A stretch of 64,000 nucleotides of DNA from Anthocerotibacter panamensis C109 (GTDB lineage: Bacteria; Cyanobacteriota; Cyanobacteriia; Gloeobacterales; Anthocerotibacteraceae): NCBI RefSeq assembly GCF_018389385.1, contig NZ_CP062698.1, positions 2,545,501 through 2,609,500 on the forward strand. The letters run 5' to 3'. The number at the start of each line of letters is the position of its first letter. Within the stretch, counting starts at the first letter, position 1. Under the pieces are notes generated by a model, which had not been told where the DNA came from, did no database searches, and saw nothing but the letters and a program-made list of their open reading frames with translations. The translations under genes and the position numbers were made by a program. Below, piece by piece: positions 1 through 64,000 of this stretch.

Positions 1-100
1 AGCAGAGCTATCTGCATATGGCTTAAAGCGAACTCAAATGTTTAGCTGGGATATATCAGCAAATGTTATTCATAGAAAAATATGTGACTGCTTTAACTAA
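1..100 (+). CDS. C-terminal end of a GT4-type glycosyltransferase (partial)
   Basis: The frame starting at base 2 is open from the window edge to a TAA at 98-100 and gives about 32 residues. They include AYGLKRTQMFSWDISA, which resembles the last helix of family 4 glycosyltransferases (typically a G-L-x-R-A-x-x-F-S-W pattern). It lies 57 bases before the polymerase gene on the same strand, where a glycosyltransferase fits the exopolysaccharide cluster. Only the tail is visible, so the donor and acceptor sugars are unknown. The assignment rests on one short motif plus context. Confidence 0.5.
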   Translation, partial: AELSAYGLKRTQMFSWDISANVIHRKICDCFN

Positions 101-157
101 CAGTGAAACCATAGATAAACAGCCAATTAAAAACCAATACTTCAAAGAAATGAAGCC

Positions 158-1381
158 ATGAGAAAATCAAATTTTCTACTTCCGCACTCCATTTTTTTTA
201 TATTGTATAACATGATATACATAATCCCCTTAGTTTCCTTTCAGCTCATTGGCTACTCTGAGGGAGGTCTACATACTCTTGATTTACCTCAGAATATCCT
301 ATATCAAGCAGCACTTGTCTACTTTGTTGGGATTTTGTCTTTTATAGCTGGATCTGAACTAACATACTTTGGATTTCAAGTTACTAGCAGTAAAAGTTTA
401 CTAACTCCCCAGCCTAGAAAGTCCTTAAGTTTACAATTTAAGATTTTGTTCTTTTTAGTAGTGCTACTATATGCTATTTCTAAGATTGGCTTAAGATCAT
501 TAGGAGTTTACGAAAATTATTCATTTGACGCTGGAACTCAAGTTGGAGGGTTGTGGACAATTTCTACCGTCTTGTCTGAAATTCTTGTTCTACTTACAAC
601 AATTATCTTAGCCTCGAATGACAAACAGAAAAAATCTCTATTCATATTTTCAGCTCTAACAATATCCGTCAACCTTCTCCATGGAACTAGAATATTCACA
701 ATCATCGCAGTCCTTTCCCTTTTCGTCTATCTCTATATCGTTAAAAACCTAAGTTTTTTAAAGCTTATCTTTTATTTGCCAATTTCAGGTGTGGTTTTAG
801 TAGCTGCTTACTTGACTTTCTTATTTAGATCTAAGGTAGAGGTATCCGATTTAGCTTCAGGCGTTTTTACGATAGAAAAATTAGTAAGCCCAATCTTTTA
901 TGAGTCTGTCTTTACTCAACTTTCGCTAGTAAGCGTGCTCTCTAAGAAGTCTTGGAGCTTAGAGGGTGCGCCACTCTCCTTCTTAAGTGACCTTGTCTTC
1001 TTTACTCTCCCAAGATTCCTTTCTCCAAATAAGGAAGCCACGTTGTTTAGTAAGGGGGTATATGCTGGAATTAGCCCGTTGGGAGGCTTTTCTGGTTATG
1101 CTCAAGGTTTGATATATTTTGGGGTTTTCTTTTTTCTTTTCTATTTCGTCTTAGGAGTTACGACAACCTTACTTTATGAAGGGGCGAAAAAAAATGAAAT
1201 ATTTTTTGCTTTCTACCTTTATATAGTTGGTGACATAATATACCGAATTGCACGAGATGGTTATCTCATACCACTTAAAGCGCTGATAACAGCACCTTTT
1301 ATAATTTTAGTATTTTTATTTGTCTATAACCTAACCTATATTGCAGTAGGAAAAAGCCATAGAGGGGAACACATGCTATGA
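158..1381 (+). CDS. Wzy-like O-antigen/exopolysaccharide polymerase
   Basis: This is a 407-residue, almost entirely hydrophobic protein with roughly ten or more membrane segments separated by short basic loops. A loop rich in S, F and P (around residues 280-320) carries a conserved-looking PRFLSPNKE stretch, as seen in oligosaccharide repeat-unit polymerases. Wzy proteins join lipid-linked repeat units at the outer face of the cytoplasmic membrane. Primary sequence is poorly conserved in this family, so the call rests on topology, length and position among sugar-polymer genes. The stop overlaps the next start (ATGA at 1378), suggesting translational coupling. The gene is AT-rich compared with the cluster from 5 kb onward. 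A flippase-type function cannot be fully excluded. Confidence 0.65.
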   Translation: MRKSNFLLPHSIFFILYNMIYIIPLVSFQLIGYSEGGLHTLDLPQNILYQAALVYFVGILSFIAGSELTYFGFQVTSSKSLLTPQPRKSLSLQFKILFFLVVLLYAISKIGLRSLGVYENYSFDAGTQVGGLWTISTVLSEILVLLTTIILASNDKQKKSLFIFSALTISVNLLHGTRIFTIIAVLSLFVYLYIVKNLSFLKLIFYLPISGVVLVAAYLTFLFRSKVEVSDLASGVFTIEKLVSPIFYESVFTQLSLVSVLSKKSWSLEGAPLSFLSDLVFFTLPRFLSPNKEATLFSKGVYAGISPLGGFSGYAQGLIYFGVFFFLFYFVLGVTTTLLYEGAKKNEIFFAFYLYIVGDIIYRIARDGYLIPLKALITAPFIILVFLFVYNLTYIAVGKSHRGEHML

Positions 1382-2760
1382 GACTATCCAGGCTTTTCTT
1401 AAGGTTGAGGGAAGTGAAAAACTATTCACTTTGTTTTATTGTTTGCTCATTTCCTTGTTTTTTTTTAATGAGTCAAAGAGTATCTTCATACCCCATAGGA
1501 AATCGGCAGATCATAATGCTACAACCCTCTGCTAGACAGGAGGAAATGGCAAAGCCTATTGATGACAGTGAAAAAATTATTAGAGCGATACGTAATCTGC
1601 TTCCTGGAACTACACTAATCTTAAAGGGTGATTTTATAGCCGGCAACATAGAAATAGCTAATAAATCTGATATCAGTATTATCGTTGATGGAAATCTAAC
1701 ATCAAAATACGAGAAATTGAAAAGTCTTAAGCGAGATATTTACCCTTCTAATTATCCCCTTTTCAACATTATTAATGCTAATAACCTCCACTTCTCAGGA
1801 AAGTATTTAAAAAGTAAATTTTATGAAGCCTTTCTCGTTCGAAATTCTAGTAATGTCTCTTTCCGTGTAGAAGTTGATGGTGGTGGCTTCGAAACAGATT
1901 ATGATGGAATTTATTTAAATAACTGCGTTCATTGCGTAGTTGATAAGTCAGTGATTCATAATATTTCACATCTCTCTTCCAATAATAGACATGAGGGACA
2001 TGGTATAGCAGTCTATGCATCGAAGGAAACGAAAATAACTAACAACTTTATTGAGCATAATGGTGGTAATGGAGTCTACATTGGCTCAGCTAACAGCACC
2101 TTGATTTCCTCTAACAATATCAATAATAATGGCTTGAGTGGAATACAAATAAATTTCAATATAAATAATTCGCCTACAAAGTACTTCACTATTGAGAAAA
2201 ACTTCATTAATGACAATCTTGCTGATGGGGTTGATTGCAATAATACGACTTCGCCCTACCATGTCTATGGAAAGGTAATTGGTAATCACTTTAACCGAAA
2301 TGGTTGGCTTAGCAACAAACCAACTAAAGACGGTAGTGGTGTGGGTACCTACATTAATATTAAAGATATAGAGGTTGTGGAGAATATCTCTGAGGATAGT
2401 GCTCAAACAGGTGCTTACTTCTCTGGAAGTTCCAACTTTTTATTAGCCAGAAATACAATTAGCAAATCTCCACTATCTTTAGGAAATGGAATATATATTG
2501 AGAATTCTCAGCAAGGATTAATAATCGATAATAGTATTACTTGGGGTTTAGGAATGGAAACTTTTAAGATCTTTGGCTTCACTAAGGATATAAGGGTCGA
2601 GAGCAATACAATTTATGGAGAGCTTGTGATAGTAGCTTCTTCAAATCAATCCCTAAGTCATACCAACCTTTACTTTCTCAATAATAAGTACACTTCTAAC
2701 ATGCCTTTCTCCAGTCCTTATGCAACTTTTTCTAATAACACACCCAGTCAAAATCAATGA
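1378..2760 (+). CDS. Right-handed parallel beta-helix protein
   Basis: The 460-residue protein has an N-terminal hydrophobic segment (about residues 15-32) that could be a signal peptide or anchor. From about residue 150 to 430 it shows repeating N/G-rich rungs such as NGVYIGSANSTLISSNNI and NGLSGIQINF, typical of PbH1 repeats in pectate-lyase-like folds. These proteins commonly act as polysaccharide lyases, epimerases or hydrolases outside the cytoplasm. In a polymer biosynthesis operon such a protein may trim or modify the product. It overlaps its neighbours by ATGA at both ends, so the three genes 158-3890 are probably translated together. The specific activity cannot be read from sequence. 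Confidence 0.7.
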   Translation: MRLSRLFLRLREVKNYSLCFIVCSFPCFFLMSQRVSSYPIGNRQIIMLQPSARQEEMAKPIDDSEKIIRAIRNLLPGTTLILKGDFIAGNIEIANKSDISIIVDGNLTSKYEKLKSLKRDIYPSNYPLFNIINANNLHFSGKYLKSKFYEAFLVRNSSNVSFRVEVDGGGFETDYDGIYLNNCVHCVVDKSVIHNISHLSSNNRHEGHGIAVYASKETKITNNFIEHNGGNGVYIGSANSTLISSNNINNNGLSGIQINFNINNSPTKYFTIEKNFINDNLADGVDCNNTTSPYHVYGKVIGNHFNRNGWLSNKPTKDGSGVGTYINIKDIEVVENISEDSAQTGAYFSGSSNFLLARNTISKSPLSLGNGIYIENSQQGLIIDNSITWGLGMETFKIFGFTKDIRVESNTIYGELVIVASSNQSLSHTNLYFLNNKYTSNMPFSSPYATFSNNTPSQNQ

Positions 2761-3890
2761 AAAAAAATTTACTTATTAATGCTTCTAGGGTTGGACGTAA
2801 TACGACGGGTGTAGCCTCTTTTACTCAATGTTTTATAGAGCAATGTATCAAATCTTTTAAGCATATTGATTTATTCCTTTCAGCCGGGCAAGAAAATATT
2901 TATTCCGTTCCTGCTCTTATTGCTCCTAAATGGTTTTCAATTTCCAAGGTTTCATCAAGGCTTCGTCCTATTTTTTGGCTAATTTATGCTACACCTATAT
3001 TACTTAAGGGAAAAAGGAATGTTCTTTCAACTACTCACCATGTTGTTCCTTATCTCAAGCATCAAGTCATAACAATTCATGATATGAGACTTTATTTTCT
3101 ACCTGATACCTATCTTCAAAAATTTTATTTTCACAACTTTCTTCCTTTTTTTATCTTGAGCCTAGATGGAATTTTAACTGTTTCGGAAACATCAAAAATA
3201 ATGATAAGTAAAATTTATAATTACCCCTTAGATAAAATTTACGTTGTTCCTAATTCTCTCGATGTTTCTAGATTCTATCCGAGGCGATCAGATAATCTTA
3301 GCACTCATACTTTTCCCTATTTTTTAATCGTAGGTGCTAGCTGGCATCACAAAAATGCTCACGAGTTTCTAGAGCACTCAGACTTGTGGTCTGATCAATA
3401 TAGACTCAAGATTATTGCATCTCCTGGTCCCTATAAAGATAGTCTAAGACATTTAGTGAATAGGAAAAGAATAGATCACAAAGTTGATTTTCTTTCAAGA
3501 CTTGAAGAGGAAGGGCTTCTAGTCCTCTACCAGCAGGCTTCAGCTCTGATTTACCCTTCAATTATGGAAGGTTTTGGTATCCCCCCTCTTGAGGCTATGG
3601 CTTGTGGTGTACCAACTATTGTCTCGAACATTGATGTTTTCAGGGAGGTTTATGGAAATTCATCCATCTACGTAGAGTTGGGAAGCCGCAAGAGCTGGGT
3701 TCAGGCTCTTGACACTCTAAAAGACTCTAAACTTGTTGCAGAGAAAATAAAACTTGGATTTCTTAAAGTTCAGGAGTATTCTAAAGAGCGAATGCAAAGA
3801 GAAGTTGTGAGAGCAATACGAAGTATATGGCCAGAGATCGAGCTAAAGTCGCAAAATACAAACCCTACAAGCTATCTATATGATCAGTAG
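2757..3890 (+). CDS. Family 4 glycosyltransferase
   Basis: This 377-residue protein has the GT-B layout. The N-terminal domain contains HDMRL and the linker reads VSETSKIMISK. The C-terminal donor-binding domain carries EGFGIPPLEAMACGVPTIVS around residues 271-290. The E-x7-E pattern in this segment is the family 4 signature that contacts the nucleotide sugar. It would transfer a sugar from an activated donor to the growing lipid-linked repeat unit at the cytoplasmic membrane face. The start overlaps the previous stop by ATGA. Like the two genes before it, it is AT-rich compared with the genes from 5 kb onward. The donor sugar is not evident, although GDP-mannose/GDP-fucose genes lie nearby. 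Confidence 0.85.
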   Translation: MKKNLLINASRVGRNTTGVASFTQCFIEQCIKSFKHIDLFLSAGQENIYSVPALIAPKWFSISKVSSRLRPIFWLIYATPILLKGKRNVLSTTHHVVPYLKHQVITIHDMRLYFLPDTYLQKFYFHNFLPFFILSLDGILTVSETSKIMISKIYNYPLDKIYVVPNSLDVSRFYPRRSDNLSTHTFPYFLIVGASWHHKNAHEFLEHSDLWSDQYRLKIIASPGPYKDSLRHLVNRKRIDHKVDFLSRLEEEGLLVLYQQASALIYPSIMEGFGIPPLEAMACGVPTIVSNIDVFREVYGNSSIYVELGSRKSWVQALDTLKDSKLVAEKIKLGFLKVQEYSKERMQREVVRAIRSIWPEIELKSQNTNPTSYLYDQ

Positions 3891-3960
3891 CTCATAGATA
3901 ACCTCATTCTCTAAAAATTTTGCGGGGAAAGAACCTGATCAAAATCCTCTATTAAATGGT

Positions 3961-4869
3961 GTGCTGATGACACTTGCTATTATAATCCCTACCCTCAGAG
4001 CAGAGCAGGATCTGCAAAGGACTTTACCCTGTATTAGTAAAGTTGTTGACGTAGCGTTAATATGGACAGTTGATTCGTCTTCTGAAGATGGCACCTTAAG
4101 CATCTGCAAAAGTTATGGAGTTAATACTTATGTGATTAAACGTGCCGACTTCAACCATGGCGGAACTCGTAACCTTGCCCGTTCCCTTGTCCAGGCTGAT
4201 ATCTTAGTTTACATGACTCAGGATGCCGTCCCAGCCTCAGAGGATTTTATTGAAAAGCTGCTTATTCCTTTCCAAGACCCGCAGGTAGCTATTGTTTATG
4301 GTCGTCAGCTTCCCCACCCAGGAGCTGGTCCTCTAGAGGCATTCCCCCGACTCTTTAACTACCCTGATCATAGTTTCGTTAAAAGTAAAGCAGACCTTCC
4401 ACGTCTAGGTATCAAGACGTTCTTCTGCTCAGACTCGTTTTGTGCCTACCGAGCTACAGCCTGGGATGCTGTAGGGGGCTTTCCCGAACACACGTTGACA
4501 TGGGAGGATCAACATATTGCCGCCCGATTGATCGCGAAAGGATACAAAATTGCCTATGCTGCTGATGCCCAAGTTTATCATTCCCACAGCTATACTTTAA
4601 AACAGGAATTTCAACGCTATTTTGATACGGGCGCATTTTTGAATGGAGAGCGCTGGATGCAGGAATTAGCCGGAGGAGCAGAGGGTGAGGGCTTACGCTT
4701 TCTCAAGGCGCAGATAAAGTATTTACAGAATACAGGCAAAACCAGCCTAATACCCTATGCTCTACTAGCTACAGCAGTCAAATATGCAGGTTACCGGGTT
4801 GGACAATTAGAACCCTATCTGCCACGTTCTTGGAAGCGTCGGTTGAGCCAACAAAGTTATTTCTGGTGA
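3961..4869 (+). CDS. Family 2 glycosyltransferase (rhamnosyltransferase-like)
   Basis: This 302-residue GT-A protein begins LAIIIPTLRAEQDL. It has the nucleotide-binding DSSSEDGTLSIC segment, a TQDAVP motif in the DXD position, and TWEDQHIAARLIAKG carrying the putative catalytic ED pair. The FNHGGTRNLA stretch is characteristic of rhamnosyltransferase-like GT2 proteins. It probably adds one sugar of the polysaccharide repeat unit. The listed start is GTG. An ATG two codons downstream at 3967 is an equally good start. It is separated from the upstream AT-rich genes by 70 bases and its composition is intermediate. Confidence 0.85.
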   Translation: MLMTLAIIIPTLRAEQDLQRTLPCISKVVDVALIWTVDSSSEDGTLSICKSYGVNTYVIKRADFNHGGTRNLARSLVQADILVYMTQDAVPASEDFIEKLLIPFQDPQVAIVYGRQLPHPGAGPLEAFPRLFNYPDHSFVKSKADLPRLGIKTFFCSDSFCAYRATAWDAVGGFPEHTLTWEDQHIAARLIAKGYKIAYAADAQVYHSHSYTLKQEFQRYFDTGAFLNGERWMQELAGGAEGEGLRFLKAQIKYLQNTGKTSLIPYALLATAVKYAGYRVGQLEPYLPRSWKRRLSQQSYFW

Positions 4870-5173
4870 GCAGAATCTCTTGGCAATCTCTACTAAGGCA
4901 AAACTTTGTATACTACACGCTTCACACGCTTTATTCCTGTGCATGACGCGTTGCTGAGTGAGATCAGGTCCTGCATATCCATCTTGCATCACAGCCCCAG
5001 CGGAAAATTTTAGCAAGGGGGTATCGATACAGGCTACCCTAAAGGGTGCCAGTAGGTTGACTAGCCTCGAAATACGTAAACTCAGCACCTTACGCAAGAG
5101 GTGGCAACAACTTTGGGCATAAATGAACCTTGCAGCTAATTAGGTTGTCCATTTTATTGGAGAGAAGGGGCTA
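4870..5173. other. Intergenic region with no recognised gene
   Basis: About 300 bases lie between the GT2 gene and the epimerase gene. A 96-codon reverse frame crosses it and runs into the end of the GT2 gene, but it shows no family motif and no ribosome site, so it is not annotated. The region marks the change from AT-rich to GC-rich sequence, which would fit a recombination boundary. The promoter of the GC-rich part of the cluster probably lies here. No clear hexamers were seen. Confidence 0.4.
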
Positions 5174-6178
5174 GTGGTGAGGAGTGTGACAGAGGCTGCT
5201 TTCGTGAAAAATAGCTGCGTCATTTTTGGGGGTTCTGGATTTATTGGGACCCATCTGACTGAGTACATTCTGGAATTTAATCTCCATGAGCGGGTCTATA
5301 TTTTAGATTTGGTCCGGCCCCGGATAGACGACCCGCGGGTAGTCTATCAGTACTGTGATGTGCGCCAGTCCATTGAACTGATGGTTGAGAACTGTTCTGT
5401 AGTTTACAATCTGGCTGCCCTGAGTAAAGAACCGGGCTATGCCTATTCCGAGTACTTCGACACCAACTATACTGGGGCAGTCCACGTTTGTGCTTTCGCC
5501 AAGCGTTTGGGCATTGCGAAACTTATTTTCACGAGCACCATGATGGTTTTTCGGCCCTCAGACGAGAAGATGACTGAGGACAGCCCCACCTACCCTGATA
5601 CTGCCTACGGAATTTCCAAGCTCCTGGCGGAAAAAGTCCACGAACAGTGGCAGTGTGCAGGGGCGGGGCGGGTTCTGAAAATCGTCCGACCTGCGGTAGT
5701 CTTTGGTAAGTATGAAGGCGGTAATTACACCCGTTTGTACCGCACCCTCAAACGCAACTTTTTTTTCTACATCGGACGTAAAACTACGGTCAAGTCCAGT
5801 ATCTATGTCCGCGACCTAGTTCGTTTCCTGGTCTGGTGTGCCAAAGAACCAACCTCTAAGTCCCTCTATAATTTTGCCTACCCCGAACCATTGACGATTC
5901 AGCGCATTGTAGAAGCGCTCTGTACGGTCATGGACCTCAGGCAACCGTTCCTGGTCATCCCCTTCAAGCTGGCACTGTGCTTGGGGTATGGGCTGGAGCT
6001 TTTAAGCAATTTAGGGTTGGTAAAGTCAGGGATCCACCACCGCCGTATCGAGAAACTGTACTACTCTACACACATCGTCCCACTCCATTGTCTGCAAACT
6101 GATTTCACCTTTGCCTATACCCTGGAGAGCGCCCTTGCCGATTGGCGACATCAATGTGGTGGTAGGGAACTATATTAA
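5174..6178 (+). CDS. NAD-dependent epimerase/dehydratase (extended SDR)
   Basis: This 334-residue extended short-chain dehydrogenase has a Rossmann glycine motif FGGSGFIGTHL near residue 18 and a catalytic YGISK (Y-x3-K) after the active-site serine/threonine stretch FTSTMMVF. The family interconverts nucleotide sugars by oxidation at C4, so a role in precursor supply or in modifying the repeat unit is likely. The substrate cannot be predicted. The start is GTG at 5174, preceded by a purine-rich GGAGAGAAGGGG. Other in-frame GTG codons at 5177, 5186 and 5204 are possible. It is followed after 23 bases by the GMD-like genes. Confidence 0.8.
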   Translation: MVRSVTEAAFVKNSCVIFGGSGFIGTHLTEYILEFNLHERVYILDLVRPRIDDPRVVYQYCDVRQSIELMVENCSVVYNLAALSKEPGYAYSEYFDTNYTGAVHVCAFAKRLGIAKLIFTSTMMVFRPSDEKMTEDSPTYPDTAYGISKLLAEKVHEQWQCAGAGRVLKIVRPAVVFGKYEGGNYTRLYRTLKRNFFFYIGRKTTVKSSIYVRDLVRFLVWCAKEPTSKSLYNFAYPEPLTIQRIVEALCTVMDLRQPFLVIPFKLALCLGYGLELLSNLGLVKSGIHHRRIEKLYYSTHIVPLHCLQTDFTFAYTLESALADWRHQCGGRELY

Positions 6179-6201
6179 AGTCTGTCCCCCGCACCCTGCA
6201 T

Positions 6202-7182
6202 ATGAAAAAAGCACTCATCACGGGCATTGGGGGCCAAGACGGGGCCTATTTGGCTCGTCTGCTCTTGGCTAAAGGTTACGAAGTTCATGGCACCTCGCGG
6301 GATGCAGAGACCGCCTCCTTTACCGGGCTGAACCGTCTGGGTATCCGGGATAAAGTCCAAGTACATTCGATGGCGCTCAATGACTTTCGCAGTGCGATCC
6401 AAATCGTCGCGAATACCGCACCCGACGAGATCTACAATCTGGCGGGCCAAAGTTCGGTCGGGCTCTCGTTCGAACAACCCGTGGAAACCCTGGAGAGTAT
6501 CAGCGTCGGCACGCTCAATTTGCTGGAGGTGATCCGCTTTTTGGGCAAGCCGATCCGTTTTTACAGCGCAGGTTCGAGTGAGTGCTTTGGCGATACAGGG
6601 GGGAGATCCGCCGACGAAGAAACGCCCTTTCGTCCCCGTTCGCCCTATGCGGTAGCTAAGTCGGCAGCCTTCTGGCAAGTAGCCAACTACCGTGAAGCCT
6701 ATGGTCTCTTCGCCTGCTCGGGAATCCTTTTCAATCATGAATCGCCCCTCAGACCCCGGCGATTTGTCACCCAAAAAATTGTCTCTACCGTCTGTCGCAT
6801 TGCTCAGGGCAGCCAGGAGCAGCTAAATCTGGGCGATATCACCATCCGCCGGGATTGGGGTTGGGCTCCAGAGTACGTCGAGGCGATGTGGCTGATGCTC
6901 CAGCAACAGCACCCCCATGACTTTGTGATTGCCACTGGGGTACACTATAGCCTGCAAGAATTTATCGAACAGGTGTTTGCTGGTTTAAATCTGGATTGGC
7001 GCGAGCATGTGGTCCTCAACCAAAAATTGTTGCGCCCCACCGATATTGCCATCAGCGTGGGCAATCCCCGCAAAGCCCGTGAGATCTTAGGTTGGGAGGC
7101 ACAAGCAAAGATGAAAGAAGTGGTGCACATGATGCTACAGGCAGAAACTTCAGGTACCCTGGTTCATAATCCATCGTCCTAA
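6202..7182 (+). CDS. GDP-mannose 4,6-dehydratase-like protein (divergent paralogue)
   Basis: This 326-residue extended SDR resembles the Gmd encoded directly downstream. It shares [20 protein letters not shown], the SSECFG segment, a YAVAK catalytic pair and [16 protein letters not shown]. It lacks the segment following the first strand that Gmd uses around its RRSS loop, where it has [11 protein letters not shown] instead. It may be a paralogue working on the same GDP-sugar pool, for example as a reductase or a second dehydratase. The tandem arrangement points to duplication followed by divergence. The precise reaction is uncertain. Confidence 0.75.
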
Positions 7183-7198
7183 CCCCCCAGGAGCAGTC

Positions 7199-8245
7199 AT
7201 GAAACGAGCGCTGATTACCGGTATTACAGGACAAGACGGTTCCTATCTGACGGAACTCTTACTCGGTAAAGGCTATGAGGTCCATGGCATTACCCGCCGC
7301 TCCAGTACTTTTAACACCGACCGGGTAGACCATCTCTACCGCGATCCCCATGACCCGGACGCCCGCATGTTCTTTCACTATGGGGACCTGGCCGACGGCA
7401 CCGGGCTGAGGTCGATTTTGGAAAAAGTCCAACCTGACGAGGTTTATAATCTGGCGGCTCAATCGCATGTGGCGGTCTCGTTTCAGCAGCCGGAGTACAC
7501 GGTGGATGTGGATGGCGTGGGCGTCTTGCGTCTGCTAGATGCCATCCGCGACTACGTCAAGCGCACGGGCAACGACCTGCGTTTTTATCAAGCCGGGACC
7601 TCCGAGATGTTTGGAGCTTCACCGCCCCCACAGTCGGAGACCACGCCCTTTTACCCGCGCTCCCCCTACGCTGCGGCCAAGGTCTACGCCTACTGGCAGA
7701 CGGTCAACTACCGGGAAGCTTACGGCCTCTATGCCTCCAATGGCATTCTCTTTAATCACGAGTCTGAGCGCCGGGGCGAGACTTTTGTCACCCGCAAGAT
7801 CACTCGGGCAGCGGCGCGTATCAAACTGGGCATCCAGAACAAGCTCTACCTGGGAAATCTCGACGCCAAGCGCGACTGGGGCCATGCTCAGGACTACGTT
7901 GAGGCGATGTGGCTGATGCTCCAGCAGGATGAACCCGGAGACTACGTAGTAGCGACCGGCGAATCCTACTCCGTGCGGGAATTCGTTGAGCGGGTCTTCA
8001 CCCGCTTGGACCTCGACTGGCAGCAGTACGTAAAAATTGACCCGAGGTACTTCCGGCCTACGGAAGTGGAGTACCTGTGGGGAGACCCGACTAAGGCCAA
8101 AATCAAATTAGGCTGGAAGCCCAAAGTCACTATCGATGAATTGGTGCAGCGGATGGTAGACCACGACCTAGAGCTAGCGCAGCAGGAGCGGACGCTCAAG
8201 GACGCTGGCTATGTCGTGGCTCTACGCGGGATCGCCAATGACTAG
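7199..8245 (+). CDS. gmd: GDP-mannose 4,6-dehydratase
   Basis: The enzyme converts GDP-D-mannose to GDP-4-keto-6-deoxy-D-mannose, the first step toward GDP-L-fucose and related deoxysugars. The 348-residue protein matches the family length. It has the NADP-binding [15 protein letters not shown], the [10 protein letters not shown] loop, TSEMFG with the catalytic threonine and glutamate, and the YAAAK catalytic pair within [29 protein letters not shown] and the [14 protein letters not shown] stretch are hallmark Gmd sequences. A CCAGGAG ribosome site precedes the ATG. GDP-fucose synthase follows, completing the pathway. Confidence 0.95.
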
Positions 8246-8286
8246 CAGAGTCTCGTCTCTGAAAAGTTTCACAGAGGGCAAGATGG

Positions 8287-9219
8287 ATGGAGATGGATAG
8301 AGCCGCTCGGGTCTATCTAGCGGGGCATCGGGGATTGGTCGGAGGTGCGCTCCTCAGCAAACTCCAAAGCCTGGGGTATGCCAACATCCTCACACGTACC
8401 CATACCGAGTTGGATCTGTGCGACCAAGCGCAGGTCCAACAATTTTTTGCAGAAAATCGCCCCGAGTATGTATTTCTAGCGGCGGCCCGAGTGGGTGGGA
8501 TTTTGGCTAATAGCACCTATCCGGCGCAGTTCATCTATGACAATCTGATGATTGCCGCCAACGTCATTCATGCGTCCCACGTTTTTGGGGTCAAAAAGCT
8601 GCTCAACCTGGGCAGCAGTTGTATCTATCCGCGCCTTGCCCCGCAACCGCTCAAGGAGGAGTACCTCCTCACTGGCCCGCTGGAAGATACCAACCGGGCC
8701 TACGCTGTGGCTAAGATAGCTGCTATCGAACTATGCGACCACTACCGTACTCAGTATGGGTCGGATTTTATCTCGGCGATGCCCACCAATCTCTATGGCC
8801 CCGGAGATAATTTTGACCTCGCCAGTAGCCATGTGCTCCCAGCCTTACTGCGTAAAATGGTGGAGGCCAAAACCAACCACCAATCGGAGGTCGTGATCTG
8901 GGGGAGCGGTACGCCCCGGCGAGAGTTTCTCTATGTAGAAGACCTCGCGGACGCCTGTATTTTTTTGATGGATCATTTTTCTGAACCTGGACCCATTAAT
9001 ATCGGGACGGGAGGAGACTTAAGTATCCGCGAACTGGCTCTTATGATTAAAGACATTGTGGGTTATTCCGGGGCATTAGTTTTTGATGCGAGTAAGCCCG
9101 ATGGGACGCCGCGCAAACTCATGGATATCTCACGGCTGAGACAGGCAGGTTGGCAAGCTCATGTCGTCCTCCCTGAGGGAATTCAACGAACCCTTGCTTG
9201 GTACCTGGTTCACCAATAG
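8287..9219 (+). CDS. fcl: GDP-L-fucose synthase
   Basis: The 310-residue bifunctional 3,5-epimerase/4-reductase turns the Gmd product into GDP-L-fucose using NADPH. The sequence shows GHRGLVGGALLSKL near the N-terminus, LGSSCIYP with the active-site serine and cysteine, YAVAK as the Tyr-Lys pair, NLYGPGDNFD, and EFLYVEDLADACIFLM. Length and motif order are typical. It follows gmd after about 40 bases on the same strand, so the two are probably co-transcribed. ATG codons at 8287 and 8293 are both usable. This supports a fucose-containing or deoxyhexose-containing surface polymer. Confidence 0.93.
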   Translation: MEMDRAARVYLAGHRGLVGGALLSKLQSLGYANILTRTHTELDLCDQAQVQQFFAENRPEYVFLAAARVGGILANSTYPAQFIYDNLMIAANVIHASHVFGVKKLLNLGSSCIYPRLAPQPLKEEYLLTGPLEDTNRAYAVAKIAAIELCDHYRTQYGSDFISAMPTNLYGPGDNFDLASSHVLPALLRKMVEAKTNHQSEVVIWGSGTPRREFLYVEDLADACIFLMDHFSEPGPINIGTGGDLSIRELALMIKDIVGYSGALVFDASKPDGTPRKLMDISRLRQAGWQAHVVLPEGIQRTLAWYLVHQ

Positions 9220-9418
9220 AGCGCTGGAGTCCCATTGAATTGACCCCGCCCCGTAGAATCACGGTATTGTCCAGGTTGATCTCATTTCCATAAGGCGTTA
9301 GGCTGCTTCAAGGAAAAATATTGGGATCATACTTTCTAGCACGGCTTGAGTATGTTCCTCTTAATACACTCAATCCAACTCGCTTGCACATGCTTAAAGA
9401 ACCCCCCTTAACCCTGTG

Positions 9419-10858
9419 ATGCCGTATACCCCTTCTGTGGCTAGCCCAACCGACTTGCGTGCTCCCGTCATTACCAAGCTGCGCCAGGGGATCGGTGTTG
9501 GCTCCTTGCGCGTCGTTGTCCTGGTCGGCCTTGATACGCTGCTGATCTCCCTAGCTTGGAGCCTTGCTCAGGTGTGGGGGACGCCTGTCATGCCCCTCCA
9601 ACTTTGGAATGTCAATCAGAAGCCTGGATTACTGCTACCCATTTTGCTCGTGACCCTTGGCTTGGTGGCAGCTTCGGGCTTTTATGGCAACGACACCAAA
9701 CGCCGAGACCTCTGGGGTCTGATCAAAGTGCTCACCCTGGGTCAGGCGGTACTTTTGCTGGTCGCCTTCCTCTACCAACCTGGTCTACTGGTTATTTCTC
9801 GATCAAGTTTTATCCTCTCCTGGTTGTTGACGCTGATTCTGGTCTGTAGTGGTCGGATGGTCGTAGACTTGCTCATCCGTTATCTGCGTCGCCAAGGGGC
9901 TGCTCGCTGGCCTATCTTTCTCATCGGCCATCCTGAAGACACCCAGCGTGCTTGCAAGCTGCTTGCTACCCAGGAACGTTATAAGGTGCTCGGTCAGACC
10001 GATTTAGCGACTGCCTCCAACACCGAATGGAGCGCCACCCTCGAACATATCCGGCAGTTGGGCGTCAGCGAAGTCTTCGTCTGCTCCTGGCAAGCACTCC
10101 CCGAACCCATGTTTGTCTACTGGGACCTCCAGCGCTCCGGCATCCGCCTGCGCGTCCTACCCATGGGCCTCGAACTCCCCCGCCGCCGCGCCGAGGTCAA
10201 AATGTTGGGCTCCTTGCCCACCATCCAATTCGCCCTGCCCTCTATCATCGGCTCCGACTTCTGGCTCAAGCGCGGCTTCGATCTGGTCGTCGCCTCCTTG
10301 ATTCTGCTCGTGCTCGGCCCGCTCTACTGCGCCATTGCCCTGTGGATCAAGCGCGACTCCCCTGGACCAGTCTTCTATCGCCAGACACGCATTGGGCTCA
10401 AGGGCCAACCCTTCAAGGTCTGGAAGTTCCGCACGATGGTCTGTGATGCCGAAGCCCTGCAAAAAGAACTGGAGGCCAGCAATGAGATGAAAGACGGGGT
10501 GCTCTTCAAAATGAAGGAGGACCCACGCATCACGGGCATTGGTAAATTCCTAAGGCGCTACAGTCTGGACGAATTGCCGCAGGTCTTTAATGTGCTCGCT
10601 GGGGAGATGAGTTTGGTGGGGCCACGCCCGTTCCCGATGCGCGATGTGGAGCGCTTCAGCACCCATCACTTCATCCGGCAGGAGGTCTTGCCGGGGATCA
10701 CAGGGCTGTGGCAGGTGTCGGGTCGGTCGGACATAGTGGACTTTGAGGATGTGGTGCGGCTGGATGTGGCGTATATCCAGAACTGGTCGCTGGCTTTGGA
10801 TTTCGAGATCCTGCTCCAGACCATCAAAGTCGTCCTGGCGAAACAGGGGGCCTACTAA
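9419..10858 (+). CDS. Polyprenyl-phosphate sugar-1-phosphate transferase (WbaP/CpsE type)
   Basis: This integral membrane enzyme starts repeat-unit assembly by transferring sugar-1-phosphate from a nucleotide sugar to undecaprenyl phosphate. The N-terminal half (to about residue 280) contains several membrane helices and a soluble CoA-binding-like insert. The C-terminal catalytic half begins KRGFDLVVASLILLVLGPLY. It continues with VFYRQTRIGLKGQPFKVWKF, DELPQVFNVLAGEMSLVGPR and PGITGLWQVSGRSD, the standard bacterial sugar-transferase motifs. The chosen start is ATG at 9419, directly after an in-frame GTG. An intergenic gap of 200 bases upstream suggests its own promoter. Confidence 0.92.
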   Translation: MPYTPSVASPTDLRAPVITKLRQGIGVGSLRVVVLVGLDTLLISLAWSLAQVWGTPVMPLQLWNVNQKPGLLLPILLVTLGLVAASGFYGNDTKRRDLWGLIKVLTLGQAVLLLVAFLYQPGLLVISRSSFILSWLLTLILVCSGRMVVDLLIRYLRRQGAARWPIFLIGHPEDTQRACKLLATQERYKVLGQTDLATASNTEWSATLEHIRQLGVSEVFVCSWQALPEPMFVYWDLQRSGIRLRVLPMGLELPRRRAEVKMLGSLPTIQFALPSIIGSDFWLKRGFDLVVASLILLVLGPLYCAIALWIKRDSPGPVFYRQTRIGLKGQPFKVWKFRTMVCDAEALQKELEASNEMKDGVLFKMKEDPRITGIGKFLRRYSLDELPQVFNVLAGEMSLVGPRPFPMRDVERFSTHHFIRQEVLPGITGLWQVSGRSDIVDFEDVVRLDVAYIQNWSLALDFEILLQTIKVVLAKQGAY

Positions 10859-10927
10859 AGGCAGTCATCTTCCTTTAAGCTGGTCGTACCTGTTTTTTAG
10901 TCCTTGTATTTTTGTGCAGTGAACCCC

Positions 10928-13381
10928 ATGAACCCTACCTTTTACCTTTGGTCATCTATATCCAGAGCCAGCCTCCTGGCTCTAGCCGTTCTTATGGGCG
11001 GCATGGTCGAGGCCCAAACTGCGACGCCTGTCAGTCTACCTCCCTTGCGGCCCCTTCCTAGCCCGCCTCCGCAGCCTTCGTTTCAGACCCTACCCCTCCA
11101 GCAACCGAGCCCACCACTCCAGATTGATAATGCCCAATCCTCCCTCCAGGACCAGCGCAACAACGATCCGACAACCAACAGCCGCGGGAATGCGAGCAAT
11201 CCTAAACCCAAAGAAGCTCCGGTCCGAGAACGTAATGAATTCCAGGACCTGGTCACCTCTTCGCTGAACCAGGAATTGCCGATGTTCGGGTACAACCTGT
11301 TCACGGATACCCCTTCGACTTTCGCCCCTGTGGACCAAGTCCCGGCCCCTGCCGACTATATTCTTGGCCCTGGGGATGAAATCCTGCTCAGAGGTTGGGG
11401 GCAGATCGATGTTAACTTCAGCGCCGTCATCGACCGCAGTGGCAATTTCTATGTGCCGAAAGTAGGAAATGTCAGCGTTGCAGGACTTAAGTTCCGAGAC
11501 CTCCAAGGCGTCCTCAAAACCGCCATTGGCCGCAATTTCCGAAATTTTGAGATCAGTACAAGTCTGGGACAGCTACGAACCATTCCGGTCTTTGTGGTCG
11601 GGCAAGCCGCGCAACCTGGGCGGTATACGGTGAGTTCCCTGAGTACCCTCGTCAGTGCTATTTTTGCCGCTGGTGGCCCCACGACAAAAGGATCGATGCG
11701 CAGCGTCCAGCTCAAGCGCAATGGTCGGGTGATCACAGATTTTGATATGTATGACCTGCTTTTGCGCGGGGATAAATCTAAAGATGTCAACCTCCAACCA
11801 GGGGATGTCATCTATTTCCGGCCCATTGGTCCCCTTGCGGCGGTGAGCGGGAGCGTTAATAACCCAGCTATCTTTGAACTCAAGCTGAGCGCTAGCCGGT
11901 CCCGTCCCTTTACGCTCCAGGACACCTTGGTGGACGGTAGAGGCTCAGCACGCCTAGGCGTCCAGGCCAGCCAGAGCAAGAGTCAGGCTACCCTGCGCGA
12001 CCTGCTAGGACTGGCTGGGGGCTTGGGTACGACAGCTTCTGGGCAGCGTGCGGCGGTCGAACGTATTGCTGATCGAGCCCTGCGGCGAGTAGATGAATTT
12101 CCGCTGGACAACGACGGACTACAACGGGTGATCCAAGACGGCGATCTGATCACCATCCAGCCCGTTTCCTTGCGTTTTGAGAATGCCATTACGCTCAAGG
12201 GCAATGTAGAAAAGCCGTCGCGCTATTCCTATCACCCAGGGATGCGTATCAGTGATGTCATCACCAGCGAACGGATGCTCGTTCCGCGCTCCTATTACCT
12301 GGGCAAAAATCAGTTGACGCTACAGCCTAAAGAAACCCTGGCGCTGCAACTAGACAGTTCATCCGGGAGTTCTACGCCAGCGTCTGAGGATCTGCCTGCC
12401 TCACAGACAGACATCCGACCTGCACGATCCGAAGTCAATTGGGATTACGCAGTTATTGAGCGCCAACAGAAATCAGACCTCTCCACAAAACTGCTGGCCT
12501 TTAACCTTGGACTGGCTGTGCGCCAGCGCGACCCCGACCAAAATCTCCCCCTAGAACCTGGCGATGTCATCACGGTCTTCTCTAAGGACGATATCCAAGT
12601 CCCGAAGGCCAAACAGACTGTCTTTGTCTCGTTGACGGGTGAGTTTAATGCCCCTGGAGTTTATCAAGCACTCCCCAACGAAACCCTGCGCCACCTCATC
12701 TCCCGGATCGGGGGGGTCACGAGCAATGCCTACCTCTATGGAGCCAGCCTCACGCGCGTCTCTGTTCGTCAGTCCCAGCAGCGCAATCTGAACGAGGCGC
12801 TGAATCGCCTGGAGAGCGAGGTGACGACCAATGCCACGCTAGGGGCCAAGCGCAATGAGCAGCCTGAAGCCTTTGCAGCCCGCGTCAAGGGTCAACAAGA
12901 ACTGGTCGCCCGACTCCGTCAGGTCAAGGCCAAGGGTCGGCTAGTCCTCGACCTTGAACCGGAGCGCAATCGCCTGGAAGACCTCCCGGACATCCCCCTT
13001 GAGGATGGCGATAATTTTTATGTTCCTCCTCAGCTCGGTGTCGTCAGCGTGTTTGGTCAGGTCTACAACCAAAATACCTTCATCTACAAACCGGGCGAAA
13101 CCGTCAATTACTATCTGAATAAGGCCGGGGGCATCACCCGGAACGCCGATGGTGGCAGTGCCTATGTCTTGCGGGCCGATGGTTCGGTCTTGAGTAGGCA
13201 GCAAGTCAGTGGCGGGGGGCTGTTTGGCGGCGGCGGGAATTTTGAAGCGACCCGACTCATGCCTGGAGATACGCTGGTCATTCCTGAGGAACTCAATCGC
13301 GCCGATACCGTCGCAGATCTCAAAGATGTGGCCCAGATCATCTTCCAGTTTGCGGTGGCCGCGAGTGTTGTGTTGCGTTAG
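10928..13381 (+). CDS. Wza-like polysaccharide export protein with SLBB domains
   Basis: This large outer-membrane/periplasmic export protein has about 817 residues from the chosen start. A signal peptide (ASLLALAVLMGGMVEAQ) is followed by a proline/glutamine-rich linker. The polysaccharide-export domain starts near ADYILGPGDEILLRGWGQID and is followed by several SLBB segments, for example FVVGQAAQPGRYTVSSLSTL, TLKGNVEKPSRYSYHPGMRI, SLTGEFNAPGVYQALPNETL and SVFGQVYNQNTFIYKPGETV. The four or more SLBB units and the overall length exceed E. coli Wza (about 380 residues) but are common in cyanobacteria. ATG 10928 is preferred to the upstream TTG because it directly precedes the signal peptide. 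The wzz-like gene follows after 27 bases. Confidence 0.9.
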   Translation: MNPTFYLWSSISRASLLALAVLMGGMVEAQTATPVSLPPLRPLPSPPPQPSFQTLPLQQPSPPLQIDNAQSSLQDQRNNDPTTNSRGNASNPKPKEAPVRERNEFQDLVTSSLNQELPMFGYNLFTDTPSTFAPVDQVPAPADYILGPGDEILLRGWGQIDVNFSAVIDRSGNFYVPKVGNVSVAGLKFRDLQGVLKTAIGRNFRNFEISTSLGQLRTIPVFVVGQAAQPGRYTVSSLSTLVSAIFAAGGPTTKGSMRSVQLKRNGRVITDFDMYDLLLRGDKSKDVNLQPGDVIYFRPIGPLAAVSGSVNNPAIFELKLSASRSRPFTLQDTLVDGRGSARLGVQASQSKSQATLRDLLGLAGGLGTTASGQRAAVERIADRALRRVDEFPLDNDGLQRVIQDGDLITIQPVSLRFENAITLKGNVEKPSRYSYHPGMRISDVITSERMLVPRSYYLGKNQLTLQPKETLALQLDSSSGSSTPASEDLPASQTDIRPARSEVNWDYAVIERQQKSDLSTKLLAFNLGLAVRQRDPDQNLPLEPGDVITVFSKDDIQVPKAKQTVFVSLTGEFNAPGVYQALPNETLRHLISRIGGVTSNAYLYGASLTRVSVRQSQQRNLNEALNRLESEVTTNATLGAKRNEQPEAFAARVKGQQELVARLRQVKAKGRLVLDLEPERNRLEDLPDIPLEDGDNFYVPPQLGVVSVFGQVYNQNTFIYKPGETVNYYLNKAGGITRNADGGSAYVLRADGSVLSRQQVSGGGLFGGGGNFEATRLMPGDTLVIPEELNRADTVADLKDVAQIIFQFAVAASVVLR

Positions 13382-13408
13382 TCTTTTGTCTCCCGTAGGT
13401 AAGCTGCC

Positions 13409-14632
13409 ATGAAAAACCTCACCCAGAGCCAGACCCCGGCCTTAATCGAAGAGGAAGAAGGGTCTGGCATCAGTCTGCTCGACCTTTTCATCGTCCTGGC
13501 CTACCACAAAAAGGCTATCCTCCTCGCGACGCTAGGGAGTGTCATTCTGGCCTTGGGCTTGAGTTTCCTCCTCCCGGACACCTATACCGCTGAGACCACC
13601 ATCCTCCCGCCACCCAAAAAAGCCGCTGGGGCTTCGGCTTTGTTAGGTAGTTTGGGGGGGCTGGGCGACCTCTCTGGTTCTTTGGGCCTCAATGACCAGA
13701 GCAAGCTCTACGTGGGGATGCTCACCAGTCGGACGGTGGCAGACCGTTTGATTGAGCGCTTTAAGCTCAAGGTGGTTTGGGACATGAAAACCTTGGCAGA
13801 TACCCGCAAGGCTCTAGAGTCCTCAACCACCATCACAGCGGGCAAGGACAGCATCATTGCCATCGAAGTCGAAGACAAAGACCCCCAACGCGTGGCTCAA
13901 TTGGCTAATGGTTATGTTGAGGAGTTGTACAAACTCACCCAGACCTTGGCGGTGACTGAAGCCTCCCAACGCAGGCTCTTTTTTGAGAAACAGCTCAAGA
14001 TCGCCAAAGAAGGACTCGCTAACGCCGAAGTCGCGCTCAAAAAGACCCAAGAGAAAACGGGCCTAATCGAGATTGACAACCAAGCCCGCGTCATCCTAGA
14101 AGCCATTGCCACGCTCCGGGCCCAGGTAGCAGCCAAAGAGGTAGAGCTAGGAGCCATGCGAACCGCAACCACCACCCAAAACCCCGACTACATCCGCGTC
14201 CAGGAAGAGCTTAAAGGACTCAAGGCCCAACAGATCAAGTTGGAGCAGAGCCAGAACAAGCGTGGCGATATTTTTGTGGCTTCTGGGAAAGTCCCCGAAG
14301 CGAGCCTGGAATATCTACGGGCGGTGCGGGATGTGAAGTACTATGAAAAGATTTTTGAGTTTACTGCTCAACAGTTTGAAGTAGCCAAGATTGATGAAGC
14401 GCGGGATTCTTCGCTGGTCCAAGTTCTTGATCAGGCGATTCCTCCTGAGAAAAAATCCGGCCCCAAGCGCTTGCAGATTACCCTTGTCGTAGGGCTCGTG
14501 GCGCTTATTCTGAGTGTGTTCTGGGCCTTTGCCAACAGCGCCTATCAACAGATGCAAGCCAATCCAGAACAAGCCCTGCGCCTCCAGGAATTGCGCGGCC
14601 TACTCTGGGGCTCCAAAAGGGGTCGTTCGTGA
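13409..14632 (+). CDS. Wzz/PCP-type chain-length determinant, no kinase domain
   Basis: The 407-residue protein has a membrane segment near residue 38 (AILLATLGSVILALGLSFLL) and the Wzz beta domain with PDTYTAETTILPPPKKAAG. A long alpha-helical, coiled-coil region with many A, E, K and Q (about residues 180-310) follows, then a second membrane helix LQITLVVGLVALILSVFWAF near the C-terminus. Such co-polymerases set polymer length and contact the Wza-type exporter upstream. It ends shortly after the second helix, so the BY-kinase domain of Wzc is absent. A separate tyrosine kinase may exist elsewhere, or the system may be of the PCP-1 type. Confidence 0.87.
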   Translation: MKNLTQSQTPALIEEEEGSGISLLDLFIVLAYHKKAILLATLGSVILALGLSFLLPDTYTAETTILPPPKKAAGASALLGSLGGLGDLSGSLGLNDQSKLYVGMLTSRTVADRLIERFKLKVVWDMKTLADTRKALESSTTITAGKDSIIAIEVEDKDPQRVAQLANGYVEELYKLTQTLAVTEASQRRLFFEKQLKIAKEGLANAEVALKKTQEKTGLIEIDNQARVILEAIATLRAQVAAKEVELGAMRTATTTQNPDYIRVQEELKGLKAQQIKLEQSQNKRGDIFVASGKVPEASLEYLRAVRDVKYYEKIFEFTAQQFEVAKIDEARDSSLVQVLDQAIPPEKKSGPKRLQITLVVGLVALILSVFWAFANSAYQQMQANPEQALRLQELRGLLWGSKRGRS

Positions 14633-14701
14633 ACAGGGTGTGTGCACGTCCAATCCGTAATACACTGAAACAAAAGACGTGCCGGCATTTAGGGGATACC
14701 A

Positions 14702-16216
14702 ATGGTTAGCATCCGACCCGACGAAATCAGCAGCATTATCAAGGATCAAATCGCCCAGTATAACCAGGACCTCCAGGTTGCCAATGTGGGTACTGTTTTG
14801 GAGGTCGGGGACGGCATCGCACGTATCTATGGCCTAGAGAAAGCCATGGCCCAAGAACTGCTCGAGTTTGAGGACGGCACGATTGGAATCGCCCTCAACC
14901 TTGAAGAAGACAATGTCGGAGCCGTTTTGCTTGGGGATGGGCGCAAGATTCGAGAAGGTTCTCAGGTCAAAGCCACCGGGCGCATCGCGGAAGTCCCCAC
15001 TGGAGAGAGTCTGGTTGGTCGTGTGGTCAATGCTCTAGGGATTCCTATGGATGGCAAAGGTCCCCTCAGCGGCATCACCCCCCAACTGCTGGAGGCCATG
15101 GCCCCAGGCATCATCAAGCGCAAATCGGTCTGCGAACCCCTACAAACTGGAATCACCGCCATCGACGCTATGATCCCCATCGGGCGGGGTCAGCGTGAAC
15201 TGATTATCGGCGACCGTCAGACGGGTAAAACTACCGTCGCCATTGACACCATTCTCAACCAGAAAGGCTCTGGGGTCATCTGCATCTATGTCGCCATCGG
15301 TCAGAAAGCCTCGACCGTGGCCCAAATTTACGGCACCCTCCAGGCGAAAGGTGCGATGGACTACACGATTATCGTGTCCGCCAACGCCTCCGACCCCGCC
15401 GCCCTCCAGTTCCTTGCGCCCTATGCTGGAGCGGCTATGGGCGAGTACTTCATGTACAAAGGGCAAGCGGTCCTCATCATCTATGACGACCTCTCCAAGC
15501 AAGCCGCAGCCTACCGGCAGATGTCTTTGTTGCTACGCCGTCCGCCGGGGCGAGAAGCCTATCCAGGCGATGTATTCTACCTGCACTCGCGGCTTCTTGA
15601 GCGGGCAGCCAAGCTCTCCGATGCTCTGGGCGGGGGTTCGATGACAGCCCTACCTATTATCGAGACCCAGGCTGGAGATGTCTCTGCCTATATTCCGACG
15701 AACGTCATCTCGATCACAGACGGTCAGATCTTCTTGGAGTCGGACCTCTTCAACTCTGGAGTCCGTCCTGCCATCAACGCCGGGATCTCAGTCTCCCGTG
15801 TCGGCGGTGCTGCCCAGATTAAAGCGATGAAGAAGGTGGCGGGCAAACTGCGCCTGGAACTAGCCCAATTTAGTGAACTCGAAGCGTTCTCCCAGTTTGC
15901 CTCAGACCTCGACAAAGCCACGCAGCAACAACTAGCTCGGGGGCAGCGCCTGCGTGAGATCCTCAAGCAGCCCCAGTACACTCCGCTTGCCGTTTGGGAC
16001 CAAGTCGCCATTATCTACGCCGCCACCAATGGCTACATGGACGAAGTCCCGCTCAAGTCCGTGGGCAAATTCAAGGACCAGTTCCTCCAATACCTGACTA
16101 AATCAGTACCTGAGTATGCAACCCAGGTCAAAGCCTCCAACGACCTCAAGCCCGACACCGAAGCCCTCCTCAAGAAAGCCCTGACTGACTTCGGCAAGGG
16201 CTTCAAAGCAGCCTAA
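14702..16216 (+). CDS. atpA: F1 ATP synthase subunit alpha
   Basis: The 504-residue protein is the nucleotide-binding alpha subunit of the F1 sector. The beta-barrel start [15 protein letters not shown], the Walker A GDRQTGKT, the GQKASTVAQ stretch, the Walker B-like [13 protein letters not shown], and the signature [14 protein letters not shown] are all intact. An AGGGGATACCA ribosome site precedes the ATG. Cyanobacterial atpA usually lies between atpD (delta) and atpC (gamma) in the atpIHGFDAC order. Here it stands alone after the polysaccharide genes and is followed by its own terminator. It could be the sole displaced copy or a second copy. Confidence 0.97.
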
Positions 16217-16240
16217 CCCGTTTTAAAATCCAACTTTTTC

Positions 16241-16268
16241 GCCCTCCAAAGTTTTGGGGGGCTATTTT
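16241..16268 (+). terminator. Intrinsic terminator after atpA
   Basis: GCCCTCCAAA pairs with TTTTGGGGGGC across a very short loop and is followed by TATTTTG. It starts 24 bases after the atpA stop. The stem allows one G-T pair, and the T-run is modest. Confidence 0.7.
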
Positions 16269-16310
16269 GTGGTGAGCATTTTTCCACTCTATTATGAGGC
16301 TCTTGAGTCA

Positions 16311-16877
16311 TTAATATTTCTTCCAGGTACCATCAGGTTGGCGTATGTAGTATGGCGTATTTTCTATAGAATAATCTTTTTCTCCTTCCTTCTCTTCCGC
16401 CTCTCTTCGTTTAGCTTCAGCCTCTGCTTCCATTTTTGCTATTTCAAGCTTTTCAACAGGATCTAACTCGATAGTTGCCATAGGGAGTTTGCCCATTTCC
16501 CGGAGTCGTGCGAATAGCTCAAACGTGCCTTCATGACCAGGGAGTCCACGTCTCTCTTCAATCCCTGTTGCCCTAGCAATTTTGTTCAGTTCCGTCACAT
16601 TCAAGGGGACTACAAACTCCACACACACCTTTTCCCAGACTCCCACAGCAGCGCGTACTTCAGCCAAAGCGGTCGCTGCCAGATAGCGGATCTCCCCATA
16701 GTGAATTGGGATATGAACGATGCACACGGTCTTGTCCTCAAGCAAAGGCTCAATGTACGGCAAGAGCCGGGGATCGTCGGTATTGGCTGATAAGCACCTA
16801 AGTGCAGAAGCCCGCTCCTGAGTTTTTTCACTCCTTAAACTCTGGGAAATATCCTGAAAATCTTCATCACTGAGCAT
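16311..16877 (-). CDS. HEAT-repeat-like protein, candidate immunity partner
   Basis: The N-terminal half of this 188-residue soluble protein looks like a pair of HEAT/armadillo helices (SLRSEKTQERASALRCLSAN, then DPRLLPYIEPLLEDKTV and IRYLAATALAEVRAAVG). The C-terminal part is a charged helix rich in A, E, K and R (EKLEIAKMEAEAEAKRREAE) ending in YIRQPDGTWKKY. It lies 55 bases downstream of the toxin-like gene on the same strand. Small soluble proteins in that position are often immunity factors, and HEAT-like folds occur among them, but this role is inference. A TAGGAGATA ribosome site precedes the ATG. Confidence 0.6.
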   Translation of the reverse strand: MLSDEDFQDISQSLRSEKTQERASALRCLSANTDDPRLLPYIEPLLEDKTVCIVHIPIHYGEIRYLAATALAEVRAAVGVWEKVCVEFVVPLNVTELNKIARATGIEERRGLPGHEGTFELFARLREMGKLPMATIELDPVEKLEIAKMEAEAEAKRREAEEKEGEKDYSIENTPYYIRQPDGTWKKY

Positions 16878-16932
16878 TATCTCCTATTCATTGCTAACGG
16901 GACGCGAAAGCTTGATAGCCTCAATCAACCTC

Positions 16933-17511
16933 CTAAGTGTAAGTTCCCTTCTCAGGTAGCCCTAACTCAATCCGGGTCTGCTTGCTGAGCGTGTAGATGA
17001 TTTTATCTCCTTTGCTCTGCCACTCTTGAAATCGGCTGTGCTCTTGTAAAATAATCTTTCCGACCAGCATGTTCTCAAGAGCCTCATCTCTTGTGGGATC
17101 ACAAGCAGCAATGACTTCCTTAGAGAAGCTGTCTTGCCAACGGGTCACCCGACCAATTTCACTCGCTAGAAATTGATACTCCGCTTCAAGTGCTTTGCTG
17201 TGGGCATGGAGATAATAATTTTCATTGAAATAAGCTTTCCATTGCGTATCTTGAGCATCCGTCATATTCCCACGCCCCATGAAATCAAACCCTGTGCGCT
17301 GCTGCATCTGCTGCAATTCGCGCACCTCAGTCAACTCATGCACGATGTAGCGTAAATCGTCAATCATTCCCTTCCCTCGCGCTAGCCGCCGCCAAGCATA
17401 GTAGTTCTCCGGCTCAAAGGCGATCCCCCGACTGTCAAAGTTGTAGCGCTTAATTATCGCCAACGATGCACGGTCAACGTTGACCCCCATCTGTTGAAGC
17501 GATTGCTGCAC
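16933..17511 (-). CDS. Downstream (-1 frame) half of a split polymorphic-toxin-like gene
   Basis: From the GTG at 17511 the frame gives 192 residues, but it is open upstream to a TAA at 17620-17622 and has no ribosome site at 17511. The open upstream part reads SKKEVEALQIELLATNDIGR and joins naturally to the gene before it through a -1 shift. The segment MIDDLRYIVHELTEVRELQQ (about residues 51-70) and the HAHSKALEAEYQFLASEIGR stretch look like a structured helical C-terminal domain, as in toxin tips with a conserved histidine and glutamates. No catalytic family is recognised. I read it as the C-terminal effector domain of the 17541-18185 product. Confidence 0.6.
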   Translation of the reverse strand: MQQSLQQMGVNVDRASLAIIKRYNFDSRGIAFEPENYYAWRRLARGKGMIDDLRYIVHELTEVRELQQMQQRTGFDFMGRGNMTDAQDTQWKAYFNENYYLHAHSKALEAEYQFLASEIGRVTRWQDSFSKEVIAACDPTRDEALENMLVGKIILQEHSRFQEWQSKGDKIIYTLSKQTRIELGLPEKGTYT

Positions 17512-17512
17512 T

Positions 17513-17531
17513 CGACCAATATCATTGGTCG
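17513..17531 (-). other. Perfect 8-bp hairpin downstream of the slippery site
   Basis: CGACCAAT and ATTGGTCG flank a three-base loop. The stem begins about 30 bases after the slippery heptamer, farther than the usual 5-9 bases, so a stimulatory role is possible but not typical. Confidence 0.5.
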
Positions 17532-17540
17532 CGAGTAGCT

Positions 17541-18185
17541 CTATCTGTAGTGCTTCAACCTCTTTTTTAGATTTTTGCCATTTAACAAAGTTAGGTTTGG
17601 CACGCCCACCGGACCGACTTTATCCGCCTGCTCTACCGTTTGCTCAGGAGTACTCAGATGCTCTACTTCTTTGGCTGCCTGCTGTGCCTTGACTTGCTTG
17701 AGCGCCTGATGGGTCAAGACGGCTGCCACCACATCCACGCCCACCACTGCTACTGCCCGCGCCAGATGCTCTGCTGCTTTTTCCAGATCCGCTTCCGTCT
17801 GAGCCTGTAATACCCCATTGACGAAGCCCACAAGGTCTTGAGCTATCGTGACCACTTCGGTGCCTAAAGCAGTGATGCCCACACCCAAGAGCACGAGGTC
17901 AATCACCTCCCCAATCCCTACAGCATGCGAAGCAGCCCAAACCCCTGCCATCCCCGCCAGCAGTGCAAGTGCTTCGGGGGCGAAGGGGGCTTCGACTTTG
18001 GAGCGCACCTGAGTGGGTAACAGGGGCAGGGTATGTTTGAGGACGGCACCCAGTTTTTGGGCGCTGTTCATCTGCGGGATATTTGACGTCTGCGGCAGGT
18101 CGTGTCTACGGGCGAAATTGCGGATGTGATGTACAGGGGGGTGCCAGGAAGAGGAAGAGGATTTATGACGTTCGTAGCTATACAT
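17541..18185 (-). CDS. N-terminal (zero frame) part of a polymorphic-toxin-like protein
   Basis: The first 60 residues of this 214-residue product are low-complexity and basic (HKSSSSSWHPPVHHIRNF). They are followed by a glycine/alanine-rich hydrophobic domain (residues about 70-165) including GIGEVIDLVLLGVGITALGT and AAEHLARAVAVVGVDVVAAV. That domain resembles the hydrophobic pre-toxin segments seen in polymorphic and T6SS/eCIS-type effectors. The frame stops at 17541, shortly after an A AAA AAG heptamer (17568-17562, minus) that would let ribosomes enter the frame of 16933-17511, giving a product of about 417 residues. Without a shift the short product would end in a basic tail. The family name is uncertain. 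Confidence 0.65.
   Translation of the reverse strand: MYSYERHKSSSSSWHPPVHHIRNFARRHDLPQTSNIPQMNSAQKLGAVLKHTLPLLPTQVRSKVEAPFAPEALALLAGMAGVWAASHAVGIGEVIDLVLLGVGITALGTEVVTIAQDLVGFVNGVLQAQTEADLEKAAEHLARAVAVVGVDVVAAVLTHQALKQVKAQQAAKEVEHLSTPEQTVEQADKVGPVGVPNLTLLNGKNLKKRLKHYR
17562..17568 (-). promoter_or_regulatory. Candidate -1 ribosomal frameshift heptamer
   Basis: On the minus strand the codons read CTA AAA AAG, which places the heptamer A AAA AAG in the correct phase for tandem slippage. This is the same heptamer used in E. coli dnaX. A -1 slip leads into the open frame that encodes the downstream half. The zero-frame stop lies at 17543-17541. Confidence 0.45.
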
Positions 18186-18539
18186 GTGCTCCTCATCGGA
18201 GAAATGAACAATATCGATACAAAAGTGCGCTGATAATAGTCCCGCGTATTCCTGAAGAGTAACCGTAATTTTACGAGGGAGGTAGAATACAGCTATTTTT
18301 CTGGAAAAATCTTTGGGAAGTGTGATTGGACATACTCCAATTCAAAGGTGAAGTGCACTGAGCCCTGACTGATCCAAAAGTATTTCGCAGGGCGCTTGGT
18401 AATCAAGGCATGTGTATAGATTATTCTTTAGGTCAAGTGCTCTAAAAATAGCTTATGCACATGCTACCTATGCTTGCGGAATTTTTTGTGTCCTCAGTCC
18501 AACCAGCTTTATCCCCCTTGAGTTATAGGAAAACTTGGA
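18186..18539. other. Divergent intergenic region, nothing recognised
   Basis: This 350-base gap separates the minus-strand toxin-like gene from the plus-strand ABC ATPase gene. It must hold promoters for both directions, but no convincing hexamer pairs, RNA genes or coding frames were seen. Confidence 0.4.
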
Positions 18540-19319
18540 ATGAATCCTGAACTGGAACTGAACCAAGTCTACAAGTCCTTCCCGGTTAAGCGAGGGGTAC
18601 TGACGGTCTTGGAGGACATTAATCTGACCGTCCAGTCCCAGGAATTCATCTGTCTGGTGGGGGCTTCCGGCTGTGGTAAGAGCACGCTGCTCAATCTGAT
18701 GGCAGGGCTGGATCGCCCCACGCAAGGCGAGGTACGCCAGCGTGACCAAATCGTCACCGGACCGGGGCGCGAGCGGGGTTTGGTCTTTCAAAGCTATACG
18801 CTCTTTCCTTGGCTGACGGTGCGGGAGAATGTGGGTTTTGCGCTCGGTCTACGGGGTATCTCGCGCCGGGATCTCAAGGAGCGCGTCGATGCCTATCTGG
18901 AAGTGGTGCAGTTGCGAGCCTTTCAGGATAGCTACCCCAAGCAGCTCTCTGGAGGGATGCAACAGCGGGTCGCCATTGCCCGAGCCCTCATCAATGAGCC
19001 GAGTGTGCTGTTGATGGATGAACCCTTCGCAGCACTGGATGCCCAGACACGAGGGCTGATGCAAGATTTTCTTCTCCAGTTGTGGCAAGAAAAACCGTTG
19101 ACCGTGGTCCTGGTGACCCATGATGTCGGGGAAGCGGTCTATCTGTGCGAGCGCTTATATATCCTCTCCTCGCGTCCGGGGCGCATTGTCCGTCAGGTAC
19201 AGCCCGGTTTGCCTCGGGAGCGCACCTATCAGGTCCGCCAGTCTGGTCGCTTCCAGGAAGTCCAGGGTCAAGTGCTGGAGTGGCTTCGCGTTGAAGCACT
19301 GAAAGTATTTACAGGCTGA
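18540..19319 (+). CDS. ABC transporter ATP-binding protein (nitrate/sulfonate/taurine type)
   Basis: The 259-residue cytoplasmic ATPase has Walker A GASGCGKST, a Q-loop (FQSYTLFPWLTV), the signature LSGGMQQR, Walker B LLMDEPFAALD and the H-loop LVTHDVGEAVYL. The LFPWLTVRENVGFALGLRG stretch is typical of the NrtD/SsuB/TauB branch. No permease or binding-protein gene is adjacent, so it may work with subunits encoded elsewhere. The substrate-binding protein fragment at the end of this window belongs to the same transporter class, but no link is shown. The first half of the next intergenic region carries a terminator that serves the opposite strand. Confidence 0.9.
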   Translation: MNPELELNQVYKSFPVKRGVLTVLEDINLTVQSQEFICLVGASGCGKSTLLNLMAGLDRPTQGEVRQRDQIVTGPGRERGLVFQSYTLFPWLTVRENVGFALGLRGISRRDLKERVDAYLEVVQLRAFQDSYPKQLSGGMQQRVAIARALINEPSVLLMDEPFAALDAQTRGLMQDFLLQLWQEKPLTVVLVTHDVGEAVYLCERLYILSSRPGRIVRQVQPGLPRERTYQVRQSGRFQEVQGQVLEWLRVEALKVFTG

Positions 19320-19336
19320 GCATTTTACCCCCCCCG

Positions 19337-19365
19337 CAAAAAAACCGGAGCGTGCGGCTCCGGTT
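19337..19365 (-). terminator. Intrinsic terminator for the repeat lipoprotein gene
   Basis: On the minus strand AACCGGAGC pairs with GCTCCGGTT around a five-base loop and is followed by a run of T. It lies about 40 bases beyond the lipoprotein stop. On the plus strand no T-run follows, so it mainly serves the minus strand. Confidence 0.85.
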
Positions 19366-19406
19366 AACGTGATTTTACAAGATAGGTTTTAGCTTCGAGC
19401 TTTAGC

Positions 19407-19739
19407 CTAGGGCTTCTTCTCTTCCTTCATGGCATCGCCTTCTTTCATAGCGTCGCCTTCTTTCATAGCTTCACCTTCTTTCTTCATGGCATCGCCTTCT
19501 TTCATGGCGTCGCCTTCTTTCTTCATGGCATCGCCTTCTTTCATAGCGTCGCCTTCTTTCTTCATGGCATCGCCTTCTTTCATGGCGTCGCCTTCTTTCA
19601 TAGCACCTTCAGCGGGGGCAGTGGTAGTCTCGGTGGTCGCGGGGGTTTCCGTCGTGGTTGCCCCACCACCACAGGCAGACAGGCCAACAAGCAGGACAGA
19701 CAGGCCCAAAATCATGCCCGTTAGCTTCAAAAAGCGCAT
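19407..19739 (-). CDS. Small lipoprotein made of MKEGDA repeats
   Basis: The 110-residue protein starts with a lipoprotein signal (MILGLSVLLVGLSACGGG), with lipobox L-S-A-C and the modified cysteine near residue 23. A Thr/Glu/Pro-rich spacer follows. The remainder is about ten near-identical units of MKEGDA or MKKEGDA ending in EEKKP. The charge pattern suggests an extended or helical, highly charged segment facing the periplasm. Function is unknown. Similar charged-repeat lipoproteins may bind metals or cell-wall polymers, but nothing here proves that. The DNA repeats are 18-21 bases long per unit. Confidence 0.8.
   Translation of the reverse strand: MRFLKLTGMILGLSVLLVGLSACGGGATTTETPATTETTTAPAEGAMKEGDAMKEGDAMKKEGDAMKEGDAMKKEGDAMKEGDAMKKEGEAMKEGDAMKEGDAMKEEKKP
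19424..19605 (-). repeat. In-frame tandem repeats inside the lipoprotein gene
   Basis: Alternating 18-base and 21-base units encode MKEGDA and MKKEGDA. The alternation creates a higher-order unit of about 39 bases (MKEGDAMKKEGDA). Units are nearly identical at DNA level, so copy number is likely to vary by slippage while staying in frame. Confidence 0.9.
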
Positions 19740-19861
19740 GGTGTTTTCCTCATGGTTTGTTTGTAGACGTGTTCTCCAGTTAGCATCTTACTAGGAAGTG
19801 GTGCCTGCCTTACTGTTCTTCAGGATCCCTCCTACATTTTTTCGGCCATAAGAGGCTTGCT

Positions 19862-20365
19862 ATGTCCCTATCCGCTGTTGCTGCTCCTATTGCTTGTGCC
19901 GTGTTGACCCTCAGTGACACCCGCACCCCTGACACGGACACCAGCGGTCAGACCCTGTGTCAGTTGCTACTGGTAGGGGGGTATGAGGTCCGGGATTATC
20001 TGATCCAACCCGATGAAGCGCATCTGCTGGAGGGGACGCTCTTGGAGTGGTGTGCGCGTGCGGATATTCAGGCGGTACTGATCACAGGGGGGACAGGGGT
20101 GAGCCCTCGGGATATTACCCCGGATGTATTGGCACGGCACTTCGACAAGCCCCTACCGGGATTTGGAGAACTTTTTCGTATGCTCTCCTGGGAACAGGTG
20201 GGTTCTAAGGCACTTTCTTCACGAGCGGTGGCAGGTGTGGTAAGAAAAACGTTGGTTTTCGCGCTACCGGGCTCAACGCGAGCCGTCACGCTCGCTATGG
20301 AAAAGCTAATCTTGCCCGAACTCAGCCATCTGGTACGCCTGATCCAGGGTGAGGGGCACCGCTAA
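19862..20365 (+). CDS. moaB: Molybdopterin adenylyltransferase/MoaB-family protein
   Basis: The 167-residue single-domain protein of the MoaB/MogA fold binds molybdopterin and activates it by adenylation for molybdenum insertion. It shows [19 protein letters not shown] at the start, the [16 protein letters not shown] loop (GGTG with the catalytic aspartate), and [20 protein letters not shown] near the end. Length and motif order match the family. It is convergent with the hexosaminidase gene, with stops only 3 bases apart. MogA and MoaB cannot be separated with certainty from motifs alone. Confidence 0.87.
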
Positions 20366-20368
20366 ACG

Positions 20369-21892
20369 TCAGAAACCGGCAATTGGAAGCTGGCCCACCG
20401 CAAGGTAGTGGCCCCACAACAGGTCCACGACGGCCTGTTGCGCCTCGGGACTGTAGGCCAAGATTCGCTCGCGACGTACGTTCTGAATCAGATAGGGGTT
20501 GCCGTAGCTGACGACGATGAGCCGTTGGGGGGCAGTAGTCAGGAACCGCTCCAGGGCAGGCGGGAGCTGAGTATAGCTCCGGTAAGGCCCGGTGGTGAGG
20601 AAAAGGTGGACAAGGACAAGTTCGCGACCGTCTCGGGGAAGCGCTGCCAAGGCTTCCCCCGCTTGGTCTTGGGCAAAAACCAGCGTCTCGGGGTGCACGT
20701 GGTAGACAGGTCCAGGCACCGGGACAGCCTTGGGCGCGATTAGAATATTGCACCAGTGCGGGGTGTCCTTGAGGTCAGGCAAGGGACCCAGCCCGAGGGT
20801 AGTGATGCTTTGCCGGTAGAGATGCTGCGCCTGCTTGTGATGTTCGGGCCAACCGCCCTCGGGTAGCGGTGGGGCAGCCTTGAGCTGAGCTTTAGCCCGG
20901 AGAATCTTACGCACGGAAGCATAGAGCCGTTCTCGGGAGAACCGCCCCTGAAGAATGGCTCCCAAGATGGCTTGATAGGCGCTGGGCAAATCCTGGGGCA
21001 TCAGGAGAATATCTGCTCCGGCTGCGAAGGCCATGAGTGCTGCCTCAGCGGGTCCAAAACGGTCAGCGATGGCGCCCATGGTTAGGGCATCGGTCACGAC
21101 AAGCCCCTCAAAGCCCCATTGTTGCTGGAGAATATCGGTCACGATAGGGTAGGAAAGGCTGGTGGGGAGGACATCCAAAGCGGGGGCCTGGAGGTGGGCG
21201 ACCATCACGGCACTCACGCCAGCCGCGATCAGTGCCTGGAAGGGCGGCCAATGTTCGCGCTCCAGGGTGAGCCGCGTGGTCTGGAGCATGGGCAGTTCTA
21301 GATGGGAATCACCGTCTACATCCCCATGACCGGGGAAGTGTTTGGCGCAGGTCAACACGCCCCCCGCCTGGAGCCCTTGGAGGAAGGCTAGACTCTCTCG
21401 GGTCACCTGCTCTGGGGTTGCGCCGAAGGCTCGCACATTGATGACTGGATTGCTGGGATTAGCATTGACGTCGGCGATGGGAGCCAAGACCCAGTTCACT
21501 CCGACACTACGGGCCTCTCGGGCGGTGATGAGTCCTGCTTGAGCGCTGGCTTGACTCCCGCACGCGGCCAAAGCCAGGGCGGGCGGGAGCCGGGTGCATC
21601 CTCGAACGTGTTGACCGGCCCCTTCTTCGAGATCCGCGCAGACGAGGAGGGGCTGCGGGCTCATCGCTTGGAAGCGTTGGACTTTAGCCGAGGTTTCGCC
21701 AACTTCACCTCCATAGAGCAGGATTCCTCCAATGTGGTAGCGCTCGATGGCTTGAGTCAGGTCCGCCAAACTCAGTTCCCGCTCGGGATAGCGGCGGTCT
21801 TCATCTTGGGTGAAGCCGCTGGTGCGGACTACGAAGAGTTGCCCGACTTGCTCTTCCAGGGTTAGATTCGCCAGTTCTGGCAGGTCCAACAT
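20369..21892 (-). CDS. nagZ: GH3 beta-N-acetylhexosaminidase (NagZ-like)
   Basis: This glycoside hydrolase family 3 enzyme, about 507 residues from the chosen start, probably cleaves N-acetylglucosamine from peptidoglycan fragments during wall recycling. Motifs include GQLFVVRTSG, CAKHFPGHGDVDGDSH with the catalytic His/Asp pair of NagZ enzymes, and FEGLVVTDALTMGAI with the nucleophile aspartate. A C-terminal domain of about 150 residues beyond the NagZ core makes it longer than E. coli NagZ (341 residues), as in two-domain GH3 proteins. ATG 21892 is chosen because a GGAGG lies 8 bases upstream. No secretion signal is visible. Confidence 0.9.
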   Translation of the reverse strand: MLDLPELANLTLEEQVGQLFVVRTSGFTQDEDRRYPERELSLADLTQAIERYHIGGILLYGGEVGETSAKVQRFQAMSPQPLLVCADLEEGAGQHVRGCTRLPPALALAACGSQASAQAGLITAREARSVGVNWVLAPIADVNANPSNPVINVRAFGATPEQVTRESLAFLQGLQAGGVLTCAKHFPGHGDVDGDSHLELPMLQTTRLTLEREHWPPFQALIAAGVSAVMVAHLQAPALDVLPTSLSYPIVTDILQQQWGFEGLVVTDALTMGAIADRFGPAEAALMAFAAGADILLMPQDLPSAYQAILGAILQGRFSRERLYASVRKILRAKAQLKAAPPLPEGGWPEHHKQAQHLYRQSITTLGLGPLPDLKDTPHWCNILIAPKAVPVPGPVYHVHPETLVFAQDQAGEALAALPRDGRELVLVHLFLTTGPYRSYTQLPPALERFLTTAPQRLIVVSYGNPYLIQNVRRERILAYSPEAQQAVVDLLWGHYLAVGQLPIAGF

Positions 21893-21937
21893 GACGTGCT
21901 CCTCCATGTGCCGCACCTGCCCATCCTATAGCGCCGA

Positions 21938-23482
21938 TTATACAGCCAAGGGACTCCCCTGCCGGTCCAGCGTCCGGTACTGAATAGCCTCCGCCACATG
22001 CGCAGTCTGAATATCCTGAGACCCAGTCAAGTCCGCTACCGTCCGGGCGACTTTGAGGATGCGGTCGTAGGAGCGAGCTGTCATACCCAGGCGCGAGATA
22101 GCCATCTGGAGCAGCGTCCGACCAGCTTCATCCAACAGACAAAATTCCCGCAGGTGATGGGTCTGCATTTGGGCGTTGCAGGTGATGCCCTGGTCTCGAA
22201 AGCGACTCAGTTGCCGCTCTCGGGCATACAGAACCCTTTGGCGGACCTGCTCGGAGCTTTCGGCGCGACTCAGGCGGGTCATCTCTTCGGGCTTGAGGTT
22301 GTCCACCTGTACATGGAGGTCAATGCGGTCAAGGAGCGGTCCCGAAAGTTTCCCCCAATAGCGCTGGCGAGCCAAAGGAGAGCAGATACACTGAGGCGGG
22401 CCACCTCCTGGACGCGGTTTTGGGCCACAGGGGCAGGGGTTGGCGCTCAGAACCAGAGAAGTCCGCGCCGGGAAGACCACTTGTTGTCGGGTCCGTGAAA
22501 TCAGGACTTCGCCATCTTCTAGGGGTTGGCGCAGGCACTCGATCACCTCCCGCCGGAACTCAACGGCTTCATCGAGAAAGAGCACCCCCCCATGGGCCAG
22601 CGAAACTTCTCCAGGGCGCGGAAAGGTTCCTCCCCCGACCAAAGCAGCACCGGAGGCGGAGTGATGAGGCGCTCGAAAGGGGCGCTCCATCATCAGGTGC
22701 CCCCGCTGTTTGAGCAGTCCCGCGACCGAGTAGATCTTGGTTACCTGGAGGGCTTCTTCGCGGGTCAGCGGCGGTAGGATACCGGGGAGGCGGCGGGCGA
22801 GCATGGTTTTGCCGGTGCCGGGAGGACCGACAAGTAAAAGATTATGACCGCCTGCGGCGGCGATTTCTAAGGAACGTTTGCCCACACTCTGGCCTTTGAC
22901 ATCAGCGAGGTCCAAGTTTAGCAAGGGGGGCGCGAGGGACGCCGGGGCTGGCTGGGCACGGGTATAGCGCTCGGGATGGGTGAGAAATTCCACGACTTGG
23001 ACCAGATTTGCTAGACCGTAGACTTCGATATCTTCGAGGACGGCTGCCTCTTCGCGGTTGGCATAGGGGACGACCATACCCTTAAATCCCATGCACCGCG
23101 CCCCATCCGCGACGGGCAAAGCGCCCCGGACGGGTTTGAGCGTCCCTTCCAAAGACAGTTCCCCTACAAATAACAGGCCATGGAGGAGGCTGGGCTCCAA
23201 TTGTCCGGTGGCGGCGAGGACGCCCAAGGCGATGGCAAGATCAAAACTAGGGCCTTCTTTGCGCAGGTCGGCAGGGGCAAGGTTGACGATAACTTTGCGC
23301 TGTGGATAGGCAAACCCGGAGTTGCGCAGGGCGGCGCGGACCCGTTCGCGGGATTCCTGGACAGCAGTGTCGGGTAGACCGACGATGACGGTTTGGGGCA
23401 ATCCGGCGGAGAGATCGACTTCGACCGTGACTTGGACAGCATCAATACCCATCAAGGCGGCGCTATAGACGCGGGCTAACAT
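21938..23482 (-). CDS. comM: YifB/ComM-family Mg-chelatase-like AAA ATPase
   Basis: The 514-residue protein has an N-terminal Lon-substrate-like domain (MLARVYSAALMGIDAVQVTV), a central AAA domain with Walker A GPPGTGKT (about residue 216) and GVLFLDEAVEFRREVIE, a zinc-like cysteine cluster NPCPCGP..CICS, and the C-terminal Mg-chelatase lid. ComM is a hexameric helicase that drives branch migration during natural transformation. Many cyanobacteria are competent, so this role fits, although YifB proteins are also found in non-competent bacteria. It is followed at 21 bases by nagZ on the same strand. Confidence 0.92.
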   Translation of the reverse strand: MLARVYSAALMGIDAVQVTVEVDLSAGLPQTVIVGLPDTAVQESRERVRAALRNSGFAYPQRKVIVNLAPADLRKEGPSFDLAIALGVLAATGQLEPSLLHGLLFVGELSLEGTLKPVRGALPVADGARCMGFKGMVVPYANREEAAVLEDIEVYGLANLVQVVEFLTHPERYTRAQPAPASLAPPLLNLDLADVKGQSVGKRSLEIAAAGGHNLLLVGPPGTGKTMLARRLPGILPPLTREEALQVTKIYSVAGLLKQRGHLMMERPFRAPHHSASGAALVGGGTFPRPGEVSLAHGGVLFLDEAVEFRREVIECLRQPLEDGEVLISRTRQQVVFPARTSLVLSANPCPCGPKPRPGGGPPQCICSPLARQRYWGKLSGPLLDRIDLHVQVDNLKPEEMTRLSRAESSEQVRQRVLYARERQLSRFRDQGITCNAQMQTHHLREFCLLDEAGRTLLQMAISRLGMTARSYDRILKVARTVADLTGSQDIQTAHVAEAIQYRTLDRQGSPLAV

Positions 23483-23614
23483 AGGGGCTCACAAAGTTGT
23501 ACTGGGCAGTTATACCCTACCGATTCTTTACTTTGGTCGTGCGCTACTGATGAAGTGGCTACCAACGAGCCCGCGATTGGGTGGTTGCGTTGGAGCCTGC
23601 TTTAACGAGGAGCC

Positions 23615-24172
23615 TTAGAGCTTGCGGGTGTAGACTCCCTTGATAATCGCTACAAAAGTCTTACCGCCATCCATACTCTGCTCATAGAGGTAATCAACTT
23701 TGTCCGCCGTAATGTTGTAGTAGGTCTGCCGATTGGTGACCGCTTTGCCCTGCTGTGTGGCTTGACCGAGCATCACCATTTTGCCATCCTTAAATTCACC
23801 CAGAAAACTGATCAAGTTGGGCATGGTGTTGTCAATCCACACCTGTTGCCACATTTTTTTGTCAGGCAGATAGGTAGTCAGGCTGGTGCCTTTGATATAG
23901 GAATCCTGATAGTTTTGCTGGAGGGCACAGCCATCCAGAATATAGTGAATGTTGTCGTCGGCTTTGATTTCCTGCCATTGGTCCTCGGTGGGGCTTGCTT
24001 TGACTTGAGAGACTACCTTCCATGCTCCGACCCAAAAGGCAAACGCTTTCATGGCGGGCAGGTCGCAGGCTTTGGAGATTTTGACGGACTCGTCAGCAGC
24101 GCGCGACGGGCTCATCGGCAGGAGGGTAAAAAGAGTGAGACTGAGCAGGAAGGGACGAAGCCGTTGGAGCAT
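23615..24172 (-). CDS. Secreted DUF1579-like protein
   Basis: The 185-residue protein carries a clear signal peptide (FLLSLTLFTLLPMSPSRAAD, cleavage near residue 25). The mature part reads FAFWVGAWKVVSQVKASP, then a beta-rich series including LDGCALQQNYQD, SLTTYLPDKKMWQQVWID and MVMLGQATQQGKAVTNRQTY. The F-W-x-G-x-W start and the strand pattern resemble DUF1579-type lipocalin-like domains. It is probably periplasmic. No catalytic motif is evident and neighbours give no functional hint. Confidence 0.7.
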   Translation of the reverse strand: MLQRLRPFLLSLTLFTLLPMSPSRAADESVKISKACDLPAMKAFAFWVGAWKVVSQVKASPTEDQWQEIKADDNIHYILDGCALQQNYQDSYIKGTSLTTYLPDKKMWQQVWIDNTMPNLISFLGEFKDGKMVMLGQATQQGKAVTNRQTYYNITADKVDYLYEQSMDGGKTFVAIIKGVYTRKL

Positions 24173-24261
24173 GGGGAAGTTCCTACGTTGGAGAGACTAG
24201 CAGCGCTGTTTTGCCAAGCAAGCGTCAAGGGGCTGTTTTGAGCGGCTGGATTGCACTGGGC

Positions 24262-25767
24262 TCAGAAGCTAGATGGGCGGTTTGTCTGTTGCATGAAGCT
24301 TCCTTGTTGACGGCTTGCGAGGCGGGCTTTACCGGACTTGGCCCACTCTTGGAGTTTTTGGATCTGTTCTTGGGCGGTCAGGGCCAAAGGAATCATCTGG
24401 CTCACTGCCTCGATAATATCCTGCGTGGCGAAGTCGCGCTGTTCACTGAAGGCGGTGTGCATGGCATCGACGAGGGATTGCTCGATCTCCGCCCCAGAGA
24501 AGTCAGGGGTTTCGTAGGCAAGGCGGTCGAGGTCAAAGGCACGCAGTTGTTGGGGACGGAGTTTGTTGAGGTGGACTTGAAAAATTTCGCGCCGCTCCTG
24601 CTGACTGGGTAGCCCCACAAAAAATACTTCATCGAAGCGGCCTTTGCGCAAGAGTTCTGGGGGCAGGCGGTCGATGTCGTTGGCAGTGGCGACCATAAAC
24701 ACGGGCGCTGTTTTCTCCCCCATCCAAGTAAGAAATGTAGCGAAGACGCGGCTGGCGGTCCCGGCATCCCCGGCGCGGTCGGTCGCGCCAAAGGCTTTGT
24801 CCATCTCATCAAGCCACAGCACGCAGGGGCTCAAAGCTTCGGCAAGCTGGATCATCTGGCGGGTGCGCGACTCTGACTCTCCCACCAACCCTGCAAACAG
24901 ACGGCCCACATCCAAGCGCAACAAAGGTAGGTGCCAGTGGTGGGCGATGGCCTTGGCACTCAGGGATTTGCCGGTACCTTGGACGCCGACTAAGAGCAAT
25001 CCCCGAGGAGCCGGTAGACCATAGCGGCGGGCCTGTTCGGAGAAAGCCCCGCCCCGGCGCATCAGCCAGTCTTTGAGATTATCGAGGCCGCCAATGTCGG
25101 ACATTTCTGCTGATGTGGGATAAAAGTCGAGGATCTGCGTCTGACGGATTTTTTGGCGTTTTTCTTCAAGGATCAAATCGAGGTCTTGAGGCTCCAGAGT
25201 GCCGTGTTTGGCGAGGGCTTTGGCAAGCACTTGACGTACTCGATTGAGGGTCAGCCCCTGACAGGCTTTGACCAATTCCTCAAACTGCACCACCCCCAAA
25301 CTGGTAGCGGGTAAAAGGCGTCGGATCTCCGCACTCAATTGCTCGAAGTTGGGGAGGTCAAATTCCAATACAGTGAGGTCTTCAGCGAGATCGGGGGGGA
25401 TATTTAGACGCGGGGCAATGAGGACAATAGTCTTGGGCACCGAGCGTAGGCGGCGGCTCAAATTCCGCAACTTGCGCCCGATGGCAATATCTTCTAAAAA
25501 GCGGTGATAGTCGCGCAGGACAAAGATAGCGGGTTGATGGTCCGGGGAGCGTTCTACGAATTCAAGGGCCTGGAGCGGGTTGTTGCGTCCGGCATTGCGG
25601 TCAGCCCCCTGCTGCTGATAGCCTTCCACGAAGTCCCAGAAGTAGACTTTACGTTGGTCTGTCAGTTCCGCCAGAGTTTGTTCCACCCGTTCTTCTTCGT
25701 GGGTCATCACATAGATGATGGGATAGCGTGCACGGATGAGTAGATCGATTTCCTCAGCAAAATTCAT
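24262..25767 (-). CDS. ycf46: Ycf46-type AAA ATPase
   Basis: The 501-residue AAA ATPase is conserved in cyanobacteria and algal plastids. The N-terminal half (MNFAEEIDLLIRARYPIIYV onward) is a degenerate P-loop-like domain. The C-terminal AAA domain has Walker A GVQGTGKS (about residue 258), Walker B CVLWLDEMDKAF and the arginine-finger region LLRKGRFDEVFFVGLP. In cyanobacteria the family has been linked to photosynthesis regulation under inorganic-carbon limitation. That is family knowledge and cannot be seen here. It is followed by, and may be co-transcribed from, the 25843-27132 gene. The adjacent membrane-protein gene is also a cyanobacteria/plastid family. Confidence 0.92.
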   Translation of the reverse strand: MNFAEEIDLLIRARYPIIYVMTHEEERVEQTLAELTDQRKVYFWDFVEGYQQQGADRNAGRNNPLQALEFVERSPDHQPAIFVLRDYHRFLEDIAIGRKLRNLSRRLRSVPKTIVLIAPRLNIPPDLAEDLTVLEFDLPNFEQLSAEIRRLLPATSLGVVQFEELVKACQGLTLNRVRQVLAKALAKHGTLEPQDLDLILEEKRQKIRQTQILDFYPTSAEMSDIGGLDNLKDWLMRRGGAFSEQARRYGLPAPRGLLLVGVQGTGKSLSAKAIAHHWHLPLLRLDVGRLFAGLVGESESRTRQMIQLAEALSPCVLWLDEMDKAFGATDRAGDAGTASRVFATFLTWMGEKTAPVFMVATANDIDRLPPELLRKGRFDEVFFVGLPSQQERREIFQVHLNKLRPQQLRAFDLDRLAYETPDFSGAEIEQSLVDAMHTAFSEQRDFATQDIIEAVSQMIPLALTAQEQIQKLQEWAKSGKARLASRQQGSFMQQTNRPSSF

Positions 25768-25842
25768 GGGCGGTGTGCTCGGGGCTATACCTCAGCTTAC
25801 TGGGGTTTCTACATGAGGCAACCGCAGCTCATGCCTTAGGTG

Positions 25843-27132
25843 TTAACTGTTTTCGCGCAAGCGGCGTTCGAAGTCTTCGGCGTCCAGGTCTTTTTGGTCG
25901 AGGATACTCTTACGGGTGTCGTAGATGGTGTCTTCTTTGCCCAAGACCAGCCGGGTGGCAAACTGTTGGGCAAAAACGAGTTTTTCGCGGAGTTTGGGGG
26001 TCGGGCGGCTCAAGTAGACCGATTGGTCGCGGCGCAGACCATTACGCGCGGAGATTTGGGCATTTTTCGAGCCAAGGAGGAAATAACGCACCGTGGGCAC
26101 GAGCAAGAAGAGCGTCCCATAGATCAATAGGACTGGGGTGACGATACTGATCCAAGACAGACCTGCCCGATTTAAGAACGTGGGGTCTAGGGCCTCGAAG
26201 CGCTGGAGCTGGAGCCACAGGAAACCCGCCCCTAAAATATTGGCTACGCCCAACGCTCCTGCCAGCGTTAGGGTGCCTGCCGGAGCTTTGGAGAATTCCA
26301 CGGGTTTCTCTTCTAGATAGCCTGTGGAGACGCGGCTGCCCGTACCGGCGGCGCTCACCTGGAGTTGGGGGAAGACGTAGACGAGATCACCCGTTTCACT
26401 CACCTGCGGCTGTCCATCAAATTTCACCAGGACCGGCAGCATGTAGTCTTCGCGCTCGTCGTAGGGTGCATCCAAAAAGGGCGCGACCTGCTCTGCGGTC
26501 ACCACCCCACCATTGCTGCGGATCGTCCGCCCCACCAGTTGCCAGCGGCGCTCCTCCAGGTCACTGTTGGGGTCACCATCCCCGAATAAAAAGGAGAAGA
26601 CACCTTCTAGAAAACCTACCGGTTGTCCTTGCTCATAGCGGCGTCTGCGCTCCAACTCGGGCTCAGCCCCATAGTAGAAGTAGCCATAGGGATTGAAGCC
26701 GTACCACAACCAGTACATCCCTCCAAAGTTGAAGCTAGGTCCGCTGCGGTTGTCGCGGTCATCGCGGTTAGTGGCGGTGCTTAGGGCAAAAAGAGCGACG
26801 GCAATGACAATCAAAGAGAGGATCAAGGCGACTCCAAAAGAAATGCGCCCGAGGTACAGAGCAGTCTTTTTAAGCTTTTTGAGGAACTCCTGCCACTGGG
26901 CGTCCTGGAGCTTTTGGTTGAGGACTTCGCGCCATTGGGCGGTAAATTGGTAGGCAATCTCCCCGCTCTGGGCAACCTGGAGCGAACCACCTGCCTGACT
27001 CGCCATCAGATTTAGCTCGCGACGAGCTTGCTCTAGGGGCAGGCCCACATCTGAGGCCACATCGCCGATAGTGACACGGTAGCCTTGGCGGGCTACGGAA
27101 TTCATCAATCGCTCTTGTATTTCTGTGGTCAT
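25843..27132 (-). CDS. Conserved cyanobacterial/plastid membrane protein
   Basis: From the chosen start the protein has 429 residues. The N-terminal 80 residues form a winged-helix-like segment (RLMNSVARQGYRVTIGDVAS). A strong membrane helix lies near residues 105-125 (ISFGVALILSLIVIAVALFA), and a Tyr/Gly-rich loop reads FNFGGMYWLWYGFNPYGYFY. Two further helices follow: LAGALGVANILGAGFLWLQL and SIVTPVLLIYGTLFLLVPTV. Homologous proteins occur in cyanobacteria and plants, where one is annotated as iron-sulfur-cluster related without firm proof. ATG 27132 is preferred because GGAGAGAGG lies just upstream. An ATG 31 codons earlier has no such site. Confidence 0.78.
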   Translation of the reverse strand: MTTEIQERLMNSVARQGYRVTIGDVASDVGLPLEQARRELNLMASQAGGSLQVAQSGEIAYQFTAQWREVLNQKLQDAQWQEFLKKLKKTALYLGRISFGVALILSLIVIAVALFALSTATNRDDRDNRSGPSFNFGGMYWLWYGFNPYGYFYYGAEPELERRRRYEQGQPVGFLEGVFSFLFGDGDPNSDLEERRWQLVGRTIRSNGGVVTAEQVAPFLDAPYDEREDYMLPVLVKFDGQPQVSETGDLVYVFPQLQVSAAGTGSRVSTGYLEEKPVEFSKAPAGTLTLAGALGVANILGAGFLWLQLQRFEALDPTFLNRAGLSWISIVTPVLLIYGTLFLLVPTVRYFLLGSKNAQISARNGLRRDQSVYLSRPTPKLREKLVFAQQFATRLVLGKEDTIYDTRKSILDQKDLDAEDFERRLRENS

Positions 27133-27256
27133 GGGTCCTCTCTCCAGCACCGCCCGGAGTCTACCTCTCCATTCTGACACCCCATGCTCCGGTGCTGCGA
27201 TTCCCTTAAGATATGACGTCGTCACATCGGGAGGTTGCTCTGAAATGCCTGGAGGA

Positions 27257-29146
27257 CTAGGGCGCGATCCGAAAGTGCTTGAAAGTAGCGGTGAAGGGGA
27301 GTTCGTCCTTGCTGTGAACCATTAACCCCGCCTTGCTCTGGGGTGCAAAGAAGCGGCCTTGCTCGGTTGCACTCAAGCTAATCCGGGCCGGGAGCACGAC
27401 GATGCCTGTATCACCATCGGTCCTGCGGTAGGCTGCCTGGAGTGTGCCCGTCTGGGGGTCACCGAAGAGCATCAAATCCAGCATCTGTACGTCAGCCGGA
27501 TTGGGAATGGCGACCGAACCCATGCGCGTACTCCTAGCCTGACGCTCCTGGTAAAACTCCAGGCTAAGACTCCCGTTGCTCTGGGCTTGGACAGCAAGCT
27601 GGACAAAATTATCCGGGTCCGGCCCAAAAAATAGTCCCGCTTGTTGGGGTGCTTGCTTGAAGTTATTCAAGGGGCCAAGTAGGGTGGCACTGACGATAAA
27701 GGGTCCACTCTGTCCGTCGAAAGCCATTTGTAGACCATTTACCAGCGCGTTGTTGGGTCCTCTATTGTTCTCGCCGGAGCGAGAGGTGACCGTGAGTAGC
27801 CCCGTGGCAGGATTGAGGTCGAGTTGGTTGGGATCGTAGGAATTGAGGGTGGCGAAGGTGTCCTTGCGGTTGCGCTGGGTACTGGTGAAGCCCAAGGGCT
27901 CACCGTGCCTATCGGTGAGGGTGCCGGGATAGGAGCGCCCAAAGTCCAGGTCTAGCATAGCGGAGCCGGGGACAGGCCCAGGGAGATTGGGGTCGCGGGT
28001 GCTGTCCTCAGGGCGGGCATTGACCAGCAGATAGACCGTGTCGTTATAGTCATAGTTTTTGGCTTCTGTCGTGAGGTCTGCGGCGAGACCTGCGTCTTCA
28101 ATGGCATACCAGTGGTCTGGGATCAAGCTTCCTTGATCATCGCGCACCGGATAAAAGCGCCAACTGTGGAGACGCTCGTCCCCTGCGGAGATTTCACCTG
28201 AGTAAACTTCCTCACTGACCAGTTGAAAGGGTCCGGTCGGAGTGTAAGCTACATCGGCGGGTTGAGGGAGGCGATTGCTTCCGTCTACATAGATTTTGGG
28301 TAGGAGCTTCTGGTTTTCGCCGCCACTCCGGTCATTACTGCCCAGGGTATTGTCGTCGTTGTCGGTCCCAGCGAAACGGTAGAGCGTCCGACTATCACTC
28401 CCGGCCTTGGCCTGGAATTTCGTGGTACCGAAGGGGATGGTCCGTGGCCCTAGGTAGACTGCAAGCGGCCACAAATATACTGGCTGCTCAGGATTGGCTT
28501 GTACCCAATAAGGCGAGTAGACTTCTTCACCCAGCCAAGTCTTGTCGCCACCCAGGATATGGCGCTCCGTACCGATCTTGATGGACCATCCAAAGGCACG
28601 GGTAATCTCGGCTACGGAAACTTCGTTTTTACCCTGGTAGTTAGCACTGTTGAGTCCGGCTAAATGCACCGTCAGGGTGGGTTGTTCGGGATCATTGCTC
28701 AGGATATTGAGCGCGGCGTAGCACTCCCCATCGGTGGTGTGGGTGGGGCCATTGCTCAGTCTGGCCCTGCGCTGAGGACGGAACTGTACCGCGAGGGCTA
28801 CAGATTCCCCCGCAGTCAGATTTAAAGGTAGGCGCGGGGGGTTGACTAGGATAAAATCGGCTGCTCGTTGAGCGTCGGAGCGCCGCCCTGGAAGCATGTT
28901 GGCCTGCAAGGAGTTGCTCAAATACAAGGCTGTCAGCGTGAGCAGACTGCTTCCGGTATTGGTGATCCTGAGCAGGGCGGGGGGGCGGACTTCTCTATTG
29001 ACAGTACTAAAAACCAGCCGATTAGGAGTGACGCGAGGATCAGCAGGGGTGAGCTGGAGGTGCGGAGTGTTGGCAGCAGTGCTCACCTGTTGACTGAGCC
29101 CGAGCACAAGCGCAACTACTAACAGGGATTTAATTTTATAGGCCAT
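27257..29146 (-). CDS. Large secreted protein with choice-of-anchor-like N-terminus
   Basis: The 629-residue protein has a signal peptide (SLLVVALVLGLSQQVSTAAN). The first 180 mature residues look like an ASPM/SPD-2/Hydin or choice-of-anchor immunoglobulin-like domain (LVFSTVNREVRPPALLRITN, NPPRLPLNLTAGESVALAVQ, LNILSNDPEQPTLTVHLAGL). The middle is a calcium-type Asp/Asn-rich region, including TDNDDNTLGSNDR and NYDYNDTVYLLV. The C-terminal 200 residues form a laminin-G/concanavalin-like beta sandwich (FATLNSYDPNQLDLNPATG, GLQMAFDGQSGPFIVSATLL). It is probably secreted or surface-attached and may bind glycans. Function is unassigned. Confidence 0.72.
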   Translation of the reverse strand: MAYKIKSLLVVALVLGLSQQVSTAANTPHLQLTPADPRVTPNRLVFSTVNREVRPPALLRITNTGSSLLTLTALYLSNSLQANMLPGRRSDAQRAADFILVNPPRLPLNLTAGESVALAVQFRPQRRARLSNGPTHTTDGECYAALNILSNDPEQPTLTVHLAGLNSANYQGKNEVSVAEITRAFGWSIKIGTERHILGGDKTWLGEEVYSPYWVQANPEQPVYLWPLAVYLGPRTIPFGTTKFQAKAGSDSRTLYRFAGTDNDDNTLGSNDRSGGENQKLLPKIYVDGSNRLPQPADVAYTPTGPFQLVSEEVYSGEISAGDERLHSWRFYPVRDDQGSLIPDHWYAIEDAGLAADLTTEAKNYDYNDTVYLLVNARPEDSTRDPNLPGPVPGSAMLDLDFGRSYPGTLTDRHGEPLGFTSTQRNRKDTFATLNSYDPNQLDLNPATGLLTVTSRSGENNRGPNNALVNGLQMAFDGQSGPFIVSATLLGPLNNFKQAPQQAGLFFGPDPDNFVQLAVQAQSNGSLSLEFYQERQARSTRMGSVAIPNPADVQMLDLMLFGDPQTGTLQAAYRRTDGDTGIVVLPARISLSATEQGRFFAPQSKAGLMVHSKDELPFTATFKHFRIAP

Positions 29147-29733
29147 GGATGTCCCTCCTTTGCTTGAGCTGTAGTGGTCAATTCAGTGCGGTATCTGGAT
29201 TGACTCAAACCCTTAGGCAGCAGGTAGGGAGTAAAGACCACACACCTCCCATAGCTTGCTGTCGAGAAATCAAGTTTGTGGATCTGCACACAAAACCTAC
29301 TCTATAAACAGTAAGAGCCTTTGCTAGGTAATAACAACCAAGGAAATCGCGTAATTGTAAACTCCTTCACCTCACGCAGTTCAGGATCAGCGTATCTAAC
29401 TAGGGAGATAATCAGGAGAAGACCCATGCTTTTCTCTTCTCAAAGAGGAAAAACTTTGAGAAACAATGTTTTAGCTACACGCAATCTCTCCGATTGTTTT
29501 GTGAATACTTTGACTCCCCTACTTAATTTTGTAAAAGTCTGGAGTCTTTGCCAGATAAAATCTAGGTAAATGCTCTTAGCACAATCATCGCAGTGAGATG
29601 GACCTGGAAGAAGGCATGGCTCTAGTTTTGCTATGTATAGGAACTACTCCACACTGCTACACGAGGATGAGGCGGGGGCTGATCTGCGGGTTAGCAGCAG
29701 GTAAAATAAAAGTCTTAGACAAAAAAGGTGGTC
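29147..29733. other. Divergent intergenic region with one hairpin
   Basis: Almost 590 bases separate the secreted-protein gene from hisB. No convincing coding frame is present; an 82-codon frame at 29321 lacks a ribosome site and family features. TTCTCAAAG and CTTTGAGAA form a perfect 9-bp hairpin at 29437-29462 with an eight-base loop, but no T-run follows. The region could hold a regulatory RNA or long leader; nothing more can be said. Confidence 0.4.
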
Positions 29734-30354
29734 ATGTACACAGAAGACCTGGAGTTGCGGGGTATGCCGGTGCGCCATGCTGTAATAGAGCGCACCACGG
29801 GCGAAACCCAAGTGCGGGTGGACCTGAATTTGGATGGGACGGGCTGTCATGTCATTCATACAGGAGTCCCTTTCCTTGACCACATGCTCGCCCAACTGAG
29901 TACCCATGGACTGATGGATCTGACCATCCGGGCGACAGGGGATACGCACATCGACGACCACCACACCAACGAAGATGTAGGTCTCACTTTGGGTATGGCA
30001 CTCCATCAGGCGCTGGGCGACCGCAAGGGCATCCAACGCTTCGGTCACTTTTGGGCACCACTTGATGAAGCCCTAGTACAGGTGGTCCTCGATTTCTCGG
30101 GGCGTCCCCATTTGAGTTATAGTCTGGCGCTACCGACTGAGCGCGTGGGCAAATATGACACCCAACTGGTCCGCGAATTCTATCAAGCCGTAGTGAATCA
30201 GGGACAGTTTACGCTGCATATCCGTCAAGAAGCAGGAATTAATTCCCATCATATTATTGAGGCTTCGTTTAAAGCCTTTGCCCGTGCCCTGCGTATGGCG
30301 ACTGAATGGGACGAGCGCCGTACCGGCATTCCTAGCAGTAAAGGGGTTCTCTAG
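29734..30354 (+). CDS. hisB: Imidazoleglycerol-phosphate dehydratase
   Basis: This monofunctional HisB of about 206 residues performs the sixth step of histidine synthesis, dehydrating imidazole glycerol phosphate to imidazole acetol phosphate. Manganese-binding motifs are present: [34 protein letters not shown] and [19 protein letters not shown]. It ends with SSKGVL as the family does. The start is uncertain: GTG 29728, ATG 29734 and ATG 29764 are in frame, and cyanobacterial homologues usually carry 10-15 extra N-terminal residues, which favours 29734. SdhA follows after about 50 bases. Confidence 0.95.
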
Positions 30355-30405
30355 TGTGACTTTTGAGGACTCCTTGCTATCGTTTCAAGAAGGTAAAATA
30401 GGGCT

Positions 30406-32151
30406 ATGCGCGAACATGACGTTATCGTAGTCGGGGGTGGATTGGCGGGGTCGCGGGCGGCGCTCGCGATTGCTCAGAACAATCCCCGCCTGAAAGTAGC
30501 CCTCATCTCCAAAGTCCACCCGATCCGCTCCCATTCCGTAGCCGCTCAAGGGGGCATCGCTGCTGCGCTCAAGAATGTGGATAACCACGACGACTGGCTG
30601 ACCCATGCCTTTGATACCGTGAAGGGTTCTGACTATTTGGCAGACCAGAATGCTGTCGCGATCCTGACGCGTGATGCCCCGGAAGTGATCATTGATCTGG
30701 AGCATTTGGGCGTCCTTTTTTCGCGTCAGGCAGACGGGCGCATTGCCCAACGGCCCTTTGGCGGACACACCAACCGCCGCACCTGTTATGCCGCCGACAA
30801 AACCGGTCACGCTATTCTCCACGAACTGGTGAGCAACCTGATTCGACTGGGGACCGAGCTTTACCAGGAATGGTACGTGCTCAAACTCATCTACGAGGAA
30901 GGGCAAGTCAAGGGGGTCGTCGCCTACTGTCTGGAGACTGGCGAAATCGAGGTCATTCGCGCCCGAGCCGTGCTTTTTGCCACCGGGGGCTATGGTCGCG
31001 TCTACAACACCACCTCCAATGACTTCGCCTCGACCGGCGACGGGCTCTGCCTTACGGCTATGAGCGGTCTACCCTTACAGGATATGGAATTTGTTCAATT
31101 TCATCCCACGGGGCTCTACCCGGTGGGGGTGCTCATCTCGGAGGCAGTCCGCGGCGAGGGAGCGTATCTCGTCAATGGGCTGGGCGAGCGCTTTATGGCG
31201 AACTATCCCATCAGCCGCAACAAGATGGAACTAGCCCCCCGTGACATCACTTCGCGCAATATTGAACTGGAGATCCGGGCGGGGCGGGGTATCAACGGCG
31301 GTCCCTTCGTGCATCTAGACGTGCGCCATCTCGGTCGCGAGAAGATCCTCAGCCGGATTCCTTTTGCCCGTGAGGAGGGGATGCGCCTGTTGGGTATCGA
31401 CTGCATTGACCAGCCCCTGCCGGTGCGCCCAACGGTCCACTACTCCATGGGCGGTATTCCGACGACGCTGGACGGTCAGGTGATGGACTACAACAGCACT
31501 CCGGTGCCGGGGTTCTTTGCTGCCGGGGAGTGTGCCTGCCTCTCGGTGCATGGAGCCAACCGTCTGGGGTCTAATTCCTTGCTCGAATGCGTGGTCTTCG
31601 GTAAGCGTGTCGGGGAGAAGATTGCCCAATATGCCGAGGGTTGCGCCTTGCCCCAACTGGACCCGACCCCCTATCTCCAGGAAGTTGAGGAACGTGTTCA
31701 AGCTCTCGTCAAGCAGCAAGGGAAGTCTCGGGTCCATGAGATCCGCAGCGCCTTTCAAGACCTCATGACCGCCCACTGCGGTATTTACCGGGACGAGATG
31801 ACCCTCAAAGAAGGTCTAGAGCAGATGCAGACGCTTAAGGAGCGCTACCAAAACGACCTGCACCTAGACGACCGGACACCCTTTTATAATATGGAACTCA
31901 CCAGTGCCCTGGAGCTGAGGAGCTTGTTGACCGTGGGTGAAGTCATTATGGCCTCAGCGCTCAGCCGTCGCGAGAGCCGGGGAGCGCACACCCGCAACGA
32001 CTACGAGACGCGCGACGACCAAAACTTCCTCCGGCACACGCTCGGTTTCCTCAACCCGGAGGGGACGGTCACAACCGCCACCCGCCCCGTAGACCTGAGC
32101 TTGATGGCCCTCGACCCCGAGCGCTTCACCCCGCAGGAGCGCAAGTATTAG
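30406..32151 (+). CDS. sdhA: Succinate dehydrogenase/fumarate reductase flavoprotein
   Basis: The 581-residue FAD-binding catalytic subunit oxidises succinate to fumarate and passes electrons to an iron-sulfur subunit. It has the dinucleotide-binding VIVVGGGLAGSRAALAIAQ, a SHSVAAQGGIAA segment (histidine site of FAD linkage), QFHPTGLYP, the active-site HYSMGGIPT, and ANRLGSNSLLECVVFG. SdhB is not adjacent, which is usual in cyanobacteria, where sdh genes are scattered. The stop is 4 bases from the convergent deacetylase gene stop. It could also serve as L-aspartate oxidase-like, but length and C-terminus fit SdhA better. Confidence 0.92.
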   Translation: MREHDVIVVGGGLAGSRAALAIAQNNPRLKVALISKVHPIRSHSVAAQGGIAAALKNVDNHDDWLTHAFDTVKGSDYLADQNAVAILTRDAPEVIIDLEHLGVLFSRQADGRIAQRPFGGHTNRRTCYAADKTGHAILHELVSNLIRLGTELYQEWYVLKLIYEEGQVKGVVAYCLETGEIEVIRARAVLFATGGYGRVYNTTSNDFASTGDGLCLTAMSGLPLQDMEFVQFHPTGLYPVGVLISEAVRGEGAYLVNGLGERFMANYPISRNKMELAPRDITSRNIELEIRAGRGINGGPFVHLDVRHLGREKILSRIPFAREEGMRLLGIDCIDQPLPVRPTVHYSMGGIPTTLDGQVMDYNSTPVPGFFAAGECACLSVHGANRLGSNSLLECVVFGKRVGEKIAQYAEGCALPQLDPTPYLQEVEERVQALVKQQGKSRVHEIRSAFQDLMTAHCGIYRDEMTLKEGLEQMQTLKERYQNDLHLDDRTPFYNMELTSALELRSLLTVGEVIMASALSRRESRGAHTRNDYETRDDQNFLRHTLGFLNPEGTVTTATRPVDLSLMALDPERFTPQERKY

Positions 32152-32155
32152 GCCG

Positions 32156-33058
32156 CTAAAGCAACGCCTCGGTCACCTGAAGCACCGATTGACTGGTGGC
32201 AGCTAGGTCATAGCCCCCCTCCAGACCAACCATCAGCGCAGGCTGGAGGGCTAGACAGCGGATCGTGAGGTCGCGGTAATCCATAGGAGTCAGGGCCATA
32301 CTCGCCAGAGGGTCCGCCCGGTTTGCGTCAAAGCCTGCACTAATGATGAGCAACTGCGGGTCAAAATTTTTGAGAAAAGGGGCCACCTGCCGGTCAAATG
32401 CTTCACAGTAATCTAGACCGGTCCTGCCTGGAGGCAAAGGAATATTGAGGACATTGTGATACCTACCGGTCTGCTCAACCATACCCGTCCCTGGATAGCA
32501 GGGGGACTGATGCATCGAACAATAGGCAAAACGCGGGTCAGTTTCCAAAATCTCCTGGGTTCCATTGCCATGGTGGACATCCCAATCAAAGACCGCCACC
32601 CGCTCCAGCCCCTTGACTCGGGCCGCATAGTGAGCAGCAAGAGCCGCATTGGAGAAGATACAAAAGCCCATCCCGTCAGCGGGGCGGGCGTGATGCCCAG
32701 GCGGGCGGGCGAGGGCAAACGTGGAGATCCCCTGGTCTACTACCTGGTCCACCCCCACCAGCCACGCCCCAGCGGCAAGTAGCGCTACATCATAGCTGTC
32801 AGCGCTCACAGGGGTGTCCTCATCCAGACGACCCCCGCCTTGAGCACAAAGCGCAGCGACCTCCCGAATATAGTCAGGGCGGTGTATCCAGGACAGTTCC
32901 TCGATGGTGGCCTCGCGCGGGGGTAACCAGACCAATTGAGCGGCAAAAGGAGCGCTCTGGAGTGCCTTGACGCAGAAGCGCACCCGATCCGGGCGCTCAG
33001 CATGGCCCCGACCCGTCAGATGCTTCAGAAATATTTCGCTATAGACAATGGCGACCAT
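32156..33058 (-). CDS. Histone-deacetylase-family amidohydrolase
   Basis: The 300-residue protein has the arginase/deacetylase fold. Zinc and catalytic motifs are present: RPPGHHARPADGMGFCIFSN with the His-His pair, VFDWDVHHGNGTQEIL with Asp/His ligands, and SAGFDANRADPLASM with the second aspartate. Bacterial members deacetylate acetylpolyamines, acetoin or other small substrates. Cyanobacterial copies are common and of unknown substrate. The start MVAIVYSEIFLKHLTGRGHAE matches the family N-terminus (H-x3-G-H-x-E pattern). Confidence 0.92.
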   Translation of the reverse strand: MVAIVYSEIFLKHLTGRGHAERPDRVRFCVKALQSAPFAAQLVWLPPREATIEELSWIHRPDYIREVAALCAQGGGRLDEDTPVSADSYDVALLAAGAWLVGVDQVVDQGISTFALARPPGHHARPADGMGFCIFSNAALAAHYAARVKGLERVAVFDWDVHHGNGTQEILETDPRFAYCSMHQSPCYPGTGMVEQTGRYHNVLNIPLPPGRTGLDYCEAFDRQVAPFLKNFDPQLLIISAGFDANRADPLASMALTPMDYRDLTIRCLALQPALMVGLEGGYDLAATSQSVLQVTEALL

Positions 33059-33110
33059 GGTAGCCAGGGGTGGAATAAGCCTATCTATTCTGGCATAGAC
33101 CCCACCCTAC

Positions 33111-34334
33111 TCAATTGGACTCCGCCCCCAGTAAGGAAGCCGTTTCCCCATGATGCGGTTGCTCTAGAGCTTGGGGCGGGCGTTGTGCGGCGGTCCGGCC
33201 CAATCTGCCCCCGAGCAGCAGCAGACGCCCCACCTGTTGGGCCGCAAAATACAAGTCCTCCGGCACCCGTGCCAAAGCCTGAGCAGCAGAGAGTCCGGCG
33301 GGCATGGCGTCGAGCACCGCCCAGGCTCCACAGCGCAGAACCTGAGGAATGGCTTCAGGGTCCACGGAGCCAGAGAGCACGACAGCGGGCGTACCCACTT
33401 CCTCGCAGACGCGCAGCACGGTCGGGACGATACCTTGTCCGGCCCGATCCGTGTGGGCTTGTCCGGTGATGACCAGATCCGCCTGACGTACTTGGTGGGA
33501 GAAATCCAGGTTTTCTAAGAGCAGATCCAACCCTGGTTCGAGTTGGGCTCCAAGCAGGGCAAGACCATACCCAAGTCCTCCCCCCGCACCGCATCCAGCT
33601 AGATCCAATTCCTTTTTGCCGCTCTGCCTAAGGACTTCGGTGAAATGGGTCAGCCGCTGCTCCAATCCAGAGATGACCGGGGCTTGGGCTCCCGCACGCT
33701 TACCCCAGCGCTGAGCCGCTCCGCTACGGCCCAACAGCGGGGTCATCACATCGCAGCCAACGGTGAGCGACACTCCCTGAAGCTGAGGAAGAAGCTGACT
33801 AAAATCTACCTGGGACAAGCGAGAAAGCCCATTTACCCCCCAGCCGATAGCATGGCCCTCCAGATCCTGAAACCTGACCCCCAGCGCCTGCAACAGCCCC
33901 ACGCCACCATCCACCGGCCAAGTCCCCTCCGATAAGTAGAGGCAGACGCGCTCTACCGAACGGTGCTGGAGTACGGCTTTGAGTAATTGCCCTACCCCAA
34001 AACTGGTCATATCCCCGACCCAATCCTCTTTTACAGCCCTGGCCGCAGACATCCGGCGCGGCATCAGCAAGACCGTCCGCCCGTTGTGGATCAGACCATA
34101 GGTTACGCGTTCGGGACGACCGCCCTTCCCGAGAACCACAACTTCCTGGAGAGACCCTCCCCACAGTTCGGTCAGATTGGCGATGGTGTGCCGGTCAAGG
34201 GCTAATGCGAGGGGCTTAGGCTGGAAGTAGTTGCTGGTCGCAGCTAGGGCATCAGCAATGACTTGGGCAGCCTGCTGGGCTGAAGTCCCTCCCTGGTAAT
34301 ATTCAGGACAGATTAGGACACGGAGTGGCTTCAT
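33111..34334 (-). CDS. glxK: Glycerate kinase (GK-I family)
   Basis: The 407-residue kinase phosphorylates D-glycerate, feeding it back to the Calvin cycle or glycolysis, for instance at the end of photorespiration or glyoxylate use. Family features include the start LRVLICPEYYQGGTSAQQAA, DVMTPLLG, GCGAGGGLGYGLALLGAQ, and DLVITGQAHTDRAGQGIVPT. Length is slightly above the usual 380 because of a C-terminal extension of about 30 residues rich in G, R and Q (LGGRLGRTAAQRPPQALEQP). Plant-type glycerate kinases are unrelated, so this is the bacterial form. Confidence 0.9.
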   Translation of the reverse strand: MKPLRVLICPEYYQGGTSAQQAAQVIADALAATSNYFQPKPLALALDRHTIANLTELWGGSLQEVVVLGKGGRPERVTYGLIHNGRTVLLMPRRMSAARAVKEDWVGDMTSFGVGQLLKAVLQHRSVERVCLYLSEGTWPVDGGVGLLQALGVRFQDLEGHAIGWGVNGLSRLSQVDFSQLLPQLQGVSLTVGCDVMTPLLGRSGAAQRWGKRAGAQAPVISGLEQRLTHFTEVLRQSGKKELDLAGCGAGGGLGYGLALLGAQLEPGLDLLLENLDFSHQVRQADLVITGQAHTDRAGQGIVPTVLRVCEEVGTPAVVLSGSVDPEAIPQVLRCGAWAVLDAMPAGLSAAQALARVPEDLYFAAQQVGRLLLLGGRLGRTAAQRPPQALEQPHHGETASLLGAESN

Positions 34335-34472
34335 TTATCTATGTATAAATACTGAACCCAGTATAGTCTAAGGTACGTAGTTTTACGGAGTTTTAAAGGA
34401 TAAAGCAATGGCCCATAGCAACCCATCGGGAACGTTGCAGCCTCCCCTTGCGTTTGAGGATAGGATGGGAAA

Positions 34473-35723
34473 ATGAAGGAAATTACGGGAAATTACACGA
34501 AGGAAGTCCTGCCCAACGGACTGACCTTGCTCGCCATCAGCCAGCCTCAATCAGCGGTGGTAACAGCGGATATCTGGGTCAGGAGCGGAGCGCGGACGGA
34601 GCCTGAGCGCTATCAGGGGGTTTCCCACTTCCTGGAACATTTGGTCTTTAAGGGCAGCGAGCGGCTTTTACCTGGGCAGTTCGACCATCTGGTGGAGGAG
34701 CGGGGCGGAACCACCAACGCCGCTACCAGTATGGATTTCACCCATTACTATATCACTGTCGCCCGAGAGGATCTGGCTGAGTGCCTACCTCTGTTAGCCG
34801 AAATCGTATGTACCCCTGCGATCCCGGATGCGGAGTTTGACCCAGAGCGTTTGGTAGTCCTAGAGGAGATCCGGCGGGCCAATGACAACCCGGACCGCCG
34901 CATTTATCAGACCCTCGTGCGCACGCTCTACGGAGATCATCCCTACAGTCGTCCGGTCCTGGGCGAACCTGCCAACCTGATGGACTTGACCCCAGCGTTG
35001 GTACGGGCATTTCACCGGGAGCGCTACCGTCCTGAGGCGATGACGGTGGTCCTGGCAGGAGGGCTCAGCGCGGACCAACTGCTGGCTGCGGGCCGAGAAA
35101 CCTTTCAGCACAGCACCAATCCTGAGCTTGTGAGTCCCTTGCCGTTGGTTGCGCCGCCGGGGCCGGTACTCCCAGGGCGCCATGTGTATCCTATCCCCCG
35201 CCTCCAGCAACACCGCTTGCTGATTGGCTGGTTGGGGCCAGATATCCGTGCGCTGGCGGACGGGGTGGCTTTGGAGTTTGTCAGTACCCTCCTGACCACC
35301 GGGCGGACCTCCCGGTTGGTGCGGATCTTACGCGAGGAGAAGGGCTGGGCACGCAACCTCAACAGCTATTTCTCCCTCCAGCATGACCCCGGTCTCTTTG
35401 TGATTGGAGCCCAAGTAGAGCCTCAATTTCTAGAGCCCGTCGAGCACGTCATCCGAGAAGAAGTACAACGCCTGACCCATGGTGACTTCACCCTCTCCGA
35501 GTTGGAGCGTGCCCGTCGCCTGCTCATCAGCGAATTTGTCTTCGGGACTGAGACGCCTAGCCAGACTTGCACGCTCCACGGCTATTACAGCACGGTGGCG
35601 GATCTGGACCAGCTCAGCCAGTACCGTGCGCTCCTTGACACTCTTGAGGCGGCGGATATTCAGCAGGCGGCCCAGCGCTATCTGGGAGGCGACCCGACCA
35701 CTTTGATTTTTGAGCCCCAATAG
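34473..35723 (+). CDS. M16 zinc peptidase, catalytic subunit
   Basis: The 416-residue M16 peptidase has the inverted zinc motif HFLEH (H-x-x-E-H) within GVSHFLEHLVFKGS around residue 53. The downstream glutamate ligand lies in ERLVVLEEIRRANDNP. The C-terminal half is the second, inactive M16 domain with REEKGWARNLNSYFSL. Family members act as processing peptidases in the periplasm or cytoplasm. No signal peptide is visible, although many cyanobacterial homologues also lack one. The partner lacking the zinc motif starts 8 bases downstream, an arrangement typical of heterodimeric bacterial M16 proteins. Confidence 0.92.
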   Translation: MKEITGNYTKEVLPNGLTLLAISQPQSAVVTADIWVRSGARTEPERYQGVSHFLEHLVFKGSERLLPGQFDHLVEERGGTTNAATSMDFTHYYITVAREDLAECLPLLAEIVCTPAIPDAEFDPERLVVLEEIRRANDNPDRRIYQTLVRTLYGDHPYSRPVLGEPANLMDLTPALVRAFHRERYRPEAMTVVLAGGLSADQLLAAGRETFQHSTNPELVSPLPLVAPPGPVLPGRHVYPIPRLQQHRLLIGWLGPDIRALADGVALEFVSTLLTTGRTSRLVRILREEKGWARNLNSYFSLQHDPGLFVIGAQVEPQFLEPVEHVIREEVQRLTHGDFTLSELERARRLLISEFVFGTETPSQTCTLHGYYSTVADLDQLSQYRALLDTLEAADIQQAAQRYLGGDPTTLIFEPQ

Positions 35724-35731
35724 GACCTGCT

Positions 35732-36958
35732 ATGGAACCCATCCTGCTCGCCAACGGAATCCGTCTGGTCATCCTTCCCACCGCTCCTAGTGAAATTGTC
35801 GCAGTACGGGCTTTTTGGCTAGGTGGAACCGCTCTGGAGGCCCCCGCAAAGCAGGGGCTTGCCCATCTGGTCGCTGCCGTCCTACAAAAGGGCTGTGGTT
35901 CGCTGACTTCCCAGGACATCGCCGGTAAAGTAGAAGCCGCAGGAGCCAGTCTCGGTAGTGATGTGCAGCCCGACTGCTTCATGGCGGGGCTTGGTTGCCT
36001 ACGTTCTGATTTTGCGCCCCTGTTGGGGCTGTTGGCAGAAGTCCTCCAGGACCCGACCTTCCCGGAGGCTGAATTGGCCCTAGAGCGCCAAAATACGCTG
36101 ATGGCGATCCGCACCCAGCAGGAACGCCCCGCCACCCTCGCCTATAACCAGTTGCGTGCCCAACTCTATGGAACCAGCCATCCCTATGGTTTTTTGGAGT
36201 TGGGCAGCCCTGAGACGGTAGCCAATCTGACCCGCGAAGACCTCGTGCACTACCATCAAGGGAGCTGTGTACCCCAGCGGTTGGTGCTGTGCGTGGCGAG
36301 TTCGCTGGACCCGGACTTGGTTTTGTCTCAAGTAGAAGCACGCTTTGGGGCTTGGACGACCAAAGAGCCGCTCCCGTTGCCAGACCTGCGGTTTATCCGC
36401 CCGCCTGCCACGCGCAAGCACACCCCCCAAGCGACCGAGCAGAACACCCTCTTTTTGGGCTATCCCGCAGTGGGACTCCACGATCCCGACCAAGCGGTCT
36501 TCAAACTTTTGAGTACCTACCTGGGGAGCGGGCTGTCTAGCCGTCTTTTTGTGGAACTGCGCGAGAAGAAGGGGCTTGCTTATGATGTCTCGGCGTTTTT
36601 CCCGACGCGCTCGGGGGCTTCCCATTTCGTGACCTACATCGGCACAGCTCCCAAAAACCTGACCGTAGCTGAGGCTGGTCTGCGGGCGGAGGTGGAGCGG
36701 CTCCAGACGTCACTCCTCAGCGCTGACGAGCTGCGTGTCGCCAAAAACAAGCTTCTTGGGCAGTATGCTTTGAGTAAGCAGTCCAGCGCTCAAGTTGCCC
36801 GGATCCAGGGGCTGTACGAGGTGCTGGGTCTGGGTGCGGACTACGACGTTCTCTATCAGGAGCGAATCCGGGCTATCACCGCCGAGCAGATCCAGGCTGT
36901 CGCCCAATGCTATCTGACCGAGCCGTCGGTCTCTTTGGTCGGTCCTGAGGTGCCCTAG
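35732..36958 (+). CDS. M16 peptidase-like protein, non-catalytic subunit
   Basis: The 408-residue M16 paralogue has GLAHLVAAVLQKG where the catalytic subunit has HFLEH, so the zinc-binding H-x-x-E-H motif is lost. It keeps LREKKGLAYDVSAFFPTRSG, the conserved R/Y-bearing C-terminal segment that helps bind substrate. It probably forms a heterodimer with the product of 34473-35723. Its gene starts 8 bases after that gene, so the pair is an operon. The pair is widespread in cyanobacteria. Confidence 0.9.
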   Translation: MEPILLANGIRLVILPTAPSEIVAVRAFWLGGTALEAPAKQGLAHLVAAVLQKGCGSLTSQDIAGKVEAAGASLGSDVQPDCFMAGLGCLRSDFAPLLGLLAEVLQDPTFPEAELALERQNTLMAIRTQQERPATLAYNQLRAQLYGTSHPYGFLELGSPETVANLTREDLVHYHQGSCVPQRLVLCVASSLDPDLVLSQVEARFGAWTTKEPLPLPDLRFIRPPATRKHTPQATEQNTLFLGYPAVGLHDPDQAVFKLLSTYLGSGLSSRLFVELREKKGLAYDVSAFFPTRSGASHFVTYIGTAPKNLTVAEAGLRAEVERLQTSLLSADELRVAKNKLLGQYALSKQSSAQVARIQGLYEVLGLGADYDVLYQERIRAITAEQIQAVAQCYLTEPSVSLVGPEVP

Positions 36959-36961
36959 CCC

Positions 36962-37702
36962 TTACAGGTGCAGACCGCACTCGACTTTGGTCGTCCCAAA
37001 CCAACGCCCGGAGCGGTCGTCTTGGGCGGCTTGGTGGAGAATACTGCCACTGGTGACCGGGCGGGTGCAGGGGGCGCAACCAATGGAGGGGTAGCCCTCG
37101 TCGTGGAGTTGGTTGTAGGGGATCTCATGGTCGAGGATATAGCGCCACACCTGGGACTTGGACCAATGGACCAAAGGGTTGACCTTAAGCATGTCGCGCT
37201 GCCAATCCCACTGCACCATGGGAGTCTGAGCGCGGGTGGGAGCGTGCTCACGACGGAGCCCTGACAACCAGCAGTCGTGGCCCTGAAGCGCCCGTTGGAG
37301 CGGCTCTACCTTACGCAGAAAACAGCACTGGTCGGGGTTGGTCTTGTTGAGCGCTTCGCCGTAGGATGCGTCTTGCTCAGCCACAGTAAGGCGCGGCTTG
37401 AGCACTTCTAGGCGAAGCGTGGGATAGCGCTCCAGGATCTCGTCTTTGAGGGCGAGCGTCTTAGGAAAGTGGAAGTCTGTGTCGATAAAAAAGGCTCGGA
37501 CTACTGGTTGCATACGGCTTAACATATCGATGAGAATGAGGCTCTCCGGCCCAAAAGCACAGGCCAAGACCCAACGATCAGCATATTGACGGGCCACCCA
37601 ACGCAGTAACGCTTCAGGCCCCGCTTCCTCAAAATGAGCGGCCAATTCGGTGGCCTTTGCCTGCTCCCGCTTCATCCCCAATGCATCTACAGACAGAACC
37701 AT
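36962..37702 (-). CDS. cysH: Adenylyl-sulfate/phosphoadenylyl-sulfate reductase
   Basis: The protein has about 246 residues. The active-site ECGLHL is at the C-terminus, the PP-loop lies near LACAFGPESLILIDML, and FFIDTDFHFPKTL is the family core. Cysteine pairs DQCCFLRK and IGCAPC form the CC...CxxC set that ligates a [4Fe-4S] cluster. Such enzymes usually reduce adenylyl sulfate directly, whereas cluster-free CysH enzymes use phosphoadenylyl sulfate. The ATG at 37702 follows GAGGGTGGAC; the GTG two codons earlier is an alternative. It is convergent with the M16 pair with only 3 bases between stops. Confidence 0.92.
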   Translation of the reverse strand: MVLSVDALGMKREQAKATELAAHFEEAGPEALLRWVARQYADRWVLACAFGPESLILIDMLSRMQPVVRAFFIDTDFHFPKTLALKDEILERYPTLRLEVLKPRLTVAEQDASYGEALNKTNPDQCCFLRKVEPLQRALQGHDCWLSGLRREHAPTRAQTPMVQWDWQRDMLKVNPLVHWSKSQVWRYILDHEIPYNQLHDEGYPSIGCAPCTRPVTSGSILHQAAQDDRSGRWFGTTKVECGLHL

Positions 37703-37914
37703 GTCCACCCTCGATTTAGCCTATTGTGATTGTACACTATTCCGATTGAGATTTAGGAGATTGAGCAAGAGCGTCTGTCAGGGACTGAGGAACAGGCAGC
37801 CCGAACACCAAAAACGTTGGAACCAACATAACTACGCAAAGAGCATTACTTTGGATTGATGCACTTTTCCAGCTATCCCTCAACCTAAGTTGGAGGCTAG
37901 CTGACGTTGGGTAT

Positions 37915-39210
37915 TTAGGACGTAACGTCCTCAGCCAGCCGGAGTCCGGTAAAGGGCCAGCGGGCACTCGCCGGGAAGAAATTGCGGTAGGTCAGGCGCA
38001 GATGGTCAGCGGGCGTGACACAGCAGCCCCCGCGCAAGACGTACTGATTGCACATAAATTTGCCGTTGTATTCGCCTAGGGCTCCCGGATTGGGGCGGTA
38101 GCCCGGATAGGGCTGGTAGGCGCTCTGCGTCCATTCCCACACATCTCCAAACCACTGCTGGGTGCCAGGGGCGGCTGGAGCCGGATGGAGTACCCCGGAG
38201 TCGAGCAGGTTTCCGGCGAGGGTAAAGCCCTGGATGGCAGCTTCCCATTGGGCTTCAGTGGGGAGGCATTTACCTGCCCAGCGAGCGTAGGCGTCGGCTT
38301 CATAATAGCTGAGGTGGCAGACTGGCTCGTATTCCACGACCTGGCGCATCCCGGCGAGGGTCATCTGCCACCACTCCCCGGCGACTTGCTCCCAGTAGAG
38401 AGGAGCCTGCCAGTGTGTTTGCTGGGTGGTGGACCAGCCTTCAGCCAGCCAAAGTTCGGGCCGTGCGTAGCCATCGTCTGCCATAAAGGCCAAATACTCC
38501 CCGTTGGTGACCAGACGTTGCGCGAGCTGATATTCCTCTAAAAAGACGCGGTGGCGCGGTCCCTCATTGTCAAAGTGAAACCCTGGTCCTTCCCAGCCCA
38601 TCTCGCGTATACCTGCTGGGTAGGTCTGCCAAGGGAGGGGGGCGACTCCGGTCAAGATCTGGGGGGTCTGCGGGCGATAGACCGGGCGCAATGGATTGGT
38701 CGCGAGGATATGTTTGATATCCATCAGGAGCAGTTCCTGGTGCTGCTGCTCATGGTGGAGGCCAAGCGTAAGGAGGTCAGCCAATTTCGGCCATAGGGCT
38801 GCACTACAGTCAGCCAGCAATGCCCCCATCGCTTGGTCCACGTAATAGCGATAGCGGTAGACCTCCTCGACGGTGGGCCGTGAGATTAAACCCCGTTGAT
38901 GGCGGGGATAACGCACCCCTACTGCTTCATAGTAGGAGTTGAAGAGGTAGCCGAACTGCGGATGAAAAAGCGTGTAGCCAGGGAGCCAGGGAGCCAGAAG
39001 AAAAGTTTCAAAAAACCATGTGGTATGAGCGAGATGCCACTTGGGCGGGCTCACATCGGGCATCGACTGGATGACATAGTCTTCGATAGCTAGGGGCAAG
39101 CAGAGCTGCTCGCTGAGGGCACGAACGCTGTGATAGTCCTTCTGAGCTTGAGAGCGTGTGGAAAGGGCCTGACCGGTAGCGGCAAGCAAGGGCCTAGCGA
39201 ATCCGGTCAA
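37915..39210 (-). CDS. egtB: Ergothioneine biosynthesis sulfoxide synthase EgtB
   Basis: This 431-residue iron-dependent enzyme joins cysteine or gamma-glutamylcysteine to hercynine with oxygen. The N-terminal DinB-like domain has HTTWFFETFLL and the iron ligands HHEQQHQELLLMDIKH. The C-terminal formylglycine-generating-enzyme-like domain has CLPTEAQWEAAIQG and GDVWEWTQSAYQPYPGY. EgtD, the partner methyltransferase, is not in this window. The listed start is TTG, overlapping the psbX-like gene by 17 bases. A later start within the first 30 codons is possible. The enzyme supports protection against oxidants. Confidence 0.93.
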   Translation of the reverse strand: MTGFARPLLAATGQALSTRSQAQKDYHSVRALSEQLCLPLAIEDYVIQSMPDVSPPKWHLAHTTWFFETFLLAPWLPGYTLFHPQFGYLFNSYYEAVGVRYPRHQRGLISRPTVEEVYRYRYYVDQAMGALLADCSAALWPKLADLLTLGLHHEQQHQELLLMDIKHILATNPLRPVYRPQTPQILTGVAPLPWQTYPAGIREMGWEGPGFHFDNEGPRHRVFLEEYQLAQRLVTNGEYLAFMADDGYARPELWLAEGWSTTQQTHWQAPLYWEQVAGEWWQMTLAGMRQVVEYEPVCHLSYYEADAYARWAGKCLPTEAQWEAAIQGFTLAGNLLDSGVLHPAPAAPGTQQWFGDVWEWTQSAYQPYPGYRPNPGALGEYNGKFMCNQYVLRGGCCVTPADHLRLTYRNFFPASARWPFTGLRLAEDVTS

Positions 39211-39304
39211 TGCGCGAAATCAAGGTCAGCGCCCCTGCACCAAGCCCAACAACCAAACCACCGGCGACAAGGCTCAACAAAAAGTTCACGAGAGAAGGGG
39301 ACAT
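39194..39304 (-). CDS. psbX: Photosystem II protein PsbX-like small membrane protein
   Basis: The 36-codon frame begins MSPSLVNFLLSLVAGG and ends ISRIDRIR. One membrane helix of about 22 residues is followed by a positively charged tail. This matches PsbX, a single-helix photosystem II subunit near cytochrome b559, where cyanobacterial members start T/S-P-S-L and end I-S-Q-x-D-x-x-x-R. An AAAGGAGCG ribosome site sits about 9 bases upstream of the ATG. Its stop overlaps the listed start of egtB. The gene is too short for usual gene finders. Function is assigned by this pattern alone. Confidence 0.75.
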   Translation of the reverse strand: MSPSLVNFLLSLVAGGLVVGLGAGALTLISRIDRIR

Positions 39305-39486
39305 GGATCAGCGCTCCTTTGCACAGTTGCTTAGTTCATATTCTACACATATCGCAACAGTGCGGACCATTTAAACCCGGATTGGGGACGACTCAAGATC
39401 GCTTGGAATTTCTTGTAGTGTCTGCCCTAGCTGTATCCATGCCGTAGAATGCGTGGCATGGTGGAGAGGTCGCACAAACTAAAGGT

Positions 39487-39786
39487 ATGACTATGGCTCC
39501 AGAATTTGATTTTGAGCAATTCATGGCGAAGGTCAAAGAGGCTGCGCAACGGGTGAGCCCGTTGTTTCAGGTCGCGGCGGCGGGGGAGGATTTGTGCCTT
39601 ATCACCCTGCCGGGGATGAGCAATCAGGTCTGGGTGAAAGCGGCTTTGGATGGAGAGAAGTTCCGGGTTTACAAAAGTCGGGTCAAAGACCCACAGCCTA
39701 CGCACCTCGGTCAGATTGCTCCTGTGGGGGAGCAATTCCTAAGCGAGGTATTGCGCAACTATATGGGTGAGATGGGCAAGGTTTGA
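39487..39786 (+). CDS. Small hypothetical protein
   Basis: The 99-residue soluble protein begins MTMAPEFDFEQFMAKVKEAA and contains short alternating strands (GEDLCLITLPGMSNQVWVKA, EKFRVYKSRVKD) and a C-terminal helix. No domain is recognised. Codon use resembles the neighbours. Its last 28 bases overlap the 3' end of the convergent aminotransferase gene. The predicted secondary structure is regular and the charge pattern protein-like, so it is probably real. Confidence 0.6.
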   Translation: MTMAPEFDFEQFMAKVKEAAQRVSPLFQVAAAGEDLCLITLPGMSNQVWVKAALDGEKFRVYKSRVKDPQPTHLGQIAPVGEQFLSEVLRNYMGEMGKV

Positions 39787-40946
39787 GCTATCGTCCAACG
39801 TTCTAGGCGGGCCTCGGTCTCGGCAAAGGTCTCGGGTCGCTTGGCAAAGGCCCAACGCACGGTCGTCATCCCCGGTTCTGGTTGGGCATAAAAGCTCGCT
39901 CCCGGAACCACGGCAATCCCGACCTTCTCGACTAGCCACCGGACAAAAGCGTAGCAGTCCCCGTCAAAATTCCAGGCGCGGTAGTCGCTCATCACATAGT
40001 AGGCCCCTTCTGGGGGTTGGGCGGTGAAGCCATAGCGCAGGAGAATATCGAGCATCCGCTGGCGGCGGACAGTGTATTCCTCGCGCAATTGGGTGTAAAA
40101 ACGTTCCGGCAAGCTCAAAGCTGCGACAGCGGCGTGCTGCAACGGGGCAGGCGCACAGATCGTGGTGAAATCGCGCAGGGTGCGCATGGCAGTAGCAAAA
40201 GGTTCGGGAGCGCAGACGTAGCCCAAGCGCCAACCGGTCAGCGCAAACGTCTTCCCCAATCCGCCGCAGGTGATGGTGCGCTCGTACATGCCCTCCAGGG
40301 TGGCGATGGGCACGTGCTCTCGGTCTGCGTAAATAATGTGGTCGTAGATCTCGTCGGTGATCGCAAGGGCATTGTATTTGCGGCACAATGCGGCCACTCC
40401 ATTGAGTTCGGTGCGGGTGAAGACGCGTCCGGTCGGGTTATGGGGGGTGTTGAGGATAATGGCGCGGGTCCGGTCGCTAAAGGCATGGGCCAGCCGGTCA
40501 AGGTCGAGCGCATACGCGGGGGGCTCCAGCGGCACAAAGACCGGGCGGGCTTGGGCAAAGAGGGTCGCAGGCAAGTAATTTTCGTGGAAGGGCTCCAGGA
40601 TAATGACCTCGTCTCCAGGGTCGGCTACAGCCAAAAGAGCGACGACAATGGCTTCGGTGACGCCACAGGTGACCGAGATATGCCGCTCTGGGTCGTAGTC
40701 CAGACCGTACCAGTGCTGTAGTTTCTCGCTGATGGCCGCCCGTAGGGACGCAATCCCCCAGGTGATGGTGTACTGGTTGAAGCCTTCGGCCAAAGCCCGT
40801 CTAGCAGCGGCGATGACCTCTGGCGGCGGAGGGAAATCGGGGAAGCCCTGGGCTAGATTGACCGCATTATGCTGGAGGGCCAGTCGCGTCATCTCCCGGA
40901 TGGCGGAGGTGCGCAGGTCGCTGAGGCGTTGGGCAGGGTGAAGCAT
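39759..40946 (-). CDS. Class I/II PLP-dependent aminotransferase
   Basis: The 395-residue fold-type I aminotransferase has NLAQGFPDFPPPPEVIAAAR near the N-terminus, GVTEAIVVALLAVADPGDEV, NTPHNPTGRVF, ITDEIYDHIIY, and TCGGLGKTFALTGWRLGYV with the PLP lysine. The C-terminal segment WAFAKRPETFAETEARLERW closes the fold. The sequence best resembles the methionine/kynurenine/aspartate-type branch (YbdL-like). Substrate cannot be fixed by motif reading. It is followed at 4 bases by the M28 peptidase gene upstream on the same strand. Confidence 0.88.
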   Translation of the reverse strand: MLHPAQRLSDLRTSAIREMTRLALQHNAVNLAQGFPDFPPPPEVIAAARRALAEGFNQYTITWGIASLRAAISEKLQHWYGLDYDPERHISVTCGVTEAIVVALLAVADPGDEVIILEPFHENYLPATLFAQARPVFVPLEPPAYALDLDRLAHAFSDRTRAIILNTPHNPTGRVFTRTELNGVAALCRKYNALAITDEIYDHIIYADREHVPIATLEGMYERTITCGGLGKTFALTGWRLGYVCAPEPFATAMRTLRDFTTICAPAPLQHAAVAALSLPERFYTQLREEYTVRRQRMLDILLRYGFTAQPPEGAYYVMSDYRAWNFDGDCYAFVRWLVEKVGIAVVPGASFYAQPEPGMTTVRWAFAKRPETFAETEARLERWTIAQTLPISPI

Positions 40947-40950
40947 AGCT

Positions 40951-42633
40951 CTAACGTAGCTGAATTTGCCCTTGGCCTGTCGGGGCCAGAGCCGTAGTCG
41001 GGCGTCGAAATTCGGCTCCTGGTTTCCATTGGGGGAGCGTGGGGCTGTTGGCGAGTTGCAGTCCGGTTTGGAGGACCAATCGTGACAGTTGGACCGCTCC
41101 GCTCAGGTCAAAGTCGGGGCGGTATTCGTCGGAGGGCTGGTGGTAGTGCTGGGCAGTATAGCGCTCAGCCTCGATTCTGCCCCAACCCTCAGGCCGGTCA
41201 AGAAAATCATTCCCAGCGGAGACACTCGCAGCAGGTATTCCTTTTTGGGCAAAGGAGAAGTGGTCCGAGCGGTAGAAGTAGCCTTTTTCGGGGAATTCGT
41301 CGGGGGCAGTGCGCATACCCTGGCCCTGGGCCACTTCCCGGAGCCGGTCTCCAAGGGTGCTCTTGAATTCGCCTTGAACAATGATGTCTCGGGTCCGTCC
41401 AAGCAGGTTGCCGCCATCGATATTGAGATTAGCGACGATATCGGTCACAGGGAGGCTGGGGTTCTCGACGAAGTATTTGGAGCCCAACAGTCCCGACTCT
41501 TCTGCTGTCACAGCTACGAAGTAGAGGCTGCGCTTGGGGGTAGGGGCTTGGGTGGCGGCGGCGGCCATGGCTAACAGATCAGCGACCCCTGAGGCATTGT
41601 CGTTAGCGCCGTTGTAGATCCGGTCGCCCTTGACCTCGGGGCCGATGCCCAAATGGTCGTGATGCGCGGTGAAGACGACTGCTTGCTGCTTGAGGTCAGA
41701 GCCGACGAGTCGAGCGACTACGTTGCGGGCGGTGAACTGGCGCTGGCTGGTGCTGAAGGAACCGGTGAGGCGCAAGCCGGTGGAGACGGGCCGGAAGGTG
41801 CGCGTACCTGCGCGGACCACCAATTCCCCAAGATTTAAGCCGGCGGCAGCGAAGAGGGATTGGGCGGTAGCACTGGTGATCCAGGCGCGCGCCTGGAGCG
41901 GAGGTAAGGCTGAGGCGGGCCGGGGCAATGAGCGCTGGTCCCCAGACCAGGAACTGACGACGGTGTGCCAGGGATAACCTGCTCGCTCAGGGGTATGGAT
42001 GATGAGACAGGCTTGGGCACCCTGGCGCTCTGCCTCCTCAAACTTGTAGGTCCAACGCCCGTAGTAGGTCATGGCCCGCCCTTCAAAGAGCCGGGGTTCG
42101 CTTTTGGTGGCAGGAGGATCGTTCACCAGCATGACCAGAATTTTCCCCTTGAGGTCGGTGCCCTTAAAGTCATCCCAGTTGTTTTCAGGGGAGCGGATTC
42201 CGTAGCCGACAAAGACGATCTCTGCGTCTAGGTTGGTTATCCCTGCGCCGCGGTCGCTCCAAAACATAGCTTGGTCTGCATAGCTGAGGGGAAGGGGGGT
42301 TTTGCCGCCGGTGACGGTCATCTGATAGCTTGTCGGGTCCAAGGTGACGACGTTGATAGGTACCGGCTGGAACCATGTGCCATCGGGGGCTCCCGGCTTC
42401 AGACCTGCTTGCTGAAAGGTGGATGCGATGTATTCTTCAGCCAGCATCCCGCCACGGGTCGCAGGGGCACGCCCCTCTAACAAATCACTGGATAAAAACC
42501 GCAAGTAGCTATCGATCTGCGCGGCGCGGATAGTCTGTAGGGCGGCTCGCAGGGTGCGGGGGGCTTCAGCTTGGGCGGTCCCTGTCATGAGGGTCACAGC
42601 CAAACTCAGTAGGGCGATGCGATGCTTGACCAT
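40951..42633 (-). CDS. Secreted M28 zinc peptidase with PA domain
   Basis: The 560-residue protein has a signal peptide (IALLSLAVTLMTGTAQA). An inserted protease-associated domain (residues about 130-235, with AQACLIIHTPERAGYPW) is followed by the M28 catalytic domain. Zinc ligands lie in VVFTAHHDHLGIGP, NGANDNASGVADLLAMA, and VTAEESGLLGSKYFVENP. The late histidine is near ERYTAQHYHQPSDEY. Such aminopeptidase/carboxypeptidase-like enzymes act in the periplasm or outside the cell. The exact substrate is unknown. Length is normal for PA-M28 proteins. Confidence 0.9.
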   Translation of the reverse strand: MVKHRIALLSLAVTLMTGTAQAEAPRTLRAALQTIRAAQIDSYLRFLSSDLLEGRAPATRGGMLAEEYIASTFQQAGLKPGAPDGTWFQPVPINVVTLDPTSYQMTVTGGKTPLPLSYADQAMFWSDRGAGITNLDAEIVFVGYGIRSPENNWDDFKGTDLKGKILVMLVNDPPATKSEPRLFEGRAMTYYGRWTYKFEEAERQGAQACLIIHTPERAGYPWHTVVSSWSGDQRSLPRPASALPPLQARAWITSATAQSLFAAAGLNLGELVVRAGTRTFRPVSTGLRLTGSFSTSQRQFTARNVVARLVGSDLKQQAVVFTAHHDHLGIGPEVKGDRIYNGANDNASGVADLLAMAAAATQAPTPKRSLYFVAVTAEESGLLGSKYFVENPSLPVTDIVANLNIDGGNLLGRTRDIIVQGEFKSTLGDRLREVAQGQGMRTAPDEFPEKGYFYRSDHFSFAQKGIPAASVSAGNDFLDRPEGWGRIEAERYTAQHYHQPSDEYRPDFDLSGAVQLSRLVLQTGLQLANSPTLPQWKPGAEFRRPTTALAPTGQGQIQLR

Positions 42634-42894
42634 TTTCCCTCGGTAATGTAACCGCTTGCCGCTCGATTATCAAGGTCTTGAGAAGGTTTCGTCAACCGGC
42701 TCCCAAGGGCTCGAGCAGAATATACCAAGCTAGAGCAAAGTCTGACTTTAAGGCTAGCGCGCCGTGCCGTTTTAAGGGCAAAGTCTTTACGCTGCTCCCC
42801 TTTCCTGAAGCTAGTGCACGCATTAGAGCCATAGCATTATGGTTGCGAGAGAGCCATGAGCTAGGCTAGAACCACAAGTTTTTCAGGAAAAGTT

Positions 42895-45800
42895 ATGGAG
42901 CTGAGTGCCCTACTCCGGCAGTTGCGGGACTATACCCAACGCCCCTTGCTGGATGGTTGGTTTCTCTGTCAAGCCGGGGAACAGGTGCTCTACGCGTGCA
43001 ACCATCGGGGACATTTGGCTTGGTCGCGGGGGCACCAACAAGCGCACTTCCAGCGCAGTTTCACCCTACCCACAGACTGGTCAGGCTATCCTCTGGCCGG
43101 GAAACGGCTCTATCTGCGGCTCTACTGGTGGGCGAGTGCTGCTCGGTTTTGGGTCAATGGGGTGGAGGAGTTGGCTGGGGACCTCTATGACCAACGGGGC
43201 AGGATTTTGCTCACGGAATCTGCGCGACCGGGGATGGAATTTGTGGTGGATGCTTTTTTAGAGAGTCCGGGGCACGACGACGGAGCCCTCTACCATTTGG
43301 CGCTGATGCTGGAGCACCCCGACCCTTTTCAGGACCCCGGTTTTTTAGCCGATGAACTGGCTGTCCTCCAAGCTTTGGCCCTGCCTGGAACCGAAGACCT
43401 CCTGGCGGCGGCTTGCGCCAAGCTGTGTTGGCTCCCAGAACATACTCCTGAGCAGTTGACCGCTTCATTGGTGCGGGTGCGGGAATATTTGAAGCCTTTG
43501 GGGGCAGCGGTGCGTGCCCACCGGGTGAATCTACTGGGGCATTCCCACATCGATATGGCTTGGCTGTGGCCCCACAGGGAAACCCTAGAGGTGAGCGAAC
43601 GCACCTTCCGCTCGGTCCTCGCCCTCCAACAAGACTACCCGGAACTACTTTTTGTCCAGAGCACTGCCTACCTCTACGCTTGGATCGAGCAAAACCGCCC
43701 CGAGCTTTTCGCCGCCATCCGCGAGCAGGTGCAGCAGGGGCGCTGGGAATTGGTGGGCGGGATGTGGATCGAGCCGGACCTCAACTTGCCTGACGGGGAG
43801 TCTTTAATTCGTCAGGTTGTCTACGGCAAACAGTACTTCCAGGAGAAATTTGGCGTCGATGTCCGTGTGGGCTGGAACCCGGATAGCTTCGGCTACACCT
43901 GGCAACTGCCTCAGATTTACAAAAAAACAGGCATCGACTATTTTCTGACCCAGAAATTGCTCTGGAACGACACGACCACGTTCCCCTACCAGGCATTTTG
44001 GTGGCAAGGACCAGACGGTAGCCGCGTGCTCACCTACTTCGCGCCGCCCCTCGGCGAAGAGATCCCCCCCGTCAAAATTGTCGAGCAGCTCAAACAAGTC
44101 GTAGACAAGACCGCCCACCCCGAGTTGCTCTGGCTCTACGGCGTTGGCGACCATGGCGGCGGGCCGACTCGGGATATGCTTGAGACCCAACGGCGTTGGC
44201 GCACCTCCCCTTTCTTCCCAGAAATCCAGTACCACTCCAGCCTGGAGTTTTTTCGGGCACTGGAGGGGGGAGCAGCCCAATTCCCGGTCTGGACGGGCGA
44301 ACTGTATCTGGAGTTTCACCGGGGAGCCTATACCACCCATGCTGACCAGAAGCAGTCCAACCGCCGCTGCGAAGTTTTGCTCACCAACGTCGAGAAACTG
44401 CTCTTTTTGTTGGACGCCCTCCAGATCTATGCCACGCCTGCTGGTCCTGTGGAGTTGGAGCACGCCTGGAAATTGCTGCTCTTCAACCAGTTTCATGACA
44501 TCCTGCCCGGAACCGCCATCCCCGAAGTCTTTAGCGAGGCCAACCGTGCCTGGGATGAAGTCTTTGGCCTGGGCGGTGTGCTGGTCGGAACCGCCCTCGA
44601 AGCGCTCTCGCGCAAGCTAAACCGCCCGGATATCCTCGTCGTCAACCTCCTCAACTGGCCGCGCACTGCCCTGCTCGAGCTGTCCTTACCCCGTCCCCAC
44701 CAAGGCAGCTACCGGCTGGTGGATGAGCAGGGTCAGGAGGAAGCGATGCACTTTTTGGATGACAGCACCGCCCTCGCCCGAGTCCGAGCGGTGCCCGCCA
44801 TGGGCTACACCACCTACCGCCTAATCCCCACCGAGGAAACCCTGGCTCCGCCTCTGGAGCCTTTTACCCTGGAGAATGCCTATCTGCGGGTCAACCTGGA
44901 CCCCGAGACCGGCGATATTCAGAGCCTCTGGGACAAAGTGCGCGACCGGGAACTCCTCACAGGACCAGGGAATCAGCTACAGGGCTTTGTGGATAAGGGC
45001 CAGTACTGGGATGCCTGGAATATCGACCCCGACTACGCCCAAAAGCCCCTCCCTCCAACCCAACTGCTGAATATCATTCCTGGCGAAAACAATCCCCTAC
45101 GCTCAAGCTGGCGGGTTATTCGGCAATTGGGGAACTCGCGTATCACCCAGCACATCACCCTGCCTGCCCACGCCCCAACACTGACCTTCACCACCGAAAT
45201 CGACTGGCAGGAACGCCATGTCCTGCTCAAGGCGGCCTTTCCCCTGGCCCTCCAGAGCGATAAGCTGGTCTGTGAAGTGCCCATGGCTGTCCTAGAGCGC
45301 CCCACCCAACCTCAGACGCCCCAAGAGCAGGCCCAATGGGAAGTCCCCGCCCTGCGCTGGGTCGCTTACGAAGCCGAGGGCCAGGGTATCGCCCTGCTCA
45401 ATGACAGCAAGTACGGCTATGACTGTACCGGAAGCCTGCTACGGCTCACGCTCTTGCGGGCTCCTGCATGGCCCGACCCCGAAGCCGACCGGGGGCTGCA
45501 CACCTTCACCTACCAGATCTATGTCTACGGCGGGCTTCCTGGGCCCAGCTTGTGGCGACGGGCTGAAGTAGTCCGTCGCGGGCATGAGTTAAATAATCCC
45601 CTGTTGGTGCACAGACGGCCCTCTGCCCGCCCTGCGGGCAGTTTGGACCTAAAGCATTTCTATTTCATGGAAGAGGACGCAGCAGAACGGTCCTCGCTCA
45701 TTCTCACCACCACCAAACCCACCGCCCACGGTTGGGTGCTACGCTTCTACGAGTCCGAGGGCCGGAGCTTCACCACCGCGCTATGCTTTGCGCGCCCGCT

Positions 45801-45927
45801 GCAATCCGCCTGGGAAGTCACACTCCTTGAAGAGCCCCTACATCCGCTCCCGGTAGATGATCGGCGAGTCTCGCTCACGGTGGGAGCCTGGGAGATCAAG
45901 TCCTTGCGCGTGGTGTTTGTCTCATGA
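42895..45927 (+). CDS. GH38 alpha-mannosidase
   Basis: The 1010-residue protein is a cytosolic-type GH38 enzyme with no signal peptide. An N-terminal beta domain (residues 1-200) precedes the catalytic barrel. Zinc ligands are in NLLGHSHIDMAWLWPHRE and the nucleophile aspartate lies in GWNPDSFGYTWQLPQI. The histidine of NQFHDILPGTAIPEVF marks the end of the barrel. The C-terminal beta-sandwich domains follow. It hydrolyses alpha-mannosides, perhaps recycling mannose-containing polymers. The gene stands alone with about 260 bases upstream. Confidence 0.93.
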   Translation: MELSALLRQLRDYTQRPLLDGWFLCQAGEQVLYACNHRGHLAWSRGHQQAHFQRSFTLPTDWSGYPLAGKRLYLRLYWWASAARFWVNGVEELAGDLYDQRGRILLTESARPGMEFVVDAFLESPGHDDGALYHLALMLEHPDPFQDPGFLADELAVLQALALPGTEDLLAAACAKLCWLPEHTPEQLTASLVRVREYLKPLGAAVRAHRVNLLGHSHIDMAWLWPHRETLEVSERTFRSVLALQQDYPELLFVQSTAYLYAWIEQNRPELFAAIREQVQQGRWELVGGMWIEPDLNLPDGESLIRQVVYGKQYFQEKFGVDVRVGWNPDSFGYTWQLPQIYKKTGIDYFLTQKLLWNDTTTFPYQAFWWQGPDGSRVLTYFAPPLGEEIPPVKIVEQLKQVVDKTAHPELLWLYGVGDHGGGPTRDMLETQRRWRTSPFFPEIQYHSSLEFFRALEGGAAQFPVWTGELYLEFHRGAYTTHADQKQSNRRCEVLLTNVEKLLFLLDALQIYATPAGPVELEHAWKLLLFNQFHDILPGTAIPEVFSEANRAWDEVFGLGGVLVGTALEALSRKLNRPDILVVNLLNWPRTALLELSLPRPHQGSYRLVDEQGQEEAMHFLDDSTALARVRAVPAMGYTTYRLIPTEETLAPPLEPFTLENAYLRVNLDPETGDIQSLWDKVRDRELLTGPGNQLQGFVDKGQYWDAWNIDPDYAQKPLPPTQLLNIIPGENNPLRSSWRVIRQLGNSRITQHITLPAHAPTLTFTTEIDWQERHVLLKAAFPLALQSDKLVCEVPMAVLERPTQPQTPQEQAQWEVPALRWVAYEAEGQGIALLNDSKYGYDCTGSLLRLTLLRAPAWPDPEADRGLHTFTYQIYVYGGLPGPSLWRRAEVVRRGHELNNPLLVHRRPSARPAGSLDLKHFYFMEEDAAERSSLILTTTKPTAHGWVLRFYESEGRSFTTALCFARPLQSAWEVTLLEEPLHPLPVDDRRVSLTVGAWEIKSLRVVFVS

Positions 45928-45999
45928 TCCAAACGGGGCAGGATACTATGTATCACCGGAGCGCTCGGCTACCATGGAACAGGTATCTGGAGCCTAGCC

Positions 46000-47115
46000 T
46001 TGCTCTATCGCCGTTTTGGTAAGACGAACCTGAACCTGTCCGTTTTCAGCCTCGGGTGTATGCGCTTCCTAAGCTCAGAGGAAAATGCTATCGCCACGGT
46101 GCAGAAGGCGATTTCCCTGGGCATCAACCATCTGGAGACCGCACGCGGCTACGGCGACAGTGAGAAATTTCTGGGAGCAGCGCTCAGGAGCGGGCCATAC
46201 CGCGACAAGGTCTACATCACCACCAAGATCACACCGACGGTGGACATGCGCCGCCAGATCGAGGAATCCCTCAGCCGCATGGGTATCAGCTATCTCGACA
46301 ACTTCGATATCCACGGCATCAACACCCCCGAGATCCTGGCTCAGGTGCTCAAAAAAGACGGTTTTATGAAGGCTGTAACCCAGGCGATGGACGAGGGGCT
46401 GATTCGCCATTTGGGGTTCTCGACCCACGCGCCCTTAGACGTCCTGCTCGCTACGATCCAGACCGAAATGTTTGAATCGGTCAATCTGCACTATTACTAC
46501 TTCAACCAGCGCAACGCCCCCGCAGTTGCCCTCGCCCACAGTCTAGAGATGGGCGTCTTTATCATCTCGCCTACCGATAAAGGCGGGCAACTCTTCCAGC
46601 CGTCTAAAACCCTGGTGGATCTTACATCCCCCTACCGACCCATGGATATCAACGCCCGCTTCCTGCTCAGTGACCCCAGGATACACACCCTTTCGCTGGG
46701 GGCCGCCAATCCTCAAGAGTTGGACGACAATCTAGCGATGTGCGACGAGGGCGGGCCCTTGACGCCCCAAGAAGCCGAAATCCTCCACCGCCTCGACCAG
46801 CAATACCTCCAGCTCAAGCCCAACCTCTGCGAACAGTGCAACCTCTGCCTGCCCTGCCCGGAGAACATCAATATTCCTGAAGTTTTGCGCCTCAGAAATC
46901 TTGCTCTGGGCTTTGACATGATGGAATTCGGAAAGTACCGCTACGGCATGTTCGAGAAGGCGGGGCATTGGTTTCCCGGTACGCTGGCGAGTAACTGCAC
47001 CGACTGCGGCGACTGTCTACCTCGCTGCCCGGTCGCCCTCAATATCCCAGCCCTCTTGGACGAAACCCACCAACTCCTCGGCGGGACCGACCGCAAACGG
47101 CTTTGGGGCGATTAG
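46000..47115 (+). CDS. Aldo/keto reductase with two C-terminal 4Fe-4S clusters
   Basis: The 371-residue protein has an N-terminal aldo/keto reductase barrel (LYRRFGKTNLNLSVFSLGCM, then NHLETARGYGDSEKFLG with the catalytic tyrosine). Residues from about 270 on hold the ferredoxin-like extension: CEQCNLCLPCP and CTDCGDCLPRCP, each able to bind [4Fe-4S]. The TTG start at 46000 is preceded by TCTGGAG at a proper distance. Such fusions occur widely in bacteria; the redox partner is unknown. Intact catalytic residues suggest it can reduce or oxidise a carbonyl compound. Confidence 0.9.
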   Translation: MLYRRFGKTNLNLSVFSLGCMRFLSSEENAIATVQKAISLGINHLETARGYGDSEKFLGAALRSGPYRDKVYITTKITPTVDMRRQIEESLSRMGISYLDNFDIHGINTPEILAQVLKKDGFMKAVTQAMDEGLIRHLGFSTHAPLDVLLATIQTEMFESVNLHYYYFNQRNAPAVALAHSLEMGVFIISPTDKGGQLFQPSKTLVDLTSPYRPMDINARFLLSDPRIHTLSLGAANPQELDDNLAMCDEGGPLTPQEAEILHRLDQQYLQLKPNLCEQCNLCLPCPENINIPEVLRLRNLALGFDMMEFGKYRYGMFEKAGHWFPGTLASNCTDCGDCLPRCPVALNIPALLDETHQLLGGTDRKRLWGD

Positions 47116-47186
47116 AGTTTGACCGTCACTGGTATTCAGGGTAGAGAAAGTCGGTCGCTCTACTGTTACTTCCACCCAATAAATGG

Positions 47187-47406
47187 GGCCGTCTTACCGG
47201 AGGACTCGGGGCCGTAAATTTCGATGACGCGCCCCCGTGGTATCCCCACCCAAGGCCACATCCAAGGTCAGCGAACCGCTCGGCACGGTCTCGACGCGCA
47301 TTTGGACGTTCTCACCCAAGCGCATGATCGACCCTTCGCCAAAGGTCTTTTTGATCTGCCCCAACACGGCCTAGAGCGCTTTTTGCTTCTCACTTTGCTT
47401 GTCGTC
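47187..47406 (-). pseudogene. recA: recA 5' fragment (broken)
   Basis: Reading the minus strand gives DDKQSEKQKAL, a TAG stop (47373-47371), [19 protein letters not shown], then [18 protein letters not shown] and VALGG. A frame change in the run of four G at 47247-47244 then continues as [19 protein letters not shown]. This is the RecA N-terminus up to Walker A. It has a nonsense codon where RecA normally has glutamate, one frameshift, and no continuation after the P-loop. The frame upstream of 47406 is open but not RecA-like. It cannot make RecA. Confidence 0.88.
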
Positions 47407-47601
47407 TAATGCTGCTGCCGCGTGCCATAGTGCGTCGCCCTTGAATCCGTTAATCGATATGCAACCTAACACTCCTGGGATTTTTCTCTGGCGCGGGTCG
47501 TCCGTGGTGCCAAACACATCGTCCCTTGCCATAGCCGCCCTGATGTATTCCTGCTGCTACGAGAAGGGAGCTTGCTCACTCAAGTCCACTGTGTTTTGCT
47601 A

Positions 47602-47988
47602 TCACTCCTCAAAGTAATCGTTGTCTACCTTGGGAACCTTGGCTACGCGGTGGGTCACGCCCACTCCATACTCAATGAGGAGTTGTGCAAGTTTTTCACC
47701 ATCGATCAGCACGACTTTTTCCACTGAATTGGCAAACTCAATGGCATATTTTGTAAAGGTTGAAGTAGTTATGAATACACCTTTATTGGCTTTTCGACCT
47801 GCTAGCGCTCCATAAAAAGCTTGTACGGCTTCACGACTAATCGAGCCTTGCCATCGTTTGGCTTGTACAAAGACTTTCTCTAAACCTAATCGGTCCAAGG
47901 AGATAATCCCGTCAATTCCACCATCTCCCGATCTACCTACATGCTGAAGGTCTGCACGGCTAATCCCGTACCCCATCGCATGAAGCAA
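47602..47988 (-). pseudogene. Mrr-type restriction endonuclease catalytic-domain fragment
   Basis: The 128-residue frame holds the Mrr_cat core of type IV/Mrr endonucleases: VGRSGDGGIDGII with the catalytic aspartate, VFVQAKRWQGSISREAVQAF with the Q-x-K motif, and KGVFITTSTFTKYAIEFA. Full Mrr proteins have about 300 residues, with a winged-helix N-terminal domain; here a stop sits about 26 codons before the listed TTG start and no good start lies between. It is probably the remnant of a larger gene, or a minimal stand-alone Mrr domain. It sits between the recA fragment and the CRISPR operon. Confidence 0.7.
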
Positions 47989-48602
47989 ATCAAGGACAAG
48001 CTTATCAAGGGCAAGCTTGTCAAAGTGATTGATTCCAACTAAGCTGATTTAAATAAAAAAGGGGCAAAGGTTGCCTCTTTCAATCGCTGATTGTCTCTAC
48101 GTGGATTTTAAGAGACTAATCAAAGATAAGATAGGAACCAATTCATTGCGTCTTCAACTAATCGCTCTTAATTGAGCATGTCTTTTTAAATTATAGCAAC
48201 CTAATAGCGTTGCCGATCCAAGCAATTTCTGTATTAATTATCTTCTTACGTTAGAACCTGTCCAGCTAAGCACTCTCTGTTAGCTTAATCATTTGCTAGG
48301 TTAAGCCCGTACGCTAAATGCTGAAGTTAAGACAGAGACATAGTAAATATCTCACCTTTGAAAGCCAAACTTCCTTGCTACTGTAGCTGTACATCTAATG
48401 GTTAGAACGCTCTGCTCACGAGTGGGATGTTCGTATATGAGCCAATTAAGGGTCGATGTCGCTGGCTGCTCAACTCAACAATCTCACCATTCTTTCAGCG
48501 ATACTGAACCGCCCAGCTACTGACGTGCCTTTCTTTGATTTCTGCCCGGGTCTGATACCCGTCTGTCGTTCGCATTAACTTCATATATCAACTAGGATCG
48601 AC
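47989..48602. other. AT-rich intergenic region upstream of the CRISPR effector operon
   Basis: About 600 bases hold no recognisable gene. At 47991-48022 two related segments read AAGCTTGTCCTTGAT and AAGCTTGCCCTTGAT on the minus strand, a small direct repeat inside the upstream end of the Mrr fragment frame. The region must include the promoter of the cas10 operon. No unambiguous hexamers were found. A stretch near 48395-48430 superficially resembles a tRNA D-arm but does not fold into a full tRNA. Confidence 0.4.
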
Positions 48603-50213
48603 ATGATAGGCTTATGGCTAAGCAGTAAGTACACTCCAGAGAAGTTCCCGATGGTCCGTTATACAGCGATCACTTTTGCCCCAGTCCAGGGTTTTATCGA
48701 GAAATCTCGTAAGTTGAGAGATTTATTCGGTGCGTCGTTGGTTTTGTCCTATTTGAGCTTCCAGATTGTGCAAGAGGTTGAGCGTGAGCAGATAGGGCAA
48801 GTTATCTCCCCTGGAGGGGTTAACATCCAAAAGGGTATGCCCAATCGCTTGTTAGTGAAGGGCGAAGTACCTGAGCACGAAGTCCAGAAAATGCTCTCGG
48901 CGAGTTGGTGGAGGATTTTAGAGCAATGCCGAACCTGGATCGAGGGGCATGTCCCGGATGAATACCACTGGGAGGAAGAGTGGAAAAACTGGGGGCATCA
49001 CGCCTGGGAAATTTTTTGTGGACATGGGGACACGATTGCTGAAGCGATGAATGATCTGGAGACGCGCAAACTCCGGCGGCAGTGGACGGCGTTGAACTGG
49101 ACTGGGGAGAGTTCGAGTATCACCGGGGCTGATGCGGTGGCATGGCCGGGATTGGGTAAAAAAGTTGACCCCCGAGAGCGCAACTATACCCAAGAAAAAA
49201 GACTTATCAGAGCCTATTACGAGCGTTTAGCGGCTGCACTGGAGGAGACAACACATGATGTTCAAGGAAAGTTCCTTTCGCCAGAAGAGCAGTTGAGTAT
49301 TCCTGAATTGGTGAAGCGTTTGGTGACGCGTGAGCAGGATATCGCGCGTGCCTTGAAAATGGAAACTTTAACCAAGAGTTTCACAGATATCTACCGCAGA
49401 CCAGAGAAGGGGAGCACGGATGAAGGGCGTTGGACGGGTTGGTTTATGGGGGATGGCGATAGAGTTGGTGAGCATCTCACGAAATTAGCTGAGCAGCAGG
49501 ATGGAGAGGCCAAGCTTAGGGAATTTAGTGTGGCGATGCGGAAGTGGGGGAAAAAGTTTACTGATCGCTTCTCCAGTGACTTAGGTCGGGTCGTCTATGC
49601 GGGGGGCGATGACTTTTTGGGGGTGCTCTATCGCCCACAGGACAAGGAATCTCTAACTAAAGAGGATGTCTTGGCTTGGTTGTTGGGATTTGCTGAAAAA
49701 TGGGGTGAACACGGACAAAAAAGAGTTGACGACAAACCGCTCACAGTGAGTATGGGTTTTGTTTGGGTTGCGCCACGGGTGCCACAGCGCGATGTGCTAC
49801 AGCATTGTCGGGAGGCTGAGAAGCGCTCCAAAAGTCTGGGTCGTGACCGGGTGACGCTGCGGGTCGTCTTCAACAGCGGTCAGTATGTCCAGTGGACTTG
49901 CCCTTGGGGGTATCTGCCGATTTTGAACCAATATCGGGACCGGGCGGGGGTGCAGCGCGGTAAGGATGCCAACTGGAGCCATGTCTATAAAGACCTAGCG
50001 CAACTAAAGGCTCGCCACGGGATTGTTTTGGATGAAACAGCGACGGATGACCGGGTAGCCCTGGCCCTTTTTGGTATCTATTTCGGGAAGGAACAGCGGG
50101 AATATCTCTCACGAGAACGAGAAGAGCTGGTTGGTTCTAGTAAGCCTGGGGCTATGAATGAATGGATTAATGACCTGATTCAAGTGGGGTGGCAGTTATG
50201 TTCCAGTACCTGA
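48603..50213 (+). CDS. cas10: Type III-B Cas10/Cmr2, HD-less
   Basis: Cas10 is the large subunit that, when target RNA binds, makes cyclic oligoadenylate. The N-terminus (YTAITFAPVQGFIEKSRKLR) begins directly at the first Palm domain, so the N-terminal HD nuclease domain is missing; the 536 residues are short for Cas10. A first Palm-type acidic motif is GWFMGDGDRVGEH (about residue 279) and the catalytic GGDD lies at about 334-337 within YAGGDDFLG, intact. ATG 48603 has AGGA just upstream, but ATG 48651 fits homologues better. It overlaps cmr3. Synthase activity is expected; target-DNA cleavage is not. Confidence 0.93.
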   Translation: MIGLWLSSKYTPEKFPMVRYTAITFAPVQGFIEKSRKLRDLFGASLVLSYLSFQIVQEVEREQIGQVISPGGVNIQKGMPNRLLVKGEVPEHEVQKMLSASWWRILEQCRTWIEGHVPDEYHWEEEWKNWGHHAWEIFCGHGDTIAEAMNDLETRKLRRQWTALNWTGESSSITGADAVAWPGLGKKVDPRERNYTQEKRLIRAYYERLAAALEETTHDVQGKFLSPEEQLSIPELVKRLVTREQDIARALKMETLTKSFTDIYRRPEKGSTDEGRWTGWFMGDGDRVGEHLTKLAEQQDGEAKLREFSVAMRKWGKKFTDRFSSDLGRVVYAGGDDFLGVLYRPQDKESLTKEDVLAWLLGFAEKWGEHGQKRVDDKPLTVSMGFVWVAPRVPQRDVLQHCREAEKRSKSLGRDRVTLRVVFNSGQYVQWTCPWGYLPILNQYRDRAGVQRGKDANWSHVYKDLAQLKARHGIVLDETATDDRVALALFGIYFGKEQREYLSREREELVGSSKPGAMNEWINDLIQVGWQLCSST

Positions 50214-51193
50214 TCACGGTGAACCCGCTGGGGTTGCTCTATGGCAGCGCGGGGCCGTTTCTATCACCTGAGAATTTAGTGGGTCGTTCTGGGGCTAAGT
50301 TTCCCCCGGAAGCAGCAACGTTGTCGGGGTTGTACTTCCGGGACTTAGAAGAATCCCGGCGAGGGGAATTTAGAGATCTAGTCCTGGCGGGGCCGTTTTG
50401 GGCTGAGGCTTGGGCTGAGGCTGATGAACCAAAACGTTTTTATGTGCCCATTCCCCGGTCCAAGATTATTGGTAAAGAGGCTGTGGATGAGTGGCGCTTG
50501 GGCACGGGGGGGTGGGAGCGCTCTACCCGTGACCTGACTCCAGATTTTCACTGGCAGTCGATTCATGAGTGGAATAAGCCTGCGGATGTTCTTCGTTCTA
50601 ATCAAGGTGCCGTTGCTGAAGCTCCTTGGAAATTTATTCCCATGCTGCATCCCCGTCTGAAAGCGGACGAACGCACGGTGGTAGAGGGGGATCTATTTCT
50701 GGAAAATGCTGTGCAGATGAAGGAGGGCTACTGTCTGGTTTATCTGGCAACCCACCCGCTCCCGGAAGGCTGGTATCGCTTTGGGGGTGAGAACCATATT
50801 GCGGAGGTGGGCTGCCAACCGCTGGGGAGGCAATTGCTGAAGCTTTTGAGGCAACCGGTTGGGCGGAGTTTTGCTTTAATCACACCGGGCGTCTGGGGAT
50901 CTAACCGCTTCTCCTACCGCCATCCGCAACATCCCGATTTCCCAGAAGTTCAACATCTTTTGACTGAAAAGCCTGTGCCTTATCGCTATCACTTGGGGAA
51001 AAAATTGAGCCGGGGGCGCTACGCTGTGCCCGCTGGCAGTGTCTATGTCTTGGACCGGCCTATTGAAAAGCCCTGGTTCGATTGGGCGGAGGAATGGTTT
51101 CCGAAGGAAGGCCGCTGTCTCCGAAGTTGGGGGTGTGGTCTTGCGCTACCGCTAGAAATTCCAGGATTGTCGTCTATTGAAGGAGTTGCTTAA
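50198..51193 (+). CDS. cmr3: Cmr3 (Cas5-group RAMP)
   Basis: About 331 residues from ATG 50198 (the upstream GTG at 50189 is in frame). It starts MFQYLITVNPLGLLYGSAGP and has the Cmr3 features SGAKFPPEAATLSGLYF, a glycine-rich loop LGKKLSRGRYAVPAGSVYVL, and ITPGVWGSNRF. Cmr3 sits at the foot of the complex and grips the 5' handle of the crRNA. It overlaps the end of cas10 by 16 bases, and its stop overlaps the cmr4 start (TAATG). A Csm4-type assignment is less likely because of the Cmr2-type Cas10. Confidence 0.87.
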   Translation: MFQYLITVNPLGLLYGSAGPFLSPENLVGRSGAKFPPEAATLSGLYFRDLEESRRGEFRDLVLAGPFWAEAWAEADEPKRFYVPIPRSKIIGKEAVDEWRLGTGGWERSTRDLTPDFHWQSIHEWNKPADVLRSNQGAVAEAPWKFIPMLHPRLKADERTVVEGDLFLENAVQMKEGYCLVYLATHPLPEGWYRFGGENHIAEVGCQPLGRQLLKLLRQPVGRSFALITPGVWGSNRFSYRHPQHPDFPEVQHLLTEKPVPYRYHLGKKLSRGRYAVPAGSVYVLDRPIEKPWFDWAEEWFPKEGRCLRSWGCGLALPLEIPGLSSIEGVA

Positions 51194-51996
51194 TGTACCA
51201 AAAAGCTTATGGTTTGATCGAGACGCTTGCTCCTCTTCATGTGGGGGCTACAGCGGGTGAGGAGAGTGGAAATCTCAATCTCATTTTCCGGGACCAGTTT
51301 ACGCGGACGGGCATTGTTCCCGGTAGTTCGATCCGCGGGCGTTTTCGCTCCGAGATGTACCATGCGGATGCAAACGAGACCAACTATTGGTATGGTCATG
51401 AGTCTGTTACGGGTCAAGAGAACAGCACTACGGAATCCCTAGTCAAGTTTGAATATGCCTCGATAGTCTGGTTGCCGGTCTTTTGTCCGGGGCAACCGAT
51501 TGTTTGGGTGAGTTGTCCGAGGTTATTGAAGCGCTACAAGCGGATTGCTGGTGTTGAAGGGGCTGTTCCAGATCCTTATACGGGGTCGAGCAATCTACAA
51601 GGGCGGGAGAGTGGCGGTCAGCGGACGCTCTTTTTTAACTTGGGCTTTTTGACGATTCATAAAGTACAAGATTTCACGGGTTGGTTCCCAGACGGGATAC
51701 AACAACCGGCGGTGGTCGTGGATGACAGTGATATAGGCATGATTCATGATATGGCACTCTATCGTCAGAGTCGGGTGGCTCTCAATAAAGAGGAAAAGAA
51801 AGTTAGCGAAGGTGCTTTCTTTAATACGGAAGCTTTACCGGAAGGAACGTTGATGGTTTTTCCGATTGCGCTACGCAAGGAAGATAAGGGTGCAACGTGG
51901 AATCCCTTTGATGATGGCAAGGAAGCAGAGCTATACCTCGGAGGGTTGGAATCTATTGGTTTTGGACATTGCCGTATTACGTTACGAGGGATTTAG
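51193..51996 (+). CDS. cmr4: Cmr4 (Cas7 backbone), catalytic aspartate apparently lost
   Basis: Cmr4 forms the helical backbone and normally cuts target RNA every six bases. The 267-residue protein reads TLAPLHVGATAGEESGN near residue 11 and TRTGIVPGSSIRGRFRSE at 37-54, the RAMP core. In Cmr4/Csm3 relatives the catalytic aspartate lies five residues before the basic residue of the R/K-E/D pair (D-x-P-x-x-R/K). The ungapped alignment to the PGSS motif puts Leu28 there, with Asn29 next, in GNLNLIFRD. If correct, the backbone binds but does not cut RNA. The start overlaps the cmr3 stop. Confidence 0.85.
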   Translation: MYQKAYGLIETLAPLHVGATAGEESGNLNLIFRDQFTRTGIVPGSSIRGRFRSEMYHADANETNYWYGHESVTGQENSTTESLVKFEYASIVWLPVFCPGQPIVWVSCPRLLKRYKRIAGVEGAVPDPYTGSSNLQGRESGGQRTLFFNLGFLTIHKVQDFTGWFPDGIQQPAVVVDDSDIGMIHDMALYRQSRVALNKEEKKVSEGAFFNTEALPEGTLMVFPIALRKEDKGATWNPFDDGKEAELYLGGLESIGFGHCRITLRGI

Positions 51997-51998
51997 TC

Positions 51999-52391
51999 AT
52001 GACTTGGCAATCGTACCAATTGGACCGCAAAGCGCAAAAGCTTGTTCTCAACTATCGCGATGATAAAGATGTTTTGAACCAAGCGCATAAAATGCGGATG
52101 ACGGCTCCTTATGGGCTAGAACGCTTCTGGGGAGAACGGCTCAGGCTGTCTCGGGAGCGGAATAATAAGGCTAAATACTGGGGGGATACTTGGCAGGCTT
52201 TTGTTGAGATTATGGCTGTGGCTGGCGTTGCTATTCCTAATGACAGTGTGGGCGAGCGAGAGACCACTAAAGTACAGGCCATGGCAACTAAACTATGGGC
52301 ATTGCCGCTGGAAGATCAGAAGGTTGCTCTAGCTGTATTGACGCAGTTCTGCGATTGCTTGGTTTGGTGGACGCAACGGTACAAACCATAA
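51999..52391 (+). CDS. cmr5: Cmr5-like small subunit (Cas11)
   Basis: From ATG 51999 the product has 130 residues and is almost all helical, as in the small subunits of type III complexes. Family-type segments include LERFWGERLRLSRERNNKAK, KYWGDTWQAFVEIMAVAGVA and MATKLWALPLEDQKVALAVL. Cmr5 proteins bind the target strand along the belly of the complex. Sequence similarity in this family is low, so position (directly after cmr4, 2 bases away) is part of the evidence. An upstream in-frame start at 51969 would overlap cmr4 and is less likely. Confidence 0.75.
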   Translation: MTWQSYQLDRKAQKLVLNYRDDKDVLNQAHKMRMTAPYGLERFWGERLRLSRERNNKAKYWGDTWQAFVEIMAVAGVAIPNDSVGERETTKVQAMATKLWALPLEDQKVALAVLTQFCDCLVWWTQRYKP

Positions 52392-52403
52392 GGGAGATTG
52401 ACT

Positions 52404-53996
52404 ATGACGAGTACTAAAGTTCCGCTGATGTTTCGTGCTCAGATTCAGGGGCGCTGTCAACTTCAATATCCACCAAGCAACGATGCTCAAACGTGGGCCT
52501 ATGAGTGGGTCGTCAAAGCATCTGATCAAGTTCCTCGTTTTGGGGTTGGGGTAAAGACTCGGCCTTACACCTTTAATTGGCGCTTTGTCACCAATAGTGG
52601 TCAGGATGAGGGGGTGATCCGGCCTGTGATCGGGGCTAGGGGGTGGCCTTTTTATCCGGGGGCGAGTATGAAAGGAGCCTTTCGACGCGTCTGTCCTCCT
52701 GAACTAGTCAAGTGTTACTGCGGGGATGATGAAAAGCTAAGTCCTGGTATTCTTCGCTTTCACGGTGGCTATCCGGTAGATAACCGCTGGACGGACCGCA
52801 AACGGTTGGTGGATGTGGTTCATCCTCAGGAGTCCTGGCAGATTAGGCATGAATCACACCACAGTGCATCGGCGCAGATCTCTCTGTATCAACCGACTTT
52901 GGCTTTTGGGATATCGAGTAACACTGTGCTATCTGAGGAGAAATGGGCGGAGATTTGGAATGTTTGGGAGCGGGCGCTAGGGTTGGGGTTAGGTTCGCGG
53001 GTCAGTGCGGGCTATGGTCAATTGAAGGTTAAGCATGAGAATGCTCTGCTTACGGTCAATCTCAAGGGTCAGGGTCCGGCTTCAATGCTGGTGAATAAAT
53101 CTCCTGAGTTTCGCCCCAATATGTTTAAAGCGGCGCTTCGGGGTCATACGCTCCGGTTGCTGGGTGGGCTGACGGATGCTGGGAATGCTGAAACGATCAC
53201 GAAGGAATTATGGGGCGGTTTTGCGGAGAGAAATGGCGCAATTGTCGGCAAGCTAGGTATTGCTTTTGATGCCCGCAACTTGGAATTAGATAGGCATGGG
53301 AATAATCAGCTCCCGGTCTATGAGTTGGAGCAGGGAACGCTTTCGATTTTGGCTATGAAGTCTCTTGAGGATCTGGAGCGACAACAGTTAGCCGGAGTTA
53401 CTGGGCTTTTGGTCCGGTTTACTATGCTTCTTGGTGGGTTTGGGAAGTCGTGGCGGAGGGTAGATCACCGTCTTTTCTTTAATAGTTATGCCACTCAGCC
53501 TAGAAATCCAATGATTGGTTGCCATTGGGAATTTAACAGTGTATCCAGAAATCTGTACTACCCGGTCAATGAGCTGGCTGAGGTAACTTCATATCTCAAA
53601 AAGATTAGGGGTGCCTTTAGAAGCTGGCTCAAGAGCAAAGATGTACCCATCATTCCTGAGGGGAGTAATTGGTGTGAAGCTTGGCATCCTGATCATGTTC
53701 AAGTTTGGGGAAGACTTGCCCCGAACGGTGAGAGTCAGGCGGTCAAATGGTTTCATGGTCCTTACCAAGGGGCTCAGACGATTAAGGGATCTGCTTTAGC
53801 GGGCAAAATGGGCCAAATAGGGCGGATCTGGCACCGCATGTATCCTCGAACAACCACTAATGCAAGCGGAGTTATTCAGGGTCCGAACGGCTATGTAGAG
53901 CTACTCACGATCTTCCCTGATGACTCCTCATCTACTCGTGCTTTTTTGGAGTTTTTGCAAACGAGAAGTGAATTTGAAAAGGTATGGCCTTTATAG
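52404..53996 (+). CDS. cmr6: Two-domain RAMP: Cmr6 fused to Cmr1-like domain
   Basis: About 530 residues from ATG 52404, chosen because AGGGAG lies 8 bases upstream. Domain 1 (to about 235) is Cmr6-like: ARGWPFYPGASMKGAFRRVC and the glycine-rich loop LGLGSRVSAGYGQL. Domain 2 (about 240-530) is another RAMP: MFKAALRGHTLRLLGG, then ELWGGFAERNGAIVGKLGI, LVRFTMLLGGFGKSWRR and, near the end, KWFHGPYQGAQTIKGSALAG. The last two resemble Cmr1, for which there is no separate gene. Cmr1 and Cmr6 cap the target end of the complex, so a fusion would link adjacent subunits. The second domain assignment is less certain than the first. Confidence 0.72.
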   Translation: MTSTKVPLMFRAQIQGRCQLQYPPSNDAQTWAYEWVVKASDQVPRFGVGVKTRPYTFNWRFVTNSGQDEGVIRPVIGARGWPFYPGASMKGAFRRVCPPELVKCYCGDDEKLSPGILRFHGGYPVDNRWTDRKRLVDVVHPQESWQIRHESHHSASAQISLYQPTLAFGISSNTVLSEEKWAEIWNVWERALGLGLGSRVSAGYGQLKVKHENALLTVNLKGQGPASMLVNKSPEFRPNMFKAALRGHTLRLLGGLTDAGNAETITKELWGGFAERNGAIVGKLGIAFDARNLELDRHGNNQLPVYELEQGTLSILAMKSLEDLERQQLAGVTGLLVRFTMLLGGFGKSWRRVDHRLFFNSYATQPRNPMIGCHWEFNSVSRNLYYPVNELAEVTSYLKKIRGAFRSWLKSKDVPIIPEGSNWCEAWHPDHVQVWGRLAPNGESQAVKWFHGPYQGAQTIKGSALAGKMGQIGRIWHRMYPRTTTNASGVIQGPNGYVELLTIFPDDSSSTRAFLEFLQTRSEFEKVWPL

Positions 53997-54004
53997 GAGG
54001 GGAA

Positions 54005-55579
54005 ATGACTACTTGGATCGTGACCATTGGCAACAGTGACGTTAAATTTAAGCCCAAAAATCATTGGCAGCATCTGTATAGTAAATCTGATTATGAATGG
54101 GAGTGTTCCAGTCCATGCGTCTCTCAACCACAGAAAGATCCTAAAGATAAGCTCTTTGGGGTTCCTGCCCGTTCTATGGGAATTGTCTACAGCAATCAAC
54201 AGGAATACTACGAGGAGCTTTCTTTTCCACTCCTTGAATGTTTTATTCAGTATTTTGAGCAGAATAACTTAAAAATAAAGAGGATTTTTTGTATTCTCAC
54301 AGATCAATCTGAAATAATAACTGGTATAGGTCGCAAGTTAGATGACTCTCCTTTTTGGCAAGATACCTGCACGTTACTTCCTATCTTGGAGGACTATTTT
54401 AAAAAGTGTTTTCCCGATGCTGAAATAAATCCTTTATGCTTAAGTCCAAAGGTTGGAGAAAAGGGTCTGGATCATTGGAATGATACCCTTGGTTTAACTG
54501 AAAGACTGCTAGGCTCTGTTGAACTTGAAAAGAATCAAATTGTCTATATAAGCCATCAAGCAGGCACTCCAGCAATGTCTTCTGCGGTTCAATTTATCAG
54601 CCTTAGCAAGTTTGGGAAGGATGCTCATTTTCTAGCTCTTAATCGTTCTGATATAGAGCAACCTGTAGAGAAGATTGTTAGCTCATCTTATTTGCGTAGA
54701 GTTCAGATCCAAGAGGCTAAACGTCTTATCCTTGAGGGTTTACCTGGAGCGGCTCTAAACTTATTACAAGCCCTCGATAAAGAGTTGGGGGAGAAGCGTG
54801 ACTATCCTAAACTAGAAGAGTTAGTAGATTATTTCAATCTCAATCAGACTGGTTCAGAAAGTGGCTTAGCTCTTGAAATTGAACCTGCTACTCAACGGAT
54901 AGTGGATACTCTTGCCCTGATTCAGCTTTTCTTTGAACGTCAAAATTATCTTCAAGGGATTTCTCTACTGGCAGCGGCTCAAGAAACTTTCATGAAGGTA
55001 GCTATACTCAAAAAAGTCTCAGAGATTACAACAACATTTCCTGGCAAAAATGGACCTGTCAAGGTTTCAGACTTAGTTAGATGGTCAGACCGTGGCCTGT
55101 TTTTAATACCTGATGAGGAATTAGATGTCCATTTTCCTCAAGTTACTGATCATTTTAAAAATCAAGTATTGCAAAAGCTGAATTATGGGCTTCCGGGATA
55201 CAAGCGCGATGATCGCAACAAGCGCGATGATTTCAAGAAGATGAACAATAATAACGAACTCTTACGTTGGCTTGGGAGACTGGAGCAAAAGTTTAAACCT
55301 TGGGATATGTTGCTTTGGTCCTGTAATAGACCTTTTGAGGAAAGTAATCCTGATCTGCGAAATCAACTTATGCATAATCTCCGGGGTGTTGATGAAAATG
55401 AAGTCAAGAAATATCTTCTCGGGTACAAGAGATCTAATTCTCCTGAGAGTGTTATTGATGTTTTCAATTCTGTCAAAGAGAAGTTTGAGGCGGAATTAAA
55501 GCGATTTAAGCTGGTTGGAGAAGAGAAAGAGATTAGCCTGTATAAGCGCCTTAGGGATGCGGCTAATTCTTTAACTTGA
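54005..55579 (+). CDS. CARF-HEPN ribonuclease (Csm6/Csx1-like)
   Basis: From ATG 54005 (AGGAGG 5 bases upstream) the protein has 524 residues. The N-terminal CARF-like Rossmann domain begins TTWIVTIGNSDV and carries the nucleotide-binding stretch YISHQAGTPAMSS (about 181-193). The C-terminal HEPN domain contains RNQLMH at 452-457, the R-N-x3-H signature of RNA-cutting HEPN enzymes. These proteins are activated by cyclic oligoadenylate from Cas10 and degrade RNA indiscriminately. A middle helical region of about 150 residues links the two. It is 8 bases after cmr6, the last gene of the operon. No ring nuclease is adjacent. Confidence 0.85.
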   Translation: MTTWIVTIGNSDVKFKPKNHWQHLYSKSDYEWECSSPCVSQPQKDPKDKLFGVPARSMGIVYSNQQEYYEELSFPLLECFIQYFEQNNLKIKRIFCILTDQSEIITGIGRKLDDSPFWQDTCTLLPILEDYFKKCFPDAEINPLCLSPKVGEKGLDHWNDTLGLTERLLGSVELEKNQIVYISHQAGTPAMSSAVQFISLSKFGKDAHFLALNRSDIEQPVEKIVSSSYLRRVQIQEAKRLILEGLPGAALNLLQALDKELGEKRDYPKLEELVDYFNLNQTGSESGLALEIEPATQRIVDTLALIQLFFERQNYLQGISLLAAAQETFMKVAILKKVSEITTTFPGKNGPVKVSDLVRWSDRGLFLIPDEELDVHFPQVTDHFKNQVLQKLNYGLPGYKRDDRNKRDDFKKMNNNNELLRWLGRLEQKFKPWDMLLWSCNRPFEESNPDLRNQLMHNLRGVDENEVKKYLLGYKRSNSPESVIDVFNSVKEKFEAELKRFKLVGEEKEISLYKRLRDAANSLT

Positions 55580-55596
55580 GCCTTGTTGAGAATTAT

Positions 55597-55625
55597 TTGG
55601 GTTATTCCTTGTAAGAACAACCCAA
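55597..55625 (+). terminator. Hairpin after the effector operon
   Basis: TTGGGTT pairs with AACCCAA and inner TTC with GAA, with one mismatch between them. It lies 17 bases after the stop of the CARF-HEPN gene. No T-run follows, so it may be a weak terminator or an RNA-stability hairpin. Confidence 0.35.
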
Positions 55626-55650
55626 ACGCGGTTAGAGGGGACTCTCGGGC

Positions 55651-56007
55651 TTAGCCTGTGGTTGGGACTTTAAGGGTACGGGTTTTGCGCTCACTTTTAC
55701 GGACACCCCCGGCTTGCTCGTATTCGTTGCTGTTTTTGCCATATTTGGCGGCGACGCCGGTCAACATGCGTTCACTGAGATCGGCTAGGTTTTTCTCGTC
55801 GGTGAGTAGGTCGTTATAGAGGGCGTCAAGGGTGGCGATAGCTTGGTTGTAGGTGTCTTGTTTTTGCTGAACGTTTTGGATGGTCTCGCTATAAAGCTTG
55901 AGGGTCAGTCCATTCCCGAGGTCGAGGCTGGAATTGATACTCCCTAAACCCACTGCCCGCTTTTGGGCTTTATCTAGGATGGGTGAGGTGCGCTTGAGTC
56001 GTCCCAT
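55651..56007 (-). CDS. Conserved cyanobacterial small coiled-coil protein
   Basis: The 118-residue basic, helical protein begins MGRLKRTSPILDKAQKRAVG. It has a central helical section (ETIQNVQQKQDTYNQAIATL and LLTDEKNLADLSERMLTGVA), then KYGKNSNEYEQAGGVRKSER and a basic tail. Similar proteins of about 110-120 residues with a KYGK-x5-YE-x-AGG motif are common in cyanobacteria, often in several copies; function is not known to me. It sits convergent to the CRISPR operon, 72 bases from its last stop. Confidence 0.7.
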   Translation of the reverse strand: MGRLKRTSPILDKAQKRAVGLGSINSSLDLGNGLTLKLYSETIQNVQQKQDTYNQAIATLDALYNDLLTDEKNLADLSERMLTGVAAKYGKNSNEYEQAGGVRKSERKTRTLKVPTTG

Positions 56008-56130
56008 AAGTTTTACCTGTACTCACTTCAGCGCTAGACTAGCATGTTTTTATGGAAGAGGTGGGCAAATGTCTCATGTCTATGGAAGGTCCATGTTTCT
56101 CGTGATGAGGTAGGTGTTTTCAACATAGAA

Positions 56131-56345
56131 GTACTTCTTTCAAAGAACAAGGTACTTCTTTCAAAGAATAAGGTACCTCTTTCAAAGAATAAGGTACCTC
56201 TTTCAAAGAACAGGGTACTTCTTTCAAAGAATAAGGTACCTCTTTCAAAGAACAAGGTACCTCTTTCAAGCAAAAGGGTACTTCTTTCAAAGAATAAGGT
56301 ACCTCTTTTAAAAAATAAGGTACCTCTTTCAAGCAAAAGAGTAGG
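56131..56345 (+). repeat. 21-base tandem repeat, ten copies
   Basis: Ten consecutive units start with GTAC at 56131, 56152, 56173, 56194, 56215, 56236, 56257, 56278, 56299 and 56320, followed by a partial unit at 56341. The consensus is GTACCTCTTTCAAAGAATAAG with C/T and A/C variation; the last units carry CAAGCAAAAG instead. Because 21 is divisible by 3 both strands stay open across the block, which explains the apparent frames there. The repeat is not in a recognised gene. Confidence 0.95.
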
Positions 56346-56365
56346 CGTTTGAAAGAAAGAGGTAC
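56320..56365. repeat. Inverted copy closing the 21-base repeat block
   Basis: GTACCTCTTTC at 56320-56330 is perfectly repeated in inverse as GAAAGAGGTAC at 56355-56365, with 24 bases between. It makes a stem that caps the tandem array on the side of the CRISPR. Confidence 0.7.
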
Positions 56366-56417
56366 TGATAGCTCAGATCTGGCTATTTTGCAGCGCTACC
56401 AAACGCCCCCCCGCCCT

Positions 56418-56471
56418 ACCCTAGCGGGTACAAGCACCCTAGCGGGTACAAGCACCCTAGCGGGTACAAGC
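56418..56471 (+). repeat. 18-base tandem repeat, three copies
   Basis: Three identical units of ACCCTAGCGGGTACAAGC lie head-to-tail. They are followed at 56480-56497 by a 7-bp hairpin, ATCCTCC/GGGGGAT around GCTA. It is distinct from the 21-base block and from the CRISPR repeat. Confidence 0.92.
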
Positions 56472-56567
56472 AATTGCCTATCCTCCGCTAGGGGGATGGG
56501 GGCTTTTACGGCTCAAAGAGGCATCACATCGAGTGGTGCACCTTAAGTCGATGCGTGGCGGTCCGGC

Positions 56568-57708
56568 GTTTCCAACTAATCGCCCTCAAAGAGGCGTGAA
56601 GACGCAATCGCAAGTAGTTTTTCAAAGGACGGTAACTACGTTTCCAACTAATCGCCCTCAAAGAGGCGTGAAGACAGATTCTCACGCTGAATCAAAAGAC
56701 TGCGCTCGACCTAGTTTCCAACTAATCGCCCTCAAAGAGGCGTGAAGACCAGGACAAGAGCGTTCACATCGTTCTCAACTGCTATTCGGTTTCCAACTAA
56801 TCGCCCTCAAAGAGGCGTGAAGACGTCAAGTCTTCAATCTTCTGCTCTGCCGCTTTCAGCCCGTTTCCAACTAATCGCCCTCAAAGAGGCGTGAAGACCT
56901 CGTTGAGGGCTAGGTTGCGCTGGATTTTCCCGTAGTTTCCAACTAATCGCCCTCAAAGAGGCGTGAAGACATTGAACGAGTTGAAGCCCTGGCGGCGCTT
57001 GACCTGTTTCCAACTAATCGCCCTCAAAGAGGCGTGAAGACGCAATTTGTGCGTGATTGCAAAAAAGCTATTGAAGCATGTTTCCAACTAATCGCCCTCA
57101 AAGAGGCGTGAAGACCCGATTCTCCTTGTGGATAGGTGTTGATAGCCTTGCCAGTTTCCAACTAATCGCCCTCAAAGAGGCGTGAAGACCCGATTCTCCT
57201 TGTGGATAGGTGTTGATAGCCTTGCCAGTTTCCAACTAATCGCCCTCAAAGAGGCGTGAAGACGCCATTTTGGGCGAAGGCGCAGGTACCCTCGGAGAGG
57301 TTTCCAACTAATCGCCCTCAAAGAGGCGTGAAGACTCGGTTGGATTTCGATGCCTTCGCTGAGATTACTAACCAGCGTTTCCAACTAATCGCCCTCAAAG
57401 AGGCGTGAAGACGACGAGGCAGTACAGGCGTCGTATATCCTGGCGGCAATTGGTTTCCAACTAATCGCCCTCAAAGAGGCGTGAAGACACCCGTATGGTT
57501 GGAGATACGGGAACGTCCGCTACGAGTTTCCAACTAATCGCCCTCAAAGAGGCGTGAAGACGACATATTGGATGACCTTGCTCTATAAATGACCAAAATG
57601 TTTCCAACTAATCGCCCTCAAAGAGGCGTGAAGACATGGTTGATGCTAAGGAAGGTGAACTTCGAGTGACTGGTTTCCAACTAATCGCCCTCAAAGAGGC
57701 GTGAAGAC
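56568..57708 (-). CRISPR. CRISPR array, 16 repeats and 15 spacers
   Basis: Sixteen 36-base repeats start at 56568, 56640, 56714, 56789, 56863, 56935, 57006, 57080, 57154, 57228, 57300, 57377, 57453, 57526, 57600 and 57673. On the plus strand each begins GTTTCCAACT and ends GTGAAGAC; all appear identical. Read on the minus strand the repeat ends GATTAGTTGGAAAC, like the usual 3' repeat end that gives the crRNA 5' handle, and its core GCCTCTTTGAGGGC can form a short stem. That, and the cas1-cas2 genes upstream on the minus strand, put the leader at the high-coordinate side. Spacers are 35-41 bases. Spacers at 57116-57153 and 57190-57227 are identical. Confidence 0.98.
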
Positions 57709-57899
57709 CCTTCCCATAGTAAGCCTTGCCCTGAGCGGACTTCAATAGCCCATTGCGACGACCTCGTTAATAGAGCACTATCCAGACAACCAAAGCCCAC
57801 CCTCCAGAGCCTCCAAACCCTTACCCAGAGCAGCAGCGACGGCCTAGACGAAGGAATGCCCCTTTCAAGGATTTCAGTAGGTCGTCGCATCAAATCCCT
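57709..57899 (-). promoter_or_regulatory. Probable CRISPR leader
   Basis: About 190 bases lie between the cas2 stop and the first repeat on the minus strand. It contains an 11-bp perfect inverted repeat, TGCGACGACCT at 57754-57764 and AGGTCGTCGCA at 57879-57889. No coding frame is convincing. Position and orientation fit the leader that guides spacer insertion. Confidence 0.65.
57716..57745 (-). promoter_or_regulatory. Candidate array promoter
   Basis: On the minus strand TTGAAG and TACTAT are separated by 18 bases, and TACTAT ends 7 bases before the first repeat, so transcription would begin at the repeat edge. Both hexamers match the sigma-70 consensus at four positions or so. This is a pattern match only. 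Confidence 0.35.
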
Positions 57900-58175
57900 C
57901 TAGACCGAGTAGTAAGACGGCTGTTCCAGAGGCGGGTCGCCCCCCCAGGTGATGATACTAGAACGCATCCCTCCAGCAATGGGATAAAACCGAACCGAAT
58001 CCTCAGTCGCCTGACATAACCGTTGTAAGCGGTCCTTAAGCTCATGGAACTGCTTCTGTTCCAAATCACACTCAAAAACACTAAACTGCACCCGTTTTCC
58101 GTAGCCTGAGAGCAGCGTCGCCACTTTAGTCCGGCGCTTCGTGACCGGAATATCATACGTGACAATCCAGAGCAT
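57900..58175 (-). CDS. cas2: Cas2 endoribonuclease-fold adaptation protein
   Basis: This 91-residue protein has the ferredoxin-like Cas2 fold. It starts MLWIVTYDIPVTKRRTKVAT, with the conserved aspartate of the first strand (YDI), and contains GKRVQFSVFECDL as the second motif. It ends with a short beta strand region IITWGGDPPLEQPSYYSV. Cas2 dimers bridge two Cas1 dimers and hold the prespacer DNA. Its start lies 2 bases after the cas1 stop. Confidence 0.96.
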   Translation of the reverse strand: MLWIVTYDIPVTKRRTKVATLLSGYGKRVQFSVFECDLEQKQFHELKDRLQRLCQATEDSVRFYPIAGGMRSSIITWGGDPPLEQPSYYSV

Positions 58176-58177
58176 GA

Positions 58178-59179
58178 CTACCGCGCCCTATGTACAACAA
58201 ATTCCCGCGAAGGATCATAGACCACCGCCCGATACGCCTGCACATAAAAATCCACCAACTCCCAGCGCAACCCCTCCTTGCCAGAGGGCAATTGGATAGA
58301 CTCCCCCATGCGCCGTTCAAACTGCTCGATGACCAACCTGCGCCCCCGGTCATTGAGCAAACAAGCCCCCTCTTTATACTCAAAGCACTCCAGCGACAAT
58401 ACCCGCGTATTCACCAGCATCAACACCAAAGCATCCACAATCGGCGCACGGAAAGGCTCAATCAAATCCGAAACCAACGCAAGATGATCCGAACGCTCCA
58501 CATGCAAATGCCCCTGATAAGGGTCAAGGCTGCTGAGTTCCACCAGTGCGCGCAGGTGATTCCACAGCAGACTATACCCAAAGCTGAGTAGCGCATTCAT
58601 CGGATTAGTCGGCGGTCGGCGGACCCGGTGCGTCAGTAAAAACTCCCCATGCGTAATCTGTCTACCTAACGCCGGGAAATACTGAGCCGCCGCCGCCCCC
58701 TCAAAACCCAGTAGCGCCTGAAGGTCAGTCGCCTGAGCAGCCCTGCGTTCCAGGTATTCCAAAACCTCTATGGCAAACCCATTCTCCTCCACTAGCCGCC
58801 TGCGTCCCAACCGTTGCAGCAAGACCCGCTGATTGTGAATTTTGGCTGCCACTAAAGTCCGAGCTAGGTCTAAGGAGCGTATGTCATCGCTAGCCAAAAC
58901 CTTCTGAAGGCTCCACAACCGTCCCATTCCCCGCGCGAGCGGACGTAGCGAACCATAAAGCCAACCCTGACGCGACAGGTAAGCCACACAAATCCCTCGC
59001 TTCAGACACGCCCGCGTCGCATCCAGCGTCAAGTGTGAGCGCCCAAAAATCAAAACTCTATCCAGTAGCGGTAACGGAACTTGCTGAACCAATCCGCCTT
59101 GACGATAGACCACCAACTGCTCCCCCGTGAGCCCCAACTGAGAGCCCTGCTCCAGCACATAAAGGCTAGTCACGTTCAT
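58178..59179 (-). CDS. cas1: Cas1 integrase
   Basis: From the chosen ATG the protein has 333 residues and starts MNVTSLYVLEQGSQLGLTGE. Upstream in-frame codons would extend it by 23 residues into csx18 and are unlikely. Active-site residues are in NPMNALLSFGYSLLWNHL (after the glutamate-bearing region) and in HVERSDHLALVSDLIEPFR, with the histidine and aspartate/glutamate metal ligands. Cas1 inserts new spacers at the leader end. The absence of a fused reverse transcriptase indicates DNA-derived spacers, or that an RT is encoded elsewhere. Operon order is csx18-cas1-cas2. Confidence 0.95.
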   Translation of the reverse strand: MNVTSLYVLEQGSQLGLTGEQLVVYRQGGLVQQVPLPLLDRVLIFGRSHLTLDATRACLKRGICVAYLSRQGWLYGSLRPLARGMGRLWSLQKVLASDDIRSLDLARTLVAAKIHNQRVLLQRLGRRRLVEENGFAIEVLEYLERRAAQATDLQALLGFEGAAAAQYFPALGRQITHGEFLLTHRVRRPPTNPMNALLSFGYSLLWNHLRALVELSSLDPYQGHLHVERSDHLALVSDLIEPFRAPIVDALVLMLVNTRVLSLECFEYKEGACLLNDRGRRLVIEQFERRMGESIQLPSGKEGLRWELVDFYVQAYRAVVYDPSREFVVHRAR

Positions 59180-59402
59180 CCCCACCGCGTGCCGCCAACA
59201 GTTCGACAGGGGTATCCAACAAACCCCGAGTAATCCGGTCCGCAACAAAACCTACCCCCAGACTAGAAAGAGTGACCGCGAGGGTGCAGGTAATGACCGC
59301 CGCCAAACCCAAAGGCGCAATCAGGAGAATCACCAAAGTGACCAGACCATTAAAAAAAGCCACCGAACCAGTACGAACCAAGTAGAGACGTTGCGTATTC
59401 AT
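59166..59402 (-). CDS. csx18: Csx18-like small membrane protein
   Basis: From ATG 59402 (GAGG 6 bases upstream) it has 78 residues. It starts MNTQRLYLVRTGSVAFFNGL, has two hydrophobic segments (VTLVILLIAPLGLAAVITCT and LAVTLSSLGVGFVADRITRG), and ends in a charged tail ARGGDERD. Small two-helix proteins with ILLIAPLGLAAVI are the Csx18 family found next to cas1 in cyanobacterial type III loci; I rely on memory for that family name. Its stop overlaps the cas1 start by 14 bases. Membrane location is likely; function is unknown. Confidence 0.7.
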   Translation of the reverse strand: MNTQRLYLVRTGSVAFFNGLVTLVILLIAPLGLAAVITCTLAVTLSSLGVGFVADRITRGLLDTPVELLAARGGDERD

Positions 59403-59588
59403 CAGATACCTCAAGCCCTAAAGACGCGTAGTAATGGCATGACCGAAAAGTACCGCCAGCGAGTACAGGTAATTTGCGAAAAGACTACTTTGATTGTGGC
59501 GTTTTGGGGATAAGTCCGTCCCTCCTCTACTGCGAACGACAAAGCAGTCATGCGCAGGAGTTTATTCCATCCAGTCAGTTCATCTCCC

Positions 59589-59594
59589 TATAAT
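59589..59594 (+). promoter_or_regulatory. Perfect -10 element before the kinase-WYL gene
   Basis: TATAAT lies 23 bases before the ATG at 59618, giving a very short leader. The matching -35 region is not consensus, which fits an activated or regulated promoter. The same 215-base gap also carries the divergent csx18-cas1-cas2 promoter. Confidence 0.5.
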
Positions 59595-59617
59595 GACTTG
59601 ACCCTCCCGAGCTTGCC

Positions 59618-61624
59618 ATGTCATCTTCCTTTGCTCCTCTGCGCTCTCACTTCCTGATTGGTCCCGCCGGGAGCGGCAAATCCACCTTTGCCACCCGACT
59701 AGTACAAGCTAACCCCGCCCTAGTTGTGGTCTCCACCGACGACATCCGCCAGGATTTATACGGGGATGCGACAATTCAAGGCTTATGGGCAGAAGTGGAG
59801 CAAGCAGTCATCGTCCGGGTACAAGCGGCTATTCAGTCCGGGCGACCAGTTATTTACGACGCGACAAACATCAAACGCCCTTGGCGGATGCAGCTTATCG
59901 AAAAATTTTCATCCTTGGGTGCGACATCCTGGCTGGCGTGGTACCTCAAGACGCCCCTAGAGACCTGCCTCTACCAGAACACCCAACGAGACCGGCAAGT
60001 TCCCCCCCAGGTTATTCGCCGCCATTTTAAAGAACTCGAAACCTTTGCGCCCAATCCGGCAGAGGGTTTTATTAACGTAGTGACCCTAGGTAAAACCGTA
60101 CAAAACCAGTTTGTCATCTTGCCTGAACTGCCCGAGATCCAGCAAGAAATCGCCCGTTTGTCCACCACCATCCAACGAGCAAACCGCTATGCCCAGCAGA
60201 CCCGCCACGGCTACTCACGCCTCAAAGACTTCGAGCGGTTGCTATTCCTGCTCGCTCTGGTACTCCATCACCCCGGAGCCGGAAACCTCCACGAAACCCA
60301 CCCCGAACAACTCCATCACCTGCTCGGGCACACAGAATTTTTTCTTACCGCAGAAGAAGAAATAGCCGCCCTACTCAGTAAACTGCATCATCCGCTCTAT
60401 GCAGACACTGCGGCACTCACCCAAGACCTGCAATGGTTACGGGAAAACGCCTTGCTCACCACAGATGTACAAGATCTACAGCAACCCTATAAAAAACTAC
60501 AACAGCCCCCCTTTACTGGAGAAGCAGATGTCCGAACCGCCCACAGCTACGGCGATTGGGAAGCCTTTGAGCGGCTCCTTACCACCCTGCGCTATATTCT
60601 CTACCATCCTTTGGGCCTAGAGGAGGGAGGAGCCTTAGTCGCCCTTGTCCAAGGACTCACCAAAGATGGCCTCCACGTCCACCCCGATAGCGTTCGTCGG
60701 GATATTGGTGAGGTGCTTAAGCCCTACGACCTTTTGCGTGGGCGCATGTTCAAGCAGGGCTATTACGCCGGTACCGCTATCTTTTCTCGGGAAGAACTCC
60801 AGAACATCCATGCCGTGCTCTACTCTCAGGCACAAAGCCTAAAAAATCCCCTCGACCAAGCAATTTACGAGCAATACACCCAAAAAATGCAACAGGCGCA
60901 AATCGGCGAAGCGCCTTATCCCGTCCGGGCGATTGCCAACCGGATCATCGTCCCTACCTCCTCGGAGGATTTGCCCTCAGATAGTCTGTACCGGAACCTG
61001 GAACAACTAGAGCGCTACATCACAACGGGCACGCTCCTCCATCTCTCCCTCAAGCAAAATGTAGGCACTTGGCCCAAAGACAGAAAGGGCTTGTTCAGTG
61101 CTTGGCCTCTGCAAATAGTCTTTCACAACATCGCATGGTACTTAGGCTACGAACACAAAGAAGATGGACTGTTTCGCTACGGGCGGCTCGACCGGCTATT
61201 TCTGGCCCAGCCACTCCCCCAACCGCGCGGCATCGACCTCCAAAGGCGCTCCCTCAAACGGATCGATACCCTACTCAAGGGCAGTGCTTTTCTTTTTTTA
61301 GGGGACGATCCCAGGCAGCAACAACTCTTCTTGAATACCAAGACCCGCTCCACAGTCCAGGTAGTGGTAGAACTTTGGTTCACTAAAGCCTTGTCTCAAT
61401 TTATCCAAGAGGGCACAAAAAGATTTACCCAGCAAAAGCTTGACTTCAACACAGGCAATACACGCTTCCCCTGCCGTCTAGTCGCGACGCTGCCCATTTG
61501 GTCGATCGAGGATATTGACCTCCAACGCTGGATCTTAGGCTATGGCGACCAAGTAAACGTGATCCAGCCCCAGTCTCTAGCCGAAAAAATCCAGCACATT
61601 ATCAAGAGTATGCGTGCCCTTTGA
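59618..61624 (+). CDS. P-loop kinase fused to a WYL-domain regulator
   Basis: The 668-residue protein begins with a polynucleotide-kinase-like P-loop domain: FLIGPAGSGKSTFATRLV (Walker A near residue 14), VVSTDDIRQDLYGD, and VIYDATNIKRPWR with the lid arginines. Residues about 200-310 are helical. A winged-helix-like segment follows around 340-400 (VHPDSVRRDIGEVLKPYDLL). The C-terminal part has a WYL domain: HNIAWYLGYEHKEDGLF and YGRLDRLFLAQPLP. WYL regulators control defence systems and bind nucleic acids or nucleotides. It is divergent from csx18-cas1-cas2, so it may regulate them; a kinase acting on RNA or DNA ends is also possible. Confidence 0.78.
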   Translation: MSSSFAPLRSHFLIGPAGSGKSTFATRLVQANPALVVVSTDDIRQDLYGDATIQGLWAEVEQAVIVRVQAAIQSGRPVIYDATNIKRPWRMQLIEKFSSLGATSWLAWYLKTPLETCLYQNTQRDRQVPPQVIRRHFKELETFAPNPAEGFINVVTLGKTVQNQFVILPELPEIQQEIARLSTTIQRANRYAQQTRHGYSRLKDFERLLFLLALVLHHPGAGNLHETHPEQLHHLLGHTEFFLTAEEEIAALLSKLHHPLYADTAALTQDLQWLRENALLTTDVQDLQQPYKKLQQPPFTGEADVRTAHSYGDWEAFERLLTTLRYILYHPLGLEEGGALVALVQGLTKDGLHVHPDSVRRDIGEVLKPYDLLRGRMFKQGYYAGTAIFSREELQNIHAVLYSQAQSLKNPLDQAIYEQYTQKMQQAQIGEAPYPVRAIANRIIVPTSSEDLPSDSLYRNLEQLERYITTGTLLHLSLKQNVGTWPKDRKGLFSAWPLQIVFHNIAWYLGYEHKEDGLFRYGRLDRLFLAQPLPQPRGIDLQRRSLKRIDTLLKGSAFLFLGDDPRQQQLFLNTKTRSTVQVVVELWFTKALSQFIQEGTKRFTQQKLDFNTGNTRFPCRLVATLPIWSIEDIDLQRWILGYGDQVNVIQPQSLAEKIQHIIKSMRAL

Positions 61625-61730
61625 GCCTGAGCGAGGCTATCTTCTATGACGCAACAGCAGAGTATTCCGTCATGCGCATGAGAACAATTTTTTTCCTGAA
61701 GAAAAATCCTAAAATAAAGAGCAAGCGAAC

Positions 61731-62432
61731 TTGATTCCGAGCCCCCATGCCTTTACTACAACGTACCCTCAAAAATGCCTTGCCTACAGCAGCACATGGA
61801 AGGTTGCTCTAAAAATTCACGGTATCGAATGGTTCCAGACCCGCAGTAGCGAGGGGGTGACGCATGTCTCCCAGCAATTGCAGGAGTTGAAAGCGGGAGC
61901 TAAATCTGTTTCTGCCCAAATGCTACATGATCCCAGTACCCAGCTCATTCAACCTGACCGTACCTGGAGGGATCTAGACCTGGATACTTTACGCAGTAAC
62001 CTCGGGCTTGAGCAGGTATTGAACGGCGGTAAAGTGAAGCGCATCAACTATCAGGACCGTTATCTAAGGGCAGAAGGTGGGAATTTACTTGCCCGATTGC
62101 TCTTAGGAGACTGGCTTTCCCCTGCCACAACGGTGCATGTTTATACGCTGGAAGCGCAGGGGAGTGGAGCTTCTCAACAGAAGTCCAACTTGACCCAAGC
62201 CTTCAGCCTCCTGGAGCAACATGTCAGATCTATCGACGTGAAGGTACAGCCCCACAATCAACCACGCCATGTTCCCCACCAACGCAAGTTGGAAGTATTT
62301 AAAGAGGACGGGAAACAATACACAGTCATCTTTGATAAGGGCATGGACTTTGTGAGACCTCAAGGGAAGGACCATTTTGAAGTTTCTGAGCCTACTTATG
62401 TCGTTATTGATGTTATCGAAACAGGACAATGA
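61731..62432 (+). CDS. Hypothetical protein, uncertain N-terminus
   Basis: The 233-residue frame from a TTG. The N-terminal 40 residues may not be the real start: an ATG at 61747 in another frame gives MPLLQRTLKNALPTAAHGRL and then a stop, and the two frames meet at a run of five A. The C-terminal half contains KRINYQDRYLRAEGGNLLAR and WLSPATTVHVYTLEAQGSG, which recalls phospholipase-D-like C-terminal domains of conflict systems, but no catalytic His-x-Lys is seen. RHVPHQRKLEVFKEDGKQYT and VIFDKGMDFVRP follow. I cannot name it. It closes the CRISPR region. Confidence 0.5.
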   Translation: MIPSPHAFTTTYPQKCLAYSSTWKVALKIHGIEWFQTRSSEGVTHVSQQLQELKAGAKSVSAQMLHDPSTQLIQPDRTWRDLDLDTLRSNLGLEQVLNGGKVKRINYQDRYLRAEGGNLLARLLLGDWLSPATTVHVYTLEAQGSGASQQKSNLTQAFSLLEQHVRSIDVKVQPHNQPRHVPHQRKLEVFKEDGKQYTVIFDKGMDFVRPQGKDHFEVSEPTYVVIDVIETGQ

Positions 62433-62571
62433 TGGCTCGTCTTACTTGCCCTTGCCCTGGTAGCCTTGGGGAACGTTGGGATATTTAGGAAAGCTCAGCA
62501 ATAATTGCCCATTGTCGCATGAGTCCTACTCTATATGGCAAGACTACAAACGTGGGATATACAGCGATAAT

Positions 62572-62646
<75 letters not shown>

Positions 62647-62728
62647 ATGCGTCAACCACCACAAGGGGTGCGTTTATAACGTTAGCGCTCTGCCTAGGGG
62701 TGTGTCAACTACCCCACAGCGCTTTGGT

Positions 62729-63454
62729 CTATTCCTCTGTCTCCAATTCGGGAGCACAGCCTTGAGTGCTGGCCCAATGCATCTGGCGCAGGACGCCTCT
62801 TAGGAGCGCTACTTCTTCCTCCGTCAGACCAGCCCGATTAAACAGGCGGCGGAACTTGGTCATGCGGCGGGCGCGGGTATGGGGCTGGAGATAGCCGATG
62901 GCGAGTAGGGTCTCGGCCCACTGTTCATAGAAACCTTCCAGGGTCTGGGCCGCAGCCAGAGTTTGGGTTGTTGGAGCGCGGCTGGGGGTCTGGGCGGTGA
63001 GAAAGCAGCAGATGCCGACCGCTTGGGCCAAATTCAAAGAAGGATAGACCGGGTTGGTGGGCAGGGTCAACCAGCGCTGGCAGTAGTCTAGCTCCGCATT
63101 GCTGAGCCCCCGGTCCTCAGGACCAAAGACGATGGCTCCAGGTCCACCCTGTTGGACCCAGCGCAGGGCCTCCTCGGGGGTGGTCTCGGTTTCGAGGGCA
63201 CGGGAACGCGCTGTGGTCCCTACCACCCGCTCCCGGTCCGCCAGAGCCAAGGGCAAAGTGTCGTAGACCCGCGCATCAGCCAGGACCTCTTGGGCATGGA
63301 CAGCCATGCGTTGCGCCTCTTCAGCTTGAGGGGTGCAGTGGGGATGGACCAGCCGCAGGTCATGCAGACCAAAATTCTTCATCACCCGAGCCACCGACCC
63401 GAGGTTGAGCGGACCGGCGGGTTCGACCAAAACGATGGCTGGAGGATAATCCAT
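62729..63454 (-). CDS. trmJ: TrmJ/SpoU-family tRNA 2'-O-methyltransferase
   Basis: The 241-residue SPOUT enzyme begins PPAIVLVEPAGPLNLGSVAR (motif 1 with N and R), continues LRLVHPHC, and has the knot motifs GAIVFGPEDRGLSNAELDYC (motif 2) and PVYPSLNLAQAVGICCFL (motif 3). A C-terminal helical extension of about 80 residues (QTLEGFYEQWAETLLAIGYL) matches TrmJ, which methylates position 32 of several tRNAs. It is 5 bases upstream of the next minus-strand gene's stop, so they may be co-transcribed. Confidence 0.92.
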   Translation of the reverse strand: MDYPPAIVLVEPAGPLNLGSVARVMKNFGLHDLRLVHPHCTPQAEEAQRMAVHAQEVLADARVYDTLPLALADRERVVGTTARSRALETETTPEEALRWVQQGGPGAIVFGPEDRGLSNAELDYCQRWLTLPTNPVYPSLNLAQAVGICCFLTAQTPSRAPTTQTLAAAQTLEGFYEQWAETLLAIGYLQPHTRARRMTKFRRLFNRAGLTEEEVALLRGVLRQMHWASTQGCAPELETEE

Positions 63455-63459
63455 GCGGG

Positions 63460-64000
63460 TCAGAACGACTTGAGGAGGGGATTGTCGAGCAGTGCCCCCA
63501 AGTCGGGAATGGTCTTCAGCAGACGGCGCTTCTGGAGGAATTGAGCGTTGAGACGCGTGTTTTTGAGGACAGAGAGGGGGCTTTTAGGGTTAAAAAAGGC
63601 TTCTTTATTTTCAGTCAAAGTCAAGACACGGTCCACTTTGAGCAGCGTCAGGACTTGTTGCGCAGGAACACGTAAGGTCTTGCCGACGATGGCACTTGCC
63701 TCTTTGGGATTGCTATAGAGGAAATCTACTCCTCTAAACCAAGCACGCATAAATTTCTTGATGTCCTCGGGCCTGCGGGCCACAACCTGGGCATCAAAGG
63801 TCACCCCGTCAATCAACTCCCCCGGCAGTTGGCGGCTGTCAAAGATAATCTTGGCCTTACCATCCTGGGTCGCCCGTGAAAGAGCGGGTTCCCCTATCGC
63901 CAGAGCGTCCAGTTTTCCGCCAATAAAGGCTGCTGTCCCGGCATCGCCGCTGGCATTGGTGAGGCGGATATCTTTTTCGGTGAGCCCATTGAGGTCTAGC
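63460..64000 (-). CDS. ABC substrate-binding protein, C-terminal part (NrtA/SsuA type)
   Basis: The frame runs through the window edge and is incomplete at its 5' end. The visible 179 residues read LTNASGDAGTAAFIGGKLDA, LAIGEPALSRATQDGKAKII, then GVTFDAQVVARRPEDIKKFM and LYSNPKEASAIVGKTL. This is the C-terminal lobe of a periplasmic binding protein for nitrate, sulfonates, taurine or thiamine precursor-type ligands. It lies directly before the TrmJ-like gene on the same strand. The N-terminal signal and ligand site are outside this window. Confidence 0.82.
   Translation of the reverse strand, partial: LDLNGLTEKDIRLTNASGDAGTAAFIGGKLDALAIGEPALSRATQDGKAKIIFDSRQLPGELIDGVTFDAQVVARRPEDIKKFMRAWFRGVDFLYSNPKEASAIVGKTLRVPAQQVLTLLKVDRVLTLTENKEAFFNPKSPLSVLKNTRLNAQFLQKRRLLKTIPDLGALLDNPLLKSF

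What the first reader, a model, noticed from the sequence alone, without database searches (positions are those of the whole stretch)
51193..51996. Cmr4 backbone subunit appears to lack the catalytic aspartate
In Cmr4 and Csm3 proteins the RNA-cutting aspartate lies a fixed distance before the P-G-S-S motif. Counting back without gaps from PGSS at residues 43-46 puts Leu28 in that place, with Asn29 next to it, in the segment GNLNLIFRD. No Asp or Glu fills the position. If so, target RNA would be held rather than cut, and because cutting normally ends signalling, cyclic oligoadenylate production could last longer.
Basis: partly seen in the sequence, partly recalled or inferred. Interest (0 to 1): 0.68.

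Follow-up and report, generated by a model that had tools for sequence, protein, structure and literature searches.

The report
CRISPR backbone missing its RNA-cutting residue
A bacterial immune complex that should cut the foreign RNA it detects has lost the amino acid needed for cutting, as have its relatives across cyanobacteria, so it probably only raises an alarm, and how that alarm is switched off becomes an open, testable question.

Summary
ORF 51193-51996 (+) is a type III-B Cmr4 (TIGR02580, 92 bits, cut-off 87). No acidic residue fills the catalytic Asp position: gap-free counting gives Leu28; profile alignments give Asn29 or a one-residue deletion at the Asp. Asp34 matches a separate conserved acid that Asp-bearing Cmr4s also carry, so it is no substitute. 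This is a lineage trait: all 109 distinct close relatives read, all cyanobacterial, share GN[LI]N[LMIF][IV]FRD, and three more distant cyanobacterial Cmr4 families (including Synechocystis 6803 III-Bv and a second locus in this genome) also lack the Asp. They form one side of a well-supported branch, apart from Asp-bearing Cmr4s. In the window's family Cas10 also lacks the HD DNase domain but keeps the GGDD cyclase motif (102/104), and Csx1 keeps its HEPN RNase motif (64/64). Best reading: a crRNA-guided RNA sensor and cyclase that cuts little or nothing itself and defends through second-messenger-activated effectors. Not shown: absence of cleavage, or longer signalling. Glu24 and loop 26-34 are almost invariant, so a rebuilt active site is possible. 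Engineered RNase-dead Cmr4 causes autoimmunity in Saccharolobus, so the off-switch is the real question. No earlier report was found in open-access papers.

The parts
51193..51996 (+). cmr4 (Cas7 backbone subunit), 267 aa, without the catalytic Asp
   Evidence: TIGR02580 92 bits; PADLOC Cmr4; PDB fold matches to Cmr4
51268..51294 (+). codons 26-34, GNLNLIFRD: the catalytic loop with L28 (51274-51276) or N29 (51277-51279) in place of Asp; D34 is the separate R-[ED] acid
51319..51330 (+). codons 43-46, PGSS motif used as anchor
48651..50213 (+). cas10/cmr2, about 520 aa: no HD domain, palm domains with YAGGDDFL kept (an upstream ATG at 48603 is also possible)
   Evidence: Pfam Cmr2_N at residue 5 and palm2; PADLOC Cas10b 691 bits
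50189..51193 (+). cmr3 (Cas5)
   Evidence: Pfam Cas_Cmr3; PADLOC Cmr3
51999..52391 (+). cmr5 (small subunit); ORF opens at 51969
   Evidence: PADLOC Cmr5 216 bits
52398..53996 (+). 532-aa RAMP protein, probably the Cmr6-Cmr1 fusion described for other cyanobacteria
   Evidence: PADLOC Cmr6 PDLC01212 713 bits over the whole length; fusion reported for Microcystis in PMC11855584; the Cmr1 half was not tested
53984..55579 (+). csx1, CARF-HEPN effector, with RNQLMH (HEPN RxxxxH)
   Evidence: PADLOC Csx1 532 bits; RNxxxH in 64 of 64 homologs
56568..57708 (+). CRISPR array, 16 repeats of 36 nt, GTTTCCAACTAATCGCCCTCAAAGAGGCGTGAAGAC (repeat strand not determined)
57900..58175 (-). cas2
   Evidence: TIGR01573 and Pfam
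58178..59248 (-). cas1
   Evidence: Pfam Cas_Cas1 273 bits

Best explanation
The locus encodes a type III-B (Cmr) complex of a cyanobacterial lineage whose Cmr4 backbone has lost the catalytic, metal-binding Asp, and whose Cas10 (in this family) has also lost the HD DNase domain. The complex would bind complementary target RNA through its crRNA and not cut it, or cut it only weakly. Binding activates the intact Cas10 palm/GGDD cyclase; the second messenger activates Csx1 (CARF-HEPN RNase) or, in sister loci, other CARF effectors, which carry out the defence. Switching off must come from something other than Cmr4 cleavage: release of the target, destruction of the bound RNA by Csx1, or breakdown of the messenger by CARF or Csx3-type ring nucleases. 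Shown by sequence: loss of the Asp and of HD, intact GGDD and HEPN motifs, conserved operon. Inferred: no cleavage, signalling-only action, the alternative off-switch, and the identity of the messenger.
For: No acid in the catalytic position in any register. All 109 distinct family members lack it, as do families B, C and D. Families A-D fall together on the tree apart from Asp-bearing Cmr4s (100/99; SH-aLRT 100 with the catalytic stretch removed). Glu227 of Pyrococcus Cmr4 (next to Glu228 in WYEEY) aligns with Thr212 here. Cas10 has no HD and keeps GGDD in 102/104. HEPN motif intact in 64/64 Csx1; 64 of 75 loci with full flanks carry a CARF effector. Published: Asp mutants abolish cleavage in every type III system studied (PMC8682760, PMC11026444).
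Against: No biochemical data exist for this family. Loop 26-34 is nearly invariant (mean column entropy 0.02 bits against 1.14 for the whole protein) and Glu24 is 33/33 conserved, which could mean a rebuilt active site. Engineered RNase-dead Cmr4 is lethal in Saccharolobus (PMC9368842), so loss without compensation would be costly. The AlphaFold model has low confidence at residues 20-25.
Confidence: 0.7

Rival explanations
1. The active site has been rebuilt. Glu24 (invariant here; a Glu also precedes the GNL motif in most family B members), possibly with the Asn pair, binds the metal, and Cmr4 still cuts target RNA at 6-nt intervals.
For: Glu24 33/33, N27, N29, R33 and D34 invariant in the family; Glu20 invariant in the 15 family B sequences aligned in A6; the loop was not predicted with confidence.
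Against: The acid is not kept across the clade: family C has SSRGNNN, and two family B members have TQAGNL. Its distance from the GN pair varies between families. Canonical Cmr4s generally have no matching acid.
Confidence: 0.2
2. The locus is decaying, and the missing Asp reflects loss of function rather than a working variant.
For: Some sister loci look incomplete (Gloeothece Cas10 annotated in two pieces; Synechocystis sp. B12 without an annotated full Cas10).
Against: All genes in the window are intact, with array and cas1-cas2. Operon, GGDD and HEPN motifs are conserved across more than 100 loci, and the loop is the most constrained part of the protein.
Confidence: 0.04
3. Target RNA is still cut within the complex, but by another subunit (the Cmr6-type fusion) or an associated RNase, so the loss in Cmr4 has little consequence.
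For: The fusion protein is a RAMP with its own PGAS motif and is conserved with the operon.
Against: From general knowledge, Cmr1 and Cmr6 have not been shown to cut target RNA in studied Cmr complexes. No Asp was identified at the matching place of the fusion on reading its sequence (not tested by structure).
Confidence: 0.06

Closest known systems
Vibrio metoecus VmeCmr, type III-B with NucC (PMC8682760)
   Same: HD-less Cas10, GGDD cyclase, defence through a second-messenger-activated effector; target cleavage very slow, so cyclase presumed to stay active
   Different: Its Cmr4 keeps Asp26 and cuts; prophage-borne; effector NucC, not Csx1
Engineered RNase-dead Cmr4 (D27A) of Saccharolobus islandicus Cmr-alpha (PMC9368842)
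   Same: III-B complex without the Cmr4 catalytic Asp
   Different: Laboratory mutant; causes dormancy or death through Cas10 HD and palm activities, whereas here the state is natural and stable
Synechocystis sp. PCC 6803 CRISPR3, subtype III-Bv
   Same: Cmr4 on pSYSA also lacks the Asp (GNLLGIARE, L136)
   Different: Family B, about 30% identical; Cas10 of 979 aa with an N-terminal LLHDP motif; different accessory genes
[quoted passage not shown]
   Same: Cas7 without conserved catalytic aspartates
   Different: They have lost the cyclase and keep HD, predicted to cut DNA; here the cyclase is kept and HD lost
Canonical Cmr4 (Pyrococcus furiosus, Thermus thermophilus)
   Same: Fold, PGSS-type motif, His of the H-x-G motif, operon context
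   Different: They carry the Asp in [IV]D-x-P-I; the family here is one residue shorter there and has no acid

Membership tests
Type III-B CRISPR-Cas (Cmr) | Cas10/Cmr2 with palm domains | tested here: met
   Pfam Cmr2_N and Cas10-Cmr2_palm2, GGDD present; PADLOC Cas10b 691 bits
Type III-B CRISPR-Cas (Cmr) | cmr3, cmr4, cmr5 and cmr6/cmr1 in one operon | tested here: met
   the Cmr1 part of the fusion was not tested separately
Cmr4 protein family | Score above the curated cut-off of TIGR02580 | tested here: met
   92 bits against 87
RNase-active Cas7 of type III systems | Catalytic Asp before the PGSS motif | tested here: not met
   L28/N29 or deletion in every register
RNase-active Cas7 of type III systems | Cleavage of target RNA at 6-nt spacing | not testable with these tools
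   needs biochemistry
cOA-signalling type III system | Intact Cas10 GGDD motif and a CARF effector at the locus | tested here: met
   GGDD 102/104; CARF effector in 64 of 75 full-flank loci; window Csx1
cOA-signalling type III system | Second messenger made on target binding | not testable with these tools
   needs biochemistry; messenger identity unknown
Subtypes III-G / III-H | Inactive Cas10 cyclase with active HD | tested here: not met
   GGDD intact, no HD
Subtype III-Bv (Synechocystis type) | Close relationship of the Cmr proteins to the 6803 system | tested here: inconclusive
   Cmr4 about 30% identical, sister family on the tree; crRNA maturation by RNase E not tested

The most novel reading that the evidence does not exclude
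A large natural lineage of type III-B systems, including those most common in cyanobacteria, works without target RNA cleavage. In the window's family the complex is a pure RNA sensor and cyclase with no nuclease of its own, and its signalling is ended by some mechanism other than Cmr4 cleavage, contrary to the view that Cas7 cleavage is the general timer of type III immunity.
Probability: 0.5. Interest if true: 0.8.

Novelty: new variant of a known kind. Interest (0 to 1): 0.62.

Why it matters
Cutting of the bound target RNA by Cas7 is held to be the timer that ends type III signalling; removing it by mutation in Saccharolobus causes autoimmunity (PMC9368842). A widespread natural lineage without the catalytic residue would show that this timer can be dispensed with and must have a replacement. 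The lineage includes a genetically tractable model, Synechocystis 6803, so the question becomes directly testable. [quoted passage not shown] this would be a broad exception.

Tried and rejected
Viral contig scans with the single protein, the family A alignment and a family B alignment gave no relatives. The mixed alignment had no stretch fit for a genome-contig scan, so family A alone was used; one of its two search patterns was the Asp-less motif itself, so that scan cannot count Asp-bearing relatives. The independent whole-protein search removes this bias for the phylum. Other phyla could not be centred in the genome search, so Asp-less Cmr4 outside cyanobacteria was sampled only through plasmid records (Thermus and Allochromatium keep the Asp). 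No coordinates are returned, so residue-level superposition was not possible. Paper searches found no earlier report for cyanobacterial III-B; Behler 2018 (III-Bv) was not readable. Considered and rejected: Asp34 as the catalytic residue, a start or ORF error, a degenerate locus.

Full report
Observation. The 267-aa product of 51193-51996 (+) has GNLNLIFRD at 26-34 and PGSS at 43-46. It is Cmr4 by TIGR02580 (92 bits, cut-off 87) and PADLOC; its AlphaFold model (mean pLDDT 88.5) matches solved Cmr4 chains first. In Asp-bearing Cmr4s the Asp stands 15 residues before the P of PGSS; here that is Leu28. hhalign against an Asp-bearing Cmr4 profile (probability 99.5%) pairs Thermus Asp27 with Asn29 and leaves the following Pro unpaired. 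A profile search of the PDB shows Pyrococcus Asp26, and the matching Asp of 9arw and 9x25, as one inserted residue. Leu28, Asn29 and outright deletion are three readings of one fact: the stretch is one residue short and holds no acid. Asp34 pairs with the Glu of the canonical R-E pair, which occurs together with the Asp.

Is it local? No. A search of 386 genomes of the phylum found relatives of any distance in 71; of the roughly one hundred Cmr4s read and aligned, all of families A to D lack the Asp. A scan of GTDB genomes gave 210 close relatives, of which the best 80 were kept, all cyanobacterial. In 115 loci with 109 distinct Cmr4 sequences, every one has GN[LI]N[LMIF][IV]FRD. Three more distant families also lack the Asp: B (GNLLGIARE; Synechocystis 6803, Microcystis, and a second locus in this genome), C (GNNNPIFR, where Asn fills the Csm3 Asp33 place) and D (GNILEIARE). 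Asp-bearing Cmr4s do occur in the same phylum (L116-L119) and act as controls, as do Asp-bearing Cas7-like proteins of a further type III locus in the window's own genome. Families A-D form one side of a branch with 100/99 support, also when the catalytic stretch is cut out before building the tree (SH-aLRT 100). A fifth Asp-less group (E) nests among Asp-bearing sequences, so the loss happened at least twice on this tree. Long branches are present, so the count is approximate.

Surroundings. Gene order is cas10, cmr3, cmr4, cmr5, a Cmr6-type fusion, csx1, CRISPR array, cas2, cas1. Cas10 begins at the first palm domain and has no HD; GGDD is kept in 102 of 104 relatives. Csx1 keeps RNxxxH in 64 of 64 homologs. 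Of 75 loci with full flanks, 64 carry a CARF effector, sometimes CARF-RelE or another CARF-HEPN type in place of Csx1. In the examples read, families B and D mostly keep an N-terminal LLHDP motif as in HD domains, Microcystis p1 has lost it, and family C has no HD. Only the window's family and family C therefore appear to lack both nucleases.

Mechanism. Established elsewhere: Asp mutants of Cas7 do not cut target RNA in the type III systems studied (PMC11026444, PMC8682760), and binding of target activates Cas10. From that and the anatomy, the likely mode here is detection, messenger synthesis and Csx1 action without cutting by the complex. In Saccharolobus an engineered dead Cmr4 causes dormancy or death that depends on the HD and palm activities of Cas10, while several Csm systems tolerate dead Csm3 (PMC9368842). 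VmeCmr, HD-less and slow-cutting, is the nearest tested analogue (PMC8682760). The off-switch in the cyanobacterial lineage is unknown; a Csx3-AAA ring-nuclease candidate sits next to only 4 of 115 family A loci. The strict conservation of loop 26-34 and of Glu24 shows that the site still does something, either RNA geometry or catalysis by a replacement acid; I give the latter 0.2.

Novelty. [quoted passage not shown] I found no report of the loss in cyanobacterial III-B, and a 2025 Microcystis paper supposes Asp catalysis by Cmr4 (PMC11855584). Only open-access papers were searched, so an earlier mention elsewhere cannot be excluded.

Noticed in passing
59618-61624 (+): 668-aa protein with an N-terminal AAA_33 (kinase-like P-loop) domain and a C-terminal WYL/WCX region; relatives sit beside 39 to 57 of 115 family A loci depending on the threshold. 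It could be a regulator or RNA-end enzyme tied to this system.
   Followed up: partly
own genome C1:1305588-1312149 (L075) and C1:2639908-2640699 (L074): Two further type III loci in the same genome: one with several Cas7-like proteins that keep Asp (III-D-like), one III-B of family B with Asp-less Cmr4 and a long Cas10 with an LLHDP motif.
   Followed up: partly
L093, L097, L102, L105, L113, L114 (family C Cmr4): Natural Asp-to-Asn form (GNNNP[IV][FY]R) with HD-less Cas10; it aligns with the Asn or Ala of Csm3 chains 6ifk and 9zs2, which look like laboratory-made inactive mutants.
   Followed up: partly
L120-L123, L126 (family E Cmr4): Weak Cmr4 relatives from genomes of the same phylum but another class; the Asp is replaced or the loop deleted, and they nest among Asp-bearing Cmr4s, an independent loss.
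   Followed up: partly
L181:4155-5150 and three other family A loci: Csx3-AAA ring-nuclease candidate near the operon in 4 of 115 family A loci.
   Followed up: no
56044-56390: 21-bp tandem repeat array next to csx1 that leaves long open frames on both strands.
   Followed up: no
57080-57227: Two consecutive repeat-spacer units of the CRISPR array are identical over 74 nt, a recent duplication of one spacer.
   Followed up: no
47602-47988 (-): 128-aa ORF matching only the C-terminal part of a type IV methyl-directed restriction enzyme model, upstream of cas10; perhaps a remnant.
   Followed up: no
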